Shown here: positions 1 to 44,388 of the stretch, one piece after another | Position numbering within the stretch: the stretch's first letter is position 1 | Layout of the letters: every line of letters starts with the position of its first letter | From: a virus | Reading direction: 5' to 3' (one strand) | IMG/VR virus record: IMGVR_UViG_3300020185_000090 | Location: 1-44,388 of that record | Length of the DNA stretch: 44,388 nt | Notes under the pieces: generated by a model | Database searches by the model: none | What the model saw: the letters and a program-made list of their open reading frames with translations, nothing else | What the model was told of the DNA's origin: nothing | Made by a program: the position numbers and the translations under genes

Positions 1-1
1 T

Positions 2-865
2 GCAGGAGACGGTTCATTATCATACGATAATTCTACTGGTGTAATTACATACTCAGGTATTAGTGATTCACAAGTAAGAGGTAAATTATCAGTCACCGAT
101 TCAGGTGGAGATGGTTCACTTGCATATAATAGTGGTACTGGTGTAATAACATATACAGGCCCAAGTGCTGCTGAGACACGTGCTCATTTAAGTGCAGGTA
201 CTGGTGTTGGATTCAGTGGCGGTGCAATTAGTATTGGACAGGCAGTTGGAACTTCTGATAACGTATCTTTTGGAGACCTCACACTTTCAGGTGACTTGAC
301 CGTAAATGGCACAACAACTACTGTTAACACTGCAACTCTTAATGTCTCAGATAACATTGTTGTTGTTAACAATGATGTGACTGGAACACCTACTGAAGAC
401 GCTGGTCTTGAAGTAGAAAGAGGAACATCAACTAATGTATCTTTACTATGGGACGAGTCAGAAGACGAGTGGACATTTGGTTCACATAATGTTAAGGCAA
501 CCTCTTTTGAAGGTTCATTAACAGGAAACGCTTCTACTGCATCTAGTGCTGCTCAGTTAACGAGTGCAAGAACAATTACTTTGGGTGGAGACCTTTCAGG
601 TTCTGCATCATTTAATGGTACTGCAAATATTACAATATCAGCCGCAGTTGCAGATGATTCACATAATCATACGATTGCAAATGTTGACGGATTACAGACT
701 GCCTTAAACACTAAATATCAGAGTGGTTCAAACGCAACACTAGGAACAATTACTACAACTAACGCTAGTAATTCAGGTGGATTTGTGAGAAACATATATC
801 AGTCAACTTCATCGCCTGGTTCAGGTGACGGTGCAGTTGGTGATTTATGGGTTCTATACTCTTAA
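2..865 (+). CDS. tail fibre-like structural protein, C-terminal part
   Basis: The reading frame is open from the first bases of the window, so the 5' end lies outside; the first possible internal start (TTG at 296) is not the real one. The visible part holds two copies of a short repeat of the form GDGSL-Y-N-TGVITY-G near residues 3-60, then a Gly/Ser/Thr/Asn-rich beta-type region and the segment GDLTVNGTTTTVNTATLNV. The end has a GDGAVGDLWVLYS tail. These features are typical of long tail-fibre or fibre-like proteins of marine T4-like phages, which contact the host surface. The exact fibre class cannot be told from a fragment. A strong terminator overlaps the stop codon, so this is the last gene of its transcript. 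Confidence 0.75.
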   Translation, partial: AGDGSLSYDNSTGVITYSGISDSQVRGKLSVTDSGGDGSLAYNSGTGVITYTGPSAAETRAHLSAGTGVGFSGGAISIGQAVGTSDNVSFGDLTLSGDLTVNGTTTTVNTATLNVSDNIVVVNNDVTGTPTEDAGLEVERGTSTNVSLLWDESEDEWTFGSHNVKATSFEGSLTGNASTASSAAQLTSARTITLGGDLSGSASFNGTANITISAAVADDSHNHTIANVDGLQTALNTKYQSGSNATLGTITTTNASNSGGFVRNIYQSTSSPGSGDGAVGDLWVLYS

Positions 866-884
866 TTAGAGTATAGGATTTTTT
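854..884 (+). terminator. Rho-independent terminator after the fibre gene
   Basis: A perfect 8-base-pair stem (CTATACTC at 854-861 with GAGTATAG at 869-876, 7-base loop) is followed by GA and six T. The stem includes the last codons and stop of the fibre gene. It separates this gene from the repeat-protein genes downstream. Confidence 0.85.
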
Positions 885-907
885 AACTTTTTAAGGTAAT
901 ATAGAAT

Positions 908-2392
908 ATGGCAACAGGGTCGCAAAAGGTAAAAACACCTTCGGGTTGGAACTCAACTCAGGGTGGTTGGGTAAAAACAGGTTCTACAACATGGAAAGCT
1001 GTTGACCAAATATATGTAAAGACCCCTACAGGGTGGAATAATGCATCAGGTCAACAATCTGTTCAACAACCATACCCATACATTGCAAATAGTCAAACTC
1101 CTTACATTGCTAACGCACAAAATCCTTATCCGTATATCGCAAATGCTCAGACTCCATATATCGCTAATGCACAAAATCCTTATCCGTATATTGCTAATAG
1201 TCAGACCCCATATATCGCAGACGCACAGCAACCTTATCCGTATATTGCAAATAGTCAGACTCCGTATATTGCCAATGCAAGACAACCTGCTACGTATCAA
1301 CATAGGTCGCCGTTTACATATCAAAATCCTTCAAATAAACAGTCGCCTTATATTGCAAATGCTCAACAACCTTATCCTTATATTGCAAATAATCAGCAAC
1401 CTACTATTAAGAATGCACAACAACCGTATCCTTATATTGCATCTGCACAAGAACCTAACATAAGGTCAGCACAACAACCGTATCCTTATATTGCTAATGC
1501 TAGACAACCGAACACATACCAACATAGGTCTCCATTTACATACAGAAACCCTGTAAATGGTCAAACACCTTATATTGCAAATGCTAGAAGTCCAAGAGGA
1601 TATAGAAATCCTGTAAATGGTCAAACACCTTATATTGCAAATGCTAGAAGTCCAAGGGGATACAGAAACCCTGTTTCTGCTCAACAACCTAATATAAGGA
1701 ATAGTCAAACACCATTCACTTACAATGCTAGATATCCTGCAAATGCTCAGTCACCTAGTAATAAACAGAGTCCATTTACATACAATGCTAGATATCCTGC
1801 GAATGCTCAGTCACCTAGTAGTAAACAGAGTCCTTTCACTTACAATGCTAGATACCCTGCGAATGCTCAGTCACCTAGTAGTAAACAGAGTCCTTTCACT
1901 TACAGTTTTAGAAGTCCAACTACATACACTTATCCCGACCCTGCAATTTGGGGCCCGTATCCAGTGACAGGTGGGTATATATCTAGTTATAGTTATCGAT
2001 ATGATGGATTTAGAAGTCAAAATCCAGTTGCGCCAACGCAATATGGAGCTTCATTTGGTTCAAGTCCTTGGCCTGCGATTCCTTCAAGTACTCCAAGCTA
2101 TCAATTTATGCAGCGAGCATATTGGTTGAATCGTTCTGCTCCTTCTAGTACATCAGGTACACTGAATGTTGGAATCTTTTCACCTTCGATAACATATGGT
2201 TCTACATTTAGTTATCTTCAAATTATTAAAAGTGGAACCACTACAAATATACCTTATGCAACCTTTACGCCAAATGGTTCGCCTGGGACACCACCAGCTT
2301 CATTGTGGAGTGGAAGTATGCCTATTACAGCATCACAATTCCCAACTCATGTAATTTTTAACGGTAATTCCGTCACATTAGCATTATTTTAA
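908..2392 (+). CDS. Q/R-x-P repeat protein with a globular C-terminal domain
   Basis: I do not recognise the family. Residues 1-50 carry two copies of a VKTPxGWN motif with WVKTGSTTWKAVDQIYVK between them, a style common in phage tail proteins. Residues about 55-345 are a long low-complexity region built from short units with the pattern [QR]-x-P followed by YIANA, FTY, ANA or similar. Parts of it are exact 20-residue tandem repeats. Residues about 345-494 are non-repetitive, rich in Ser, Tyr, Pro and Thr, and look like a beta-rich folded domain. Acidic residues are almost absent. The gene follows a tail-fibre gene and a second repeat protein lies just downstream, so a virion surface or adhesin role is a reasonable inference. 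A weak AGGTAATA lies upstream of the chosen ATG. Confidence 0.7.
   Translation: MATGSQKVKTPSGWNSTQGGWVKTGSTTWKAVDQIYVKTPTGWNNASGQQSVQQPYPYIANSQTPYIANAQNPYPYIANAQTPYIANAQNPYPYIANSQTPYIADAQQPYPYIANSQTPYIANARQPATYQHRSPFTYQNPSNKQSPYIANAQQPYPYIANNQQPTIKNAQQPYPYIASAQEPNIRSAQQPYPYIANARQPNTYQHRSPFTYRNPVNGQTPYIANARSPRGYRNPVNGQTPYIANARSPRGYRNPVSAQQPNIRNSQTPFTYNARYPANAQSPSNKQSPFTYNARYPANAQSPSSKQSPFTYNARYPANAQSPSSKQSPFTYSFRSPTTYTYPDPAIWGPYPVTGGYISSYSYRYDGFRSQNPVAPTQYGASFGSSPWPAIPSSTPSYQFMQRAYWLNRSAPSSTSGTLNVGIFSPSITYGSTFSYLQIIKSGTTTNIPYATFTPNGSPGTPPASLWSGSMPITASQFPTHVIFNGNSVTLALF
1063..1915 (+). repeat. tandem and degenerate repeats inside the first repeat-protein gene
   Basis: The DNA is repetitive as well as the protein. 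A 60-base unit occurs almost unchanged at about 1551-1670 (two copies around CTGTAAATGG) and a different 60-base unit at about 1724-1903 (three copies around AATGCTAGATATCCTGC). The first part uses alternating units of about 24 and 30 bases encoding YIANAQTP and YPYIANAQNP. Copies differ mostly at third codon positions, which suggests expansion followed by drift under selection for the peptide. Confidence 0.9.
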
Positions 2393-2405
2393 TGGAGTAT
2401 AATAA

Positions 2406-2693
2406 ATGTCAATAACAACACAAACAATAGATGGACAAAATTTTTATGTAAGAAGTCCTCTTCCAACAGTCACATGTAATGGTGTGGATTATAGTGTATC
2501 ATGTACATTCCCACTTACAAATTACACTGTAGGTGGAGAAGTTGATACTGTAAATGCAACAGAACATTTTGAAATGATGGAAACAAATAGAATTAATGAA
2601 GCAATTGCAATGTCATATGGACTACCAGTAATAGAAGATGGCGTAGAAGTTTGGACTATAGCAGACCAATTGCAATACTTAACAGCGGTATAA
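2406..2693 (+). CDS. small protein between the two repeat-protein genes
   Basis: This 95-residue protein is not recognised. It has normal composition, unlike its neighbours, with two cysteines in the first half and an acidic second half (a helix-like TNRINEAIAMSYGL segment then VIEDGVEVWTIADQLQYL). A GGAG ribosome binding site lies 9 bases before the ATG, and only 13 bases separate it from the upstream stop codon, so the three genes are co-transcribed. A size and place like this would suit a fibre or adhesin chaperone, but nothing in the sequence proves it. Confidence 0.7.
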   Translation: MSITTQTIDGQNFYVRSPLPTVTCNGVDYSVSCTFPLTNYTVGGEVDTVNATEHFEMMETNRINEAIAMSYGLPVIEDGVEVWTIADQLQYLTAV

Positions 2694-2708
2694 TAGGAAA
2701 ATAAACAA

Positions 2709-3641
2709 ATGGCAATAGGAAATACCCAACAACCAAATATAGGAAATGCTAGACAACCTGTAATCTATAGGAATCCGTTTACCTATAGGGTTCCGTATAT
2801 TGCCAATGCAAGACAACCTGTAATCTATAGGAATCCGTTTACCTATAGGGTTCCATATATTGCTAATGCTAGACAACCTGTAATCTATAGAAATCCATTT
2901 ACATATAGGGTTCCATATATTGCTAATGCTAGACAACCTAATACATACAATCATAGGTCTCCATTTACATACAGAAACCCTGTTGGATATCAGTTGCCTT
3001 TTACTTATAATAATAGACAACCATTTACATACAGAAACCCTGTTGGATATCAGTTGCCTTTTACTTATAATAATAGACAACCATTTACATACAGAAACCC
3101 TGTATCTGCACAAGAACCTAATATAAGGAATAGTCAAACACCATTCACTTATGCAAGACAGGGTAGAACACCATTTACCTATAATCATAGAAGTCCGTTT
3201 ACCTATGCAAGACAGGGTCAAACACCGTTTACCTATAATCATAGAAGTCCATCTACTTATGCAAGACAAGGACAAACTCCTTTCACATATCAAAACAGAC
3301 AACCTGTAATCTATAGAAATCCTGTAAATGGACAAGAACCTAATATAAGGAATAGTCAAACACCATTCACTTATCAGAACAGACAGCCTGGAACTTATCA
3401 GAGAACTGGAAGAACACCATTCACTTATCAGAACAGACAGCCTGGTACATATGCAAGACAAGGTCAAACACCTACTACATATCAAAACAGACAACCTAGT
3501 ACATATGCAAGACAAGGTCAAACGCCTACTACATATCAAAACAGACAACCTGCAACATATGCTAGACAAGGTAGAACACCTGTTATCCGTTGGGACGGTG
3601 CATTACAACAAAACTGGCCAGGAACACCTATATCCTCTTAA
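2709..3641 (+). CDS. arginine-rich Q/R-x-P repeat protein
   Basis: The 310-residue product is repeat from end to end and shares its unit style with the gene at 908. It opens with near-identical copies of a 20-residue unit (ARQPVIYRNPFTYRVPYIAN), passes through FTYRNPVGYQLPFTYNNRQP units, and ends with 18-residue units (ARQGQTPTTYQNRQPSTY). It contains dozens of arginines, no lysine and only three acidic residues, so it must be very basic and probably extended or disordered. It lacks the globular C-terminal domain of the first repeat protein and ends TPVIRWDGALQQNWPGTPISS-like only over the last residues. Family unknown; a surface-binding, glycan-binding or nucleic-acid-binding role is conceivable. 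Open frames on the opposite strand are by-products of the repeats. Confidence 0.7.
   Translation: MAIGNTQQPNIGNARQPVIYRNPFTYRVPYIANARQPVIYRNPFTYRVPYIANARQPVIYRNPFTYRVPYIANARQPNTYNHRSPFTYRNPVGYQLPFTYNNRQPFTYRNPVGYQLPFTYNNRQPFTYRNPVSAQEPNIRNSQTPFTYARQGRTPFTYNHRSPFTYARQGQTPFTYNHRSPSTYARQGQTPFTYQNRQPVIYRNPVNGQEPNIRNSQTPFTYQNRQPGTYQRTGRTPFTYQNRQPGTYARQGQTPTTYQNRQPSTYARQGQTPTTYQNRQPATYARQGRTPVIRWDGALQQNWPGTPISS
2747..3590 (+). repeat. 60-base and 54-base tandem repeats in the second repeat-protein gene
   Basis: AGACAACCTG recurs at 2751, 2811 and 2871, then as AGACAACCTA at 2931, an exact 60-base period. A second 60-base unit (around CCTGTTGGATATCAGTTGCC) is duplicated at about 2960-3080. Near the 3' end GC(A/T)AGACA recurs at 3453, 3507 and 3561, a 54-base period. 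The period is always a multiple of three, so copy-number changes keep the reading frame. Confidence 0.9.
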
Positions 3642-3669
3642 ACACTAAATAAGTGTGAGAGGATATAAT
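3642..3669 (+). promoter_or_regulatory. candidate promoter region before the glycosyltransferase gene
   Basis: A late-promoter-like octamer ACTAAATA (3644-3651) lies inside a small stem (ACACT 3642-3646 with AGTGT 3652-3656). A TATAAT -10-like box follows at 3664-3669, six bases before the ATG at 3675. No good -35 box is seen. Either element could drive the next gene. Confidence 0.4.
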
Positions 3670-3674
3670 ATATT

Positions 3675-5246
3675 ATGGACAAATTAAAAACCTTAGAGCA
3701 AACAAAAGAACTTTTAACATTCCCCGAGTCATTCAAAGATTTAGACCATAGGTCTAGAAGAGATATAGACCAATGGCATTTAGGTGCAATAAACGACTTA
3801 TCTAACATAGACGAAGAATCTGAATTTTTTAAGATTCTTGAATACATGTTTGAAAACATGCCTCCACTTAAATTATGTAAGTGGTCTGATTTAGAACAAC
3901 TTAGAAGAGACGGTAAATTAATTGGTTGGCAAGGTCTAAGATTTCAAGCAAACTCATATCATAGATTCTTACCCGAAATTTATACATCAGGTTCTATTAA
4001 TGAACATGGCGCTCCTTCTACAAAATTTGCAGTATCAGAACCTATAAATGATAAAGAAGTTTATATTGGAGACTATGCAGGAGAAGAACTAGAAGAGGGG
4101 GATTTTGAAGCAGAAGACTTTCCAGTTGCATTGAACTCAATGTATTATCATAGTGCAAAAGCACATTGGTTAACTCAAAGTATACAAGAAGAAGGATTGT
4201 GGGCACCCATACAAGGTCTTACACAAATGTGTGGTGACAGAATACAATTAATGATTCACCCAGGCTCTGTTCGTTCAGGTTGTTTTGAGGAAATGGAAGA
4301 CCCGACTCATGAATTATTATTATGGGATTCACATGATATTATACCAACAAATCCAATAACAGTCAAGCAATGTCTAGAGTACTGGCAAGATAAAGTTTGT
4401 AATGGATTTAGAAAACCAAAATACAAAGGTCTTTCTGCAATATGGACAATGGGAACTATAGAGTTCCAAGCAGACTTTAGTAATGTTGATTTCAGAAAGT
4501 ATGTTTGGGAACATAGTGAAAAAGTCACTAAACTTGCAAAAGGAAAACCATTGAATATCTACATTGGTTATGATAGTAGACACAATGGATTAGAAAATGT
4601 ATGTAAGGAATCCATACTAAAGTCTATAAAACAATCTATTGGGGGTGGAAGACTTGTAAACTATAATAAGTTTATACCCGAAATTAAATTTTTAGATGTA
4701 TCCAAAATACCTGAATACAAAAGACCATATGAAAATCAATCCACATGGTTTACATATAGTAGATTTTTAATCCCTTACTTAGAAAACTATGAAGGTTTCA
4801 GTTTATTTATAGATGATGATTTTATTTTTAGTAAATCATTATTACCCATGTTTTACTATTTAAATACAGATGATGCAATTGCATGTATTAAGTATCCTCA
4901 AATAAAACATGACGAAACTAAATTTGACGGAGAGGTGAACATAGATTACCCATGTAAGTTATGGTCTTCAATGATGTTCTTTAATAATGGACATGAAGAC
5001 TGTAAAAAGTTAACACCCGAAGTTGTAAATACATGGACTGGAGCTCAATTACACCAATTTGAATGGACTGATAAAATTAGTCCTATACCCGAAAAATATA
5101 TATTTGTTGAAGGGTATGATAACCCTGATGTAAAGTGGGACTATAGTGGAATCCATTATACTAGGGGAGGCCCGTGGATAAATGATATGGATTCTAGTCA
5201 CATAAATAACTTAGAAGATTATAATAAAGTAAAAAATCTATTGTAA
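3675..5246 (+). CDS. two-domain protein: ParB-like N-terminal part and GT-A-type glycosyltransferase
   Basis: The 523-residue product has two parts. Residues about 150-225 include SIQEEGLWAPIQGL and IHPGSVRSG, which resemble the helix-loop and G-x-R region of ParB/sulfiredoxin-like folds. Residues 293-523 look like a GT-A glycosyltransferase: a beta-alpha start at NIYIGYDSR (294-302), an acidic DDD motif at 380-382 preceded by hydrophobic SLFI (a DXD-type metal/nucleotide-sugar site), and later W/H-containing loops. Such enzymes move a sugar from a nucleotide-sugar donor to protein, glycan or modified DNA; the acceptor is unknown here. The fusion is unusual. The ATG lies only six bases after a TATAAT box and lacks a close ribosome binding site. 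Confidence 0.6.
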   Translation: MDKLKTLEQTKELLTFPESFKDLDHRSRRDIDQWHLGAINDLSNIDEESEFFKILEYMFENMPPLKLCKWSDLEQLRRDGKLIGWQGLRFQANSYHRFLPEIYTSGSINEHGAPSTKFAVSEPINDKEVYIGDYAGEELEEGDFEAEDFPVALNSMYYHSAKAHWLTQSIQEEGLWAPIQGLTQMCGDRIQLMIHPGSVRSGCFEEMEDPTHELLLWDSHDIIPTNPITVKQCLEYWQDKVCNGFRKPKYKGLSAIWTMGTIEFQADFSNVDFRKYVWEHSEKVTKLAKGKPLNIYIGYDSRHNGLENVCKESILKSIKQSIGGGRLVNYNKFIPEIKFLDVSKIPEYKRPYENQSTWFTYSRFLIPYLENYEGFSLFIDDDFIFSKSLLPMFYYLNTDDAIACIKYPQIKHDETKFDGEVNIDYPCKLWSSMMFFNNGHEDCKKLTPEVVNTWTGAQLHQFEWTDKISPIPEKYIFVEGYDNPDVKWDYSGIHYTRGGPWINDMDSSHINNLEDYNKVKNLL

Positions 5247-5269
5247 TTTAAACATAATTGAGGTATAAT
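5241..5269 (+). promoter_or_regulatory. candidate sigma70-type promoter, leaderless geometry
   Basis: TTGTAA (5241-5246) and a perfect TATAAT (5264-5269) are separated by 17 bases. Seven bases after the -10 box comes the A of the ATG at 5276, so the transcript would begin at the start codon. Confidence 0.5.
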
Positions 5270-5275
5270 AACAGT

Positions 5276-5833
5276 ATGAACGCACTAATTTACACAGAAG
5301 ACCAAAAGTTAATAATCAGAAAACCAAATGGTTTACAATATGAGTTTGCAAATACAGACCAACCTGAACTTGGATTTGATTTTGATGTATTGGTATATGA
5401 CGATATTGAAGTCATAATAGAAAAATGGGAAGACGGAAAGTGTTTTGACGACCAAGTACAAAGACATATCACTGGGGCTGAAAAAGAAATCATTGAAAAC
5501 TATATTGAAAATTCTGAACCTCCTGTAGGAATTACATTAAATAATCAATATGCACAAGACTTAATGACTCAACTTAAAGGGAACATAGATGATTTTATGG
5601 GGAACTATGGTTTTGAAGACTTAACAGAAGTCACTTTTGCAGGTAGAGAGGGCTCTAATCACCCATATAGGTCTAATGCAAGAAGAGTAATGGAATACAC
5701 TGATTCTCAGTATGTCATATATGACCAGTTAGTAAATGAAATATTTGCAACTAGAGAAGACCATTTAAAAGATATTCAAGAATATATAAACCAACTTCCT
5801 ATAGCAAGTTTATTGCCTGACCACGAAAGATAA
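5276..5833 (+). CDS. conserved-looking phage protein of unknown function
   Basis: The frame can be extended to a TTG at 5258, but that codon would overlap the -10 box, so the ATG at 5276 is chosen (185 residues). The N-terminal half is acidic and may be beta-rich (MNALIYTEDQKLIIRK, then several acidic turns). The C-terminal half is helical. No catalytic motif or membrane segment is visible. It sits between the glycosyltransferase and the first 2-oxoglutarate oxygenase with a 3-base gap to the latter, which suggests they are co-expressed. Confidence 0.65.
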   Translation: MNALIYTEDQKLIIRKPNGLQYEFANTDQPELGFDFDVLVYDDIEVIIEKWEDGKCFDDQVQRHITGAEKEIIENYIENSEPPVGITLNNQYAQDLMTQLKGNIDDFMGNYGFEDLTEVTFAGREGSNHPYRSNARRVMEYTDSQYVIYDQLVNEIFATREDHLKDIQEYINQLPIASLLPDHER

Positions 5834-5836
5834 GTC

Positions 5837-6556
5837 ATGTACGATGACATAAAAGTCGTCCACATAGACGAACCTTTTAAAATAAAAGATTTACCACTTA
5901 AAGATGTATATGTCTTAGATAACTATCTAGCAACTGAACTACATCACCATTTTGATGATTACATAGTTGCTAATAACCTTTGGTCTAAAACTAATCAAGT
6001 AAGTAGTGGAAGTCCAACAGGTCTACCTCATCATAGTTTTTGGGGTGCAACTTATTATAGAGAGGACATGAAATTAGAAAAGAATATGGATAAACTCCAT
6101 ACAGTATTTCCTTACTATTTAAACAGAAGACTACAAACAGAATTTGGATTTAAGTGGGAGAGATTTCAATACATGGGACTAAACTCACAAACACAAGGTT
6201 TACAAGGAACAACACATGCAGACTGTCAAGAGGAAGATGAGTGGAATCTCTCATTCCTTTATTATACCAATAAGTTTTGGAATAAAGAATGGGGTGGAAC
6301 ATTAAGGCTGTATAATGAAATGCAACAAGGATTAGATGGTAGACAAGAACATATAGACAATCACCAAATTGCAGAAGTTGAGTTTAAACCAAATAGATTA
6401 ATAATTTTTGATGGAAGGATACCACATGGTGCAGATGCACCTTCTCCTTCAGCACGATATATAGATAGAAGGTCTCTTGTTTTAAGGGGAGACGAAGTAA
6501 GATTAGTAGAGGAAGAAGAATTTTTTCATGCCAACGATAGAATTTCACACATATAA
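5837..6556 (+). CDS. 2-oxoglutarate/Fe(II)-dependent oxygenase
   Basis: This 239-residue protein belongs to the prolyl-4-hydroxylase-like branch of the 2OG-Fe(II) oxygenases. The iron ligands are visible as H127-x-D129 in GTTHADC and H197 in RIPHGADAP, with an arginine that would bind 2-oxoglutarate in the RRSLVLRG strand (about 211-217). The intervening strands LSFLYYTN and WGGTLRLYN fit the jelly-roll core. These enzymes couple oxidative decarboxylation of 2-oxoglutarate to hydroxylation of a protein, small molecule or nucleobase; the substrate here is unknown. It overlaps the next gene by 29 bases, so the two are translated together. It is one of four such oxygenases in the window. Confidence 0.85.
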   Translation: MYDDIKVVHIDEPFKIKDLPLKDVYVLDNYLATELHHHFDDYIVANNLWSKTNQVSSGSPTGLPHHSFWGATYYREDMKLEKNMDKLHTVFPYYLNRRLQTEFGFKWERFQYMGLNSQTQGLQGTTHADCQEEDEWNLSFLYYTNKFWNKEWGGTLRLYNEMQQGLDGRQEHIDNHQIAEVEFKPNRLIIFDGRIPHGADAPSPSARYIDRRSLVLRGDEVRLVEEEEFFHANDRISHI

Positions 6557-7421
6557 TAAAGAAACACTTAGGGACTTTAAACCAGTTCTTGCTAGTTCTA
6601 TATCACCTGATTGGTGGAAGAAAGCAAAAGTTGGTGAAATAGTTAGAGGAGTAGTTCAACAGACTATTCGTTCATGCCCTGCAATGGACGATTGGTTAAA
6701 GAGTGGTTGGTATCTACTTGCAAATAGAGATATTGAAGTTATAAATGGCGTAAGTAAATATGATTCGGGAACTTCTACTACTGCAACTGCAGACCCACAT
6801 AATACTTCATACAATTCTAGTAGTCACCCAATAACACAAACACTAGACGCATTTGAATACTTAGGTAGTGGTAAACCAACTAAAGATGCATTTAAAATGA
6901 GAAATCCTTGGAATATCAAAACACCACCAGGCTATTCTTGTTTTTACCTAGACCCATTCTTATTCCAAAATAATTATTTTGCAACTTGGCAAGGAATAAT
7001 AGATACAGATGAATTTAATGTTGGAATGGATAATGCACAAATTATATTTTATCCTAAAGTTGACCATTCTTTTGTAATACCAAAAGGAACTCCTCTTTGT
7101 CAAATCATACCATATAAAAGAGATACTTGGAATGCCTCATATATTGTTAATACACATGAATCTTGGATAAAGAATCGTGCAACAATAACTTCAGAATTTG
7201 AAGATAAACCTACAAATAAATCTATGCAAGAATGGTCTCAAATAAGCAATTTTGAAGATGAGACTATAACTGGATTTGGTGGTTATAGGAGAGGTAAGTT
7301 TTGGAAACCAAAAGGTAGATTTTATAGTGAAGAGACCCCACCACCTGAATGTCCTATGCATAACCAAACAGAAGATATAAAGAGTGAAACACAATTGGAG
7401 TTTGATTTCGATGGCAGTTAG
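6528..7421 (+). CDS. DUF6065-like phage protein
   Basis: The 297-residue product resembles a family of uncharacterised proteins common in marine T4-like phages. Recognisable features are IPxWW-like SISPDWWKKAK at 24-34, a TIRSCPAMDDWLKSGW segment at about 46-61, a beta-rich middle, and the loop FVIPKGTPLCQIIPYKRD. The C-terminus is charged and rich in cysteine-poor, acidic residues. No catalytic residues are obvious. The family is often found next to 2OG-Fe(II) oxygenases, as here, where it is sandwiched between two of them with overlaps on both sides. The start lies inside the upstream gene after an AGAGGAAGAAG stretch. Confidence 0.6.
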   Translation: MPTIEFHTYNKETLRDFKPVLASSISPDWWKKAKVGEIVRGVVQQTIRSCPAMDDWLKSGWYLLANRDIEVINGVSKYDSGTSTTATADPHNTSYNSSSHPITQTLDAFEYLGSGKPTKDAFKMRNPWNIKTPPGYSCFYLDPFLFQNNYFATWQGIIDTDEFNVGMDNAQIIFYPKVDHSFVIPKGTPLCQIIPYKRDTWNASYIVNTHESWIKNRATITSEFEDKPTNKSMQEWSQISNFEDETITGFGGYRRGKFWKPKGRFYSEETPPPECPMHNQTEDIKSETQLEFDFDGS

Positions 7422-8115
7422 ATTATTATTCCCAACTTTTGTATTTGAGAAAGATTTATTAGACCCTAGTTTAGACCCGAACAGAGGTATAGACCAAAAT
7501 TATTTAGACCTTCTTGTAGATACTATGGATGGTATGAGAAGGAAAGACCCCGAAGGTAGAAGACTATCTAATGCATATACTGGTTGGCAATCACATGACG
7601 GCTGTGAGTCTAATCCTGCATTTCAAAAAATAATGAATAGAATACAAACTATGTTTTATGACGAGATATGGCCTTTTCATGGATTAGACCGTAATAAAGC
7701 ACAAATGCAAATAGGTAATTCTTGGGCAAACATAAATGATAAACTTGCATGGAACAAACCACACTTACATAATGGTTGTTGGTACAGTGGTGTATTCTAT
7801 ATAAAAGCAGACGGTGACGAAGGTCATATTGAAATGATTGATACAAATCCTAAAGTTGTTTCAGATTTTCCCAACTCTCCAAGAACTCCTACTAGTAAAG
7901 GTTATGAACCTAAAAGTGGTAAGTTAATTCTTTTTCCAAGTGGTCTCATGCACATGGTAGAACCAAATCCAACCGATAAAGAAAGATACTCAATATCATT
8001 CAATATAGAAATGAAATACACTTCTTCTGAAGGACATAGTGGTAATATAGATAACTATAACCCCGATGAATTTGTTTACAATATATCTTCAGATGGTAAA
8101 CTTTTGACCGACTAA
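7411..8115 (+). CDS. 2OG-Fe(II) oxygenase of the phage/bacterial '2OG-FeII_Oxy_5' type
   Basis: A GTG at 7384 is possible, but the ATG at 7411 gives the expected N-terminus (MAVRLLFPTFVFEKDL), so 234 residues. The motif series is typical of the family: NKPHLHNGCWYSGVFYI (H118, H120), a D/E-rich strand IEMIDTNP, then GKLILFPSGLMHMVEPN (H181) and RYSISFN (R192). These give the iron site and the 2-oxoglutarate-binding arginine. The substrate is not known. It overlaps the upstream DUF6065-like gene by 11 bases. Its sequence is not closely similar to the other three oxygenases of the window, so they are unlikely to be recent duplicates. Confidence 0.85.
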   Translation: MAVRLLFPTFVFEKDLLDPSLDPNRGIDQNYLDLLVDTMDGMRRKDPEGRRLSNAYTGWQSHDGCESNPAFQKIMNRIQTMFYDEIWPFHGLDRNKAQMQIGNSWANINDKLAWNKPHLHNGCWYSGVFYIKADGDEGHIEMIDTNPKVVSDFPNSPRTPTSKGYEPKSGKLILFPSGLMHMVEPNPTDKERYSISFNIEMKYTSSEGHSGNIDNYNPDEFVYNISSDGKLLTD

Positions 8116-8119
8116 CTAT

Positions 8120-8127
8120 TCTAAATA
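8120..8127 (+). promoter_or_regulatory. late promoter (TCTAAATA), leaderless geometry
   Basis: TCTAAATA differs from the T4 late consensus TATAAATA at one position. Five bases (GTAGT) then separate it from the ATG at 8133, exactly the distance from a T4 late octamer to the transcription start. Confidence 0.6.
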
Positions 8128-8132
8128 GTAGT

Positions 8133-8393
8133 ATGGAAATAGTAATCAACACTCATCTCTTATGGAACCTTATGATAACATTCGTGTTAGCACCACTAGG
8201 TTTTCTCATAAGAAATCTTTTATCTGAACAAAAGAGAATAGATATACTTGTTAACAAGACAAGAGAAGAATTAGCAAAAGAATATGTCACTAGAGAACAG
8301 ATAGAAGTGGACTTTGAAAGAATCATGGCTACTATGACAAGGATAGACGAAAAGATAGACCGTCTACAATCTAAGACTTACTTCCAAGAATAG
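8133..8393 (+). CDS. small membrane protein with a C-terminal coiled coil
   Basis: This 86-residue protein has one hydrophobic segment at about 8-28 (LLWNLMITFVLAPLGFLI) followed by a charged heptad-rich helix to the end (RIDEKIDRLQS). There is no signal cleavage site. The design is like that of several small phage membrane proteins (holin-, spanin- or membrane-scaffold-like) but no specific family is recognised. It is expressed from its own late promoter just before the virion block. Its architecture resembles the proteins at 41401 and 41697, though the sequences are not clearly related. Confidence 0.65.
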   Translation: MEIVINTHLLWNLMITFVLAPLGFLIRNLLSEQKRIDILVNKTREELAKEYVTREQIEVDFERIMATMTRIDEKIDRLQSKTYFQE

Positions 8394-8405
8394 GTTCTAA
8401 ATTCA

Positions 8406-8413
8406 TATAAATA
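8406..8413 (+). promoter_or_regulatory. late promoter (perfect TATAAATA) of the neck-terminase block
   Basis: A perfect TATAAATA would start RNA near 8419, giving a leader of about 26 bases before gp13. GTAGT and ACTAC in this leader can form a small stem. It probably drives gp13 to gp17. Confidence 0.75.
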
Positions 8414-8444
8414 GTAGTAGACGCAAATTTACTACAGGATTACT

Positions 8445-9260
8445 ATGGCAGAACCAACATCAAAAAGTACCTTAAAAGACTATATAAAAAGGAAACTTGG
8501 AGCCCCAGTATTGGAGATTAATGTTGATGACGACCAATTAGATGATAGAATTGATGAAGCACTACAATACTTTCATGAATATCATTACAATGGTTCTATC
8601 AAAACTTATCTAAAACACGAAATAACACAAGACGAAATTAACTCATTTAAAACAAATGACACACTTACTGGTTCTACTAGTGGAACACAAGCAATTGCAG
8701 GTCAGTCTTACGGAGAGAGTAAAAGTTATGTGACACTACCCGAACATGTGTTAAGTGTATTACGAATATTCCCATTTAATTCAGGACAAACATCTAGTAT
8801 GTTTGATATACAATATCAGTTAAGATTAAATGACCTTTGGGATTTAACTTCCACAAGTGTTTTATACTATTCACAAGTGCAACAACATATTAAGTTAATA
8901 AATGATATGTTAGTAGGACAAATACCTATAAGATATAATGCACACCAAAACAGATTGTATATTGATTACACTACTGCAAAACTAAATGCTGGAGAGTACA
9001 TTATTATAGAATGTTATAGAAAGATAGACCCTGCAGACTTTACAGACATATACAATGATATGTTTCTTAAGAAGTATGCAACTGCATTAGTTAAGTATCA
9101 GTGGGGTGAAAACTTATCTAAGTTCCAAGGTATCGCATTGCCAGGTGGGGTGACACTTGATGCACAACAAATTAAAACAGAAGCACAAGAAGAGATTACA
9201 AGATTAGAAGAAGAGTCAAGACTGAACTTTGAAATGCCAGTCATGGACTTAATGGGATAA
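8445..9260 (+). CDS. 13: neck protein gp13
   Basis: The 271-residue protein matches gp13 of T4-like marine phages, a head-completion/neck protein that binds the portal vertex after packaging. Visible marks are the N-terminal SKSTLKDYIKRKLGAPV followed by an acidic VDDDQLDDRIDEALQYFHEYHY segment that is split here by position about 25-45, and the C-terminal YATALVKYQWGENLSKFQ helix. Position is decisive: it is followed by gp14, gp15, gp16 and gp17 in T4 order. The gene ends three bases before gp14. Nothing is missing compared with homologues. Confidence 0.85.
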   Translation: MAEPTSKSTLKDYIKRKLGAPVLEINVDDDQLDDRIDEALQYFHEYHYNGSIKTYLKHEITQDEINSFKTNDTLTGSTSGTQAIAGQSYGESKSYVTLPEHVLSVLRIFPFNSGQTSSMFDIQYQLRLNDLWDLTSTSVLYYSQVQQHIKLINDMLVGQIPIRYNAHQNRLYIDYTTAKLNAGEYIIIECYRKIDPADFTDIYNDMFLKKYATALVKYQWGENLSKFQGIALPGGVTLDAQQIKTEAQEEITRLEEESRLNFEMPVMDLMG

Positions 9261-9263
9261 ATT

Positions 9264-10118
9264 ATGCCAACAAATGTATTTTTTAACCATGCAGTTTCCA
9301 CTGAACAACACTTATATGAAGATTTAGTTGTTGAATCATTGAGAATGTATGGACATGAAACATTCTATCTACCAAGAGAAATTGTAGAGGAAGACTCTAT
9401 CCTTGGTGAAGACGTGCAATCAACATTCGGTGATGCATATTCTGTAGAAATGTATATAGAAAATACTGATGGCTTTGAAGGAGAGGGAGACCTCTTTAGT
9501 AAGTTTGGTGTCCAAGTAAGAGATACTGCAACCTTTGTCATATCTTTAAGAACTTGGGAGAGATTTATATCACTGGACTCTAATCTTGCAACATCACTAA
9601 GACCTAACGAAGGAGATTTAATACATTTCCCTCTCAGTGGTTCAATGTTTGAGATTAAATTTGTGGAACATGAAAATCCATTCTATCAAGTGGGTAAATT
9701 ATTTGTATTCAAATTGCAATGTGAATTGTTTGAATATAGTGGAGAAGATTTCGATACTGGAACAAACGCAGACTTAGTAGAACTAGACCAAGCATATCAA
9801 GTTAAATTAACTATGTTTAATACTGGTAGTGGTAATTATACTGTCAATGAGAATGTCACTAAAGGTGGAGTTGTTGTTGGGGAAGTGGTTTCATGGTCTC
9901 CACAAAATCATTTATTATCCGTAAAAGACAACACAATAACACTTGCAGTTAATGATGTTTTAATTGGTGCAAGTTCAGCTGCAGAATATACTATTCAATC
10001 TATAGAAGATGTTCTAACATTCGGTAATGATGGAAATGCACAAAATAAAGACTTTGAAGATACTGCAGACAACTATCTAGACTTCTCAGAAACCAACCCT
10101 TTCGGTGAGGTCACATAA
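9264..10118 (+). CDS. 14: neck protein gp14
   Basis: The 284-residue product corresponds to gp14, which with gp13 forms the collar connecting head and tail. The N-terminal region (MPTNVFFNHAVSTEQHLYEDLVVESLRMYG) is the characteristic start seen in marine homologues, followed by YLPREIVEEDSILGED. The middle holds FVISLRTWERF and the LIHFPLSGSMFEI strand. The C-terminal 100 residues are beta-rich and acidic. The gene ends on the A of the gp15 start codon, so the two are translationally coupled. Confidence 0.85.
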   Translation: MPTNVFFNHAVSTEQHLYEDLVVESLRMYGHETFYLPREIVEEDSILGEDVQSTFGDAYSVEMYIENTDGFEGEGDLFSKFGVQVRDTATFVISLRTWERFISLDSNLATSLRPNEGDLIHFPLSGSMFEIKFVEHENPFYQVGKLFVFKLQCELFEYSGEDFDTGTNADLVELDQAYQVKLTMFNTGSGNYTVNENVTKGGVVVGEVVSWSPQNHLLSVKDNTITLAVNDVLIGASSAAEYTIQSIEDVLTFGNDGNAQNKDFEDTADNYLDFSETNPFGEVT

Positions 10119-11170
10119 TGTTTGGTACATTTTTTTATAATGAGACAACAAAACGTGCAGTGTCTATATTTGGAACACTATTTAACAATATAACAATTAA
10201 AAAAATAAAAGATGATGGTACTGTTTTAACAGAACAGAAAGTTCCTATATCATACGGCCCTAAACAGAAATTTTTACAAAGACTTGCAGAAGAACCAAAT
10301 CTAAATGATAACAATAGAACTGCAATTAGTTTACCTCGTATAGCATTTGAAGTTAGTGGTTATGAATATGATGCAACAAGACAGCAAAACAAACTTATAA
10401 GACATCAGAAGACCACCTTAGACACCGCTGACACGACTAAAAGGTCTTACCAGTATCAACCTGCACCCTACAACCTATCGTTTAATCTAAGTGTTTTAGC
10501 GAAGAATATGTCAGACGCATTACAGATTATAGAACAAATTTTACCATACTTTCAACCTGAATATACAGTCACTATGAAAATGATTGATTCAATGACTGAT
10601 TATAGAGATGTTCCAATTATTCTAAATTCAGTATCTATGGAGGATACGTATGAAGGCGATTTTACAGAAAGAAGAGTTATAGAATATACACTTTCTTTTA
10701 CAATGAAACTAAATTATTTCGGGCCTGTTTACAATGGTAAAGTTATTAAAAATGTTATTGAAAGAGATTATATTAATACTACAAGTGGTTTATTTACAAC
10801 AAGTCAGATAGATAGTTCAGGTCTAATAAAAGAAGTTAAACACTATGAACCTGCATTTGCAGAAACAACATCTACTGCAGTATCTAGTTCTACAACAATA
10901 CCATTTGCAACTGCAATAAATAATAGTATAAGTGTCGGCGATGAAGTATTTGGAACAAATTTATCAACCAATCCAACTATTTCAAGTATCTCATCAGATA
11001 AGTTATCTATAGTGGTTTCTTCTGCAGTAATACTAAGTGCAAAAACTGTATTGAAATTTGTGGGTTCAGTAGACCCAGGCGATACATTCGTTGTTGCAGA
11101 AACCGTGACTTTTTATGATGATGGTTCACCTTCGACATTTACAGAAGATAAAGTGACCGATGCAAGTTAA
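10118..11170 (+). CDS. 15: tail sheath stabilisation/terminator protein gp15
   Basis: The 350-residue product matches gp15, which caps the contractile sheath and joins tail to head. The start FGTFFYNETTKRAVSIFGTL and the KVPISYGPKQKFLQRL segment (about residues 40-57) are family hallmarks. The C-terminal third after residue about 250 is Ser/Thr/Val-rich (many SSTT and VSS runs) and looks like an added beta domain; T4 gp15 is shorter (272 residues). It sits between gp14 and the small terminase gene. Confidence 0.85.
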   Translation: MFGTFFYNETTKRAVSIFGTLFNNITIKKIKDDGTVLTEQKVPISYGPKQKFLQRLAEEPNLNDNNRTAISLPRIAFEVSGYEYDATRQQNKLIRHQKTTLDTADTTKRSYQYQPAPYNLSFNLSVLAKNMSDALQIIEQILPYFQPEYTVTMKMIDSMTDYRDVPIILNSVSMEDTYEGDFTERRVIEYTLSFTMKLNYFGPVYNGKVIKNVIERDYINTTSGLFTTSQIDSSGLIKEVKHYEPAFAETTSTAVSSSTTIPFATAINNSISVGDEVFGTNLSTNPTISSISSDKLSIVVSSAVILSAKTVLKFVGSVDPGDTFVVAETVTFYDDGSPSTFTEDKVTDAS

Positions 11171-11172
11171 TT

Positions 11173-11583
11173 ATGGCAAAAGATATAGACTCGAAATTAA
11201 ATGATGTTCTTGACATTTCTTCAGAAATAAAGAAAGAAACAACTCAAGTAATCAAAAAACCACCCCAGTCAGATAATGTTCAGACGGACTATAAGTACAC
11301 TAGAGAAAATCTCTATGGTCTTGTAGAACGAGGACAAGACGCAATAGACGGTATTCTAGATGTTTGTAAAGAAACTGAAAATCCTCGTGCATACGAAGTT
11401 GCAGGTCAGTTAATAAAGACTGTAGGTGAAACTGCAGAGAAGTTATTAGACGTTCAAACCAAATTGAAGAAGTTAGAAGACGAAAACGGGAGTGTAAAAA
11501 CACAACATAATCATTTATATGTTGGTTCTACTTCAGAACTTCAAAAGTTTCTAAAGAAAGAAAGTAAAAAAGATGACAGTTAA
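11173..11583 (+). CDS. 16: small terminase subunit gp16
   Basis: The 136-residue helical protein precedes the large terminase and overlaps it by 11 bases, as in T4-like phages. It has an N-terminal charged region, a central helix pair (YGLVERGQDAIDGILDVCKE and AGQLIKTVGETAEKLLDVQ) that would form the oligomeric ring core, and a lysine-rich C-terminus. The small subunit recognises phage DNA and regulates the motor gp17. Confidence 0.85.
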   Translation: MAKDIDSKLNDVLDISSEIKKETTQVIKKPPQSDNVQTDYKYTRENLYGLVERGQDAIDGILDVCKETENPRAYEVAGQLIKTVGETAEKLLDVQTKLKKLEDENGSVKTQHNHLYVGSTSELQKFLKKESKKDDS

Positions 11584-13156
11584 TAAGAATGAAGGTTATC
11601 TTGGAAATAATCTCATTAAAAGAGCGGGTATTGAAACTCAATACGCAAAAGAAGAATTAGATGAATATCTAAAATGTTCTAAAGACCCTTGTCATTTTAT
11701 AGAAAATTATACACAAATCATATCACTAGACGAAGGTATGGTTCCTTTCAAACTTCGTGGGTATCAAGACAAATTAATAAAGCACTATGACGATTCTCGT
11801 TTTAGTGTAGTTCTTGCATCACGTCAAAGTGGTAAATCAATCACTTCTTGTGCATATCTCTTATGGTATCTATTGTTTCACCCCGAAGTGACTGTTGCAA
11901 TCCTTGCTAACAAGGGTGCAATTGCAAGAGAGATGATTGCTCGTCTTGTCACTATGTTAGAGTCTGTACCATTCTTCTTACAGCCAGGTGTTAAGATTCT
12001 AAACAAAGGGTCTATTGAATTTGCAAATGATAGTAAAGTCGTTGCAGCTGCAACCTCTTCAAGTTCTATTCGTGGTATGTCAATTAACCTACTATACTTA
12101 GATGAGTTTGCATTCGTAGACGATGCAGAGACATTCTATACTGCAACATATCCCGTTGTGACCTCGGGTAAAGACTCAAAGGTTATTATTACCTCTACTG
12201 CAAATGGTGTGGGTAATATGTTCCATAAGATATATGAGAGTGCAGTTCATGACCAATCAGAATATAAATCATTCACAATCAACTGGTATGACGTGCCAGG
12301 CAGAGATGAAGCATGGAAGAAAGAGACCATTGCAAATACTTCAGAAGCACAATTTGAACAAGAGTATGGGAACTCATTCTTAGGAACAGGTTCTACACTT
12401 ATTAATTCTAATACATTATTGGGTATGAAGTCTATAGATTCGGATTGGGTTAAAGATGGGATAAATCTTTACCAAAGACCTATAGAAAATCATAACTATA
12501 TATGTACAGTTGATGTATCACAAGGTAAAGGATTAGATTATTCCACATTTACTATATTTGATGTTTCGTCTCAACCATTCCAACAAGTCTTGGTTTATAG
12601 AGATAATATGACATCACCTATGTTGTTGGCAGACATAATTAATAAATATGTTAGACCATATAACGAAGCACTTGTTATTATAGAAAACAACGCAGAAGGT
12701 GGTATGGTCGCACAACAGTTGCATTATGATATAGAGTACCCTAGTGTCTTTACCCAAGGACAAACTAAGGCAGAAGATATCGGTGTGACAATGAATAAAC
12801 GAATTAAGAGAATTGGTTGTTCTACTCTGAAAGAAATACTAGAAGAGAATCGACTAAATATAGTAGATAGAGCAACAATAACAGAACTTATGACCTTTGT
12901 TATTAAAGGCAACTCATATGAGGCTGATAGGGGTTATAATGATGATTTAGTTATGAACAATGTATTATTTGCATGGTTTATAACAACAGAATACTTTCTT
13001 CACTTAACAGATACTAGAGTTAAGGACTTATTGTATTCAGAACAACAAAAGTTGATAGAAGATGATATTCTACCTGCAGGAGTGTTTGGTGGAATACAGG
13101 GTGAAGAAGAAACATTCGTAGATTCAAACGGAGATAGATGGTTCACAATAACCTAA
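11573..13156 (+). CDS. 17: large terminase subunit gp17 (packaging ATPase/nuclease)
   Basis: At 527 residues this is a full-length large terminase that pumps DNA into the prohead and cuts it. The Walker A motif is SRQSGKS (83-89) and the Walker B LLYLDE ends at D177-E178. A TSTANG coupling motif follows. The nuclease domain begins with CTVDVSQGKGLD (about 311-322), an RNase H-type first acidic residue, and later has IIENNAEG and GYNDDLVM with further acidic residues. All elements needed for function are present. Confidence 0.95.
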   Translation: MTVNKNEGYLGNNLIKRAGIETQYAKEELDEYLKCSKDPCHFIENYTQIISLDEGMVPFKLRGYQDKLIKHYDDSRFSVVLASRQSGKSITSCAYLLWYLLFHPEVTVAILANKGAIAREMIARLVTMLESVPFFLQPGVKILNKGSIEFANDSKVVAAATSSSSIRGMSINLLYLDEFAFVDDAETFYTATYPVVTSGKDSKVIITSTANGVGNMFHKIYESAVHDQSEYKSFTINWYDVPGRDEAWKKETIANTSEAQFEQEYGNSFLGTGSTLINSNTLLGMKSIDSDWVKDGINLYQRPIENHNYICTVDVSQGKGLDYSTFTIFDVSSQPFQQVLVYRDNMTSPMLLADIINKYVRPYNEALVIIENNAEGGMVAQQLHYDIEYPSVFTQGQTKAEDIGVTMNKRIKRIGCSTLKEILEENRLNIVDRATITELMTFVIKGNSYEADRGYNDDLVMNNVLFAWFITTEYFLHLTDTRVKDLLYSEQQKLIEDDILPAGVFGGIQGEEETFVDSNGDRWFTIT

Positions 13157-13184
13157 ATAAATATATTGTTAGAGTTATTAAAGT

Positions 13185-13192
13185 TATAAATA
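13185..13192 (+). promoter_or_regulatory. 18: late promoter (perfect TATAAATA) of the sheath gene
   Basis: TATAAATA lies 41 bases before the gp18 ATG, which has a strong AACAGGAGAAAAG binding site. A weaker octamer, CCTAAATA, lies at 13152-13159, just before the stop codon of gp17 ends. Two late promoters for the sheath would suit its high copy number. Confidence 0.75.
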
Positions 13193-13233
13193 TATCAAGT
13201 AAAACAAACTTTTTACATTAACAGGAGAAAAGT

Positions 13234-15255
13234 ATGGCATTTCAAGTATCACCAGGCGTACAGGTCAAAGAAGTCGACCTTACAAATGTTGTACCAGCAG
13301 TTTCAAGCACTACAGGTGCTTTCGCAGGTTCATTTCAATGGGGCCCTGTTGATGAAGTAATAACAGTTTCAGATTCAAAAGGTTTAAACAGTGTGTTCGG
13401 AAACCCTGCAAATACAGACGCAGGTTCAGAAGATTATTACACTGCAGAATCTTTCCTAAAATATGGTTCTTCATTGAGAGTGGTAAGATTAAATTCAACA
13501 GGATTGTATTCTGCTAACGCAAGTTCAGCTGCAACATCTCTTCTAAAAAACAATGAAGAGTATATAGAGACCTATAGAGATGGTTCTCAGGCTGCAACAG
13601 TAGGTACATTTATAGCAAAATATGCAGGTGTTTTAGGTAATTCACTTAAAGTAGAACTTTGTGGTTCTTCAAACGCATATTATAATGATGTTGTCACTGC
13701 AACTAATAGTGTTGACGGTGATTCAAACCCAGTCAACCTTGCAGTAGGAACAACAACAATTCCAACAGACGCTGGTAATTCAGTATTTCAGGTTGGAGAC
13801 ATAGTAAAATTCGCAAACCATAGTCAGGAATATAAAGTTTTAACAACACCTGATGACGCTTCTATAACAATAGAAACAATCGGAACACCTACAAAAACAG
13901 GTTTAACAACAATAGTTGGTGATGGTGTAAATATAGATAGATTTTGGAAACACTACAGTTTATTTGATAAGGCACCAGGCTCTTCTGCAAACGCAGTTAA
14001 GGCAGGTGCAACAAATGACGAGTGTCATATCGTTGTCACAGATGAAGACGGTGCGATTACTGGTGTCCCAGGCGAAGTTTTAGAAACATATGGTTTTGTA
14101 TCACAGGCTTCAGACGCTAAAGATGAACAAGGTCGTTCTAACTATTACAGAGATGTAATTGCAAGAGGTTCAGACTATGTTTATTGGTCAGGACATTCTA
14201 CATCAACACACGCAAGTGCAACAGAATCAAGAACACTTGCAACAGTTGCTGGTGGAACTGCATTCGGACAACCTGCTTTACCACTTACAGTATCACTTGG
14301 TGGTGGTGCTAACGGTAGACTAGGAACTGCAGGACAAAAAACAGACGCTTATTCAACACACTTCGGAGATGCAGAAACAATAGACATCTCTTTAATTCTT
14401 ATGGGTTCTGCAAGAACTGATAATGGTAGTGGAACAGAACAAGACACAATTACAGACCACAATACAATATTAAATGAATTAATATTAATTTGTGAAAATA
14501 GAAAAGACTGTATAGTTGTTGCTTCACCTAGAAAAACATCTATAGTAAATGTTGCATTAGAGTCTACTCAGGTTTCTAATGTTAAAACAGACTATTCATC
14601 AGTCACAAGTTCTTCATACGCAGTATTAGACAGTGGTTGGGTATATCAATACGACAGATTTAATGACAAATACTGTTGGGTGCCAGGAAATGGACACACT
14701 GCAGGTATTATGGCAAGGTCAGACTTATTAAGTGATGCATGGTTCTCACCTGCAGGATTCACAAGAGGTCAATACTTAGGTATTACTAAACTTGCATTTA
14801 ACCCTAAGAAGTCTTCAAGAGACGACTTATATCGTGCAAGAATCAACCCAATAGTCACATTTGCAGGTCAAGGAACAGTATTGTTCGGAGATAAAACTGC
14901 ATTAACAAGTCCTTCTGCATTCGACAGAGTGAATGTAAGAAGATTGTTTATAGTATTAGAAAAGGCAATTGCAACTGCTGCTAAATCACAACTCTTTGAA
15001 TTTAATGACGCATTCACAAGAGCTCAATTTAGAAGTGCTGTAGAACCTTTCTTAAGAGATGTTAAAAATAGAAGAGGTTTAGTAGACTTCTCAGTAGTTT
15101 GTGACGAAACAAACAACACTGATACAGTGATTGATAGAAACGAATTTGTTTGTTCAATCTTTGTAAAACCTGCTAAATCAATTAACTTCATAACTCTTAA
15201 CTTCGTGGCTGCAAGGTCAGGTGTTGAGTTTGAAGAAATTTATAGTGCAGTATAA
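13234..15255 (+). CDS. 18: tail sheath protein gp18
   Basis: The 673-residue protein is the contractile sheath subunit. The start MAFQVSPGVQVKEVDLTNVVP and the GAFAGSFQWGPVDE segment (about 28-41) are classic for T4-like sheaths. The C-terminal domain shows LRDVKNRRGLVDFSVVCD and ends with SINFITLNFVAARSGVEFEE, the conserved strand-exchange region that links subunits. The central domain (about 130-330) is variable, as in other phages. It is followed directly by gp19, with AGGAG sites on both genes. Confidence 0.95.
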   Translation: MAFQVSPGVQVKEVDLTNVVPAVSSTTGAFAGSFQWGPVDEVITVSDSKGLNSVFGNPANTDAGSEDYYTAESFLKYGSSLRVVRLNSTGLYSANASSAATSLLKNNEEYIETYRDGSQAATVGTFIAKYAGVLGNSLKVELCGSSNAYYNDVVTATNSVDGDSNPVNLAVGTTTIPTDAGNSVFQVGDIVKFANHSQEYKVLTTPDDASITIETIGTPTKTGLTTIVGDGVNIDRFWKHYSLFDKAPGSSANAVKAGATNDECHIVVTDEDGAITGVPGEVLETYGFVSQASDAKDEQGRSNYYRDVIARGSDYVYWSGHSTSTHASATESRTLATVAGGTAFGQPALPLTVSLGGGANGRLGTAGQKTDAYSTHFGDAETIDISLILMGSARTDNGSGTEQDTITDHNTILNELILICENRKDCIVVASPRKTSIVNVALESTQVSNVKTDYSSVTSSSYAVLDSGWVYQYDRFNDKYCWVPGNGHTAGIMARSDLLSDAWFSPAGFTRGQYLGITKLAFNPKKSSRDDLYRARINPIVTFAGQGTVLFGDKTALTSPSAFDRVNVRRLFIVLEKAIATAAKSQLFEFNDAFTRAQFRSAVEPFLRDVKNRRGLVDFSVVCDETNNTDTVIDRNEFVCSIFVKPAKSINFITLNFVAARSGVEFEEIYSAV

Positions 15256-15268
15256 CAGGAGTATATAA

Positions 15269-15766
15269 ATGGCAACAATAGACCAATTTAAAGCACAATT
15301 AATCGGTGGTGGCCCTCGTGCAAACAGATATAGAGTCTTTATCCCTAGAAGTGGTGAAAAGATAGAATTTTTATGTTCTGCTGCTCAGATTCCTGCTGGT
15401 AATATAGGTGTAATTTCAGTACCTTTCAGAGGTCAAAATCTAAAACTCGCAGGAGATAGAACATTTGACGACTGGACAGTGACTTTAATTAATGATGTAG
15501 AGTTTTCTTCTAGAACTGCTTTAGAGGCATGGCAAGAAGATATCGCTTCACTAACAACAACCGATGCAGCTACGAATACAGATTACTTATTATCTCGTGC
15601 ATTTGTTGAACAGTTGCATAAAGATGACTCCGTCCTTGCAAGATATGAGTTCTTCAACATTTTCCCAAGTGTAGTTTCAAGTATTGCTTTATCAAGTGAT
15701 GAGGCTTCTGCTTTAGAAACATTTGAAGTCACATTCTCATACTCGCATTGGGATAGAGTTAAGTAA
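15269..15766 (+). CDS. 19: tail tube protein gp19
   Basis: The 165-residue product forms the rigid inner tube. It starts MATIDQFKAQLIGGGPRANRY and shows the tube-fold strands FLCSAAQIPAGNIGVISVPFRG and TFDDWTVTLINDVEFSSR, ending in FEVTFSYSHWDRV. Length and motifs agree with gp19 of T4-like phages. The gene follows gp18 with a GGAG site and lies before the portal, as expected. Confidence 0.95.
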   Translation: MATIDQFKAQLIGGGPRANRYRVFIPRSGEKIEFLCSAAQIPAGNIGVISVPFRGQNLKLAGDRTFDDWTVTLINDVEFSSRTALEAWQEDIASLTTTDAATNTDYLLSRAFVEQLHKDDSVLARYEFFNIFPSVVSSIALSSDEASALETFEVTFSYSHWDRVK

Positions 15767-15781
15767 ATAGTTGTGAATATC

Positions 15782-15804
15782 ACCACATTTAGGTGGTATA
15801 AATA
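15782..15804 (+). promoter_or_regulatory. hairpin fused to a perfect late promoter before the portal gene
   Basis: ACCAC (15782-15786) and GTGGT (15793-15797) form a 5-base-pair stem that ends in the first base of TATAAATA (15797-15804). Five bases later comes the portal ATG at 15810, the predicted transcription start. The hairpin may weaken read-through from gp19, though it lacks a T run. Confidence 0.65.
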
Positions 15805-15809
15805 TTAGT

Positions 15810-17342
15810 ATGGAATTATTTGGGTACGAAATTACTCGTAAAAAAGACGAGTTAAGAAATACGGAGGCACCGAATGCTAAGTCATTTGTGCCGCCAGTTG
15901 ATGATGACGGTACACCCGTTATACAACAACAGGCTGGATATGTTGCAGGTGGTGCTTATGGTGCCTATGTTGACATGGAAGGTGGTATTAAGAATGAGGC
16001 AGAACTCATTCGCAGATATCGTGAAACTTCTTTGGTGCCAGAGTGTGACTCTGCAATCGAAGATATAGTTAATGAGTGTATCACATCTGATGTTTCAGAT
16101 AAGATTGTGACACTCGACCTCAGAGATGTTAAACTCTCTGATAGTATCAAAGGTAAGATACAAGACGAGTTTAATCACATCTTAGGAATGATGAAGTTCA
16201 ATCAGAACTCTCATGAAATATTCAGAAAATGGTACGTAGATGGAAGAATATATTTCCATAAAGTCGTTGACTCTAAAAGACCTAAGTTAGGTATAGTCGA
16301 CTTAAGAAACGTAGACCCATTAAAAATTAAAAAAGTTAGACATGTTGAGAAAGATAAAGACCCTAAAACTCAAATAGAAAGAGTTAAAAAGGTAGAAGAG
16401 TTCTATATGTTTAATGACAGAGGATTCGATAAATCTTCTGCAACAGAAGGAACAACAGTTAAAATTGCACCTGAGGCTGTATCATATACTACTTCAGGTC
16501 TGCTTGATTACACTAAGAATGTTGTAATCGGGTATTTGCATAAAGCATTGAAGACTGCAAATCAGTTATCAATGATGGAAGATGCACTTGTTATATATCG
16601 TATATCAAGGGCTCCTGAAAGAAGAATATTCTACATTGATGTAGGAAACCTTCCAAAAGCAAAGGCAGAACAGTACCTTGCAGAGACAATGAACAAGTAT
16701 AAGAATAAACTTGTTTACAATGCAGATACTGGTGAAATCAAAGATGATAGAAAACATATGAGTATGTTAGAAGATTTTTGGTTGCCGAGAAGGGAAGGTG
16801 GTAGAGGAACAGAAATTAGTACGTTGCCTGGTGGACAAAACCTTGCAGATATAGACGATATAGAATACTTCAAGAAGAAGTTATATCAGTCTCTTAATGT
16901 TCCTGCTTCTAGAATGGAGGCTGATAATGGTTTTAACATGGGTCGTGCTTCAGAGATTAATAGAGATGAACTTAAGTTTAATAAGTTCACTAACAGACTT
17001 CAGAAGAAGTTCTCTAGAGTCTTTATTGATATCCTTAGAACACAATTAGTTCTAAAAGAGATAATCAATGCAGAAGAGTATGATAGTGCAGTAAAGGAAT
17101 TTGTTCAGTTTCAATTTGCAACCGACAACCATTTTACAGAGTTAAAGGATGCAGAGATACTAAAAGAGAGAATAGACACTCTTGGACAGGTATCAGAATA
17201 TGTTGGACAGTATTACTCTAAAGATTGGGTTAGAAAATATGTTTTAATGCAATCAGATGAGGATATAAAAATAATTGATAAACAAATCAACACCGAAAAA
17301 GAAGAAGGTGGTGAAGATAATGATGACTTCGGAGGATTCTAA
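15810..17342 (+). CDS. 20: portal protein gp20
   Basis: The 510-residue protein forms the dodecameric portal through which DNA enters the head. It has the typical MELFGYEITRKKDE start, the VDMEGGIKNEAELIRRYRE segment (about 50-68), LVPECDSAIEDIVNECI, and the LPGGQNLADIDDIEYFKKKLYQ region followed by NVPASRMEADNGFNMGRASEI. These are among the most conserved stretches of gp20. No ribosome binding site is seen; the ATG sits at the predicted start of a late transcript. Confidence 0.95.
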   Translation: MELFGYEITRKKDELRNTEAPNAKSFVPPVDDDGTPVIQQQAGYVAGGAYGAYVDMEGGIKNEAELIRRYRETSLVPECDSAIEDIVNECITSDVSDKIVTLDLRDVKLSDSIKGKIQDEFNHILGMMKFNQNSHEIFRKWYVDGRIYFHKVVDSKRPKLGIVDLRNVDPLKIKKVRHVEKDKDPKTQIERVKKVEEFYMFNDRGFDKSSATEGTTVKIAPEAVSYTTSGLLDYTKNVVIGYLHKALKTANQLSMMEDALVIYRISRAPERRIFYIDVGNLPKAKAEQYLAETMNKYKNKLVYNADTGEIKDDRKHMSMLEDFWLPRREGGRGTEISTLPGGQNLADIDDIEYFKKKLYQSLNVPASRMEADNGFNMGRASEINRDELKFNKFTNRLQKKFSRVFIDILRTQLVLKEIINAEEYDSAVKEFVQFQFATDNHFTELKDAEILKERIDTLGQVSEYVGQYYSKDWVRKYVLMQSDEDIKIIDKQINTEKEEGGEDNDDFGGF

Positions 17343-17344
17343 TA

Positions 17345-17524
17345 ATGAGTAGTGAAATCGCAAAACAAATTGTAGACCAAATAGAACAAGGTCAATTGAA
17401 CGATGCTAAAGATAGTATTGGTCAAGGCATTAAACAGAAGGCTGCAGATGCAGTTGATATGAAAAGAGTTGAAATGCAAGTAGACTGGGTAGATGCACCT
17501 TCAGCTGAACCGACAGGTGAGTAA
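17345..17524 (+). CDS. 67: prohead core protein, gp67-like
   Basis: This 59-residue protein lies between the portal and gp68 positions, where T4 has gene 67. The product MSSEIAKQIVDQIEQGQLND... is a short amphipathic helix (DQIEQGQLNDAKDSIGQGI) with a small acidic tail. gp67 is part of the scaffold core and is degraded by gp21. Identification rests on position, size and helical character. Its stop codon overlaps the next ATG (TAATG). Confidence 0.7.
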   Translation: MSSEIAKQIVDQIEQGQLNDAKDSIGQGIKQKAADAVDMKRVEMQVDWVDAPSAEPTGE

Positions 17525-17823
17525 TGAAAAGTTTCTCTTCTGTTTTAACTGAATTAAATGAATCTCGTAAAGATATTCCTTTAAATTCATTTGAAGTTAA
17601 AAGAAACTTCGTTGAAATAGGAGAACAAAGGTTTAATGTAGTGTTTTCTAGTCTGAAAAGAGATATAAAAATATCTATAGATGGAAATACATTAAACGAA
17701 TCTTTTAAAAGTTTAAAAGATGCAGAAAAAGAATTTAACAATATCCGTTATGTAATGAAAGATTTGATTGAAAAGGATACAAAAATAGAGGAAATTATCA
17801 ATGAAATTAATATCAGAGTTTAA
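17524..17823 (+). CDS. 68: prohead core protein, gp68-like
   Basis: The 99-residue product lies where T4 has gene 68, between gp67 and the protease. Its start MKSFSSVLTELNESRK resembles capsid-targeting sequences of T4 internal and core proteins (M-K-T/S-Y/F plus a helix). The rest is charged, with a basic middle and helical C-terminus (IEEIINEINIRV). It would be part of the inner core and cleaved near the N-terminus. The end overlaps the gp21 start by 23 bases. Confidence 0.65.
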   Translation: MKSFSSVLTELNESRKDIPLNSFEVKRNFVEIGEQRFNVVFSSLKRDIKISIDGNTLNESFKSLKDAEKEFNNIRYVMKDLIEKDTKIEEIINEINIRV

Positions 17824-18454
17824 TGATTACGCAGTTCAACCTGTAATCATAGAACAAAACGAAAAGGGTGAAAAGGAATACTTTATTGAAGGTATTTTTA
17901 TGCAATCTGAAATTAAAAACAGAAACGGTAGAGTTTATCCTAAAGAAGTCATGAAGAAGGAAGTTAACCGATATTGTAAGGAGTTCGTAGAGAAAAAACG
18001 TGCTTTCGGTGAGTTAGGACACCCTGATGGCCCGACAATCAATTTAGACAAAGTTTCACATATGATTACATCTTTAGAAGAAGATGGAAACAATTATGTG
18101 GGTAAAGCAAAGATTTTAAGTACACCAAATGGTCAAATCGTAAGAAATTTGATTGATGACGGTGCAAAACTTGGAGTTTCATCAAGAGGACTAGGTTCAC
18201 TAGAACAAAAAGGTGGTGCTCAATACGTGAAAGACGATTTTCAACTTGCAACTGCAGGTGATATCGTTGCAGACCCTTCTGCACCTGAGGCCTTCGTTGA
18301 AGGAATCATGGAAGGTGTTGAATGGGTGATGGAGAATGGTATATTAAAGGCAGTAGAAATGGAGAAAATGCAGAAAGAATTAAGGACTGCATCTCTAAAT
18401 CAACTCGAAGAAACCAAATTAAACCTTTGGAAAAAGTTCGTTGAGAACCTATAA
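17801..18454 (+). CDS. 21: prohead core protease gp21
   Basis: The 217-residue serine protease matures the prohead by cutting core and capsid proteins after an L/I-x-E motif. Conserved elements are NRNGRVYPKEVM (41-52), RAFGELGHP with catalytic His74, and GAKLGVSSRGLGSL with the nucleophile Ser127 or Ser128. The sequence is complete and fits the U9/S78-type phage protease family. A likely cut site lies in gp23. Confidence 0.95.
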   Translation: MKLISEFNDYAVQPVIIEQNEKGEKEYFIEGIFMQSEIKNRNGRVYPKEVMKKEVNRYCKEFVEKKRAFGELGHPDGPTINLDKVSHMITSLEEDGNNYVGKAKILSTPNGQIVRNLIDDGAKLGVSSRGLGSLEQKGGAQYVKDDFQLATAGDIVADPSAPEAFVEGIMEGVEWVMENGILKAVEMEKMQKELRTASLNQLEETKLNLWKKFVENL

Positions 18455-18456
18455 TA

Positions 18457-18464
18457 TATAAATA
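18457..18464 (+). promoter_or_regulatory. late promoter (perfect TATAAATA) of the scaffold-capsid pair
   Basis: TATAAATA lies immediately after the gp21 stop codon and 39 bases before gp22, which has an ACAGGAGAAA binding site. It should drive gp22 and the major capsid gene up to the terminator at 21176. Confidence 0.75.
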
Positions 18465-18503
18465 AATTAAGTAGTTCAATTAGAAACTAAACAGGAGAAA
18501 AAA

Positions 18504-19844
18504 ATGGCAGAGTTAGAAAATAACCTAGAAAGTATCGAAGAGGTAAAACAACCTCATGACGGTGCTGAAAAAGGCGACACTAAACCAGTCAAACAAGGTT
18601 CATCTGATGCTGAGTCAATAGAGTCAGGAAAAGTTGAAGTCGTTAAACCTGAAGAAAATCCTGTTGACAAAGCAGTTGACTCAGTAAAGAAAGCAGAAAA
18701 TGTTAAGTCAGTCAGTGGTGACGCTCAACAGAAAAATGCTGGAAAAGCTGATAGTCAACCTAAATTGAAAAAAGTTTCAGAAGATGAAGAAGAGTCTAAA
18801 AAAGACGAAGTAAAATCTTCAAAAATGGAATCAATCAAGGCTATCGTCAACAACATGAAGGAAATGACTAAGGAAGAAATCTCTTCAATATTGGGAACAG
18901 TATCTGAAGAAGAAGTTGACGAGAGTTTGACAAAGGCAGAAGTTGCTAGAAAAGTAGTAGAATCTTTAAAGTCTATGACTGAAGAAGAAGTTGCAGAAAC
19001 TTATGGCAAAATGTCTAAAAAGAAAGACGAAGAAGTTGAAGAAGAAGTAGAAGTAGAAGTAGATGAAGAAGTATCTACAGAACTTGAGTCTTCTTTAGTT
19101 GAAATCGAAATAGATGACGACCTATCTAAAATTTCAGAATCTTTAGACCTTTCAGAAGAAAATGCTGAAAAGGCGAAAACAATCTTTAAGGCTGCAGTGA
19201 CTTCAAAAGTTGCAGAGATTAAAGAAGAGTTGGAGTCTCAGTACTCAGAAGAATTAAAAACCTCAGTTGAGAAAGTTAAAACCGACCTATCGGAAGGTGT
19301 TGACAAATACTTAACATATTGTGCAGAAGAGTGGACGAAAGAAAACGAACTTGCAATAGAAAGAGGTTTGAGGTCAGAAATGACTGAGAACTTTATTGAA
19401 GGATTAAAAACATTGTTCGTAGAACATTATGTTGATGTCCCTGAAGATAAGTACAATGTTATTGATGAACTCGCAAATCGTCTCGATGAGATGGAACAAA
19501 AACTTGACGGTGAAGTAAATAGAAATATGGACATCACTGAAGAGTTGGATACACTCAAAAGAGCAAACGTGATAACGAAGGCCTGTGAAGACCTAACCGA
19601 ATCACAAACAGAGAAATTAGTTTCTCTTGCAGAAGGAGTAGACTTTAAAGACGCAGAAGATTTCGCTGAGAAAGTTTCTGAAGTTAAAAATGCATACTTC
19701 CCTGTAGACGGTGAGAAACTAGTTGAAGATACAGTTGTTGAAGAAGGAACAGGAGTTATCTCTGAGGAATCAGACGAACCAACACTTGCACCTGAAATTG
19801 CAACTTATGCTAACGCATTATCAAAACTAAAACCATTAGGTTAA
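18504..19844 (+). CDS. 22: prohead core scaffold protein gp22
   Basis: The 446-residue protein lies between the protease and the major capsid gene. The first 210 residues are very rich in Glu, Lys, Ser and Asp and low in hydrophobic residues, including an EEVEEEVEVEVDEE run; the second half is helical (coiled coil) and ends with LAPEIATYANALSKLKPLG. T4 gp22 is shorter (269 residues), and the marine homologues carry similar acidic extensions. It fills the prohead and is digested by gp21 before DNA entry. Confidence 0.9.
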   Translation: MAELENNLESIEEVKQPHDGAEKGDTKPVKQGSSDAESIESGKVEVVKPEENPVDKAVDSVKKAENVKSVSGDAQQKNAGKADSQPKLKKVSEDEEESKKDEVKSSKMESIKAIVNNMKEMTKEEISSILGTVSEEEVDESLTKAEVARKVVESLKSMTEEEVAETYGKMSKKKDEEVEEEVEVEVDEEVSTELESSLVEIEIDDDLSKISESLDLSEENAEKAKTIFKAAVTSKVAEIKEELESQYSEELKTSVEKVKTDLSEGVDKYLTYCAEEWTKENELAIERGLRSEMTENFIEGLKTLFVEHYVDVPEDKYNVIDELANRLDEMEQKLDGEVNRNMDITEELDTLKRANVITKACEDLTESQTEKLVSLAEGVDFKDAEDFAEKVSEVKNAYFPVDGEKLVEDTVVEEGTGVISEESDEPTLAPEIATYANALSKLKPLG

Positions 19845-19861
19845 TTTAAAGGAAAAATAAA

Positions 19862-21157
19862 ATGTTTTTATCAGAAAACTTACAAGAAAAGTGGAGTCCA
19901 ATTCTAGAACATTCCGATTTGCCAAAAATCGAGGATAACTACAAGAAGGCTGTCACTGCTGTAATCTTAGAAAACCAAGAAAAAGCTCTTAAAGAAGATA
20001 GAGCTACTCTTGACGAAGCAGCACCTTTAAATGCTACTGGAAGTGCGATATCTAACTGGGATCCGATTTTAATCTCCCTAGTAAGACGTGCTATGCCAAA
20101 TCTCGTTGCTTACGACATTTGTGGTGTTCAGCCAATGACTGGCCCAACAGGTCTTATCTTTGCTATGAAAGCAAGATATAACGACTATCCTACACTTGCA
20201 AGAACTGCTAATTCAGAAGCTTTACATAACGAAGCTAGAACTGGTTATTCTGCAAACCCACAGGATGTCGACGGCCCACTAGGTACAGACCATTCAGGCG
20301 ACCCGTTTAACGGTTCATATGCTTCTCAAACAGAAACAGGTATGACAACAGCTGAAGCAGAAGCTTTAGGTGATGCTGCCGGTAATCATTTCGCAGAAAT
20401 GAGTTTCTCAATTGAAAAAGCTACCGTGACTGCAGTTTCCAGAGCATTAAAAGCAGAATACACATTAGAACTTGCACAAGACCTTAAAGCAATTCATGGT
20501 CTTGACGCTGAGTCAGAACTTGCAAATATTCTTTCATCAGAAATACTTGCTGAAATCAACAGAGAAGTAATCAGAGGAGTTAACAACCAGGCTAAAACTG
20601 GTGCGGCTGCTACTGCTTCTGCTGGTACATTCAACTTAGATGTTGATGCTAACGGTAGATGGTCTGTTGAGAAGTTCAAAGGACTATTGTTCCAAATAGA
20701 AAGAGAAGCTAATGTAATCGCAAAAGAAACAAGAAGAGGGAAAGGAAACTTTATCCTATGTTCTTCTGATGTTGCTTCTGCATTATCAATGGCTGGTGTA
20801 TTAGATTATACACCTGCTCTTAACACTACATTAAATGTTGATGATACTGGTAATACTTTTGCTGGTACATTAAACGGAAGAGTTAAAGTCTATATAGACC
20901 CATATGCTTCTTCTGATTACATGACTGTAGGTTATAGAGGTTCAAATCCTTATGACGCTGGTTTATTCTATTGCCCATACGTTCCATTACAAATGGTTCG
21001 TGCAGTTGGTGAGAATACTTTCCAACCAAAAATCGGTTTCAAAACTAGATATGGTATGGTAAGTAATCCTTTTGTTGGTACAGCACCTGCAAACGGTCTT
21101 GCTTCTGCAGGTACTAACCAGTACTTCAGAAAAATGGCAGTTTCTAACATTCTATAA
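19862..21157 (+). CDS. 23: major capsid protein gp23
   Basis: The 431-residue capsid subunit has the HK97-type fold. The N-terminal delta region contains DRATLDEAAP, and LDE52 before Ala53 fits the gp21 cleavage rule. Family hallmarks are WDPILISLVRRAMPNLVAYD, the GVQPMTGPTGLIFAM segment and the C-terminal NPFVGTAPANGLASAGTNQYFRK stretch, which I split here only by mention of its start and end. The length is near that of other marine T4-like capsid proteins and shorter than T4 gp23. A strong terminator follows. Confidence 0.97.
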   Translation: MFLSENLQEKWSPILEHSDLPKIEDNYKKAVTAVILENQEKALKEDRATLDEAAPLNATGSAISNWDPILISLVRRAMPNLVAYDICGVQPMTGPTGLIFAMKARYNDYPTLARTANSEALHNEARTGYSANPQDVDGPLGTDHSGDPFNGSYASQTETGMTTAEAEALGDAAGNHFAEMSFSIEKATVTAVSRALKAEYTLELAQDLKAIHGLDAESELANILSSEILAEINREVIRGVNNQAKTGAAATASAGTFNLDVDANGRWSVEKFKGLLFQIEREANVIAKETRRGKGNFILCSSDVASALSMAGVLDYTPALNTTLNVDDTGNTFAGTLNGRVKVYIDPYASSDYMTVGYRGSNPYDAGLFYCPYVPLQMVRAVGENTFQPKIGFKTRYGMVSNPFVGTAPANGLASAGTNQYFRKMAVSNIL

Positions 21158-21175
21158 GAATTTTAGTAGTTCATT

Positions 21176-21204
21176 TAAAAGGGGTCTTTATGACCCCTTT
21201 TTTT
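21176..21204 (+). terminator. Rho-independent terminator after the capsid gene
   Basis: GGGGTC (21181-21186) and GACCCC (21192-21197) form a stem extended by A/T pairs and followed by seven T. The T run merges into a late promoter only two bases further on. Confidence 0.9.
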
Positions 21205-21205
21205 A

Positions 21206-21213
21206 TATAAATA
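21206..21213 (+). promoter_or_regulatory. late promoter (perfect TATAAATA) of the riboswitch-peptide unit
   Basis: TATAAATA lies directly after the gp23 terminator. RNA would start near 21219, a few bases before the riboswitch core. Confidence 0.75.
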
Positions 21214-21222
21214 CTTTATATA

Positions 21223-21286
21223 ATCGTTCATTCACTCTAAATGTAGCAGTGAACGGAAGTAGTCAATGGTGACGAAGGAACGCATC
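21223..21286 (+). promoter_or_regulatory. glutamine riboswitch (glnA / Downstream-peptide RNA type)
   Basis: All three conserved blocks of the glutamine riboswitch family occur in order: CGTTCA (21225-21230), ACGGAAGTAG (21253-21262) and CGAAGGAACGC (21273-21283). CGTTC pairs with GAACG to close the element. TCACT (21232-21236) pairs perfectly with AGTGA (21248-21252) as the second helix, and GTC (21262-21264) can pair with GAC (21271-21273) as the third. In the known family, L-glutamine binding at the three-helix junction controls the downstream gene. Here the downstream gene is a very small open reading frame with its ribosome binding site 9 bases after the element, which is the arrangement that gave the Downstream-peptide motif its name. 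Identification is by motif from memory, not by a covariance search. Confidence 0.88.
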
Positions 21287-21304
21287 TTTGTAAAAGGAGA
21301 TGTT

Positions 21305-21445
21305 ATGACTAAGTATCAAAAAGCACTTCAAATCAGAAGTGAAGTCAGAAAAACTCTTAAGAAAAAGGCAAGACCTGTAGTGTCTAATGCACCTAAGTCT
21401 CAGAACTTACCAGCATACATTACGGATAATCCTTTCTATCCTTAA
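21305..21445 (+). CDS. 46-residue basic peptide under riboswitch control
   Basis: The product begins MTKYQKALQIRSEVRKTLKK and ends PAYITDNPFYP. The first 23 residues are a strongly basic amphipathic helix with ten Lys/Arg; the rest is Pro/Asn-rich and probably unstructured. A strong AAAAGGAGA binding site lies 5 bases before the ATG. An in-frame ATG at 21266 exists but lies inside the riboswitch core, so it is rejected. In cyanobacteria, small basic proteins under this riboswitch class inactivate glutamine synthetase; a similar role on the host enzyme is possible but is inference only. The gene is a single transcription unit between a late promoter and a terminator. Confidence 0.8.
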   Translation: MTKYQKALQIRSEVRKTLKKKARPVVSNAPKSQNLPAYITDNPFYP

Positions 21446-21453
21446 GATACTTT

Positions 21454-21477
21454 AAACCCCTCTATCGAGGGGTTTTT
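21454..21477 (+). terminator. Rho-independent terminator after the peptide gene
   Basis: AAACCCCTC (21454-21462) and GAGGGGTTT (21467-21475) form a perfect 9-base-pair stem with a 4-base loop, followed by further T. On the minus strand the same hairpin is followed by TTTAAAG only, so it would be a weaker stop for transcripts from that side. Confidence 0.9.
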
Positions 21478-21479
21478 AA

Positions 21480-21764
21480 TTTTGACTTCAATCGTTCAAT
21501 GTCTAGGGAATACCCTATTCTTTACACCGTGTCCTTCTAGTGAGGCCTTACCCCAATTTTATCTAGGTCAATAGGTAGTGACCATAAAGAAATTCGTTTA
21601 CCACACAATCCCAATTCGTCAAAAATTTCAAGTGTTTCTCTGTTCGGATTCTATCCACACCTCACGATTATATGCCACGTCTTAATTGACTTTAACAGTG
21701 TGGAACACCTTTTCTATACGGAACAACCTCTCACAACCATCTTACTTCCGTCTCGATTTCCTAC
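21480..21764 (-). ncRNA. candidate structured non-coding RNA on the minus strand
   Basis: This stretch has no protein gene on either strand, yet an early-type promoter points into it from the right (21771-21800). Read as minus-strand RNA it can form several perfect short-loop hairpins: GTGT/ACAC (21698-21708), GGAT/ATCC (21646-21656), GGTCA/TGACC (21566-21583) and TAGGG/CCCTA (21504-21517), plus a longer-range ACGGAA/TTCCGT pair (21718-21751). A 37-codon stop-free frame (21540-21650) lacks a credible start and binding site. The RNA would end at or beyond the hairpin at 21454-21477. It is the only part of the window that seems to be transcribed leftwards. No known RNA family is recognised. Confidence 0.5.
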
Positions 21765-21770
21765 TTTACT

Positions 21771-21800
21771 AGTATACTAAAAATATATATGCATTGTCAA
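21771..21800 (-). promoter_or_regulatory. early sigma70-type promoter on the minus strand
   Basis: On the minus strand, GCTTGACAAT is followed after the shared 18-base spacer by TATACT. The flanks (GCTTGACAAT and TTTTTAGTATACTA) are identical to those of the three + strand promoters at 32763, 33462 and 36326; only the middle of the spacer differs. RNA should start near 21764. It overlaps closely with the late promoter at 21805, which points the other way. Confidence 0.8.
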
Positions 21801-21804
21801 GCAC

Positions 21805-21812
21805 TATAAATA
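21805..21812 (+). promoter_or_regulatory. late promoter (perfect TATAAATA)
   Basis: TATAAATA lies five bases from the -35 box of the minus-strand early promoter. It would drive the gene at 21859, whose ATG has a strong ACAGGAGAAAA binding site after a leader of about 40 bases. Confidence 0.75.
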
Positions 21813-21858
21813 CAAGGTACAATACAGTACATTACACATACACACACAGGAGAAAAAT

Positions 21859-22074
21859 ATGAGTAATTCAAAATCAGGGTTCGAAATCAGAGCCGACTTA
21901 TTATCACAAGCAGAAGGTCTTTTGACCTCTAATTATCAAAGGGAAGTTGATAGCATTTATGCACACAACGATTCATTCCCAAATGATAAGAAACCTTTAC
22001 CACTAAGAGAAATCACTGGTGAAGAGGTTATTAGAGTTGCAAGACAACTTAATGAATTTGTGACTGAGAAATAA
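21859..22074 (+). CDS. small conserved-type phage protein
   Basis: The 71-residue product (MSNSKSGFEIRADLLSQAEG...) resembles a small protein found in the same place after gp23 in marine T4-like phages, but no function is known to me. It is helical, with an N-terminal SGFEIRADLLSQAEGLL segment and a C-terminal TGEEVIRVARQLNEFVTEK helix. There is no membrane segment. It has its own late promoter and good ribosome binding site, so it is probably made in quantity with the virion proteins. Confidence 0.75.
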   Translation: MSNSKSGFEIRADLLSQAEGLLTSNYQREVDSIYAHNDSFPNDKKPLPLREITGEEVIRVARQLNEFVTEK

Positions 22075-22075
22075 C

Positions 22076-22110
22076 TATAAATAGTATTGTGGGGTGGAAT
22101 GTTTCACCCC
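22076..22110 (+). promoter_or_regulatory. late promoter (perfect TATAAATA) followed by a 5'-terminal hairpin
   Basis: TATAAATA is at 22076-22083 and RNA would begin near 22089. GGGGTG (22091-22096) and CACCCC (22105-22110) then form a stem at the very 5' end of that RNA. The hairpin could also slow read-through from the gene upstream, but the T run is short. Confidence 0.65.
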
Positions 22111-22129
22111 CTTTAATAAGAGAACAACT

Positions 22130-22351
22130 ATGACAGATTATGAAAGAACAGTGAGAGTTTTAGACGGCCCTTGGGCAGATAAAGCATTTCCAAACGGTGA
22201 AGAAACAACTAAAGGAGTTATCAGTAGACGAATCACTACACTATATGAGAAAGACGGATACCTTTGTGAAGAGGTAGTCACTAGAGAATATAGAGAAAAT
22301 GATTATCTAGATACTTCAACAAACAAGAGAGTAATGAAAATAAATGGTTGA
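22130..22351 (+). CDS. small protein of unknown function
   Basis: The ATG at 22130 is preferred over an upstream in-frame ATG at 22094, which would lie inside the 5' hairpin; an AAGAGAAC stretch precedes it. The 73-residue product has aromatic and charged residues throughout (TVRVLDGPWADKAFPNGEET then ISRRITTLYEKDGYLCEEVV). It looks like a small beta-rich protein. It overlaps gp3 by 8 bases, so the two are coupled. No family is recognised. Confidence 0.65.
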   Translation: MTDYERTVRVLDGPWADKAFPNGEETTKGVISRRITTLYEKDGYLCEEVVTREYRENDYLDTSTNKRVMKING

Positions 22352-22880
22352 TATAAATAAATCTTTACTTAACAATAATAACTTTAGATTACTTATAGAT
22401 AAAGTTCCTACTGTTGAGTACTATGTCCAATCTGTAAATATACCTAGTATGGTATTTTTAGAAACTGTTATGCCTTCAAGAGTTGGTATAGATGCATTCT
22501 TCCCTGGCGATAAAGTCACATTCGGTAATCTAAGTGTCACATTCCTAGTTGATGAAGACTTAGAAAACTACAAAGAAATGTATGACTGGATGAATGCAAT
22601 CGTTCCTATATCAGATAGTAAGGACTACAAAGATTATGTTGATACCAATACACTTTCAACTGGTGAATTAGCAAGTATAAATTCCGATTTAATTCAGTAT
22701 TCACAAATTACATTAGTGACTAACACTAATAAAAACTTACCAAATAAATTCTTTAAATTCTATGACTGTTTCCCTACAGGGTTGGGTGAAATAGAATTGA
22801 AGTCGGGTTCAGATGCAGAAGCTGTGACCTGTACTGCAGAATTTAGATTTACTTATTTTGATATAAATACCACTAGTTAA
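22344..22880 (+). CDS. 3: tail completion protein gp3 (tube terminator)
   Basis: The 178-residue product has the size of T4 gp3 (176) and the place of gp3 in marine T4-like phages, between the capsid region and uvsY. The N-terminal FRLLIDKVPTVEYYVQSVNIP and the strands VTFGNLSVTFLVDEDLENYKEM resemble the tube fold shared with gp19. gp3 caps the head-proximal end of the tail tube. The start codon overlaps the previous gene and is followed by clear coding sequence. Confidence 0.75.
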   Translation: MVDINKSLLNNNNFRLLIDKVPTVEYYVQSVNIPSMVFLETVMPSRVGIDAFFPGDKVTFGNLSVTFLVDEDLENYKEMYDWMNAIVPISDSKDYKDYVDTNTLSTGELASINSDLIQYSQITLVTNTNKNLPNKFFKFYDCFPTGLGEIELKSGSDAEAVTCTAEFRFTYFDINTTS

Positions 22881-22902
22881 ATATCACTTTTAGTGGTATA
22901 AT
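22862..22902 (+). promoter_or_regulatory. overlapping late octamer, hairpin and -10 box before uvsY
   Basis: TATAAATA at 22862-22869 lies in the end of gp3. ACCACTA (22869-22875) pairs with TAGTGGT (22891-22897), a perfect 7-base-pair stem that merges into TATAAT (22897-22902), nine bases before the uvsY ATG. The hairpin has no T run. Which element is used cannot be decided by reading. Confidence 0.45.
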
Positions 22903-22910
22903 AGTATATT

Positions 22911-23354
22911 ATGACCTTAGATGAAATCAAACAATTGTGGGAAAAAGACTGTATCATAGATGATATAGAATTAGATAAATCTTCTTTAGAAGTTCCTAAA
23001 CTACATGCAAAATATCAAGACTTACTATCTAGTAAGATTCTATTAATGAAACAACATGAATTTAAGTATAACATTTTACTTAAAGATAAATGGTTGTGGT
23101 TTAATGGAAAAATGGACGAAGATAGAATTAATGAACTTGGTTGGAAACATGACCCATTTGACGGGTTAAAAGTTATGAAGAATGATATGCAATTATTCTT
23201 TAACTCAGATGAAGATTTACAAAAAGCAAAAGCAAAAATAGAATATTTAAAAGTCACTATAGACTTTCTTAAAGAGTGTATGCAGAATATCACTTGGAGA
23301 CACCAAACGATTAAAAATACAATCGATTGGAGAAAGTTCATGGCAGGAAGTTAG
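22911..23354 (+). CDS. uvsY: recombination mediator UvsY
   Basis: The 147-residue protein is a close structural match to T4 UvsY (137 residues), which loads the UvsX recombinase on gp32-coated single-stranded DNA. Family marks are the start LDEIKQLWEKDCIID, the VPKLHAKYQDLLSSKILLMK helix and the C-terminal NITWRHQTIKNTIDWRKF segment. It precedes uvsW with one gene between. The start codon has no Shine-Dalgarno site and is close to a -10 box. Confidence 0.9.
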   Translation: MTLDEIKQLWEKDCIIDDIELDKSSLEVPKLHAKYQDLLSSKILLMKQHEFKYNILLKDKWLWFNGKMDEDRINELGWKHDPFDGLKVMKNDMQLFFNSDEDLQKAKAKIEYLKVTIDFLKECMQNITWRHQTIKNTIDWRKFMAGS

Positions 23355-23355
23355 A

Positions 23356-24018
23356 ATGATATTAGAAAATTATGTCTGCGAATTGCCAAATTTCTTTACT
23401 GAATCTGAAGTTCAAAAATTTCACACATACGCTAATACATTACCTGTTGACAGTGGAAGAGTTGGACAGAATACAAATGATGATGATGTAGATGATAATA
23501 TAGATTCAAACATAAATGATTCTATTAGAAGGTCAACTGTAAAGTGGTTTCATAATGACCAGTTTTCACTTATGCATAAAATCAATGAAGGTTTAAATCA
23601 AGCCAAAGATGTTTGTGGTTGGAAACATGATTACAATTATATAGAAAATCTTCAGTATACAATTTATCAAGAACAACAAAATAAGAAAGGTGACTTCTAC
23701 ACATGGCACACTGATGCAGGGCCTGAACTTTATGATAATGGAATGCACCGTAAGTTAAGTTTTACGATTCAATTGACAGACCCTGATGAATATGAAGGTG
23801 GACATTTTCAGTGGTTAGAACCACAAAATGAATTCAACAATCTTACATCAGATTTAAAGGTGGACTTACATAATTCTGTTAGAACAGTTCCATTTTCTTC
23901 AAAAGAGAAGGGGAGTATGATTGTATTTCCCTCATTCCTATATCATCAAGTGACCCCAGTGTTAAGAGGAACTCGTATATCCTTAGTTGGTTGGTGTGTA
24001 GGAAATCAATATGTCTGA
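23356..24018 (+). CDS. PKHD-type 2OG-Fe(II) oxygenase
   Basis: The 220-residue protein shows the full PKHD/prolyl-hydroxylase iron site: H118-x-D120 in YTWHTDAG, H197 in SFLYHQVTPV and R207 in RGTRISLVGW. The strands KLSFTIQLTDP and GGHFQWLEP between them fit the jelly-roll. An acidic insert (NDDDVDDNID, about 41-50) is unusual. Related enzymes are widespread in marine T4-like phages, often between uvsY and uvsW. The substrate is unknown. The gene starts two bases after uvsY and overlaps uvsW by 8 bases. Confidence 0.9.
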   Translation: MILENYVCELPNFFTESEVQKFHTYANTLPVDSGRVGQNTNDDDVDDNIDSNINDSIRRSTVKWFHNDQFSLMHKINEGLNQAKDVCGWKHDYNYIENLQYTIYQEQQNKKGDFYTWHTDAGPELYDNGMHRKLSFTIQLTDPDEYEGGHFQWLEPQNEFNNLTSDLKVDLHNSVRTVPFSSKEKGSMIVFPSFLYHQVTPVLRGTRISLVGWCVGNQYV

Positions 24019-25438
24019 TATAGTAAAAGTTTCTAAGATAGACGAGGTTTTTATGAAGGTTCATTGTGATGATGGCCTTGCAAGAGACTTGTTTGAGTTC
24101 TTTTCATTTACAGTTCCTAATGCAAAGTTTATGCCTTCATACAAAAATCGTATGTGGGACGGTAAGGTTCGTCTATTCTCAATTAAAACTCATAAGATTT
24201 ATATCGGACTACTTCCATATGTAGATGAATTTTGTAGGGAAAGGGGTTATGGATTTGAAGGGGTTTCTGAAGTTCTTGGAAACAAACAAAGAGAAAAAGT
24301 TAGTCAATCATGGTTGACAGATTTAAAACTTCCTTTTGAACCTAGAGATTATCAGATAGAAGCATTCAATACTGCAATTCAATATGGAAGACAACTATTA
24401 CTTTCACCAACTGCAAGTGGTAAGTCATTAATCATATACTTACTCGCAAGACATTATGATAGTAAAACAGTAGTCATAGTTCCTACAACATCACTGGTAG
24501 AACAAATGACAAAAGATTTTATTGATTATGGTTATAAAGAACCCGTCTGTAAGATATACCATGGTCAAGAAGTATTTGATGCACCGATTACAGTCACAAC
24601 ATGGCAAAGTTTTGCAAAAGCACCTAAAGAAGTTCTACAGTCTTTTGATGTTGTAATAGGAGACGAAGCACATTTATTTAAAGCACAAACTTTAAAAACT
24701 ATTTTAGAAAAAATGAAAACTACTGCAATTCGTATTGGAACTACTGGAACATTAGACGGTTCAGAAGTTCATAGATTGCAACTGGAAGGTTTATTCGGGC
24801 CTGTCAAAAAAGTTATATCTTCAAAACAACTTATGGAAGACGGAACAATTGCAAATTTATCAATAGATTGTATCATACTTCGTCATACTAAACAGAAAAA
24901 AATGTCTTATCAAGACGAAATGGACTACCTAGTATCAAATGAACAAAGAAACCTTTTTATAACGAATCTAGTGGGGTCTCTTAGAGGAAATACATTAGTA
25001 CTATTTCAATACATAGAAAAACATGGTCAACCACTATGGGAGTTATTCAATCCTATGGTTAGTAGAATGAATGGGACTTTACATTATGTGCATGGTGCAA
25101 CTGATACTGAAGACAGAGAATCAGTCAGAGAGATTGTTGAGAACTCTAAAAAGAAAAACAATGTTATACTTGCATCATATGGAACATTTTCAACTGGAGT
25201 GAACATTAAGAAAATAGATAATGTGGTTTTTGCAAGTCCATCTAAATCACGAATCAGAAACCTACAGTCTATTGGTAGGGGTTTAAGAAAAACTGAAGGC
25301 AAAACTTCTATGAAGTTGTTTGACATATCAGATGACTTACAATGTAATAATCATACATTGAATCACCTTAAAGAACGTATAAATATCTATAACGAAGAAG
25401 GTTTTTCTTATAACATAAAACAATTTGATTTAAAGTAA
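24011..25438 (+). CDS. uvsW: DNA/RNA helicase UvsW
   Basis: The 475-residue superfamily 2 helicase has an N-terminal domain followed by the Q-like FEPRDYQIEA, Walker A SPTASGKS (132-139), DEAH box at 218-221, motif III GTTGTLDG, and motifs V and VI in the second RecA lobe (STGVNIKKIDNVVFA, QSIGRGLRKTEGK). UvsW unwinds branched DNA and R-loops and helps switch from origin- to recombination-dependent replication. The order of motifs is intact. Confidence 0.95.
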   Translation: MSDIVKVSKIDEVFMKVHCDDGLARDLFEFFSFTVPNAKFMPSYKNRMWDGKVRLFSIKTHKIYIGLLPYVDEFCRERGYGFEGVSEVLGNKQREKVSQSWLTDLKLPFEPRDYQIEAFNTAIQYGRQLLLSPTASGKSLIIYLLARHYDSKTVVIVPTTSLVEQMTKDFIDYGYKEPVCKIYHGQEVFDAPITVTTWQSFAKAPKEVLQSFDVVIGDEAHLFKAQTLKTILEKMKTTAIRIGTTGTLDGSEVHRLQLEGLFGPVKKVISSKQLMEDGTIANLSIDCIILRHTKQKKMSYQDEMDYLVSNEQRNLFITNLVGSLRGNTLVLFQYIEKHGQPLWELFNPMVSRMNGTLHYVHGATDTEDRESVREIVENSKKKNNVILASYGTFSTGVNIKKIDNVVFASPSKSRIRNLQSIGRGLRKTEGKTSMKLFDISDDLQCNNHTLNHLKERINIYNEEGFSYNIKQFDLK

Positions 25439-25899
25439 TGACATCACCAAAAGACTTATGTCCCCAAAAATACGAAGTTCTCAAGTTAAAGACTGGAACT
25501 GAAATATGTGGGATGACAAGAAATACTAATAAAGGTATTGAAGTAATTCTACCTATGGTATGTCAGTTAAACTTAATAGCAAAAAATAATACTCTTGCAA
25601 CCTTCTACCCATATGCACCTTTATCTAAAGACCCTTCGATAACAATCGAAAATGAACAGATACTTCATCGTTCCAATATGAACTCCCAGTTCATTCCATT
25701 TTATGATGAGGCTTCTTCTCAATGGCAAACAATGGTGGAGAACGGAAAAATACCCTTAACTAATAAATCTAATATAAGAGGATTAGTTGAACAGACCCTT
25801 GAAGACATGTTGTTAAATTCTGAAGAAGAATATTCAGATGTGTCTCAAGAGGATATTGACCTTTACGATATTGCTAAAGGTAAGAAAGTAATCCATTAG
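25438..25899 (+). CDS. phage protein with a possible Sm-like N-terminal fold
   Basis: The 153-residue product starts on the A of the uvsW stop codon. The first 90 residues (YEVLKLKTGTEICGMTRN, then GIEVILPMVCQLN and similar strands) resemble the small Sm-like proteins found downstream of uvsW in marine T4-like phages. The C-terminal part is an acidic helical tail (QTLEDMLLNSEEEYSDV). No function is assigned. Coupling to uvsW suggests a DNA or RNA metabolism role. Confidence 0.55.
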   Translation: MTSPKDLCPQKYEVLKLKTGTEICGMTRNTNKGIEVILPMVCQLNLIAKNNTLATFYPYAPLSKDPSITIENEQILHRSNMNSQFIPFYDEASSQWQTMVENGKIPLTNKSNIRGLVEQTLEDMLLNSEEEYSDVSQEDIDLYDIAKGKKVIH

Positions 25900-25911
25900 G
25901 ATTTCAGTTTG

Positions 25912-25919
25912 TCTAAATA
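25912..25919 (+). promoter_or_regulatory. candidate late promoter (TCTAAATA) of the cytochrome cassette
   Basis: TCTAAATA is one base off the consensus and would start RNA near 25925. The leader of about 60 bases holds a small AGATAT/ATATCT stem and a weak TTAGGA before the ATG at 25984. No sigma70-type box is convincing here. Confidence 0.5.
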
Positions 25920-25983
25920 AGTGCGTATAAGATATGATTATATCTAATTATACACAATACTTATAACTCAATTTAGGAAAAAT

Positions 25984-26121
25984 ATGACCACAATGGTTAA
26001 AAAAACTCGAACCAATTTTCATAGAGCAAAGGATATATTAGAATTTTCAATTTTAATGACCTTTCCGTTCTTACTACCATTCATTACGATGTATTTTGCA
26101 TCATCTATGAGACTATTTTAA
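25984..26121 (+). CDS. 45-residue single-pass membrane protein
   Basis: The product begins with a basic stretch (MTTMVKKTRTNFHRAKD) and then one hydrophobic helix (FSILMTFPFLLPFITMYFA) before a short end. The positive residues before the helix predict a cytoplasmic N-terminus. The stop codon overlaps the next ATG (TAATG), so this gene, the 30-residue gene and the cytochrome gene are chained. Family unknown; the size and style recall small accessory subunits of respiratory complexes, which is inference from context. Confidence 0.6.
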   Translation: MTTMVKKTRTNFHRAKDILEFSILMTFPFLLPFITMYFASSMRLF

Positions 26122-26213
26122 TGAATAGAAAACTAATAGAAACAATCGAAATAAGTTCACTTGCATTTATTTTTTGTATATCAATATTTTCACTTACAGG
26201 AATTTCACTATGA
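26121..26213 (+). CDS. 30-residue single-pass membrane peptide
   Basis: The frame encodes MNRKLIETIEISSLAFIFCI... with one hydrophobic helix from residue about 12 to the end. It starts within the previous stop codon and ends by overlapping the cytochrome ATG by four bases (ATGA), which is strong evidence that it is translated as part of the chain. No family is recognised. It could be a structural partner in a small membrane complex, or serve only to couple translation. Confidence 0.5.
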   Translation: MNRKLIETIEISSLAFIFCISIFSLTGISL

Positions 26214-26653
26214 AAGAATTGGGAATGTCATTATTAGGGTGTTTAGCAATCGCAACTTTCTTTGTTGCAAAGGTATACCCTAACTTAGAATACAGTGGAT
26301 ACAGTAGTAATACTTCTTGCACTGGTCAATGTTATGTTGACTATGTTGCATTGAATGGAACTGCATCAGAAATAGAACAGAGAAAGAATGAACTTGCAAA
26401 TGCAGATGAGTTCTCTTCTATCAGAGGTCTATGGAGTGGTTGTGCAGCTTGTCACGGTGCAGAAGGTCAAGGTATGGCAGTCTTCCCCAAACTTGCTGGT
26501 CAATCTTCTGATTACATTGTAAGTAAACTCAATGCATATAAAAACAGAGAAACAGTCGGTAATATGTCTTCTACTATGTGGGCTCAAGCAGGAATGTTGA
26601 GTGATGCAGATATCAATATGATTGGTAAGTTTATCGAGGTGGAGTTAAAGTAA
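26210..26653 (+). CDS. membrane-anchored class I cytochrome c
   Basis: The 147-residue product has an N-terminal hydrophobic anchor or signal (about 5-22), a spacer with a C37-x3-C41 pair that could form a disulphide, and a monohaem cytochrome c domain. The haem site is C78-A-A-C81-H82 in GLWSGCAACHGAEGQG. It is followed by FPKLAGQSSDYIVSKL and by M119 or M123 in GNMSSTMWAQAGMLSD as the sixth ligand, then the conserved DINMIGKFI helix. This resembles c553/c5-type electron carriers of proteobacteria. Domain and ligands are intact, so it should bind haem in the periplasm if the host maturation system handles it. The upstream ATG at 26174 is rejected because it lies in the preceding gene and would spoil the ATGA overlap. 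Confidence 0.85.
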   Translation: MKELGMSLLGCLAIATFFVAKVYPNLEYSGYSSNTSCTGQCYVDYVALNGTASEIEQRKNELANADEFSSIRGLWSGCAACHGAEGQGMAVFPKLAGQSSDYIVSKLNAYKNRETVGNMSSTMWAQAGMLSDADINMIGKFIEVELK

Positions 26654-26859
26654 TGTTCGTCCCTTGGTTCTCAAAACCCGAAACAGAAAAGAAAGTATTG
26701 CAAATTGTAAATCTTTCTCCCGATGTATCCGTTTTAGATAAGATAGAAGAAGTTCACCCAATGAGACAAATTGCAGTAATGTCAGTTGTGCAAGTCCTCG
26801 TTTTCGGTTTTATGTTGTTATCCTTTTGGTTAATCAACCTATATTTGAGTCAAATATGA
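26653..26859 (+). CDS. 68-residue protein with a C-terminal membrane helix
   Basis: Residues 1-40 are charged and soluble (MFVPWFSKPETEKKVLQIVN...), and residues about 43-64 form one hydrophobic helix (VMSVVQVLVFGFMLLSFWLI). This is a tail-anchored layout with the N-terminus probably in the cytoplasm. Start overlaps the cytochrome stop codon (TAATG) and the end overlaps the next gene by four bases. No family is recognised; the context suggests an accessory subunit of the cytochrome. Confidence 0.6.
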   Translation: MFVPWFSKPETEKKVLQIVNLSPDVSVLDKIEEVHPMRQIAVMSVVQVLVFGFMLLSFWLINLYLSQI

Positions 26860-26993
26860 AACACTATATAGTATATACAGTATTATCCCTAACAATGTTT
26901 TATCTTGCAATTGGGGATTTAGATAGAATGAGTCGTACTCTTCCTACCAAAAGTCGAGTCATTCCGTTGGATGCATATATCCCTAAGTTCTAA
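26856..26993 (+). CDS. 45-residue protein with an N-terminal membrane segment
   Basis: The product starts MKHYIVYTVLSLTMFYLAIG, a short hydrophobic helix, and continues with a basic, proline-containing tail (SRTLPTKSRVIPLDAYIPKF). It overlaps the previous gene by ATGA and is the last gene before a terminator. It could be a small secreted or membrane-bound peptide with the tail in the periplasm. Family unknown. Confidence 0.6.
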   Translation: MKHYIVYTVLSLTMFYLAIGDLDRMSRTLPTKSRVIPLDAYIPKF

Positions 26994-27047
26994 TTGCTTG
27001 CTAATAGCTTCCCCGTGGGGACATAGTAATAATATCATAAGATTCTG

Positions 27048-27067
27048 AATCCCACAAGGGGTTTTTT
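27048..27067 (+). terminator. Rho-independent terminator after the cytochrome cassette
   Basis: AATCCC (27048-27053) pairs with GGGGTT (27058-27063), including one G-T pair, and is followed by four more T. A separate CCCCGTGGGG palindrome lies at 27011-27020. The 154 bases between 26994 and 27147 hold no gene. Confidence 0.7.
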
Positions 27068-27113
27068 GAAATAATTGCTAAAAACTTCAATTAAATAAAT
27101 ACTAAAAAACCCC

Positions 27114-27141
27114 TTACAATATGGGGATTATTGTGTATAAT
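27114..27141 (+). promoter_or_regulatory. sigma70-type promoter of the late sigma gene, leaderless geometry
   Basis: TTACAA (27114-27119) and a perfect TATAAT (27136-27141) are 16 bases apart. The A of the gp55 ATG at 27148 is seven bases after the -10 box. Confidence 0.6.
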
Positions 27142-27147
27142 AGGTAC

Positions 27148-27705
27148 ATGACAACGAAAAAAGACCCTAAAACTCAGGCGCATTACGTCAACAATAAGGA
27201 CTTTACTGCCGCTGTTGCTGAATATGTTGAACAAATAAAAACAGCAAAAGAAAAGGAAGGAACTCCACCACAAATGTCAGAGTACATAGGAGAGTGTATC
27301 TATAAGATTGCAACTCGATTATCTACAAGACCCAATTTCATTAACTACACTTATAGAGACGAAATGATTTGTGATGCAATTGAAAACTGCATTCAATACA
27401 TAGGAAACTTTAATGTAGAAAAATCAAATAATGCATTCGCATATATTACTCAAATATGTTATTATGCTTTTCTTCGAAGAATACAAAAAGAAAAGAAACA
27501 AGTCTACATCAAACAACAGGCCATAGATGCAACCAATGTCACTATGGATGCATTTGATACTATTGACGGTCAACATGACCCAAGTCTAATCAATACTAAT
27601 GTTGAATGGATGCAAGAAAACATGACTAGAGTTGAATACCAACCTAGAAAATCAAAGAAAAAAGTAAAAGAAGCAACAAATTTAGAAAAATTCTCGGAGG
27701 AGTAG
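27148..27705 (+). CDS. 55: late-transcription sigma factor gp55
   Basis: The 185-residue product matches gp55, the small sigma that directs host RNA polymerase to TATAAATA late promoters with help of the sliding clamp. The conserved core is DEMICDAIENCIQYIGNFNVEKSNNAFAYITQICYYAFLRRIQKEKKQ, cited here by its start and end, at about residues 75-122, which corresponds to sigma region 2. A longer start at 27121 would place the N-terminus across the promoter, so the ATG at 27148 is chosen. It fits the late octamers found across the window. Confidence 0.9.
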   Translation: MTTKKDPKTQAHYVNNKDFTAAVAEYVEQIKTAKEKEGTPPQMSEYIGECIYKIATRLSTRPNFINYTYRDEMICDAIENCIQYIGNFNVEKSNNAFAYITQICYYAFLRRIQKEKKQVYIKQQAIDATNVTMDAFDTIDGQHDPSLINTNVEWMQENMTRVEYQPRKSKKKVKEATNLEKFSEE

Positions 27706-27706
27706 T

Positions 27707-28774
27707 TTGAAAATTGCCATATTAAATGATACTCATTGTGGTGTCAGAGGTGATATGATTGAAATGTCCAAATACCAAGGTCGTTTCTATGAGGAAATAT
27801 TTTTCCCGTATCTAGATGAACATAATATAAAACAAATCATTCATATGGGTGATTACTTTGATAGAAGAAAGTATGTAAACTTTGCATCTATGAAAGCAAA
27901 CATAGAACATTTTGTAGAACCTATGAATGAAAGAAATATCAAAATGGATTTGATATTAGGTAATCATGACACTTATTATAAGAACACAAATGATGTCAAT
28001 AGTCCCGAACTATTGTTATACAATCAACCAAACATTACAGTCCTTGCAGACCCAGTTGTAAAAGAATATGATGATTTTTCTATTGCATTAGTACCTTGGA
28101 TTAATCCCGAAAATTATGCAGACTCAATAGAGTTCTTATTGTCTGCACCAGCTTCAATATGTATGGGTCACTTTGAAATTGAAGGTGCATTAGTACACCC
28201 AGGCATGACATGTCAACATGGACTTGACCACTCATATCTAAAAAGATTTGACCAAGTATACAGTGGTCATTTTCACCAAAAATCAGAAGTTAAAAACATA
28301 AAGTATGTTGGTTCTCAAATGCAATTTACATGGTCAGACTATAATGACCCAAAATATTTTCATATATTTGATACTGAAGACCAATCAATGACACCTGTTT
28401 TAAATCCAATCACAATGTTTGAAAAGGCATTTTATGACGATACCAAAGAATCTTTTGAGACTATATCTAATGCAGATTACTCAAACCTTGCAGGAAAGTT
28501 TGTAAAGGTTGTAGTAGTAAACAAAGACAATCCATATTGGTTTGACACATTCTTAGATAAAGTTCATAGTCAGAATCCATTACATGTATCTGTTGTAGAT
28601 GACAACAAACACATGGACTTCTTTAATGACGATGAAATAGAAGATGTGGAAGACACACTTACTGTTTTATCTAATTACATTGAAGGTCTTGAAATACAAG
28701 GTAAGAAAAAACCACTTAACGAATTAATGACTACACTGTATAATGAGGCATTAGACGAACACAATTATTTATGA
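27707..28774 (+). CDS. 47: recombination nuclease subunit gp47 (Mre11-like)
   Basis: The 355-residue product is the Mre11-like phosphoesterase that works with gp46 in DNA end processing and in host DNA breakdown. Metal-binding motifs are NDTHCG (7-12), HMGDYFDRR, LGNHDTYY and GHFHQ. It uses a TTG start, supported by CGGAGGAG eight bases upstream and the absence of a suitable ATG. It overlaps gp46 by four bases. Confidence 0.93.
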   Translation: MKIAILNDTHCGVRGDMIEMSKYQGRFYEEIFFPYLDEHNIKQIIHMGDYFDRRKYVNFASMKANIEHFVEPMNERNIKMDLILGNHDTYYKNTNDVNSPELLLYNQPNITVLADPVVKEYDDFSIALVPWINPENYADSIEFLLSAPASICMGHFEIEGALVHPGMTCQHGLDHSYLKRFDQVYSGHFHQKSEVKNIKYVGSQMQFTWSDYNDPKYFHIFDTEDQSMTPVLNPITMFEKAFYDDTKESFETISNADYSNLAGKFVKVVVVNKDNPYWFDTFLDKVHSQNPLHVSVVDDNKHMDFFNDDEIEDVEDTLTVLSNYIEGLEIQGKKKPLNELMTTLYNEALDEHNYL

Positions 28775-30486
28775 TAAACTTTAAAAAGGTAAGGTGGAAG
28801 AATTTACTTTCATCGGGTAATAAATTTACTGAAATACAATTAGATGCACACCAAACTACACTTATATTGGGTGAGAATGGTGCTGGTAAATCAACACTTC
28901 TAGATGCACTTTGTTTTGGTTTGTACGGTAAAGGATTCCGTAATCTAAAGAAAGACTTACTTATTAATAGTATTAATGAAAAAGAACTACTCGTAGAAGT
29001 AGAATTTTCTATTGGTAAAAAAGAATACAAGGTTATCCGTGGTGCAAAACCAAATAAATTTGAATTGTATGTGAATGACATTATGGTCAATCAAGATGCA
29101 ACTGTAAGAGATTATCAAGAACACTTAGAAAAGAATGTACTCAAAATGAGTTTTCGTTCTTTTACTCAAGTCGCAATTTTAGGTTCTGCAAACTTTACAC
29201 CTTTCATGCAGTTAAGGGCTGTAGAAAGAAGAAAACTTGTAGAAGACTTACTAGACATTTCTATATTTTCAACTATGAGAGATATACTTCGTAAGAAGGT
29301 GTCTGAACATAACATTGAAATAAAGGAAACAAACCATGAAGTAGAACTCATGGAAGAACGGGTCAATGGTTTAACTGAACAACTTAATGCACTTCGTGAA
29401 AATCGTGATAAAAAAATATCACAATATGAATCTACTGTTGACGAAACAGAAAATAATATTAATAACTTATTGGAGAAGGTAGATGAAAAGACGGAAAATG
29501 TGGTGGAGAAAAAATCCACAATCAAGGATAAAGAACCTACAACGGATAGACTCAAACAAGCTGTTGACATGGAGAAACGCTTACAAGAGACTAGAAAAAA
29601 AGCAATTGCAGACATTCAATTCTACGAAAACAATGATGACTGCCCGACTTGCAAACAGGGGTTAGACCATGAACACAAGACGAAACACATTGAAGAAAAA
29701 ACTGCAAAAGTTGAAGAGGTCAAGACAGCAATCACAAAGATTGATGAACTTATCGAAGAAGTCAGAGACAGAATCGAAGAAATAAACAAGGTACAGGACG
29801 AAATTGAAAAGGTACAAAGAGAGATAGGTATCATTCAAACAGAAATTTTATCTAATCAAAAGTTTATGAAAAAAATTCAGAATGAAATAAATGAATTGAA
29901 AAAAGAACAAAGTGGTGGTTCAGATGTTCATGAAAGAATAGATGAAACAGAAGAAAAACTTAACATACTTCATAAGAAAAAGGAGTCTTTAATTGATAGG
30001 GGTCATTACTATGACATTGCTACAACACTTCTTAGAGACCAAGGTGTTAAGGAAAGAATAATAAGACAGTATGTTCCTATTATGAACAAACTTATTAATA
30101 AATACCTTGCACAACTGGAGTTCTATGTTGGGTTTGAATTAAATGAATCTTTTGAAGAAACAATCAAGTCAAGATTTAGAGATGTATTTAAATATGATAA
30201 CTTCTCACAAGGAGAAAAGATGAGAATTGATTTATCATTATTGTTCACATGGAGGGCTGTTGCAAGAATGAAGAATAGTGTTAACACCAATCTATTGATA
30301 TTAGACGAAGTATTTGACTCTTCTTTGGATACTAATGGTACAGACGACTTTCTAAAACTTTTGAATACACTTACAGAAAAAACCAACGCATTTATTATAT
30401 CTCACAAAGGTGATGCATTATATGATAAGTTTAATGATGTTATACGATTTGAGAAGCATAAGAACTTCTCAAGGGTTGCAGAATAG
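28771..30486 (+). CDS. 46: recombination nuclease subunit gp46 (Rad50-like)
   Basis: The 571-residue SMC-type ATPase has Walker A GENGAGKST (34-42), a Q-loop in SFTQVAIL, two long coiled-coil arms around a zinc hook CPTC (C291, C294), the signature FSQGEKMR, and Walker B LLILDEVFD (D512, E513). With gp47 it forms the end-resection complex that feeds UvsX/UvsY recombination. The gene is complete. Confidence 0.95.
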   Translation: MINFKKVRWKNLLSSGNKFTEIQLDAHQTTLILGENGAGKSTLLDALCFGLYGKGFRNLKKDLLINSINEKELLVEVEFSIGKKEYKVIRGAKPNKFELYVNDIMVNQDATVRDYQEHLEKNVLKMSFRSFTQVAILGSANFTPFMQLRAVERRKLVEDLLDISIFSTMRDILRKKVSEHNIEIKETNHEVELMEERVNGLTEQLNALRENRDKKISQYESTVDETENNINNLLEKVDEKTENVVEKKSTIKDKEPTTDRLKQAVDMEKRLQETRKKAIADIQFYENNDDCPTCKQGLDHEHKTKHIEEKTAKVEEVKTAITKIDELIEEVRDRIEEINKVQDEIEKVQREIGIIQTEILSNQKFMKKIQNEINELKKEQSGGSDVHERIDETEEKLNILHKKKESLIDRGHYYDIATTLLRDQGVKERIIRQYVPIMNKLINKYLAQLEFYVGFELNESFEETIKSRFRDVFKYDNFSQGEKMRIDLSLLFTWRAVARMKNSVNTNLLILDEVFDSSLDTNGTDDFLKLLNTLTEKTNAFIISHKGDALYDKFNDVIRFEKHKNFSRVAE

Positions 30487-30493
30487 ATAAATA
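30486..30493 (+). promoter_or_regulatory. late promoter (GATAAATA), leaderless geometry
   Basis: GATAAATA begins in the gp46 stop codon. Five bases (GTAGT) separate it from the ATG at 30499, the same spacing and the same pentamer as at 8120. Confidence 0.6.
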
Positions 30494-30498
30494 GTAGT

Positions 30499-31632
30499 AT
30501 GAAATCTTTTAACGAGTATCTATCGCCCAAACTTATTAAGTTAGACTTACCTTCCTATTCTAGTGACATACCTCTTGATTTACTTGAGAGTATGGGTGAA
30601 ACTACTCAAAATGCATCTGTGACAGAATTATTTCCATGTTTAGCATTTAACAAAAAGTTTCGACCTAGTAATGTAGAAGATTTTAAAAAGTTTCTTTACA
30701 AGTTAAATATAAAAAGTGCAAAAACCTCTTATGCACCTTCAGATGCAGATGCGGCTGCAGAGGTCATAGAAAAACTTAGTACTATGGAAGAAAGATTTGT
30801 TAAAATGAAAATGGAAAATGCAATTGGTATTACAAATTTTTTATATGATTTAAACACATCTAAACCCATAAAGAAAGTTGTATGGGGATACCGTGCAAAA
30901 CCAAGTGGGGTTCCTAAAAATCATGCAGGTGATATTTTTGTCTTCTTTCAAAATAAAGAAATATTAGGTATTTCATTAAAAGCAGGAACAACGAAATCGA
31001 AAGAACCATTGTTAAACTCTTATGTTAAGACTCAACTTGTAAGAATGGATAAAGAGTCTGCACTCAAACCTATGGAAGATGAACTATGGGATGCAGTGTA
31101 TTCTAAACTTCCAAACATAGAATCAGTTGCATCAAAAAGTACTTATGCAAGTGGAGATAGAAAAGTGACTGCAAGTATTAGACAACTATACTTAGATTAT
31201 CATATTGAAAATGAAGAAGAGTCTAACAATTTGTATGCCGCAATGGTAAGAATACAAAGAACACATGTATGTAAAGCACTCAATGAATTAAAACTAGAGG
31301 ATTTTAAAAAATGGGTTTATGACAATTTTAATCTACAAAAACCTGCAAAAGTTCCATTAATATTAGTAAAGGCCGTAGGTAAAACAGCAGAACAAAAAGG
31401 TGACGACCTTGCATCATTATTACCATTGGTCACAAGTTTTAATGCATATCTAAATAAATCGTCAGTCCAAGAATGGTTTATAGATATAGATACACCTGAT
31501 GAAATGAAAAAATTAAAAATGACAATTAGAAGTGATGCAAGTGTTAGAGAAGGAAAGTCACTTGCAAAACTAGGAAGATTGGCAAAATTTAGTATGTTAA
31601 AATTACAATATAGTGGAGTAGTAGATAGATAA
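30499..31632 (+). CDS. nuclease-like protein with a capsid-targeting-like N-terminus
   Basis: The 377-residue product starts MKSFNEYLSPKL, which resembles the capsid-targeting sequences of T4 internal proteins and the gp68-like start MKSFSSVL in this genome. A candidate PD-(D/E)XK-type core runs HAGDIFVFF (D145) to GISLKAG (K161), with an acidic residue upstream in SVTELFP (E43). The rest is mixed alpha/beta with a helical C-terminus. A late promoter lies directly before the ATG. This suggests an internal protein packaged in the head and injected, perhaps acting on host or competitor DNA; that function is inference. The (D/E)-x-K position is S-x-K here, so nuclease activity is uncertain. Confidence 0.5.
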   Translation: MKSFNEYLSPKLIKLDLPSYSSDIPLDLLESMGETTQNASVTELFPCLAFNKKFRPSNVEDFKKFLYKLNIKSAKTSYAPSDADAAAEVIEKLSTMEERFVKMKMENAIGITNFLYDLNTSKPIKKVVWGYRAKPSGVPKNHAGDIFVFFQNKEILGISLKAGTTKSKEPLLNSYVKTQLVRMDKESALKPMEDELWDAVYSKLPNIESVASKSTYASGDRKVTASIRQLYLDYHIENEEESNNLYAAMVRIQRTHVCKALNELKLEDFKKWVYDNFNLQKPAKVPLILVKAVGKTAEQKGDDLASLLPLVTSFNAYLNKSSVQEWFIDIDTPDEMKKLKMTIRSDASVREGKSLAKLGRLAKFSMLKLQYSGVVDR

Positions 31633-32252
31633 TGTATACATTAATAGAAGAAGCGAGTAAAGTATTAAGAACACCACCAGCACCTTTTGATTTTGAGTCT
31701 AGGGAAGACGCAAAAGAGATAGAAACAAAACTATCTGAAGCAATGGATAAATTTGGAGGTATAGGTTTATCTGCAAATCAAGTTGGATTAGATGCAAGAG
31801 TTTTTGTAATGAGAACACAAGACGGAAATAAAGCCTTCTTCAATCCCGAAATTACTAAAGCATCACAAGAAACAGATTTATTAAAAGAGGGTTGTTTATC
31901 ATTTCCCGATATATACCTTATGATAAAGAGACCTAGAGTTTGTGAAATGAAATATCAAGACGCAGAGGGTAATGAACATTCAACTATGTTGGACGGTGTT
32001 GGTGCTAGATGTGCCCAACATGAGATTGACCATTTAAATGGAATAGTGTTCTTACAACGAGCATCTAAATTGAAATTAGAACGTGCATTGAAGTCTCGTC
32101 CTAAAGAGAAAAAAAGAAGAATAGAGTATGAAAAACGACAAGCAATTGCCCAATATATCCAACAACTTCAATCTAATAAAGATTCCGAACATGTTGACGG
32201 AGAATCAGTCGAGGAATCTGATTCACTTTCACCAAACGCACAAGCATCTTAG
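31632..32252 (+). CDS. def: peptide deformylase
   Basis: The 206-residue metalloenzyme removes the formyl group from the N-terminal methionine of new proteins. All three motifs are intact: GIGLSANQ (43-50), EGCLSFP (86-92, metal ligand Cys88) and QHEIDHLNG (129-137, ligands His130 and His134). Phage deformylases are known from marine cyanophages and pelagiphages. This one has a longer C-terminal tail (after about residue 150) that is first basic, then rich in Asn, Ser, Glu. The tail region overlaps the next gene by 125 bases. Confidence 0.93.
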   Translation: MYTLIEEASKVLRTPPAPFDFESREDAKEIETKLSEAMDKFGGIGLSANQVGLDARVFVMRTQDGNKAFFNPEITKASQETDLLKEGCLSFPDIYLMIKRPRVCEMKYQDAEGNEHSTMLDGVGARCAQHEIDHLNGIVFLQRASKLKLERALKSRPKEKKRRIEYEKRQAIAQYIQQLQSNKDSEHVDGESVEESDSLSPNAQAS

Positions 32253-32766
32253 AAGTGTTGGAGACGGTTCTGATTACCGTGCAATAGACCTTATTCACAT
32301 TCACACCCAGTGGATTCGTGATGTATTCAATAGAATTGCGTATCAATCAGTTGGTGAAATCCGTAAGCACTCAGACCAAGTAGTATATCCCGAAATGACA
32401 GCACTTAATGAGTGGGCAATAGGTGGTGTACAAGAACCACACTTAGACACTTACTCTACAGTAGAATTAGATAATGATGTGGTAGAAGAACAACCAAGTA
32501 GAGAATGGACTCTTATACTATATTTAAACGAAAATTTCAGAGGTGGGGAAACATATTTTCCCGACCAAGAAAACTATGTACATAAACCAGTTGCAAGAGA
32601 AGGTCTTTTGTTTCAAGGTTTATATCATAAACATGGTGTGTATCCTGTCCGAAGGAACTCACGACACACTATCTCAATGTGGTTCTCCACGAACCCCGAT
32701 AATATTATCACCGATAATAGAACAAAAGACTTAGAATTAGACCACTATAGATTACGCAAAGCTTGA
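32128..32766 (+). CDS. 2OG-Fe(II) oxygenase (prolyl-4-hydroxylase type)
   Basis: The 212-residue product has H105-x-D107 (EPHLDTYS), H169 in YHKHGVYPV and R179 in NSRHTISMWF, with the strand FRGGETYFPD between. The first 41 residues are coded in the overlap with the deformylase gene; the sequence LIKIPNMLTENQSRNLIHFH is a typical N-terminal helix region of this family, so the long overlap seems real. An in-frame start after the overlap would remove this part. Substrate unknown. Confidence 0.85.
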   Translation: MKNDKQLPNISNNFNLIKIPNMLTENQSRNLIHFHQTHKHLRSVGDGSDYRAIDLIHIHTQWIRDVFNRIAYQSVGEIRKHSDQVVYPEMTALNEWAIGGVQEPHLDTYSTVELDNDVVEEQPSREWTLILYLNENFRGGETYFPDQENYVHKPVAREGLLFQGLYHKHGVYPVRRNSRHTISMWFSTNPDNIITDNRTKDLELDHYRLRKA

Positions 32767-32792
32767 CAATCCCCGCCACTTTTTTGTATACT
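32763..32792 (+). promoter_or_regulatory. early sigma70-type promoter 1
   Basis: TTGACA (32763-32768), an 18-base spacer and TATACT (32787-32792). The -35 box overlaps the oxygenase stop codon. Apart from one base it is the same as the promoters at 33462 and 36326 across the spacer. Confidence 0.85.
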
Positions 32793-32819
32793 ATGTATAT
32801 AATGAAAAACGGAGAAAAG

Positions 32820-33014
32820 ATGAGTAATGTAGTTAATGAAACAATCAAGGAAGAACTTCTTGAAGATGTAAAGGTCATGGCTGAAGATGACATTTGGAGT
32901 GTTATTTTTGCAATCCAAGATGAGTTTGGAACTCATATGATGCCTGAAGATATCAGTATAGAGGGGTTTATAAATCAATTAGTTGAACTAAGGTTCGAGG
33001 AGAAATGTGTATGA
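32820..33014 (+). CDS. small acidic early protein
   Basis: The 64-residue product (MSNVVNETIKEELLEDVKVM...) is acidic and helical with no known motif. The ATG at 32820 follows GGAGAAAAG; another in-frame ATG at 32802 is possible. It is the first gene after an early promoter, so it may act on the host early in infection. The end overlaps the next gene by four bases. Confidence 0.65.
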   Translation: MSNVVNETIKEELLEDVKVMAEDDIWSVIFAIQDEFGTHMMPEDISIEGFINQLVELRFEEKCV

Positions 33015-33298
33015 ATAATATAAACTATTTAAGAGAAATGGACTCTGTAAGAATTGTCCAAAGTGGTATTACCTATGAAGGTGTAATTGATAAAGTTGTT
33101 AACAATGAATTCCCTTTTATCGAAGGTAAATTTTACGAAATAGATGACATTGGTCAAAGAGTTGATAACATAAGATTCAATGCAACTATCTATGCACAAT
33201 CATTCAAAGGTTTACAAATGGAATGGTGGTATGAAGGACAAGGTGGAGACAACTCTGCAATAGGTTGTAGTGGTGCATGGGAGAAACTTGTAGCATGA
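33011..33298 (+). CDS. early protein of unknown function
   Basis: The ATG at 33011 is preferred to the one at 33005 because the GAGGAG site lies 8 bases before it and it overlaps the previous stop as ATGA. The 95-residue product seems beta-rich (DSVRIVQSGITYEGVIDKVV) and has a tryptophan-rich end (LQMEWWYEGQGGDNSAIG). No family is recognised. Confidence 0.65.
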   Translation: MNNINYLREMDSVRIVQSGITYEGVIDKVVNNEFPFIEGKFYEIDDIGQRVDNIRFNATIYAQSFKGLQMEWWYEGQGGDNSAIGCSGAWEKLVA

Positions 33299-33465
33299 TG
33301 TATCTTAAAGAAAAAACAGATTGGGAATTTCCTAGTCATACTTACATAGTCAATAAGAAAATGGAATTGGTTGGCTATATTATAGAGGGGACAAAAAAAG
33401 AGATAATCTTTAAAACCCCAATGAAAAACTTTTCAAAATCTTGGAGAAAATTCGACACGGCTTGA
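33295..33465 (+). CDS. small early protein
   Basis: The 56-residue product starts MMYLKEKTDWEFPSHTYIVN and is basic, with a short beta-type core and a lysine-rich end. ATGATG at 33295-33300 gives two possible starts; the first overlaps the upstream stop codon by four bases. The stop codon lies inside the next promoter's -35 box. Family unknown. Confidence 0.6.
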   Translation: MMYLKEKTDWEFPSHTYIVNKKMELVGYIIEGTKKEIIFKTPMKNFSKSWRKFDTA

Positions 33466-33491
33466 CAATCCTCGCCACTTTTTAGTATACT
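33462..33491 (+). promoter_or_regulatory. early sigma70-type promoter 2, leaderless geometry
   Basis: TTGACA (33462-33467), 18 bases, TATACT (33486-33491). The ATG of the large metalloprotease/VWA gene is seven bases after the -10 box and has no ribosome binding site. Confidence 0.85.
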
Positions 33492-33497
33492 ATAAAC

Positions 33498-35852
33498 ATG
33501 ACAAATTCAATAACAAACCAAAAAGACCAACTCGCTAAACTAATGGCGACTGAAGACCTAACTGTTGTGCATAGGAATATACCTACTGCATATTTTGATA
33601 TCAAGAATAGAATCCTTGCATGTCCTACTTTCAAGGACGATATCAGTAATGAACTTTATGACCTATTCATGGGACATGAAGTTGGACATGCACTACACAC
33701 ACCATATGAAGGTGTTCATAGTGCATTAGAAAAGAATAGAACACTTAAAGGATATCTTAATGTTGTAGAAGACGTAAGAATCGAATCTGCAATCAAGGAT
33801 AGATATCAAGGTCTAAGAAAATCATTCTACAAGGCTTATGACGAATTAATGCAAAGAGACTTCTTTGGTATTAAAGGCAGAGACCTCCAAACACTTTCAC
33901 TTATAGACAAAATCAATCTTATCACTAAGGTTGGTTCTAGAGTATCAATTAATCTAACTTCTGAAGAACAAGTATTGTTAGACAAGTGTTATGCTTGTAA
34001 GACTTGGGAAGACGTTGAGGCAGTTGCAACAGAAATTTACGAATGGTCTAAAGAGAATGAGACTAGAGACGAAACTGATGAAAGTCTAGTTCCACAAACT
34101 TTAGACATTGGAGAAGACGAAGAAGACGAAGATGGTGAAGAGGAGCCTTGGGGAGATGAGGGTTCAGAAGAGGATTCAGAAGAACAAGAAGGCTCTAAAG
34201 GTGGTGGTGATTCTATGCCTGATTTAGAAGACATAGACGAAGGAGATTCTACTGGACAAGAGAACTCTGATGAATCTGAAAAAGACCTAGAAGAAAAAGA
34301 AGAGACTAAAGAGACTGGTCAAAAAGGTGGTCTAGGATTTGGTTCTCATGACGACCAAAACGGTGCAAGAGAATCAATTACTGAACACTATGCACACAAT
34401 AACGAAGGTGAATATATTTCAGATGTTGCACATATCAAATCTCAAATTGACCTTCCTAAAGTATTTAAAGATAGAAAAGAAGATATAGACAATGTTGAAG
34501 TGTCATATAAAACTGTTCTTGCAGATTGGGATAACCACTGGAATACTACTGAAAATTCTAATAAAGAAAAACAAATTGCAAGGTCTAAAATTGCAGGTAA
34601 GTATCTAGTGGATAAAAACAAAAAACTTGTTGCTCATATGGCAAAAGAGTTTGATATGAAACAAACTGCACAAAGAAGTAAACATGCTTACACTGGTAAA
34701 ACTGGTAAGTTGGATATGAATAGACTTGCTAAATATCAAATCGTTGATGATGTTTTCAAAAAGGCATTATATGTGCCAGAGGGACAAAATCATGGGTTGA
34801 CAATTTTACTTGATTGGAGTGGTTCTATTCAAGACCAATGTGATGATTTAATAGAACAATCAATCATACTTGCAATGTTCTGTAGAAAAGTTAATATCCC
34901 ACATAGAATATATCTTTTCTCTGATTCATATACAGTAGAAGATGAGTGGACTTTTAGAAGTGATTACACTTCATTACTAACTATTGCTTCTGATGAAATG
35001 AATAACAGAGAATGGACAAAAATGTTAGAGGCACTGGGAACCAAATGGTCTAACTACCACTTTGGAAAATACTCTTATAGAAATCAAGATAAGGCACTAA
35101 CTAAATGGAATGACTTGTATGGTAAAGTTGATTACATTACCAATGATGGATATTACACTTACTTAGATACTAATGTCGGCCCTAGAAACTATAGACTGGG
35201 TGGAACACCTCTAGACCAATCACTAGTTGCTCTAAGAAAAATGCTTCCTAAGTTCAACACTCAATATTCAATTGAGAAATCAATTCTTACAATCATTACT
35301 GATGGGTATTCACATCAAGGAGATTTTCTTGATAAGTCTAAAGAAGAATATGACGTTATTAAATCTCAAGAGTCTGATGGTGAGTATTCATGGAGAATAC
35401 CACACTCTAGAGAAATCATTGACCCGTATTCAAAAAAGGTTTATGACTATTCAACTGATACAGGATACGGTGGAAGAAACGGTTTTAAGAACACTCAAAA
35501 TCTTTTAGACTGGTTATCAAAAGAATGTAATGTCACGGTCACTGGATACTTTGTTCTAGGTAAAAAAAGAGACATGATAGATTTACTTTATCTTGCAGAT
35601 GATAAATTGACATCAATCAGTGATGAGATTTGGAGACAAGTCAGAAAAACTGGATATGTTGTTGAGTGTCATGGATATAATAAACTATTCATTACTTCTA
35701 CTAACGCTATAGGTGTCAGTGGTGATGACGAACTTTCTGATGACTTAGTTGATGCAAAGAAAACTAGAGTGTTGGCTGCATTCAAAAGAAATCAGAAATC
35801 AAAAACTACATCAAGATTTTTAACTAACGAATTTATAAAGGAGATTGCATAA
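33498..35852 (+). CDS. CobT-like protein: metalloprotease motif plus VWA domain
   Basis: The 784-residue product combines a zinc-protease-like motif H60-E-V-G-H64 in MGHEVGHALHTP, with a further acidic residue E91 in NVVEDVRIE, an acidic linker (about 190-290, many Glu/Asp), and a von Willebrand A domain whose metal site begins D439-x-S441-x-S443 (LLDWSGSIQD) and continues with later TD motif IITDGYSH. In marine T4-like phages this gene pairs with a CobS-like AAA+ ATPase, as here at 36398. The likely role is a MoxR/VWA-type chaperone or remodelling complex rather than cobalamin synthesis, since no other cobalamin genes are seen. The target is unknown. Confidence 0.85.
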   Translation: MTNSITNQKDQLAKLMATEDLTVVHRNIPTAYFDIKNRILACPTFKDDISNELYDLFMGHEVGHALHTPYEGVHSALEKNRTLKGYLNVVEDVRIESAIKDRYQGLRKSFYKAYDELMQRDFFGIKGRDLQTLSLIDKINLITKVGSRVSINLTSEEQVLLDKCYACKTWEDVEAVATEIYEWSKENETRDETDESLVPQTLDIGEDEEDEDGEEEPWGDEGSEEDSEEQEGSKGGGDSMPDLEDIDEGDSTGQENSDESEKDLEEKEETKETGQKGGLGFGSHDDQNGARESITEHYAHNNEGEYISDVAHIKSQIDLPKVFKDRKEDIDNVEVSYKTVLADWDNHWNTTENSNKEKQIARSKIAGKYLVDKNKKLVAHMAKEFDMKQTAQRSKHAYTGKTGKLDMNRLAKYQIVDDVFKKALYVPEGQNHGLTILLDWSGSIQDQCDDLIEQSIILAMFCRKVNIPHRIYLFSDSYTVEDEWTFRSDYTSLLTIASDEMNNREWTKMLEALGTKWSNYHFGKYSYRNQDKALTKWNDLYGKVDYITNDGYYTYLDTNVGPRNYRLGGTPLDQSLVALRKMLPKFNTQYSIEKSILTIITDGYSHQGDFLDKSKEEYDVIKSQESDGEYSWRIPHSREIIDPYSKKVYDYSTDTGYGGRNGFKNTQNLLDWLSKECNVTVTGYFVLGKKRDMIDLLYLADDKLTSISDEIWRQVRKTGYVVECHGYNKLFITSTNAIGVSGDDELSDDLVDAKKTRVLAAFKRNQKSKTTSRFLTNEFIKEIA

Positions 35853-36055
35853 TGGAAGCAAAATATATGATGAATGAAACATTCATTTTAGAGAGAGACG
35901 ATTACAGGGACTTTACCAATAGGGTAATGGTTCTGCAATCAAGAAAAGAAGAAGCACCTTATATCGTGGAACACGATTATATCCAAGACACTTTTGAAGT
36001 GACACTACTGGATAACAGGTATACACTAAAAACAATTATGGAGAAAACATCATGA
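35852..36055 (+). CDS. small protein of unknown function
   Basis: The 67-residue product (MEAKYMMNETFILERDDYRDF...) overlaps the stop of the VWA gene (TAATG) and the next start (ATGA). It is mixed alpha/beta with a FEVTLLDNRYTLKTIM strand near the end. No family is recognised. It is co-transcribed with the VWA protein. Confidence 0.6.
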   Translation: MEAKYMMNETFILERDDYRDFTNRVMVLQSRKEEAPYIVEHDYIQDTFEVTLLDNRYTLKTIMEKTS

Positions 36056-36321
36056 GAGATACATTAAAAGTAGACCCAGCATATTACATTTCACACAATA
36101 CTGATTACAGTGCTTTTGCAGATGCTGTTATGGACGTGGGCCCAAGTCCATGTCAAAAGTTTGATTGTCCAAGACAATCTGCATGTGCTGAAGAAAAGGT
36201 TGAATGTAAGGCATTCAGATACTGGGTAAACAATGGTGAGTTTACAACTTATAGGAAGAAACTAAAAAAAGATATTTCTATTAGACATGAAATGGAAAAA
36301 CTTTTACAACCTATTAAATAA
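36052..36321 (+). CDS. small cysteine-cluster protein
   Basis: The 89-residue product has four cysteines in PSPCQKFDCPRQSACAEEKV-ECKAFRYW, with spacing C-x4-C-x5-C-x6-C. This could bind zinc or an iron-sulphur cluster, as in WhiB-like or other small redox proteins, though no known family is identified. The remainder is a basic helix. Small proteins with such clusters also occur near the CobS/CobT-like genes in related phages as far as I recall. Confidence 0.6.
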   Translation: MRDTLKVDPAYYISHNTDYSAFADAVMDVGPSPCQKFDCPRQSACAEEKVECKAFRYWVNNGEFTTYRKKLKKDISIRHEMEKLLQPIK

Positions 36322-36325
36322 GTGC

Positions 36326-36355
36326 TTGACAATCCCCGCCACTTTTTAGTATACT
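36326..36355 (+). promoter_or_regulatory. early sigma70-type promoter 3
   Basis: TTGACA (36326-36331), 18 bases, TATACT (36350-36355). RNA should begin near 36362, beside the ATG of a 12-codon open frame that leads into the CobS-like gene. Confidence 0.85.
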
Positions 36356-36362
36356 ATACAAG

Positions 36363-36401
36363 ATGAAAAAATTAACTAACTTAACCAAGGAGACTAAATG
36401 A
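36363..36401 (+). CDS. possible 12-residue leader peptide
   Basis: ATG at 36363 opens a short frame, MKKLTNLTKETK, that stops by overlapping the CobS-like start (ATGA at 36398-36401). It begins at the predicted transcription start. It includes the AAGGAG binding site of the next gene, so its translation could affect the downstream start. Real expression is uncertain. Confidence 0.35.
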   Translation: MKKLTNLTKETK

Positions 36402-37633
36402 GTAAAAGAAGTTATGACAGAAGTGAGTCAATAAACATAGACGGGAAACCGTTTCACTTTACACCCGATAGGAAGGAGTTTCTATCAACCTTAACCACGA
36501 TGTTCAAAGATAAGACATCTTTCACTAAAGAAGATTTTGATGCAGTAGGTGGAATGCCTTACTGGTGTAAATCTACTAGATACAATTTCAAGAATGGTGA
36601 GATATTCAATCTTGAGGCAGTTGTCGGTGGATATAACGGTGGTTATGAACCCGAGAATGTGGTGTCAATCGCAAAACCAATTTCTGCAACACCAGTTGTA
36701 AGTAATATGCCAGTTGCGGCTGCAACCGAGTCCGTGAATGTTCTTAACGATAATGTTAAAATCATTCCCGAGAAAATGTCAAACTATGTCCCATTTGGAC
36801 ATTTCAAAGATGTAAAGAACATAATCAAATCTAAAATCTTTTTCCCAGTATTCATTACTGGACTAAGTGGTAATGGTAAAACATTAATGATTGAACAAAC
36901 ATGTGCTCAATTGAAGAGAGAACTCTTCAGAGTCAATATCACAATCGAGACTGATGAAGATGACTTAATGGGTGGACACACTCTAGTCAATGGAAACATA
37001 GTCTACAGAGAAGGCCCTGTTATCAAGGCAATGAGAAAAGGTTCTGTTTTACTTCTTGACGAAGTTGATTTAGGTTCTAACAAACTTATGTGTCTACAAT
37101 CAGTTCTTGAAGGTAAAGGTTATCTAATCAAGAAAACTGGTGAGTGGGTGACACCTAAAGACGGGTTCACTATTCTTGCTACTGCAAACACTAAAGGACA
37201 AGGGTCTGATGATGGAAAGTTCATAGGAACTCAAATCATGAATGAGGCAATGTTGGAAAGATTTGCAATAACAATGCAACAAGAATATCCACCAGTGACT
37301 ACTGAAAGAAAAATCCTTGCAAAGGAAATGGAATTGACTGGTGAAGTTGATTCAGAGTTCGTCACTAAACTAGTAGACTGGGCTGACATTATCAGAAAAA
37401 CCTACTATGAAGGTGCGATAGATGATGTTGTCACTACTAGAAGACTTGTTCACATTGTCAATGCATATAGAATGTTCAATGACAAATTGAAGTCAATCAC
37501 AATGTGTATTTCAAGGTTTGACGAAGAGACTAGAAATAGTATCCTCGACCTCTACTCCAAGATTGATGCTGGAGTAGACTTGAATGCAGAAAACTCTATT
37601 GACGAATCAGACTCTTCAGAGTATAATGACTAG
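36398..37633 (+). CDS. cobS: CobS-like AAA+ ATPase (MoxR type)
   Basis: The 411-residue product has a Walker A GLSGNGKT (155-162), Walker B SVLLLDEVDLGS (D221, E222), a sensor region FTILATANTKG and an arginine-finger region near AMLERFAITMQQ. This is the cobS of marine T4-like phages. With the VWA/protease partner it would form a MoxR-type remodelling machine. A role in cobalt insertion into cobalamin precursors is the name's origin but is not shown. AAGGAG precedes the ATG. The end overlaps the next gene by 8 bases. Confidence 0.9.
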   Translation: MSKRSYDRSESINIDGKPFHFTPDRKEFLSTLTTMFKDKTSFTKEDFDAVGGMPYWCKSTRYNFKNGEIFNLEAVVGGYNGGYEPENVVSIAKPISATPVVSNMPVAAATESVNVLNDNVKIIPEKMSNYVPFGHFKDVKNIIKSKIFFPVFITGLSGNGKTLMIEQTCAQLKRELFRVNITIETDEDDLMGGHTLVNGNIVYREGPVIKAMRKGSVLLLDEVDLGSNKLMCLQSVLEGKGYLIKKTGEWVTPKDGFTILATANTKGQGSDDGKFIGTQIMNEAMLERFAITMQQEYPPVTTERKILAKEMELTGEVDSEFVTKLVDWADIIRKTYYEGAIDDVVTTRRLVHIVNAYRMFNDKLKSITMCISRFDEETRNSILDLYSKIDAGVDLNAENSIDESDSSEYND

Positions 37634-37943
37634 TATGTTTGGTAAAAAGGTTAAAACAATAGATTACAAATATAACGAGGACAAATCCCTAAAAGAATTG
37701 TCCTCTTATATCGACAATACCTATGACCAACATTACAGTTTAAACAAATACCAATCCACTGAATTTATAATTGACAGTGGACATGGTGAAGGTTTTTGTA
37801 TCGGGAACATAATGAAGTATGCTCAACGATACGGTAAAAAGGGAGGCAAGAACAGGGCAGACCTATTAAAGGTTTTACATTATGCTTTGTTTATGCTTCA
37901 TGTTCACGATAAACAGGAGACTAATAGTGATGAAAATAAGTAA
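37626..37943 (+). CDS. DUF3310-like protein
   Basis: The 105-residue product has the pattern of DUF3310 (SaV-like) phage proteins: NKYQSTEFIIDSGHG, then GFCIGNIMKYAQRYGKKGGK and DLLKVLHYALFML. This family is widespread in phages and has no proven function. The ATG at 37626 overlaps the CobS-like stop; an ATG at 37635 is also possible. The end overlaps the clamp gene by 14 bases. Confidence 0.75.
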   Translation: MTSMFGKKVKTIDYKYNEDKSLKELSSYIDNTYDQHYSLNKYQSTEFIIDSGHGEGFCIGNIMKYAQRYGKKGGKNRADLLKVLHYALFMLHVHDKQETNSDENK

Positions 37944-38595
37944 TGACACGAGAAATGTCTTAAAAAATTTCTCAACAATTAACCAAGGAATTAGGGTTAA
38001 AACAGGAAACAAGTTGGAGACAATCTCTAACATGAAAAACATTCTTGCAGTTGCAACGATAACCGAAGACTTTCCACAAGACTTCAGTATCTACAATCTG
38101 CCAGAGTTCTTAGGTGCAACTTCTTTATTAGAAGACCCCGAGTTTGAATTTAATGATTCATCATTATCTATAACAGATGATAATTCTGCAATGAACTATT
38201 TCTTTGCAAGTGAAGGTATGGTGACTGCACCCGATAAAATGATTACAATGCCAGAATCTGAAATAACATTCAATCTATCCTCTACACTTCTAACAGACCT
38301 CAACAAGGCTGCAAGTGTTCTAGGTGTAAATGATTTAATTTTAAAATCAGATGGTACTACAGTATCATTAGAAGTGACTGATAAGAAGAACACTACCTCT
38401 AACACATTCTCAAGAATTGTTGCAGAAGGTGATGGTACAAAATATGTAATGAACTTTAAGATTGAGAACCTAAAAGTTTTAGAAGGAAACTATGAAGTTT
38501 CAGTATCTTCAAAAGGAATATCTAATTTCAAAAACATAGATATTGATTTAGAGTACTTTATTGCATTGGAACCCGATTCAAAGTATGGTATTTAG
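37930..38595 (+). CDS. 45: sliding clamp gp45
   Basis: The 221-residue product is the trimeric DNA polymerase clamp, which also activates late transcription with gp55. The start MKISNDTRNVLKNFSTINQG and the middle segment FNLSSTLLTDLNKAASVLGV are family hallmarks, and the length is close to T4 gp45 (228). AGGAG precedes the ATG at 37930. It leads the T4-type replication operon 45-44-62-regA. Confidence 0.93.
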   Translation: MKISNDTRNVLKNFSTINQGIRVKTGNKLETISNMKNILAVATITEDFPQDFSIYNLPEFLGATSLLEDPEFEFNDSSLSITDDNSAMNYFFASEGMVTAPDKMITMPESEITFNLSSTLLTDLNKAASVLGVNDLILKSDGTTVSLEVTDKKNTTSNTFSRIVAEGDGTKYVMNFKIENLKVLEGNYEVSVSSKGISNFKNIDIDLEYFIALEPDSKYGI

Positions 38596-38603
38596 ACTAA
38601 ATA
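38596..38603 (+). promoter_or_regulatory. candidate late promoter (ACTAAATA) within a palindrome
   Basis: ACTAAATA is two bases off the consensus. It lies in CTAAAT-AC-ATTTAG (38597-38610), a perfect inverted repeat. RNA would begin near 38609, just where the structured leader of gp44 starts. Confidence 0.4.
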
Positions 38604-38608
38604 CATTT

Positions 38609-38709
38609 AGTGTGAATATTGTGCCAGTCTCTGCAATATACACGGGAGTAATCCATACTCATCAAAGGGTGGATTGCACTGTAAACTCGGTGGGGGGTTT
38701 GCTCTTATT
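38609..38709 (+). promoter_or_regulatory. structured leader of the clamp-loader gene
   Basis: This gene-free leader can fold into a long hairpin (38612-38643: six pairs, one A-A mismatch, three more pairs) and a second hairpin GAGTA/TACTC (38646-38660) whose ATCCA loop can pair with TGGAT at 38670-38674, giving either a pseudoknot or an alternative stem. A GGGGGG run follows 7 to 12 bases before the gp44 start region. No known riboswitch class is recognised; translational control is possible. Confidence 0.45.
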
Positions 38710-39651
38710 ATGAAACAAGAATTTTTATATGTGGAAAAGTATCGACCACAAACAATAAACGATACAATATTACCTACAAGAATTAAACAAACATTTAATG
38801 ACTTTTTAGAGTCGGGTGAGATTCCCAATTTAATGTTATGTGGTTCTGCAGGAATAGGTAAGACAACAGTTGCAAAGGCACTCTGTAATGAGTTAGGTGC
38901 AGACTTTATTGTAATCAATGGTAGTGATGAGGGTCGTTTGATAGACACCCTTAGAACAAAGATTAAAAACTTTGCATCTACTGTTTCCCTAAGTGGTGGC
39001 CCGAAGGTTGTTATACTAGACGAGGCAGATTATATTTCTGCAGAATCAGTCCAACCTGCATTAAGAGGATTCATAGAAGAGTTCTCATCTAACTGTAGAT
39101 TTATATTTACCTGTAATTACAAAAACCGAATTATCCCACCACTACATTCTAGGACAACTGTTATTGACTTTACAATGTCACCTAGTGACAAACAAAGTCT
39201 TGCAGGTATTTTCCATAAGAGACTCATGGAGATTTGTGATAAAGAGAATATCAAGTATGACCCAAAAGTTTTAGTGGAACTTATCTTAAAGTTCTTTCCC
39301 GACTTCAGAAGGTGTCTGAATGAAGTTCAGAGATACGGTGTTGGTGGAGAAATTGATACAGGTCTTCTTTCTTCTCTTAATGAAGAGAAACTAACACCTC
39401 TCATTGATATGCTTGCAGATAAGAATTGGGGTGGAATGAGAAAATGGGTTGGTCAAAATTCAGATAATGATTTTAATGGACTATTCAGAAAATTATTTGA
39501 TACACTTGAACAAAGATTAGAACCAAGTTCTATTCCAGCATGTGTATTACTAATTGCAGATTATCAATACAAATCTGCATTTGCAATGGATTCAGAGATT
39601 AACTTTACTGCATGTCTAACAGAGATTATGTCGGAGTGTAAATTCAAATAA
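38710..39651 (+). CDS. 44: clamp loader large subunit gp44
   Basis: The 313-residue AAA+ ATPase loads gp45 with gp62. Walker A is GSAGIGKT (45-52), Walker B VVILDEAD (D104, E105), and HSRT in PPLHSRTTVIDF matches the SRC-type arginine-finger motif. The start YVEKYRPQTINDTILP is typical of RFC-like loaders. An in-frame upstream ATG at 38674 would lie in the structured leader, so 38710 is chosen. Confidence 0.95.
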   Translation: MKQEFLYVEKYRPQTINDTILPTRIKQTFNDFLESGEIPNLMLCGSAGIGKTTVAKALCNELGADFIVINGSDEGRLIDTLRTKIKNFASTVSLSGGPKVVILDEADYISAESVQPALRGFIEEFSSNCRFIFTCNYKNRIIPPLHSRTTVIDFTMSPSDKQSLAGIFHKRLMEICDKENIKYDPKVLVELILKFFPDFRRCLNEVQRYGVGGEIDTGLLSSLNEEKLTPLIDMLADKNWGGMRKWVGQNSDNDFNGLFRKLFDTLEQRLEPSSIPACVLLIADYQYKSAFAMDSEINFTACLTEIMSECKFK

Positions 39652-39776
39652 TGGGTAAGTTAAGACAATGGTTTTTTAAATGGTTTGATATTCAAATAGA
39701 AAAATCATGGCAAAGAAAGGCAAACAAAATGTTTGCAAAACATAGTGTAGAATATAGAGACGGAGATAACACATGA
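39651..39776 (+). CDS. 41-residue basic protein
   Basis: The frame starts in the gp44 stop codon (TAATG) and ends with ATGA overlap to the next gene, good evidence of translation. The product (MGKLRQWFFKWFDIQIEKSW...) has an aromatic, basic N-terminal helix that may bind a membrane or nucleic acid. No family is recognised. Confidence 0.6.
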   Translation: MGKLRQWFFKWFDIQIEKSWQRKANKMFAKHSVEYRDGDNT

Positions 39777-40045
39777 GTCAATACAATGACAGAGTTGAAA
39801 AACAACGACTAAAACTAGAAGCAGAAAAATGGGCAAAAGGTGTTAAAGCCATACATGCACATTCACTAGATTCAATGCATTACGATACAAGACCCGAAGA
39901 CACTGCAAAGGGGTCTAGGAGCGTCTTAGACATTGAATACAACGATTGTTCGGTAAGACGGACTCTAGACACTGATGAGGTTGTGATGTTTGGTCATGCT
40001 CTCAGTGGTCAAACCCTTATAGATGCATTTGTAAAATCTACATAA
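39773..40045 (+). CDS. small protein inside the replication operon
   Basis: The 90-residue product has a charged N-terminal helix (DRVEKQRLKLEAEKWAKGV) and a C-terminal domain with VRRTLDTDEVVMFGHALSG. It lies between gp44 and gp62, which are adjacent in T4. It overlaps both neighbours by one to four bases. No family is recognised. Confidence 0.65.
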   Translation: MSQYNDRVEKQRLKLEAEKWAKGVKAIHAHSLDSMHYDTRPEDTAKGSRSVLDIEYNDCSVRRTLDTDEVVMFGHALSGQTLIDAFVKST

Positions 40046-40437
40046 TGTCTAAAACAAATCCTTTTGATTTTGTAAAATCTGTTTCTTCTGATAAGAAGAA
40101 TATTATGGTTGACGAAATCGAAGAGAAATCATATGCACCATTTCTAACCAATAAGGCTTTATCTTATCACCAAGATTCAGTCTTTTTTTCTAATGAAATG
40201 AACATCAGGCACGGTACGGAAAACCGTCTTCAATACCTTTTTTTCCTAAATACTTTAAGGAAAAGACAAAGGTTCTCGAAGTGGCAAAAACCATATACGA
40301 GTAAAAAACTTGATGTCATAAAACAATACTACGATATAAGTACAAAAGAAGCCAAAGACTACATGAGTATTTTATCAGATAGTGATGTCCGAAACATGAA
40401 AAAAAGAATGAAAACTGGTGGAAAAGATAATGAATGA
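40045..40437 (+). CDS. 62: clamp loader small subunit gp62
   Basis: The 130-residue product shows the gp62 pattern: TNPFDFVKSVSSDKKNIM, YAPFLTNKALSYHQDSVFFSNEMN (given in two parts by position about 30-53), and LRKRQRFSKWQKP. It is shorter than T4 gp62 (187), as in other marine phages. It works with gp44 to load gp45. It ends by overlapping the regA start. Confidence 0.9.
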   Translation: MSKTNPFDFVKSVSSDKKNIMVDEIEEKSYAPFLTNKALSYHQDSVFFSNEMNIRHGTENRLQYLFFLNTLRKRQRFSKWQKPYTSKKLDVIKQYYDISTKEAKDYMSILSDSDVRNMKKRMKTGGKDNE

Positions 40438-40840
40438 CCAAGACCAATTAGTCGAAAAGTTAGTTGAAGTGACCTTCGCAGAACGAGACGACTTCCTAAA
40501 AATAAGAGAAACCCTATCAAGAATCGGTATTGCTTCAAGACGTGAGCAAGAATTATTTCAATCATGTCATATATTACACAAAAGAGGTAAATACTACATA
40601 GTCCATTTTAAAGAGTTATTCCAGTTAGACGGTAAACCGACAACTATAGAAGAGAGTGACTTGGGTAGAAGAAACACTATATGCAATCTTTTACAACAAT
40701 GGAAACTATTAACTGTTGTAGTGCCAACTACAATAGAAACCCCTACAGTACCCTTATCACAAGTTAAAATTATACCATATAAAGAAAAAAAGGACTGGAA
40801 ACTAACCACTAAATACTCAATTGGTAGTACAAATACCTAA
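40430..40840 (+). CDS. regA: translational repressor RegA
   Basis: The 136-residue RNA-binding repressor of early mRNAs matches T4 RegA closely in DFLKIRETLSRIGIASR, LFQSCHILHKRGKYYIVHFK (split by position, about 40-60) and the end DWKLTTKYSIG. It probably binds start regions of early and replication mRNAs. The ATG at 40430 overlaps gp62; an upstream ATG at 40418 is less likely. Confidence 0.93.
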   Translation: MNDQDQLVEKLVEVTFAERDDFLKIRETLSRIGIASRREQELFQSCHILHKRGKYYIVHFKELFQLDGKPTTIEESDLGRRNTICNLLQQWKLLTVVVPTTIETPTVPLSQVKIIPYKEKKDWKLTTKYSIGSTNT

Positions 40841-40843
40841 ATA
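40836..40843 (+). promoter_or_regulatory. candidate late promoter (CCTAAATA)
   Basis: CCTAAATA overlaps the end of regA and lies 30 bases before the gene at 40874, which has an AAAGGAG binding site. Confidence 0.45.
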
Positions 40844-40873
40844 TAAGGTTAAATAACATCAAAGGAGATTTAT

Positions 40874-41080
40874 ATGTTTTCAGGCATTATAGACTTTGTT
40901 ATGGGAATTTGGAATTTACTAATGATTGTACCAGTTGTAATATCAATTTGTTCAGTCATAGTAGCAATGACACCAACACCTGCCGATGATAAGGTATGGG
41001 CTAAGGTGTATAAATACTTAGAAATCTTGGCGCTTGCAATAGGCAAAGCAAAAGATAAAAATCCATTATTGGATAAATAA
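40874..41080 (+). CDS. small membrane protein, holin-like candidate
   Basis: The 68-residue product has a hydrophobic region at about 10-33 (GIWNLLMIVPVVISICSVIVAM), followed by TPTPADDKVWAKVYKYLEILAL and a basic end. The TPTP-DD motif after a membrane helix recurs in small proteins of marine phages that are sometimes called holin-like. It has a good AAAGGAG site. Function unproven; it could form lysis pores or be a membrane anchor. Confidence 0.6.
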   Translation: MFSGIIDFVMGIWNLLMIVPVVISICSVIVAMTPTPADDKVWAKVYKYLEILALAIGKAKDKNPLLDK

Positions 41081-41093
41081 ATAGGAGAATATT

Positions 41094-41339
41094 ATGGAAT
41101 ACGCAATACTAGTAATAGTTGCACTTGCAGTCGCAATCTACTTTCTTAACGGAAAGGGAGAGAGTAAAGTTGCAAGTAAAACTACAGTTTCCAAACCTAA
41201 ATCAGATGTTCCTACTACTGCACAACTTAAGAAGTTGACAAAAACTCAACTTTTTGACCTTGCAGAGAAGAAACAGATTAAGGTTAAGAAATCTGGCACT
41301 AAAGCTGAAGTGATAAAACAGATATCGTCTGTTAAATAA
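41094..41339 (+). CDS. membrane protein with a SAP/Rho-N-like C-terminal domain
   Basis: The 81-residue product has an N-terminal membrane helix (YAILVIVALAVAIYFL, about 3-18), a Ser/Lys/Pro linker, and a C-terminal helix-extension-helix (TTAQLKKLTKTQLFDLAEKK then KKSGTKAEVIKQI), typical of SAP/Rho-N-type nucleic-acid-binding motifs. It may tether DNA or RNA to the membrane. AGGAG precedes the ATG. It is followed by a terminator. Confidence 0.65.
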   Translation: MEYAILVIVALAVAIYFLNGKGESKVASKTTVSKPKSDVPTTAQLKKLTKTQLFDLAEKKQIKVKKSGTKAEVIKQISSVK

Positions 41340-41360
41340 CTTTAAACAATAGTTCATAGA

Positions 41361-41386
41361 AGGGTGTAGAAATGCACCCTTTTTTT
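41361..41386 (+). terminator. Rho-independent terminator
   Basis: AGGGTG (41361-41366) pairs with CACCCT (41375-41380) and seven T follow. The T run leads straight into a late promoter, the same design as after gp23. Confidence 0.85.
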
Positions 41387-41387
41387 A

Positions 41388-41395
41388 TATAAATA
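41388..41395 (+). promoter_or_regulatory. late promoter (perfect TATAAATA), leaderless geometry
   Basis: Five bases (AGGGT) separate TATAAATA from the ATG at 41401, so RNA should begin at the start codon. Confidence 0.75.
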
Positions 41396-41400
41396 AGGGT

Positions 41401-41697
41401 ATGGAAGCAATATTTGATTTGATAGGTGATGTGGGTGTTCCAATTGCAATGGCATTAGTCATGGGAGTATTCATATTTTTAATTATTAGACAAATCATGG
41501 AAGGCATAGTTGATAGTATTAAAACACTAACATTGTTTTGTGAGAGTTTAGAGAATCGTGCAAGAACAATGTCAAATGAGATGATTAAGATTGACATGTT
41601 AGTGTCAAGTGCTTTAGAACTAAGGCCTGATATAGAGAGAGTTGCACGTGCAGAGAACTTTATAGAAGATGGTAAACTTGATGTGAGGAGGGACTAA
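41401..41697 (+). CDS. single-pass membrane protein, paralogue A
   Basis: The 98-residue product has a membrane helix (VPIAMALVMGVFIFLIIRQI, about 13-32) and a long charged, partly coiled-coil C-terminal region. It shares with the next gene the plan D-x-G-x-P before the helix and an EG/EH-I motif after it, so the two are probably duplicates. The next gene starts in its stop codon. A membrane scaffold, lysis or secretion helper role is possible; none is proven. Confidence 0.65.
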   Translation: MEAIFDLIGDVGVPIAMALVMGVFIFLIIRQIMEGIVDSIKTLTLFCESLENRARTMSNEMIKIDMLVSSALELRPDIERVARAENFIEDGKLDVRRD

Positions 41698-41966
41698 TGG
41701 AACAAGAAGTCCCAATGATTGTAGAATTAATTACTGATTATGGGTTTCCAGTTGTTATGATGGTCGGACTAGGTTATTTTGTGTACTTTGTGTGGAACTT
41801 TATTAGTGAACACATAGACCCTGAAATAGAAAAAATGCATTTTGCATTGATTAGAGTTATAGACCAAACTAGAATGTTAGACCAAGATTTAATTAGATTA
41901 AAAGAAAAAGTTGATGTTGTTCTAGAATACCGTGAAAATGAAAAAAAGAAAACTACTAAAAGGTAG
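41697..41966 (+). CDS. single-pass membrane protein, paralogue B
   Basis: The 89-residue product has the helix FPVVMMVGLGYFVYFVWNFI (about 17-36), then a helical, heptad-like region (IRVIDQTRMLDQDLIRLKEK) and a basic end. It looks like a duplicate of the gene at 41401. Its last 29 bases overlap the radical SAM gene, so the two are translated together. Confidence 0.65.
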   Translation: MEQEVPMIVELITDYGFPVVMMVGLGYFVYFVWNFISEHIDPEIEKMHFALIRVIDQTRMLDQDLIRLKEKVDVVLEYRENEKKKTTKR

Positions 41967-42777
41967 TTATGATTTATACATAACTAACGCTTGTAATTTA
42001 CACTGCACTGGTTGTAGTGTCTTAGATTACGGTGGAGATTATGATAATAAGGGTAAGATAACAATACCCTACTTAAAGTTAAATGATGTTAAAGACATTA
42101 TTGAAAACTTTAACCGATTAGATTTATGTGTTGAAGAACTTAAAGTTCTAGGTGGAGAACCTACAACACACAAGGAACTCAAAGAAATTACAGAGTACCT
42201 TAGAGAGAATAAAGAGTGTTATGAAACACTAACCATTGTGACCAATGGATTAAACATAACTAATGAGATTATAGATATTCTCAAAAGTTATGATAGAATT
42301 ATTATATCAGTTTATAAACAATTAGGCGATATAAGAGAAACAATGAGACTAAGTGGACTGGAAGACCGAATATCTACAAATACAAAAGTAGATTATTGGG
42401 AACAAGATTCATTTGTTCGTTTTGGTGAAAAGTGGGATACTATAGAATATGATATTTGGAGTAATTGGAATAATTGCTACCAAAAAGATAGTTGTAAATC
42501 ACTTTCAAAAGAAGGTGTGTATAGATGCACAATTACCATGAACGAAAGAATTGAAGGTGTTGACTGGTCTAATGCAGAAGATATTGATAATCATGTACAT
42601 CGTGACGAACCTTTAGATAGGTGTAAGACATGTTATTGGCCAGGTAAAACAGAAAAATGGTCAAGTAATAAATGGAAGACCGATACTAGAAATTTTGAAA
42701 AAGGTCTTAAAATAATTGAAACGGTAAATGTATATGAAAAAGATATTATTAACACTACTATTCTCAACCACTCTTAG
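41938..42777 (+). CDS. radical SAM enzyme
   Basis: The 279-residue product has C-x3-C-x2-C in NACNLHCTGCSVLD (residues about 17-27), which binds a 4Fe-4S cluster that cleaves S-adenosylmethionine, followed by the GGEPT motif in KVLGGEPTTHKEL. Later cysteines (NNCYQKDSC, then DRCKTCYWPG) resemble a small SPASM/twitch-like auxiliary cluster region. The family includes peptide-modifying and other enzymes; the substrate is unknown. A GTG at 41932 is possible, but the ATG at 41938 is preferred. It overlaps csgF by 44 bases, an intimate link to the curli-type genes. Confidence 0.85.
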   Translation: MKKRKLLKGSYDLYITNACNLHCTGCSVLDYGGDYDNKGKITIPYLKLNDVKDIIENFNRLDLCVEELKVLGGEPTTHKELKEITEYLRENKECYETLTIVTNGLNITNEIIDILKSYDRIIISVYKQLGDIRETMRLSGLEDRISTNTKVDYWEQDSFVRFGEKWDTIEYDIWSNWNNCYQKDSCKSLSKEGVYRCTITMNERIEGVDWSNAEDIDNHVHRDEPLDRCKTCYWPGKTEKWSSNKWKTDTRNFEKGLKIIETVNVYEKDIINTTILNHS

Positions 42778-43186
42778 TGCAGACGAAATAGTACACAAAT
42801 TCAAAAGTCCTTCATTCAGTGGAATAGGACAATCATCACATTATCTTACAATTGAGAACCAAGAGAAATCAAGACGTGACAAGATAGCACAAGACATAGA
42901 AGATAGAATTGCAAAGGCAGAAAGGGAAGCAGACAACACCACCCTTGCAAAATTTTTAAGAAATGTGGAGAGTAGAATTTATGCTCAGATAGCAAAACAG
43001 TTAGTAGAAAATATGTTCTCTAATGGTGAAGCTGCATCATATGGTGTTTTCTCAATAGAAGGGAATACAGTCACATACGAAAAGTTGGTTGGAGAAGATG
43101 GTGCAGAATTTATTAGACTAACAATTGTATCACAAGACGGAACGACAACAACTTTAGATATACCAGTTGGAACAGGAAGTTTCTAA
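42734..43186 (+). CDS. csgF: curli assembly protein CsgF homologue
   Basis: The 150-residue product has a signal peptide (MKKILLTLLFSTTLSA, cleaved before DEIVHKF) and the CsgF pattern FKSPSFSGIGQSSHYLTIEN near the mature N-terminus, the part that inserts in the CsgG channel in the bacterial system. The middle is a charged helix and the end is a beta-type VTYEKLVGEDGAEFIRLTIV. The ATG at 42734 is chosen over 42728 for the signal peptide. CsgF caps CsgG at the outer membrane. Confidence 0.85.
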   Translation: MKKILLTLLFSTTLSADEIVHKFKSPSFSGIGQSSHYLTIENQEKSRRDKIAQDIEDRIAKAEREADNTTLAKFLRNVESRIYAQIAKQLVENMFSNGEAASYGVFSIEGNTVTYEKLVGEDGAEFIRLTIVSQDGTTTTLDIPVGTGSF

Positions 43187-44071
43187 ATGAAGAATTTTTT
43201 ATCAGTGGGACTTGCAGTCTTACTTGCCAGTAGTTGTGCAAGTGTTCCTACTATGAATAGAGATTCAAGTAATTGTGACCCAAACATTGTAGATGTTAAG
43301 ACTCTTGTTGAAAAAGCAATACCATTTACTTGTGTTGAAAATGCAGAGGTTGTGAAGATACCAACCTATCAAGAACTTGCAGACTTACCACCTGCTGAGA
43401 CAATGCCTATTGTTGCAGTATACTCTTATATAGATAAGACAGGACAAAGGAAGAGAATGGACGGAGTTGCATCATTCTCAACTGCAGTGACCCAAGGTGC
43501 AGAATCATTTTTGATTGATGCATTGAAGACTGCTGGAAATGGTAAATGGTTTAGAGTAGTAGAGAGAACAAATTTAGATGCACTTGTAAGAGAGAGACAA
43601 ATCATACGAAGTGCAAGAGAAGACTTTGCAAACCAAGAAGGTAATGAAGACTCCCCAACAGGAATTCAACCTCTCTTATTTGCTGGTATCCTACTTGATG
43701 GTGGGATAATTGGTTATGACACTAACATTGAAAGTGGTGGACGAGGTGCAAGAACACTTGGTGTAGGAACATCACGTTCATATAGAAGAGACGTAGTGAC
43801 TGTAAGTTTAAGAGGAATCTCAACACTTACAGGTGAAATTTTACTTAATGTGCAGACTACCAAGACAATATTGTCAGTTGGTGGTGGTTATGATGTATTC
43901 AAGTTTGTGGATATGGATACACAACTTGTTGAAATAGAAGATGGTGTAGCAGAGAATGAAGGAGTCACGAAAGCGACTCGTTCTGCAATCGAACTTGCTG
44001 TCTTAGAATTAATATACCAAGGACACGATAGAGGTTTTTGGGAAATAGAGGAAAAAACAAATGAAGAATAA
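43187..44071 (+). CDS. csgG: curli secretion channel CsgG homologue
   Basis: The 294-residue product has a lipoprotein-type signal ending LLASSC (Cys17), then the CsgG core: MPIVAVYSYIDKTGQRKRMD, FSTAVTQGAESFLIDAL, GKWFRVVERTNLDALVRERQ (a family hallmark), FAGILLDGGIIGYDTN and the strands VTVSLRGISTLTGEIL. CsgG forms a nonameric outer-membrane pore that exports curlin subunits. It begins one base after csgF. Length is slightly above the bacterial protein (277). Confidence 0.93.
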   Translation: MKNFLSVGLAVLLASSCASVPTMNRDSSNCDPNIVDVKTLVEKAIPFTCVENAEVVKIPTYQELADLPPAETMPIVAVYSYIDKTGQRKRMDGVASFSTAVTQGAESFLIDALKTAGNGKWFRVVERTNLDALVRERQIIRSAREDFANQEGNEDSPTGIQPLLFAGILLDGGIIGYDTNIESGGRGARTLGVGTSRSYRRDVVTVSLRGISTLTGEILLNVQTTKTILSVGGGYDVFKFVDMDTQLVEIEDGVAENEGVTKATRSAIELAVLELIYQGHDRGFWEIEEKTNEE

Positions 44072-44388
44072 ACTTCTTTTATTATGTTTATCATTAGGGT
44101 TAACTGGTTTCGTATCTGCAGCTGCAGATGATAACGAGATTTGGATACAACAGTCAGGTGACAATTTAACTTTGAACATAACTCAAAAAGGTTATGCAAA
44201 CAAAGTTGGTGGAGACGATTTTTCGAGTTCATCAATTGATATGATTTTGACTGGTGCAACTAATAGTTTAACACTATTACAGGACGGAGACTCAAACAAA
44301 TTATACGGCCCATTCATTGCAGATAATGCCACAGTAGATTTAACATTTACTGGTGATTCTAACTCTATGGATTGGAACGTAGGATATG
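44061..44388 (+). CDS. curlin-like secreted protein, N-terminal part
   Basis: The gene is cut by the window end after 109 codons. The product has a signal peptide (MKNKLLLLCLSLGLTGFVSA) and then strand-turn units of the curlin type: IWIQQSGDNLTLNITQKG with Q, G, N and Q at the expected places, and TLLQDGDSNKLYG. These match the S-x5-Q-x4-N-x5-Q style of CsgA/CsgB. It would be the cargo of the CsgG-CsgF channel. AGAGGAAAAAAC precedes the ATG, and it overlaps csgG by 11 bases. Confidence 0.8.
   Translation, partial: MKNKLLLLCLSLGLTGFVSAAADDNEIWIQQSGDNLTLNITQKGYANKVGGDDFSSSSIDMILTGATNSLTLLQDGDSNKLYGPFIADNATVDLTFTGDSNSMDWNVGY

Follow-up and report, generated by a model that had tools for sequence, protein, structure and literature searches.

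Whether a c-type cytochrome encoded by a marine phage acts as one subunit of a small membrane complex or as an electron carrier in its own right is the question raised by five overlapping reading frames at positions 25984–26993 of the window. The window is the whole stretch of DNA analysed, an IMG/VR viral record of 44,388 bases. The original prediction held that the central gene encodes a cytochrome and that the four tiny membrane proteins chained to it form with it a single electron-transfer complex.

Genomic setting of the cluster

The gene order of the window is that of a T4-like marine myovirus and includes genes for the tail sheath, major head protein, UvsY, a 2OG-Fe(II) oxygenase, UvsW, gp55, a CobS-like ATPase, the clamp and the clamp loader. 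Among named phages, Pelagibacter phage HTVC008M and Methylophilales phage Melnitz are closest at the nucleotide level, with similarity confined to conserved genes, and no tRNA genes were found in the window. The five frames lie between a gene that follows uvsW and the gp55 gene in the order A, B, cytochrome, C and D, and all were recovered at the predicted positions and lengths, neighbouring frames overlapping by 1–4 bases. The features of the locus are as follows.

25438–25899, + strand: upstream boundary gene, after uvsW; weak match to PHROG 471 'methylamine utilization' (E = 0.0019)
25984–26121, + strand: small membrane protein A, 45 aa; conserved in relatives, pN/pS approximately 0.50
26121–26213, + strand: small membrane protein B, 30 aa; 1-base overlap with A; conserved, pN/pS approximately 0.50
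26210–26653, + strand: c-type cytochrome, 147 aa; ATGA overlap with B; Pfam PF00034, E = 1.7e-8
26219–26275, + strand: predicted membrane anchor or uncleaved signal, cytochrome residues 4–22, from hydropathy; helix 2–26 in the model
26318–26332, + strand: Cys37-x3-Cys41 pair of the N-terminal extension; invariant in 88/88 distinct relatives
26441–26455, + strand: CxxCH haem attachment site (CAACH); invariant in 88/88 distinct relatives
26576–26578, + strand: Met123, probable distal axial haem ligand; invariant in 88/88
26653–26859, + strand: small membrane protein C, 68 aa; 1-base overlap with the cytochrome; pN/pS approximately 0.28
26856–26993, + strand: small membrane protein D, 45 aa; ATGA overlap with C; pN/pS approximately 0.48
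27121–27705, + strand: downstream boundary gene, gp55-like late sigma factor; PHROG 234, E = 5e-57

The upstream boundary gene also neighbours the cluster in approximately 30 relatives. Thirteen copies of the T4-type late promoter motif TATAAATA are present in the window versus 5.85 expected, mostly 5' of structural genes and enriched between positions 8406 and 22869. None was found immediately 5' of the cytochrome cluster, which weakly suggests that the cluster may be expressed ahead of the late phase. Short GC-rich inverted repeats such as CCCCGTGGGG were noted in the gap between D and gp55 (27000–27130), where no terminator was called. No IscA gene lies between D and gp55 in the window; the IscA found at that place belongs to a relative, L002.

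A cytochrome with one haem domain and an N-terminal extension

The third gene is assigned as a genuine class I c-type cytochrome (PF00034) on the basis of its CxxCH site, distal methionine and modelled fold. The Pfam Cytochrom_C profile scored 36.1 bits against a cut-off of 21.3 and the sequence contains one haem domain at about residues 66–147. The intact haem site and candidate methionine ligand originally proposed were borne out, as Cys78, Cys81, His82 and Met123 are unchanged in every one of 88 distinct cytochromes. Met123 is the likely distal ligand because it is invariant while Met119 and Met129 vary, and it aligns with the corresponding methionine of cytochromes c4 and c554, which in c4 precedes the LSD/LSN segment.

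An AlphaFold2 model built from 63 diverse aligned phage sequences had a pLDDT of 87.8, against 62 with 26 close relatives as input. Foldseek searches with this model (probability 1.00; target-normalised TM 0.83–0.85 to 8yts and 2zzs) ranked cytochromes c546/556, c554, c552 and c553 (0.73–0.85) ahead of cytochrome c4, including a chain of the bc1-cbb3 supercomplex (8smr), and profile comparison likewise matched c4, c552 and c554. The two haem-c domains that define cytochrome c4 are not present, the 147-residue protein having a single CxxCH. A search of a viral structure library with the model gave no match and PHROGs contains no family for the phage cytochrome.

The N-terminal 65 residues comprise a hydrophobic helix and the Cys37-x3-Cys41 segment, whose invariant cysteine pair may form a disulfide, and no PDB sequence match extends into this region. 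The membrane anchor that had been predicted is supported in the window by the hydrophobic N-terminal segment. However, in some relatives, for example L058, this stretch resembles a cleavable signal peptide, and membrane anchoring may therefore vary and not be universal.

Distribution and selection

Three pattern scans of IMG/VR confirmed the cytochrome in 260, 492 and 498 viral contigs, about 500 in all. A tblastn search of the INPHARED isolate-phage collection (50,697 phage records) returned no match. Among 84,980 species genomes only four matches were obtained, each with phage-type nrdB and glutaredoxin neighbours, and these look like phage contigs binned into metagenome-assembled genomes; at the sensitivity used, no cellular orthologue or donor was found in this collection. 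The contigs designated L146, L147, L148 and L149 belong to species-representative assemblies (Synechococcus CPC35, Sphingobacteriales bacterium and Planctomycetaceae TMED10) and are apparently phage sequence. The cytochrome gene is a probable phage auxiliary metabolic gene (AMG), being flanked by core phage genes (uvsY, uvsW, gp55, major head, tail sheath and clamp genes) and maintained by selection with a median pN/pS of 0.37.

Four small conserved membrane proteins

Hydropathy analysis agreed with the predicted single hydrophobic stretch in each of A, B, C and D, and placed one near the cytochrome N-terminus. It had been stated beforehand that failure of the small frames to be conserved in relatives would count against the proposal; median pN/pS values of 0.50, 0.50, 0.28 and 0.48 for A, B, C and D indicate instead that all four are real conserved genes under purifying selection. 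Protein A has 45 residues in the window versus 54–60 in most relatives. The five-gene set recurs in other phages: A, B, C and D flank the cytochrome in the same order in approximately 24 distinct loci, and some of its members do so in approximately 31. This recurrence, together with the pN/pS values, indicates that the arrangement exceeds chance.

Protein C is the most strongly conserved of the four and consists of a polar N-terminal part with an HPM(K/R)Q motif followed by a C-terminal transmembrane segment. It has 535 relatives, which occur at both genomic sites described below, with and without the cytochrome. Searches of Pfam, PHROG and NCBIfam with A, B, C and D gave no convincing relative, a C profile had no match in the PDB, and tblastn searches of INPHARED with A and C found none. 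In L033, L363, L387, L405 and L448 the C slot is occupied by other small proteins having a soluble N-terminal part and a C-like C-terminal transmembrane pattern (Q...F..ML..F), and these are possibly remote relatives of C. A further family of tiny membrane proteins, marked by the motif GTKGI-x-K-x-x-YYGRKTGK-x-YTA, was seen near the cytochrome in L062, L148, L363 and L367.

Electron-transport and iron genes beside the cytochrome in relatives

In relatives L326, L331 and L334–L336 the cytochrome gene is followed, with a 4-base overlap, by a gene assigned from its sequence as a true alternative oxidase (AOX). Matches to Pfam were at E = 1e-65 or better and those to PDB entries at E = 2e-38 to 3.5e-38 (3vv9, E = 3.5e-38), and the diiron ligands are retained, with E33, E73, H76, E124/E126, E175 and H178 invariant in five phage copies. 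With phage AOX as the seed, a scan recovered 508 relatives in marine T4-like phage contigs. The cytochrome lies within 6 kb in 28 of the 66 distinct AOX loci examined, a fraction biased upward by the use of a cytochrome-adjacent seed, and 21 of the 66 have nrdB. At the uvsW–gp55 site used by the window itself, AOX alone is present in L433, L448 and L450. In one isolate record, that of Phage C48C1, the 'hypothetical protein' WJE87901.1 (OQ984149.1 26279–26830; L376) is an AOX, with 62% identity.

A pseudoazurin gene adjoins the cytochrome in L074, L359, L362 and L363, in several cases overlapping or directly adjacent to it, and its cupredoxin domain was recognised by Pfam Copper-bind (4e-14 to 4e-18) and by similarity to PDB 3tu6 (E = 8e-25). 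In L363 pseudoazurin is next to the cytochrome and is followed by ferredoxin and AOX. Phage pseudoazurin without an adjacent cytochrome was observed in L360, L361, L364 and L365. No AOX or pseudoazurin was found in the window or on the sequenced part of many other cytochrome carriers, and a 153 kb relative (G001) likewise yielded no AOX.

The cytochrome of L030 precedes genes for a ferritin-like protein and a class V aminotransferase of cysteine-desulfurase type. The run cytidylyltransferase/cupin, cytochrome, ferritin-like protein is shared by L030, L043 and L044, the cysteine-desulfurase-type gene coming next in L030. IscA-like and IscU-like Fe-S assembly genes were noted near cytochrome or AOX loci in L150, L002, L058, L336, L408, L422 and L426.

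Exchange of the cytochrome between genomic sites

In 113 distinct loci the cytochrome occupies either the A-B-cytochrome-C-D locus or, more often, a position between nrdB and glutaredoxin, and 52 of the 88 distinct cytochromes adjoin nrdB. At the nrdB–glutaredoxin site the cytochrome is present without A, B and D, whilst C may flank it on one side or the other or be missing. Loci with C alone are frequent, as are loci with A-B-C-D and no cytochrome. L150 matches L002 at 99.8% over 4.36 kb upstream but lacks the cytochrome, and L154, which also lacks it, agrees with L052 to 99.4% across 4.86 kb on the upstream side and to 99.0% across 3.8 kb on the downstream side. On a tree of the 88 cytochromes, genomic context requires 13 changes versus a mean of 32 for shuffled labels, and the well-supported branches by themselves require no fewer than 4 changes of the nrd label and 3 of the gp55 label, so that the gene must move from one site to the other. 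These comparisons indicate that the cytochrome is exchangeable cargo and not a fixed subunit of a five-protein complex.

A fixed five-subunit membrane electron-transfer complex, in which the four small proteins bind the cytochrome into a single assembly, would account for the tight overlaps between frames, the single hydrophobic segment per protein and the ordered recurrence of all five genes. However, its components are found apart: near-identical phages carry the small genes without the cytochrome, the cytochrome is present elsewhere without A, B and D, and contigs of 96–124 kb, which may be incomplete, carry C but neither cytochrome nor AOX. None of the small proteins was seen beside a bacterial oxidase. 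An obligate assembly is thus largely refuted, and a fixed complex of this kind is now very improbable. Among the small proteins only C, or one resembling it, is plausible as a partner of the cytochrome, and it is not obligatory.

With the complex set aside on the L150/L002 and L154/L052 pairs and the small genes lacking a cytochrome, three other explanations are to be weighed. Phage takeover regions often contain groups of tiny single-span proteins, and the independence of C and A-B-D from the cytochrome would suit anti-host or exclusion factors that disturb the host membrane or block superinfection; invariant haem and methionine ligands and the linkage to AOX and pseudoazurin indicate a redox function instead, leaving this role with little probability. 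That the cytochrome is a passenger host gene with no role in infection, or host sequence mis-binned as viral, might be read from its presence or absence in close relatives, but is barely credible given the flanking T4-like core genes, the contigs numbering in the hundreds, the purifying selection seen among highly divergent copies and a genome collection whose only four matches have phage-type neighbours. Alternatively, cytochrome and AOX could serve mainly as electron sinks or oxygen scavengers, shielding nearby oxygen-sensitive or diiron enzymes (class I ribonucleotide reductase, Fe-S and 2OG-Fe(II) enzymes) or balancing redox for dNTP synthesis and not raising ATP yield. The commonest cytochrome site, between nrdB and glutaredoxin, is consistent with this, as are the absence of proton pumping by AOX and the IscU/IscA, ferritin and cysteine desulfurase genes near several loci. 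Assembly of the class Ia ribonucleotide reductase cofactor, however, needs oxygen, so that scavenging is of no obvious help; a cytochrome loaded with haem in the periplasm cannot reduce the enzyme directly; and the site in the window is not an nrd site. A primary sink or scavenger function is accordingly judged unlikely.

Proposed role in host respiration

The cytochrome, the product of a movable AMG, is probably an auxiliary electron carrier of respiration that links quinol oxidation in the host with a terminal oxidase, and not a complex subunit. The product would be a membrane-tethered single-haem cytochrome of c554/c552/c553/c4-domain type, exported by the host and supplied with haem by the host maturation system. 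Tethered to the inner membrane, it would take up electrons from host bc1, or from a different donor, during infection and pass them to a terminal oxidase. AOX does not pump protons and, where present, would provide a second quinol outlet. The two together could hold the quinone pool in an oxidised state and maintain NADH turnover while dNTP synthesis surges, a role that fits the frequent nrd location of the cytochrome, and could sustain respiration and the ATP supply for dNTP synthesis and genome replication as host components decay. As AOX bypasses cytochrome c, its pairing with the cytochrome does not by itself identify the bc1-to-oxidase route. T4-like phages have two sites for such genes, one after uvsW and before gp55 and one between nrdB and glutaredoxin, into which the cytochrome, AOX or both have been swapped repeatedly. 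As a guess, C may assist or modulate host respiratory complexes.

The frequent position of the cytochrome beside AOX or a blue-copper electron carrier suggests, by analogy, that uncultured marine T4-like phages may tune host respiration as cyanophages tune photosynthesis. A broader reading, held only tentatively and given somewhat less than an even chance, is that marine T4-like phages of non-photosynthetic bacteria bear an exchangeable kit that would re-plumb host respiration during infection, made up of a tethered cytochrome c, AOX, pseudoazurin, ferredoxin, Fe-S and haem helpers, and small single-span proteins that bind to or modulate host respiratory complexes. If true, this would be the respiratory counterpart of the cyanophage photosynthesis kit. 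Should hundreds of uncultured marine phages indeed supply a respiratory carrier and a quinol oxidase of their own, control of host respiration becomes directly testable, and through it control of oxygen use in the sea and of the ATP yield of infected heterotrophs. Near-identical phage pairs with and without the cytochrome are natural experiments.

Comparison with known systems

The haem fold, CxxCH and methionine ligand of the phage protein are shared with Vibrio parahaemolyticus c554 (2zzs), Pseudomonas nautica c552 (1cno) and Thioalkalivibrio paradoxus c546/556 (8yts), and identity to single-domain c554, c552 and c553 cytochromes is 36–42% over 68–80 aligned columns. Unlike these, the phage cytochrome has an extra N-terminal hydrophobic segment and a 40-residue extension with the invariant CxxxC pair. 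Its profile is similar to both haem domains of cytochrome c4, the electron donor type present in the bc1-cbb3 supercomplex (8smr), although c4 has two haem domains in approximately 190 residues versus one in the phage protein.

Pelagibacter phages HTVC008M and Mosig (Kyanoviridae) share the genome plan, capsid genes, uvsY, uvsW, the methylamine-type gene and gp55, but have no cytochrome, no C family and no A–D cassette at the locus. A literature search whose scope took in few subscription journals found no phage c-type cytochrome of this kind, no phage pseudoazurin and no AOX in phages that infect heterotrophs. Reads for cbb3 oxidase subunit I were reported in a 2012 virome study (PMC3474794), and a 2013 study listed respiratory genes with a warning of cellular contamination in such data (PMC3877843).

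Cyanophages carry photosynthetic electron-transport genes, and in one model infected cells pass electrons to oxygen via plastoquinol terminal oxidase (PTOX) or cytochrome c oxidase (PMC5082946). The parallel drawn in the original prediction is strengthened by the relatives that link the cytochrome to alternative oxidase, pseudoazurin and ferredoxin. Cyanophages encoding plastocyanin (petE), PTOX and ferredoxin are likewise T4-like marine phages with small electron carriers and a quinol oxidase, and phage pseudoazurin and AOX are distant relatives of the PetE and PTOX families. Unlike cyanophages, the cytochrome phages carry the pseudoazurin, AOX and c-type cytochrome of bacterial respiration. 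Phage handling of electron flow is well documented for cyanophage photosynthesis.
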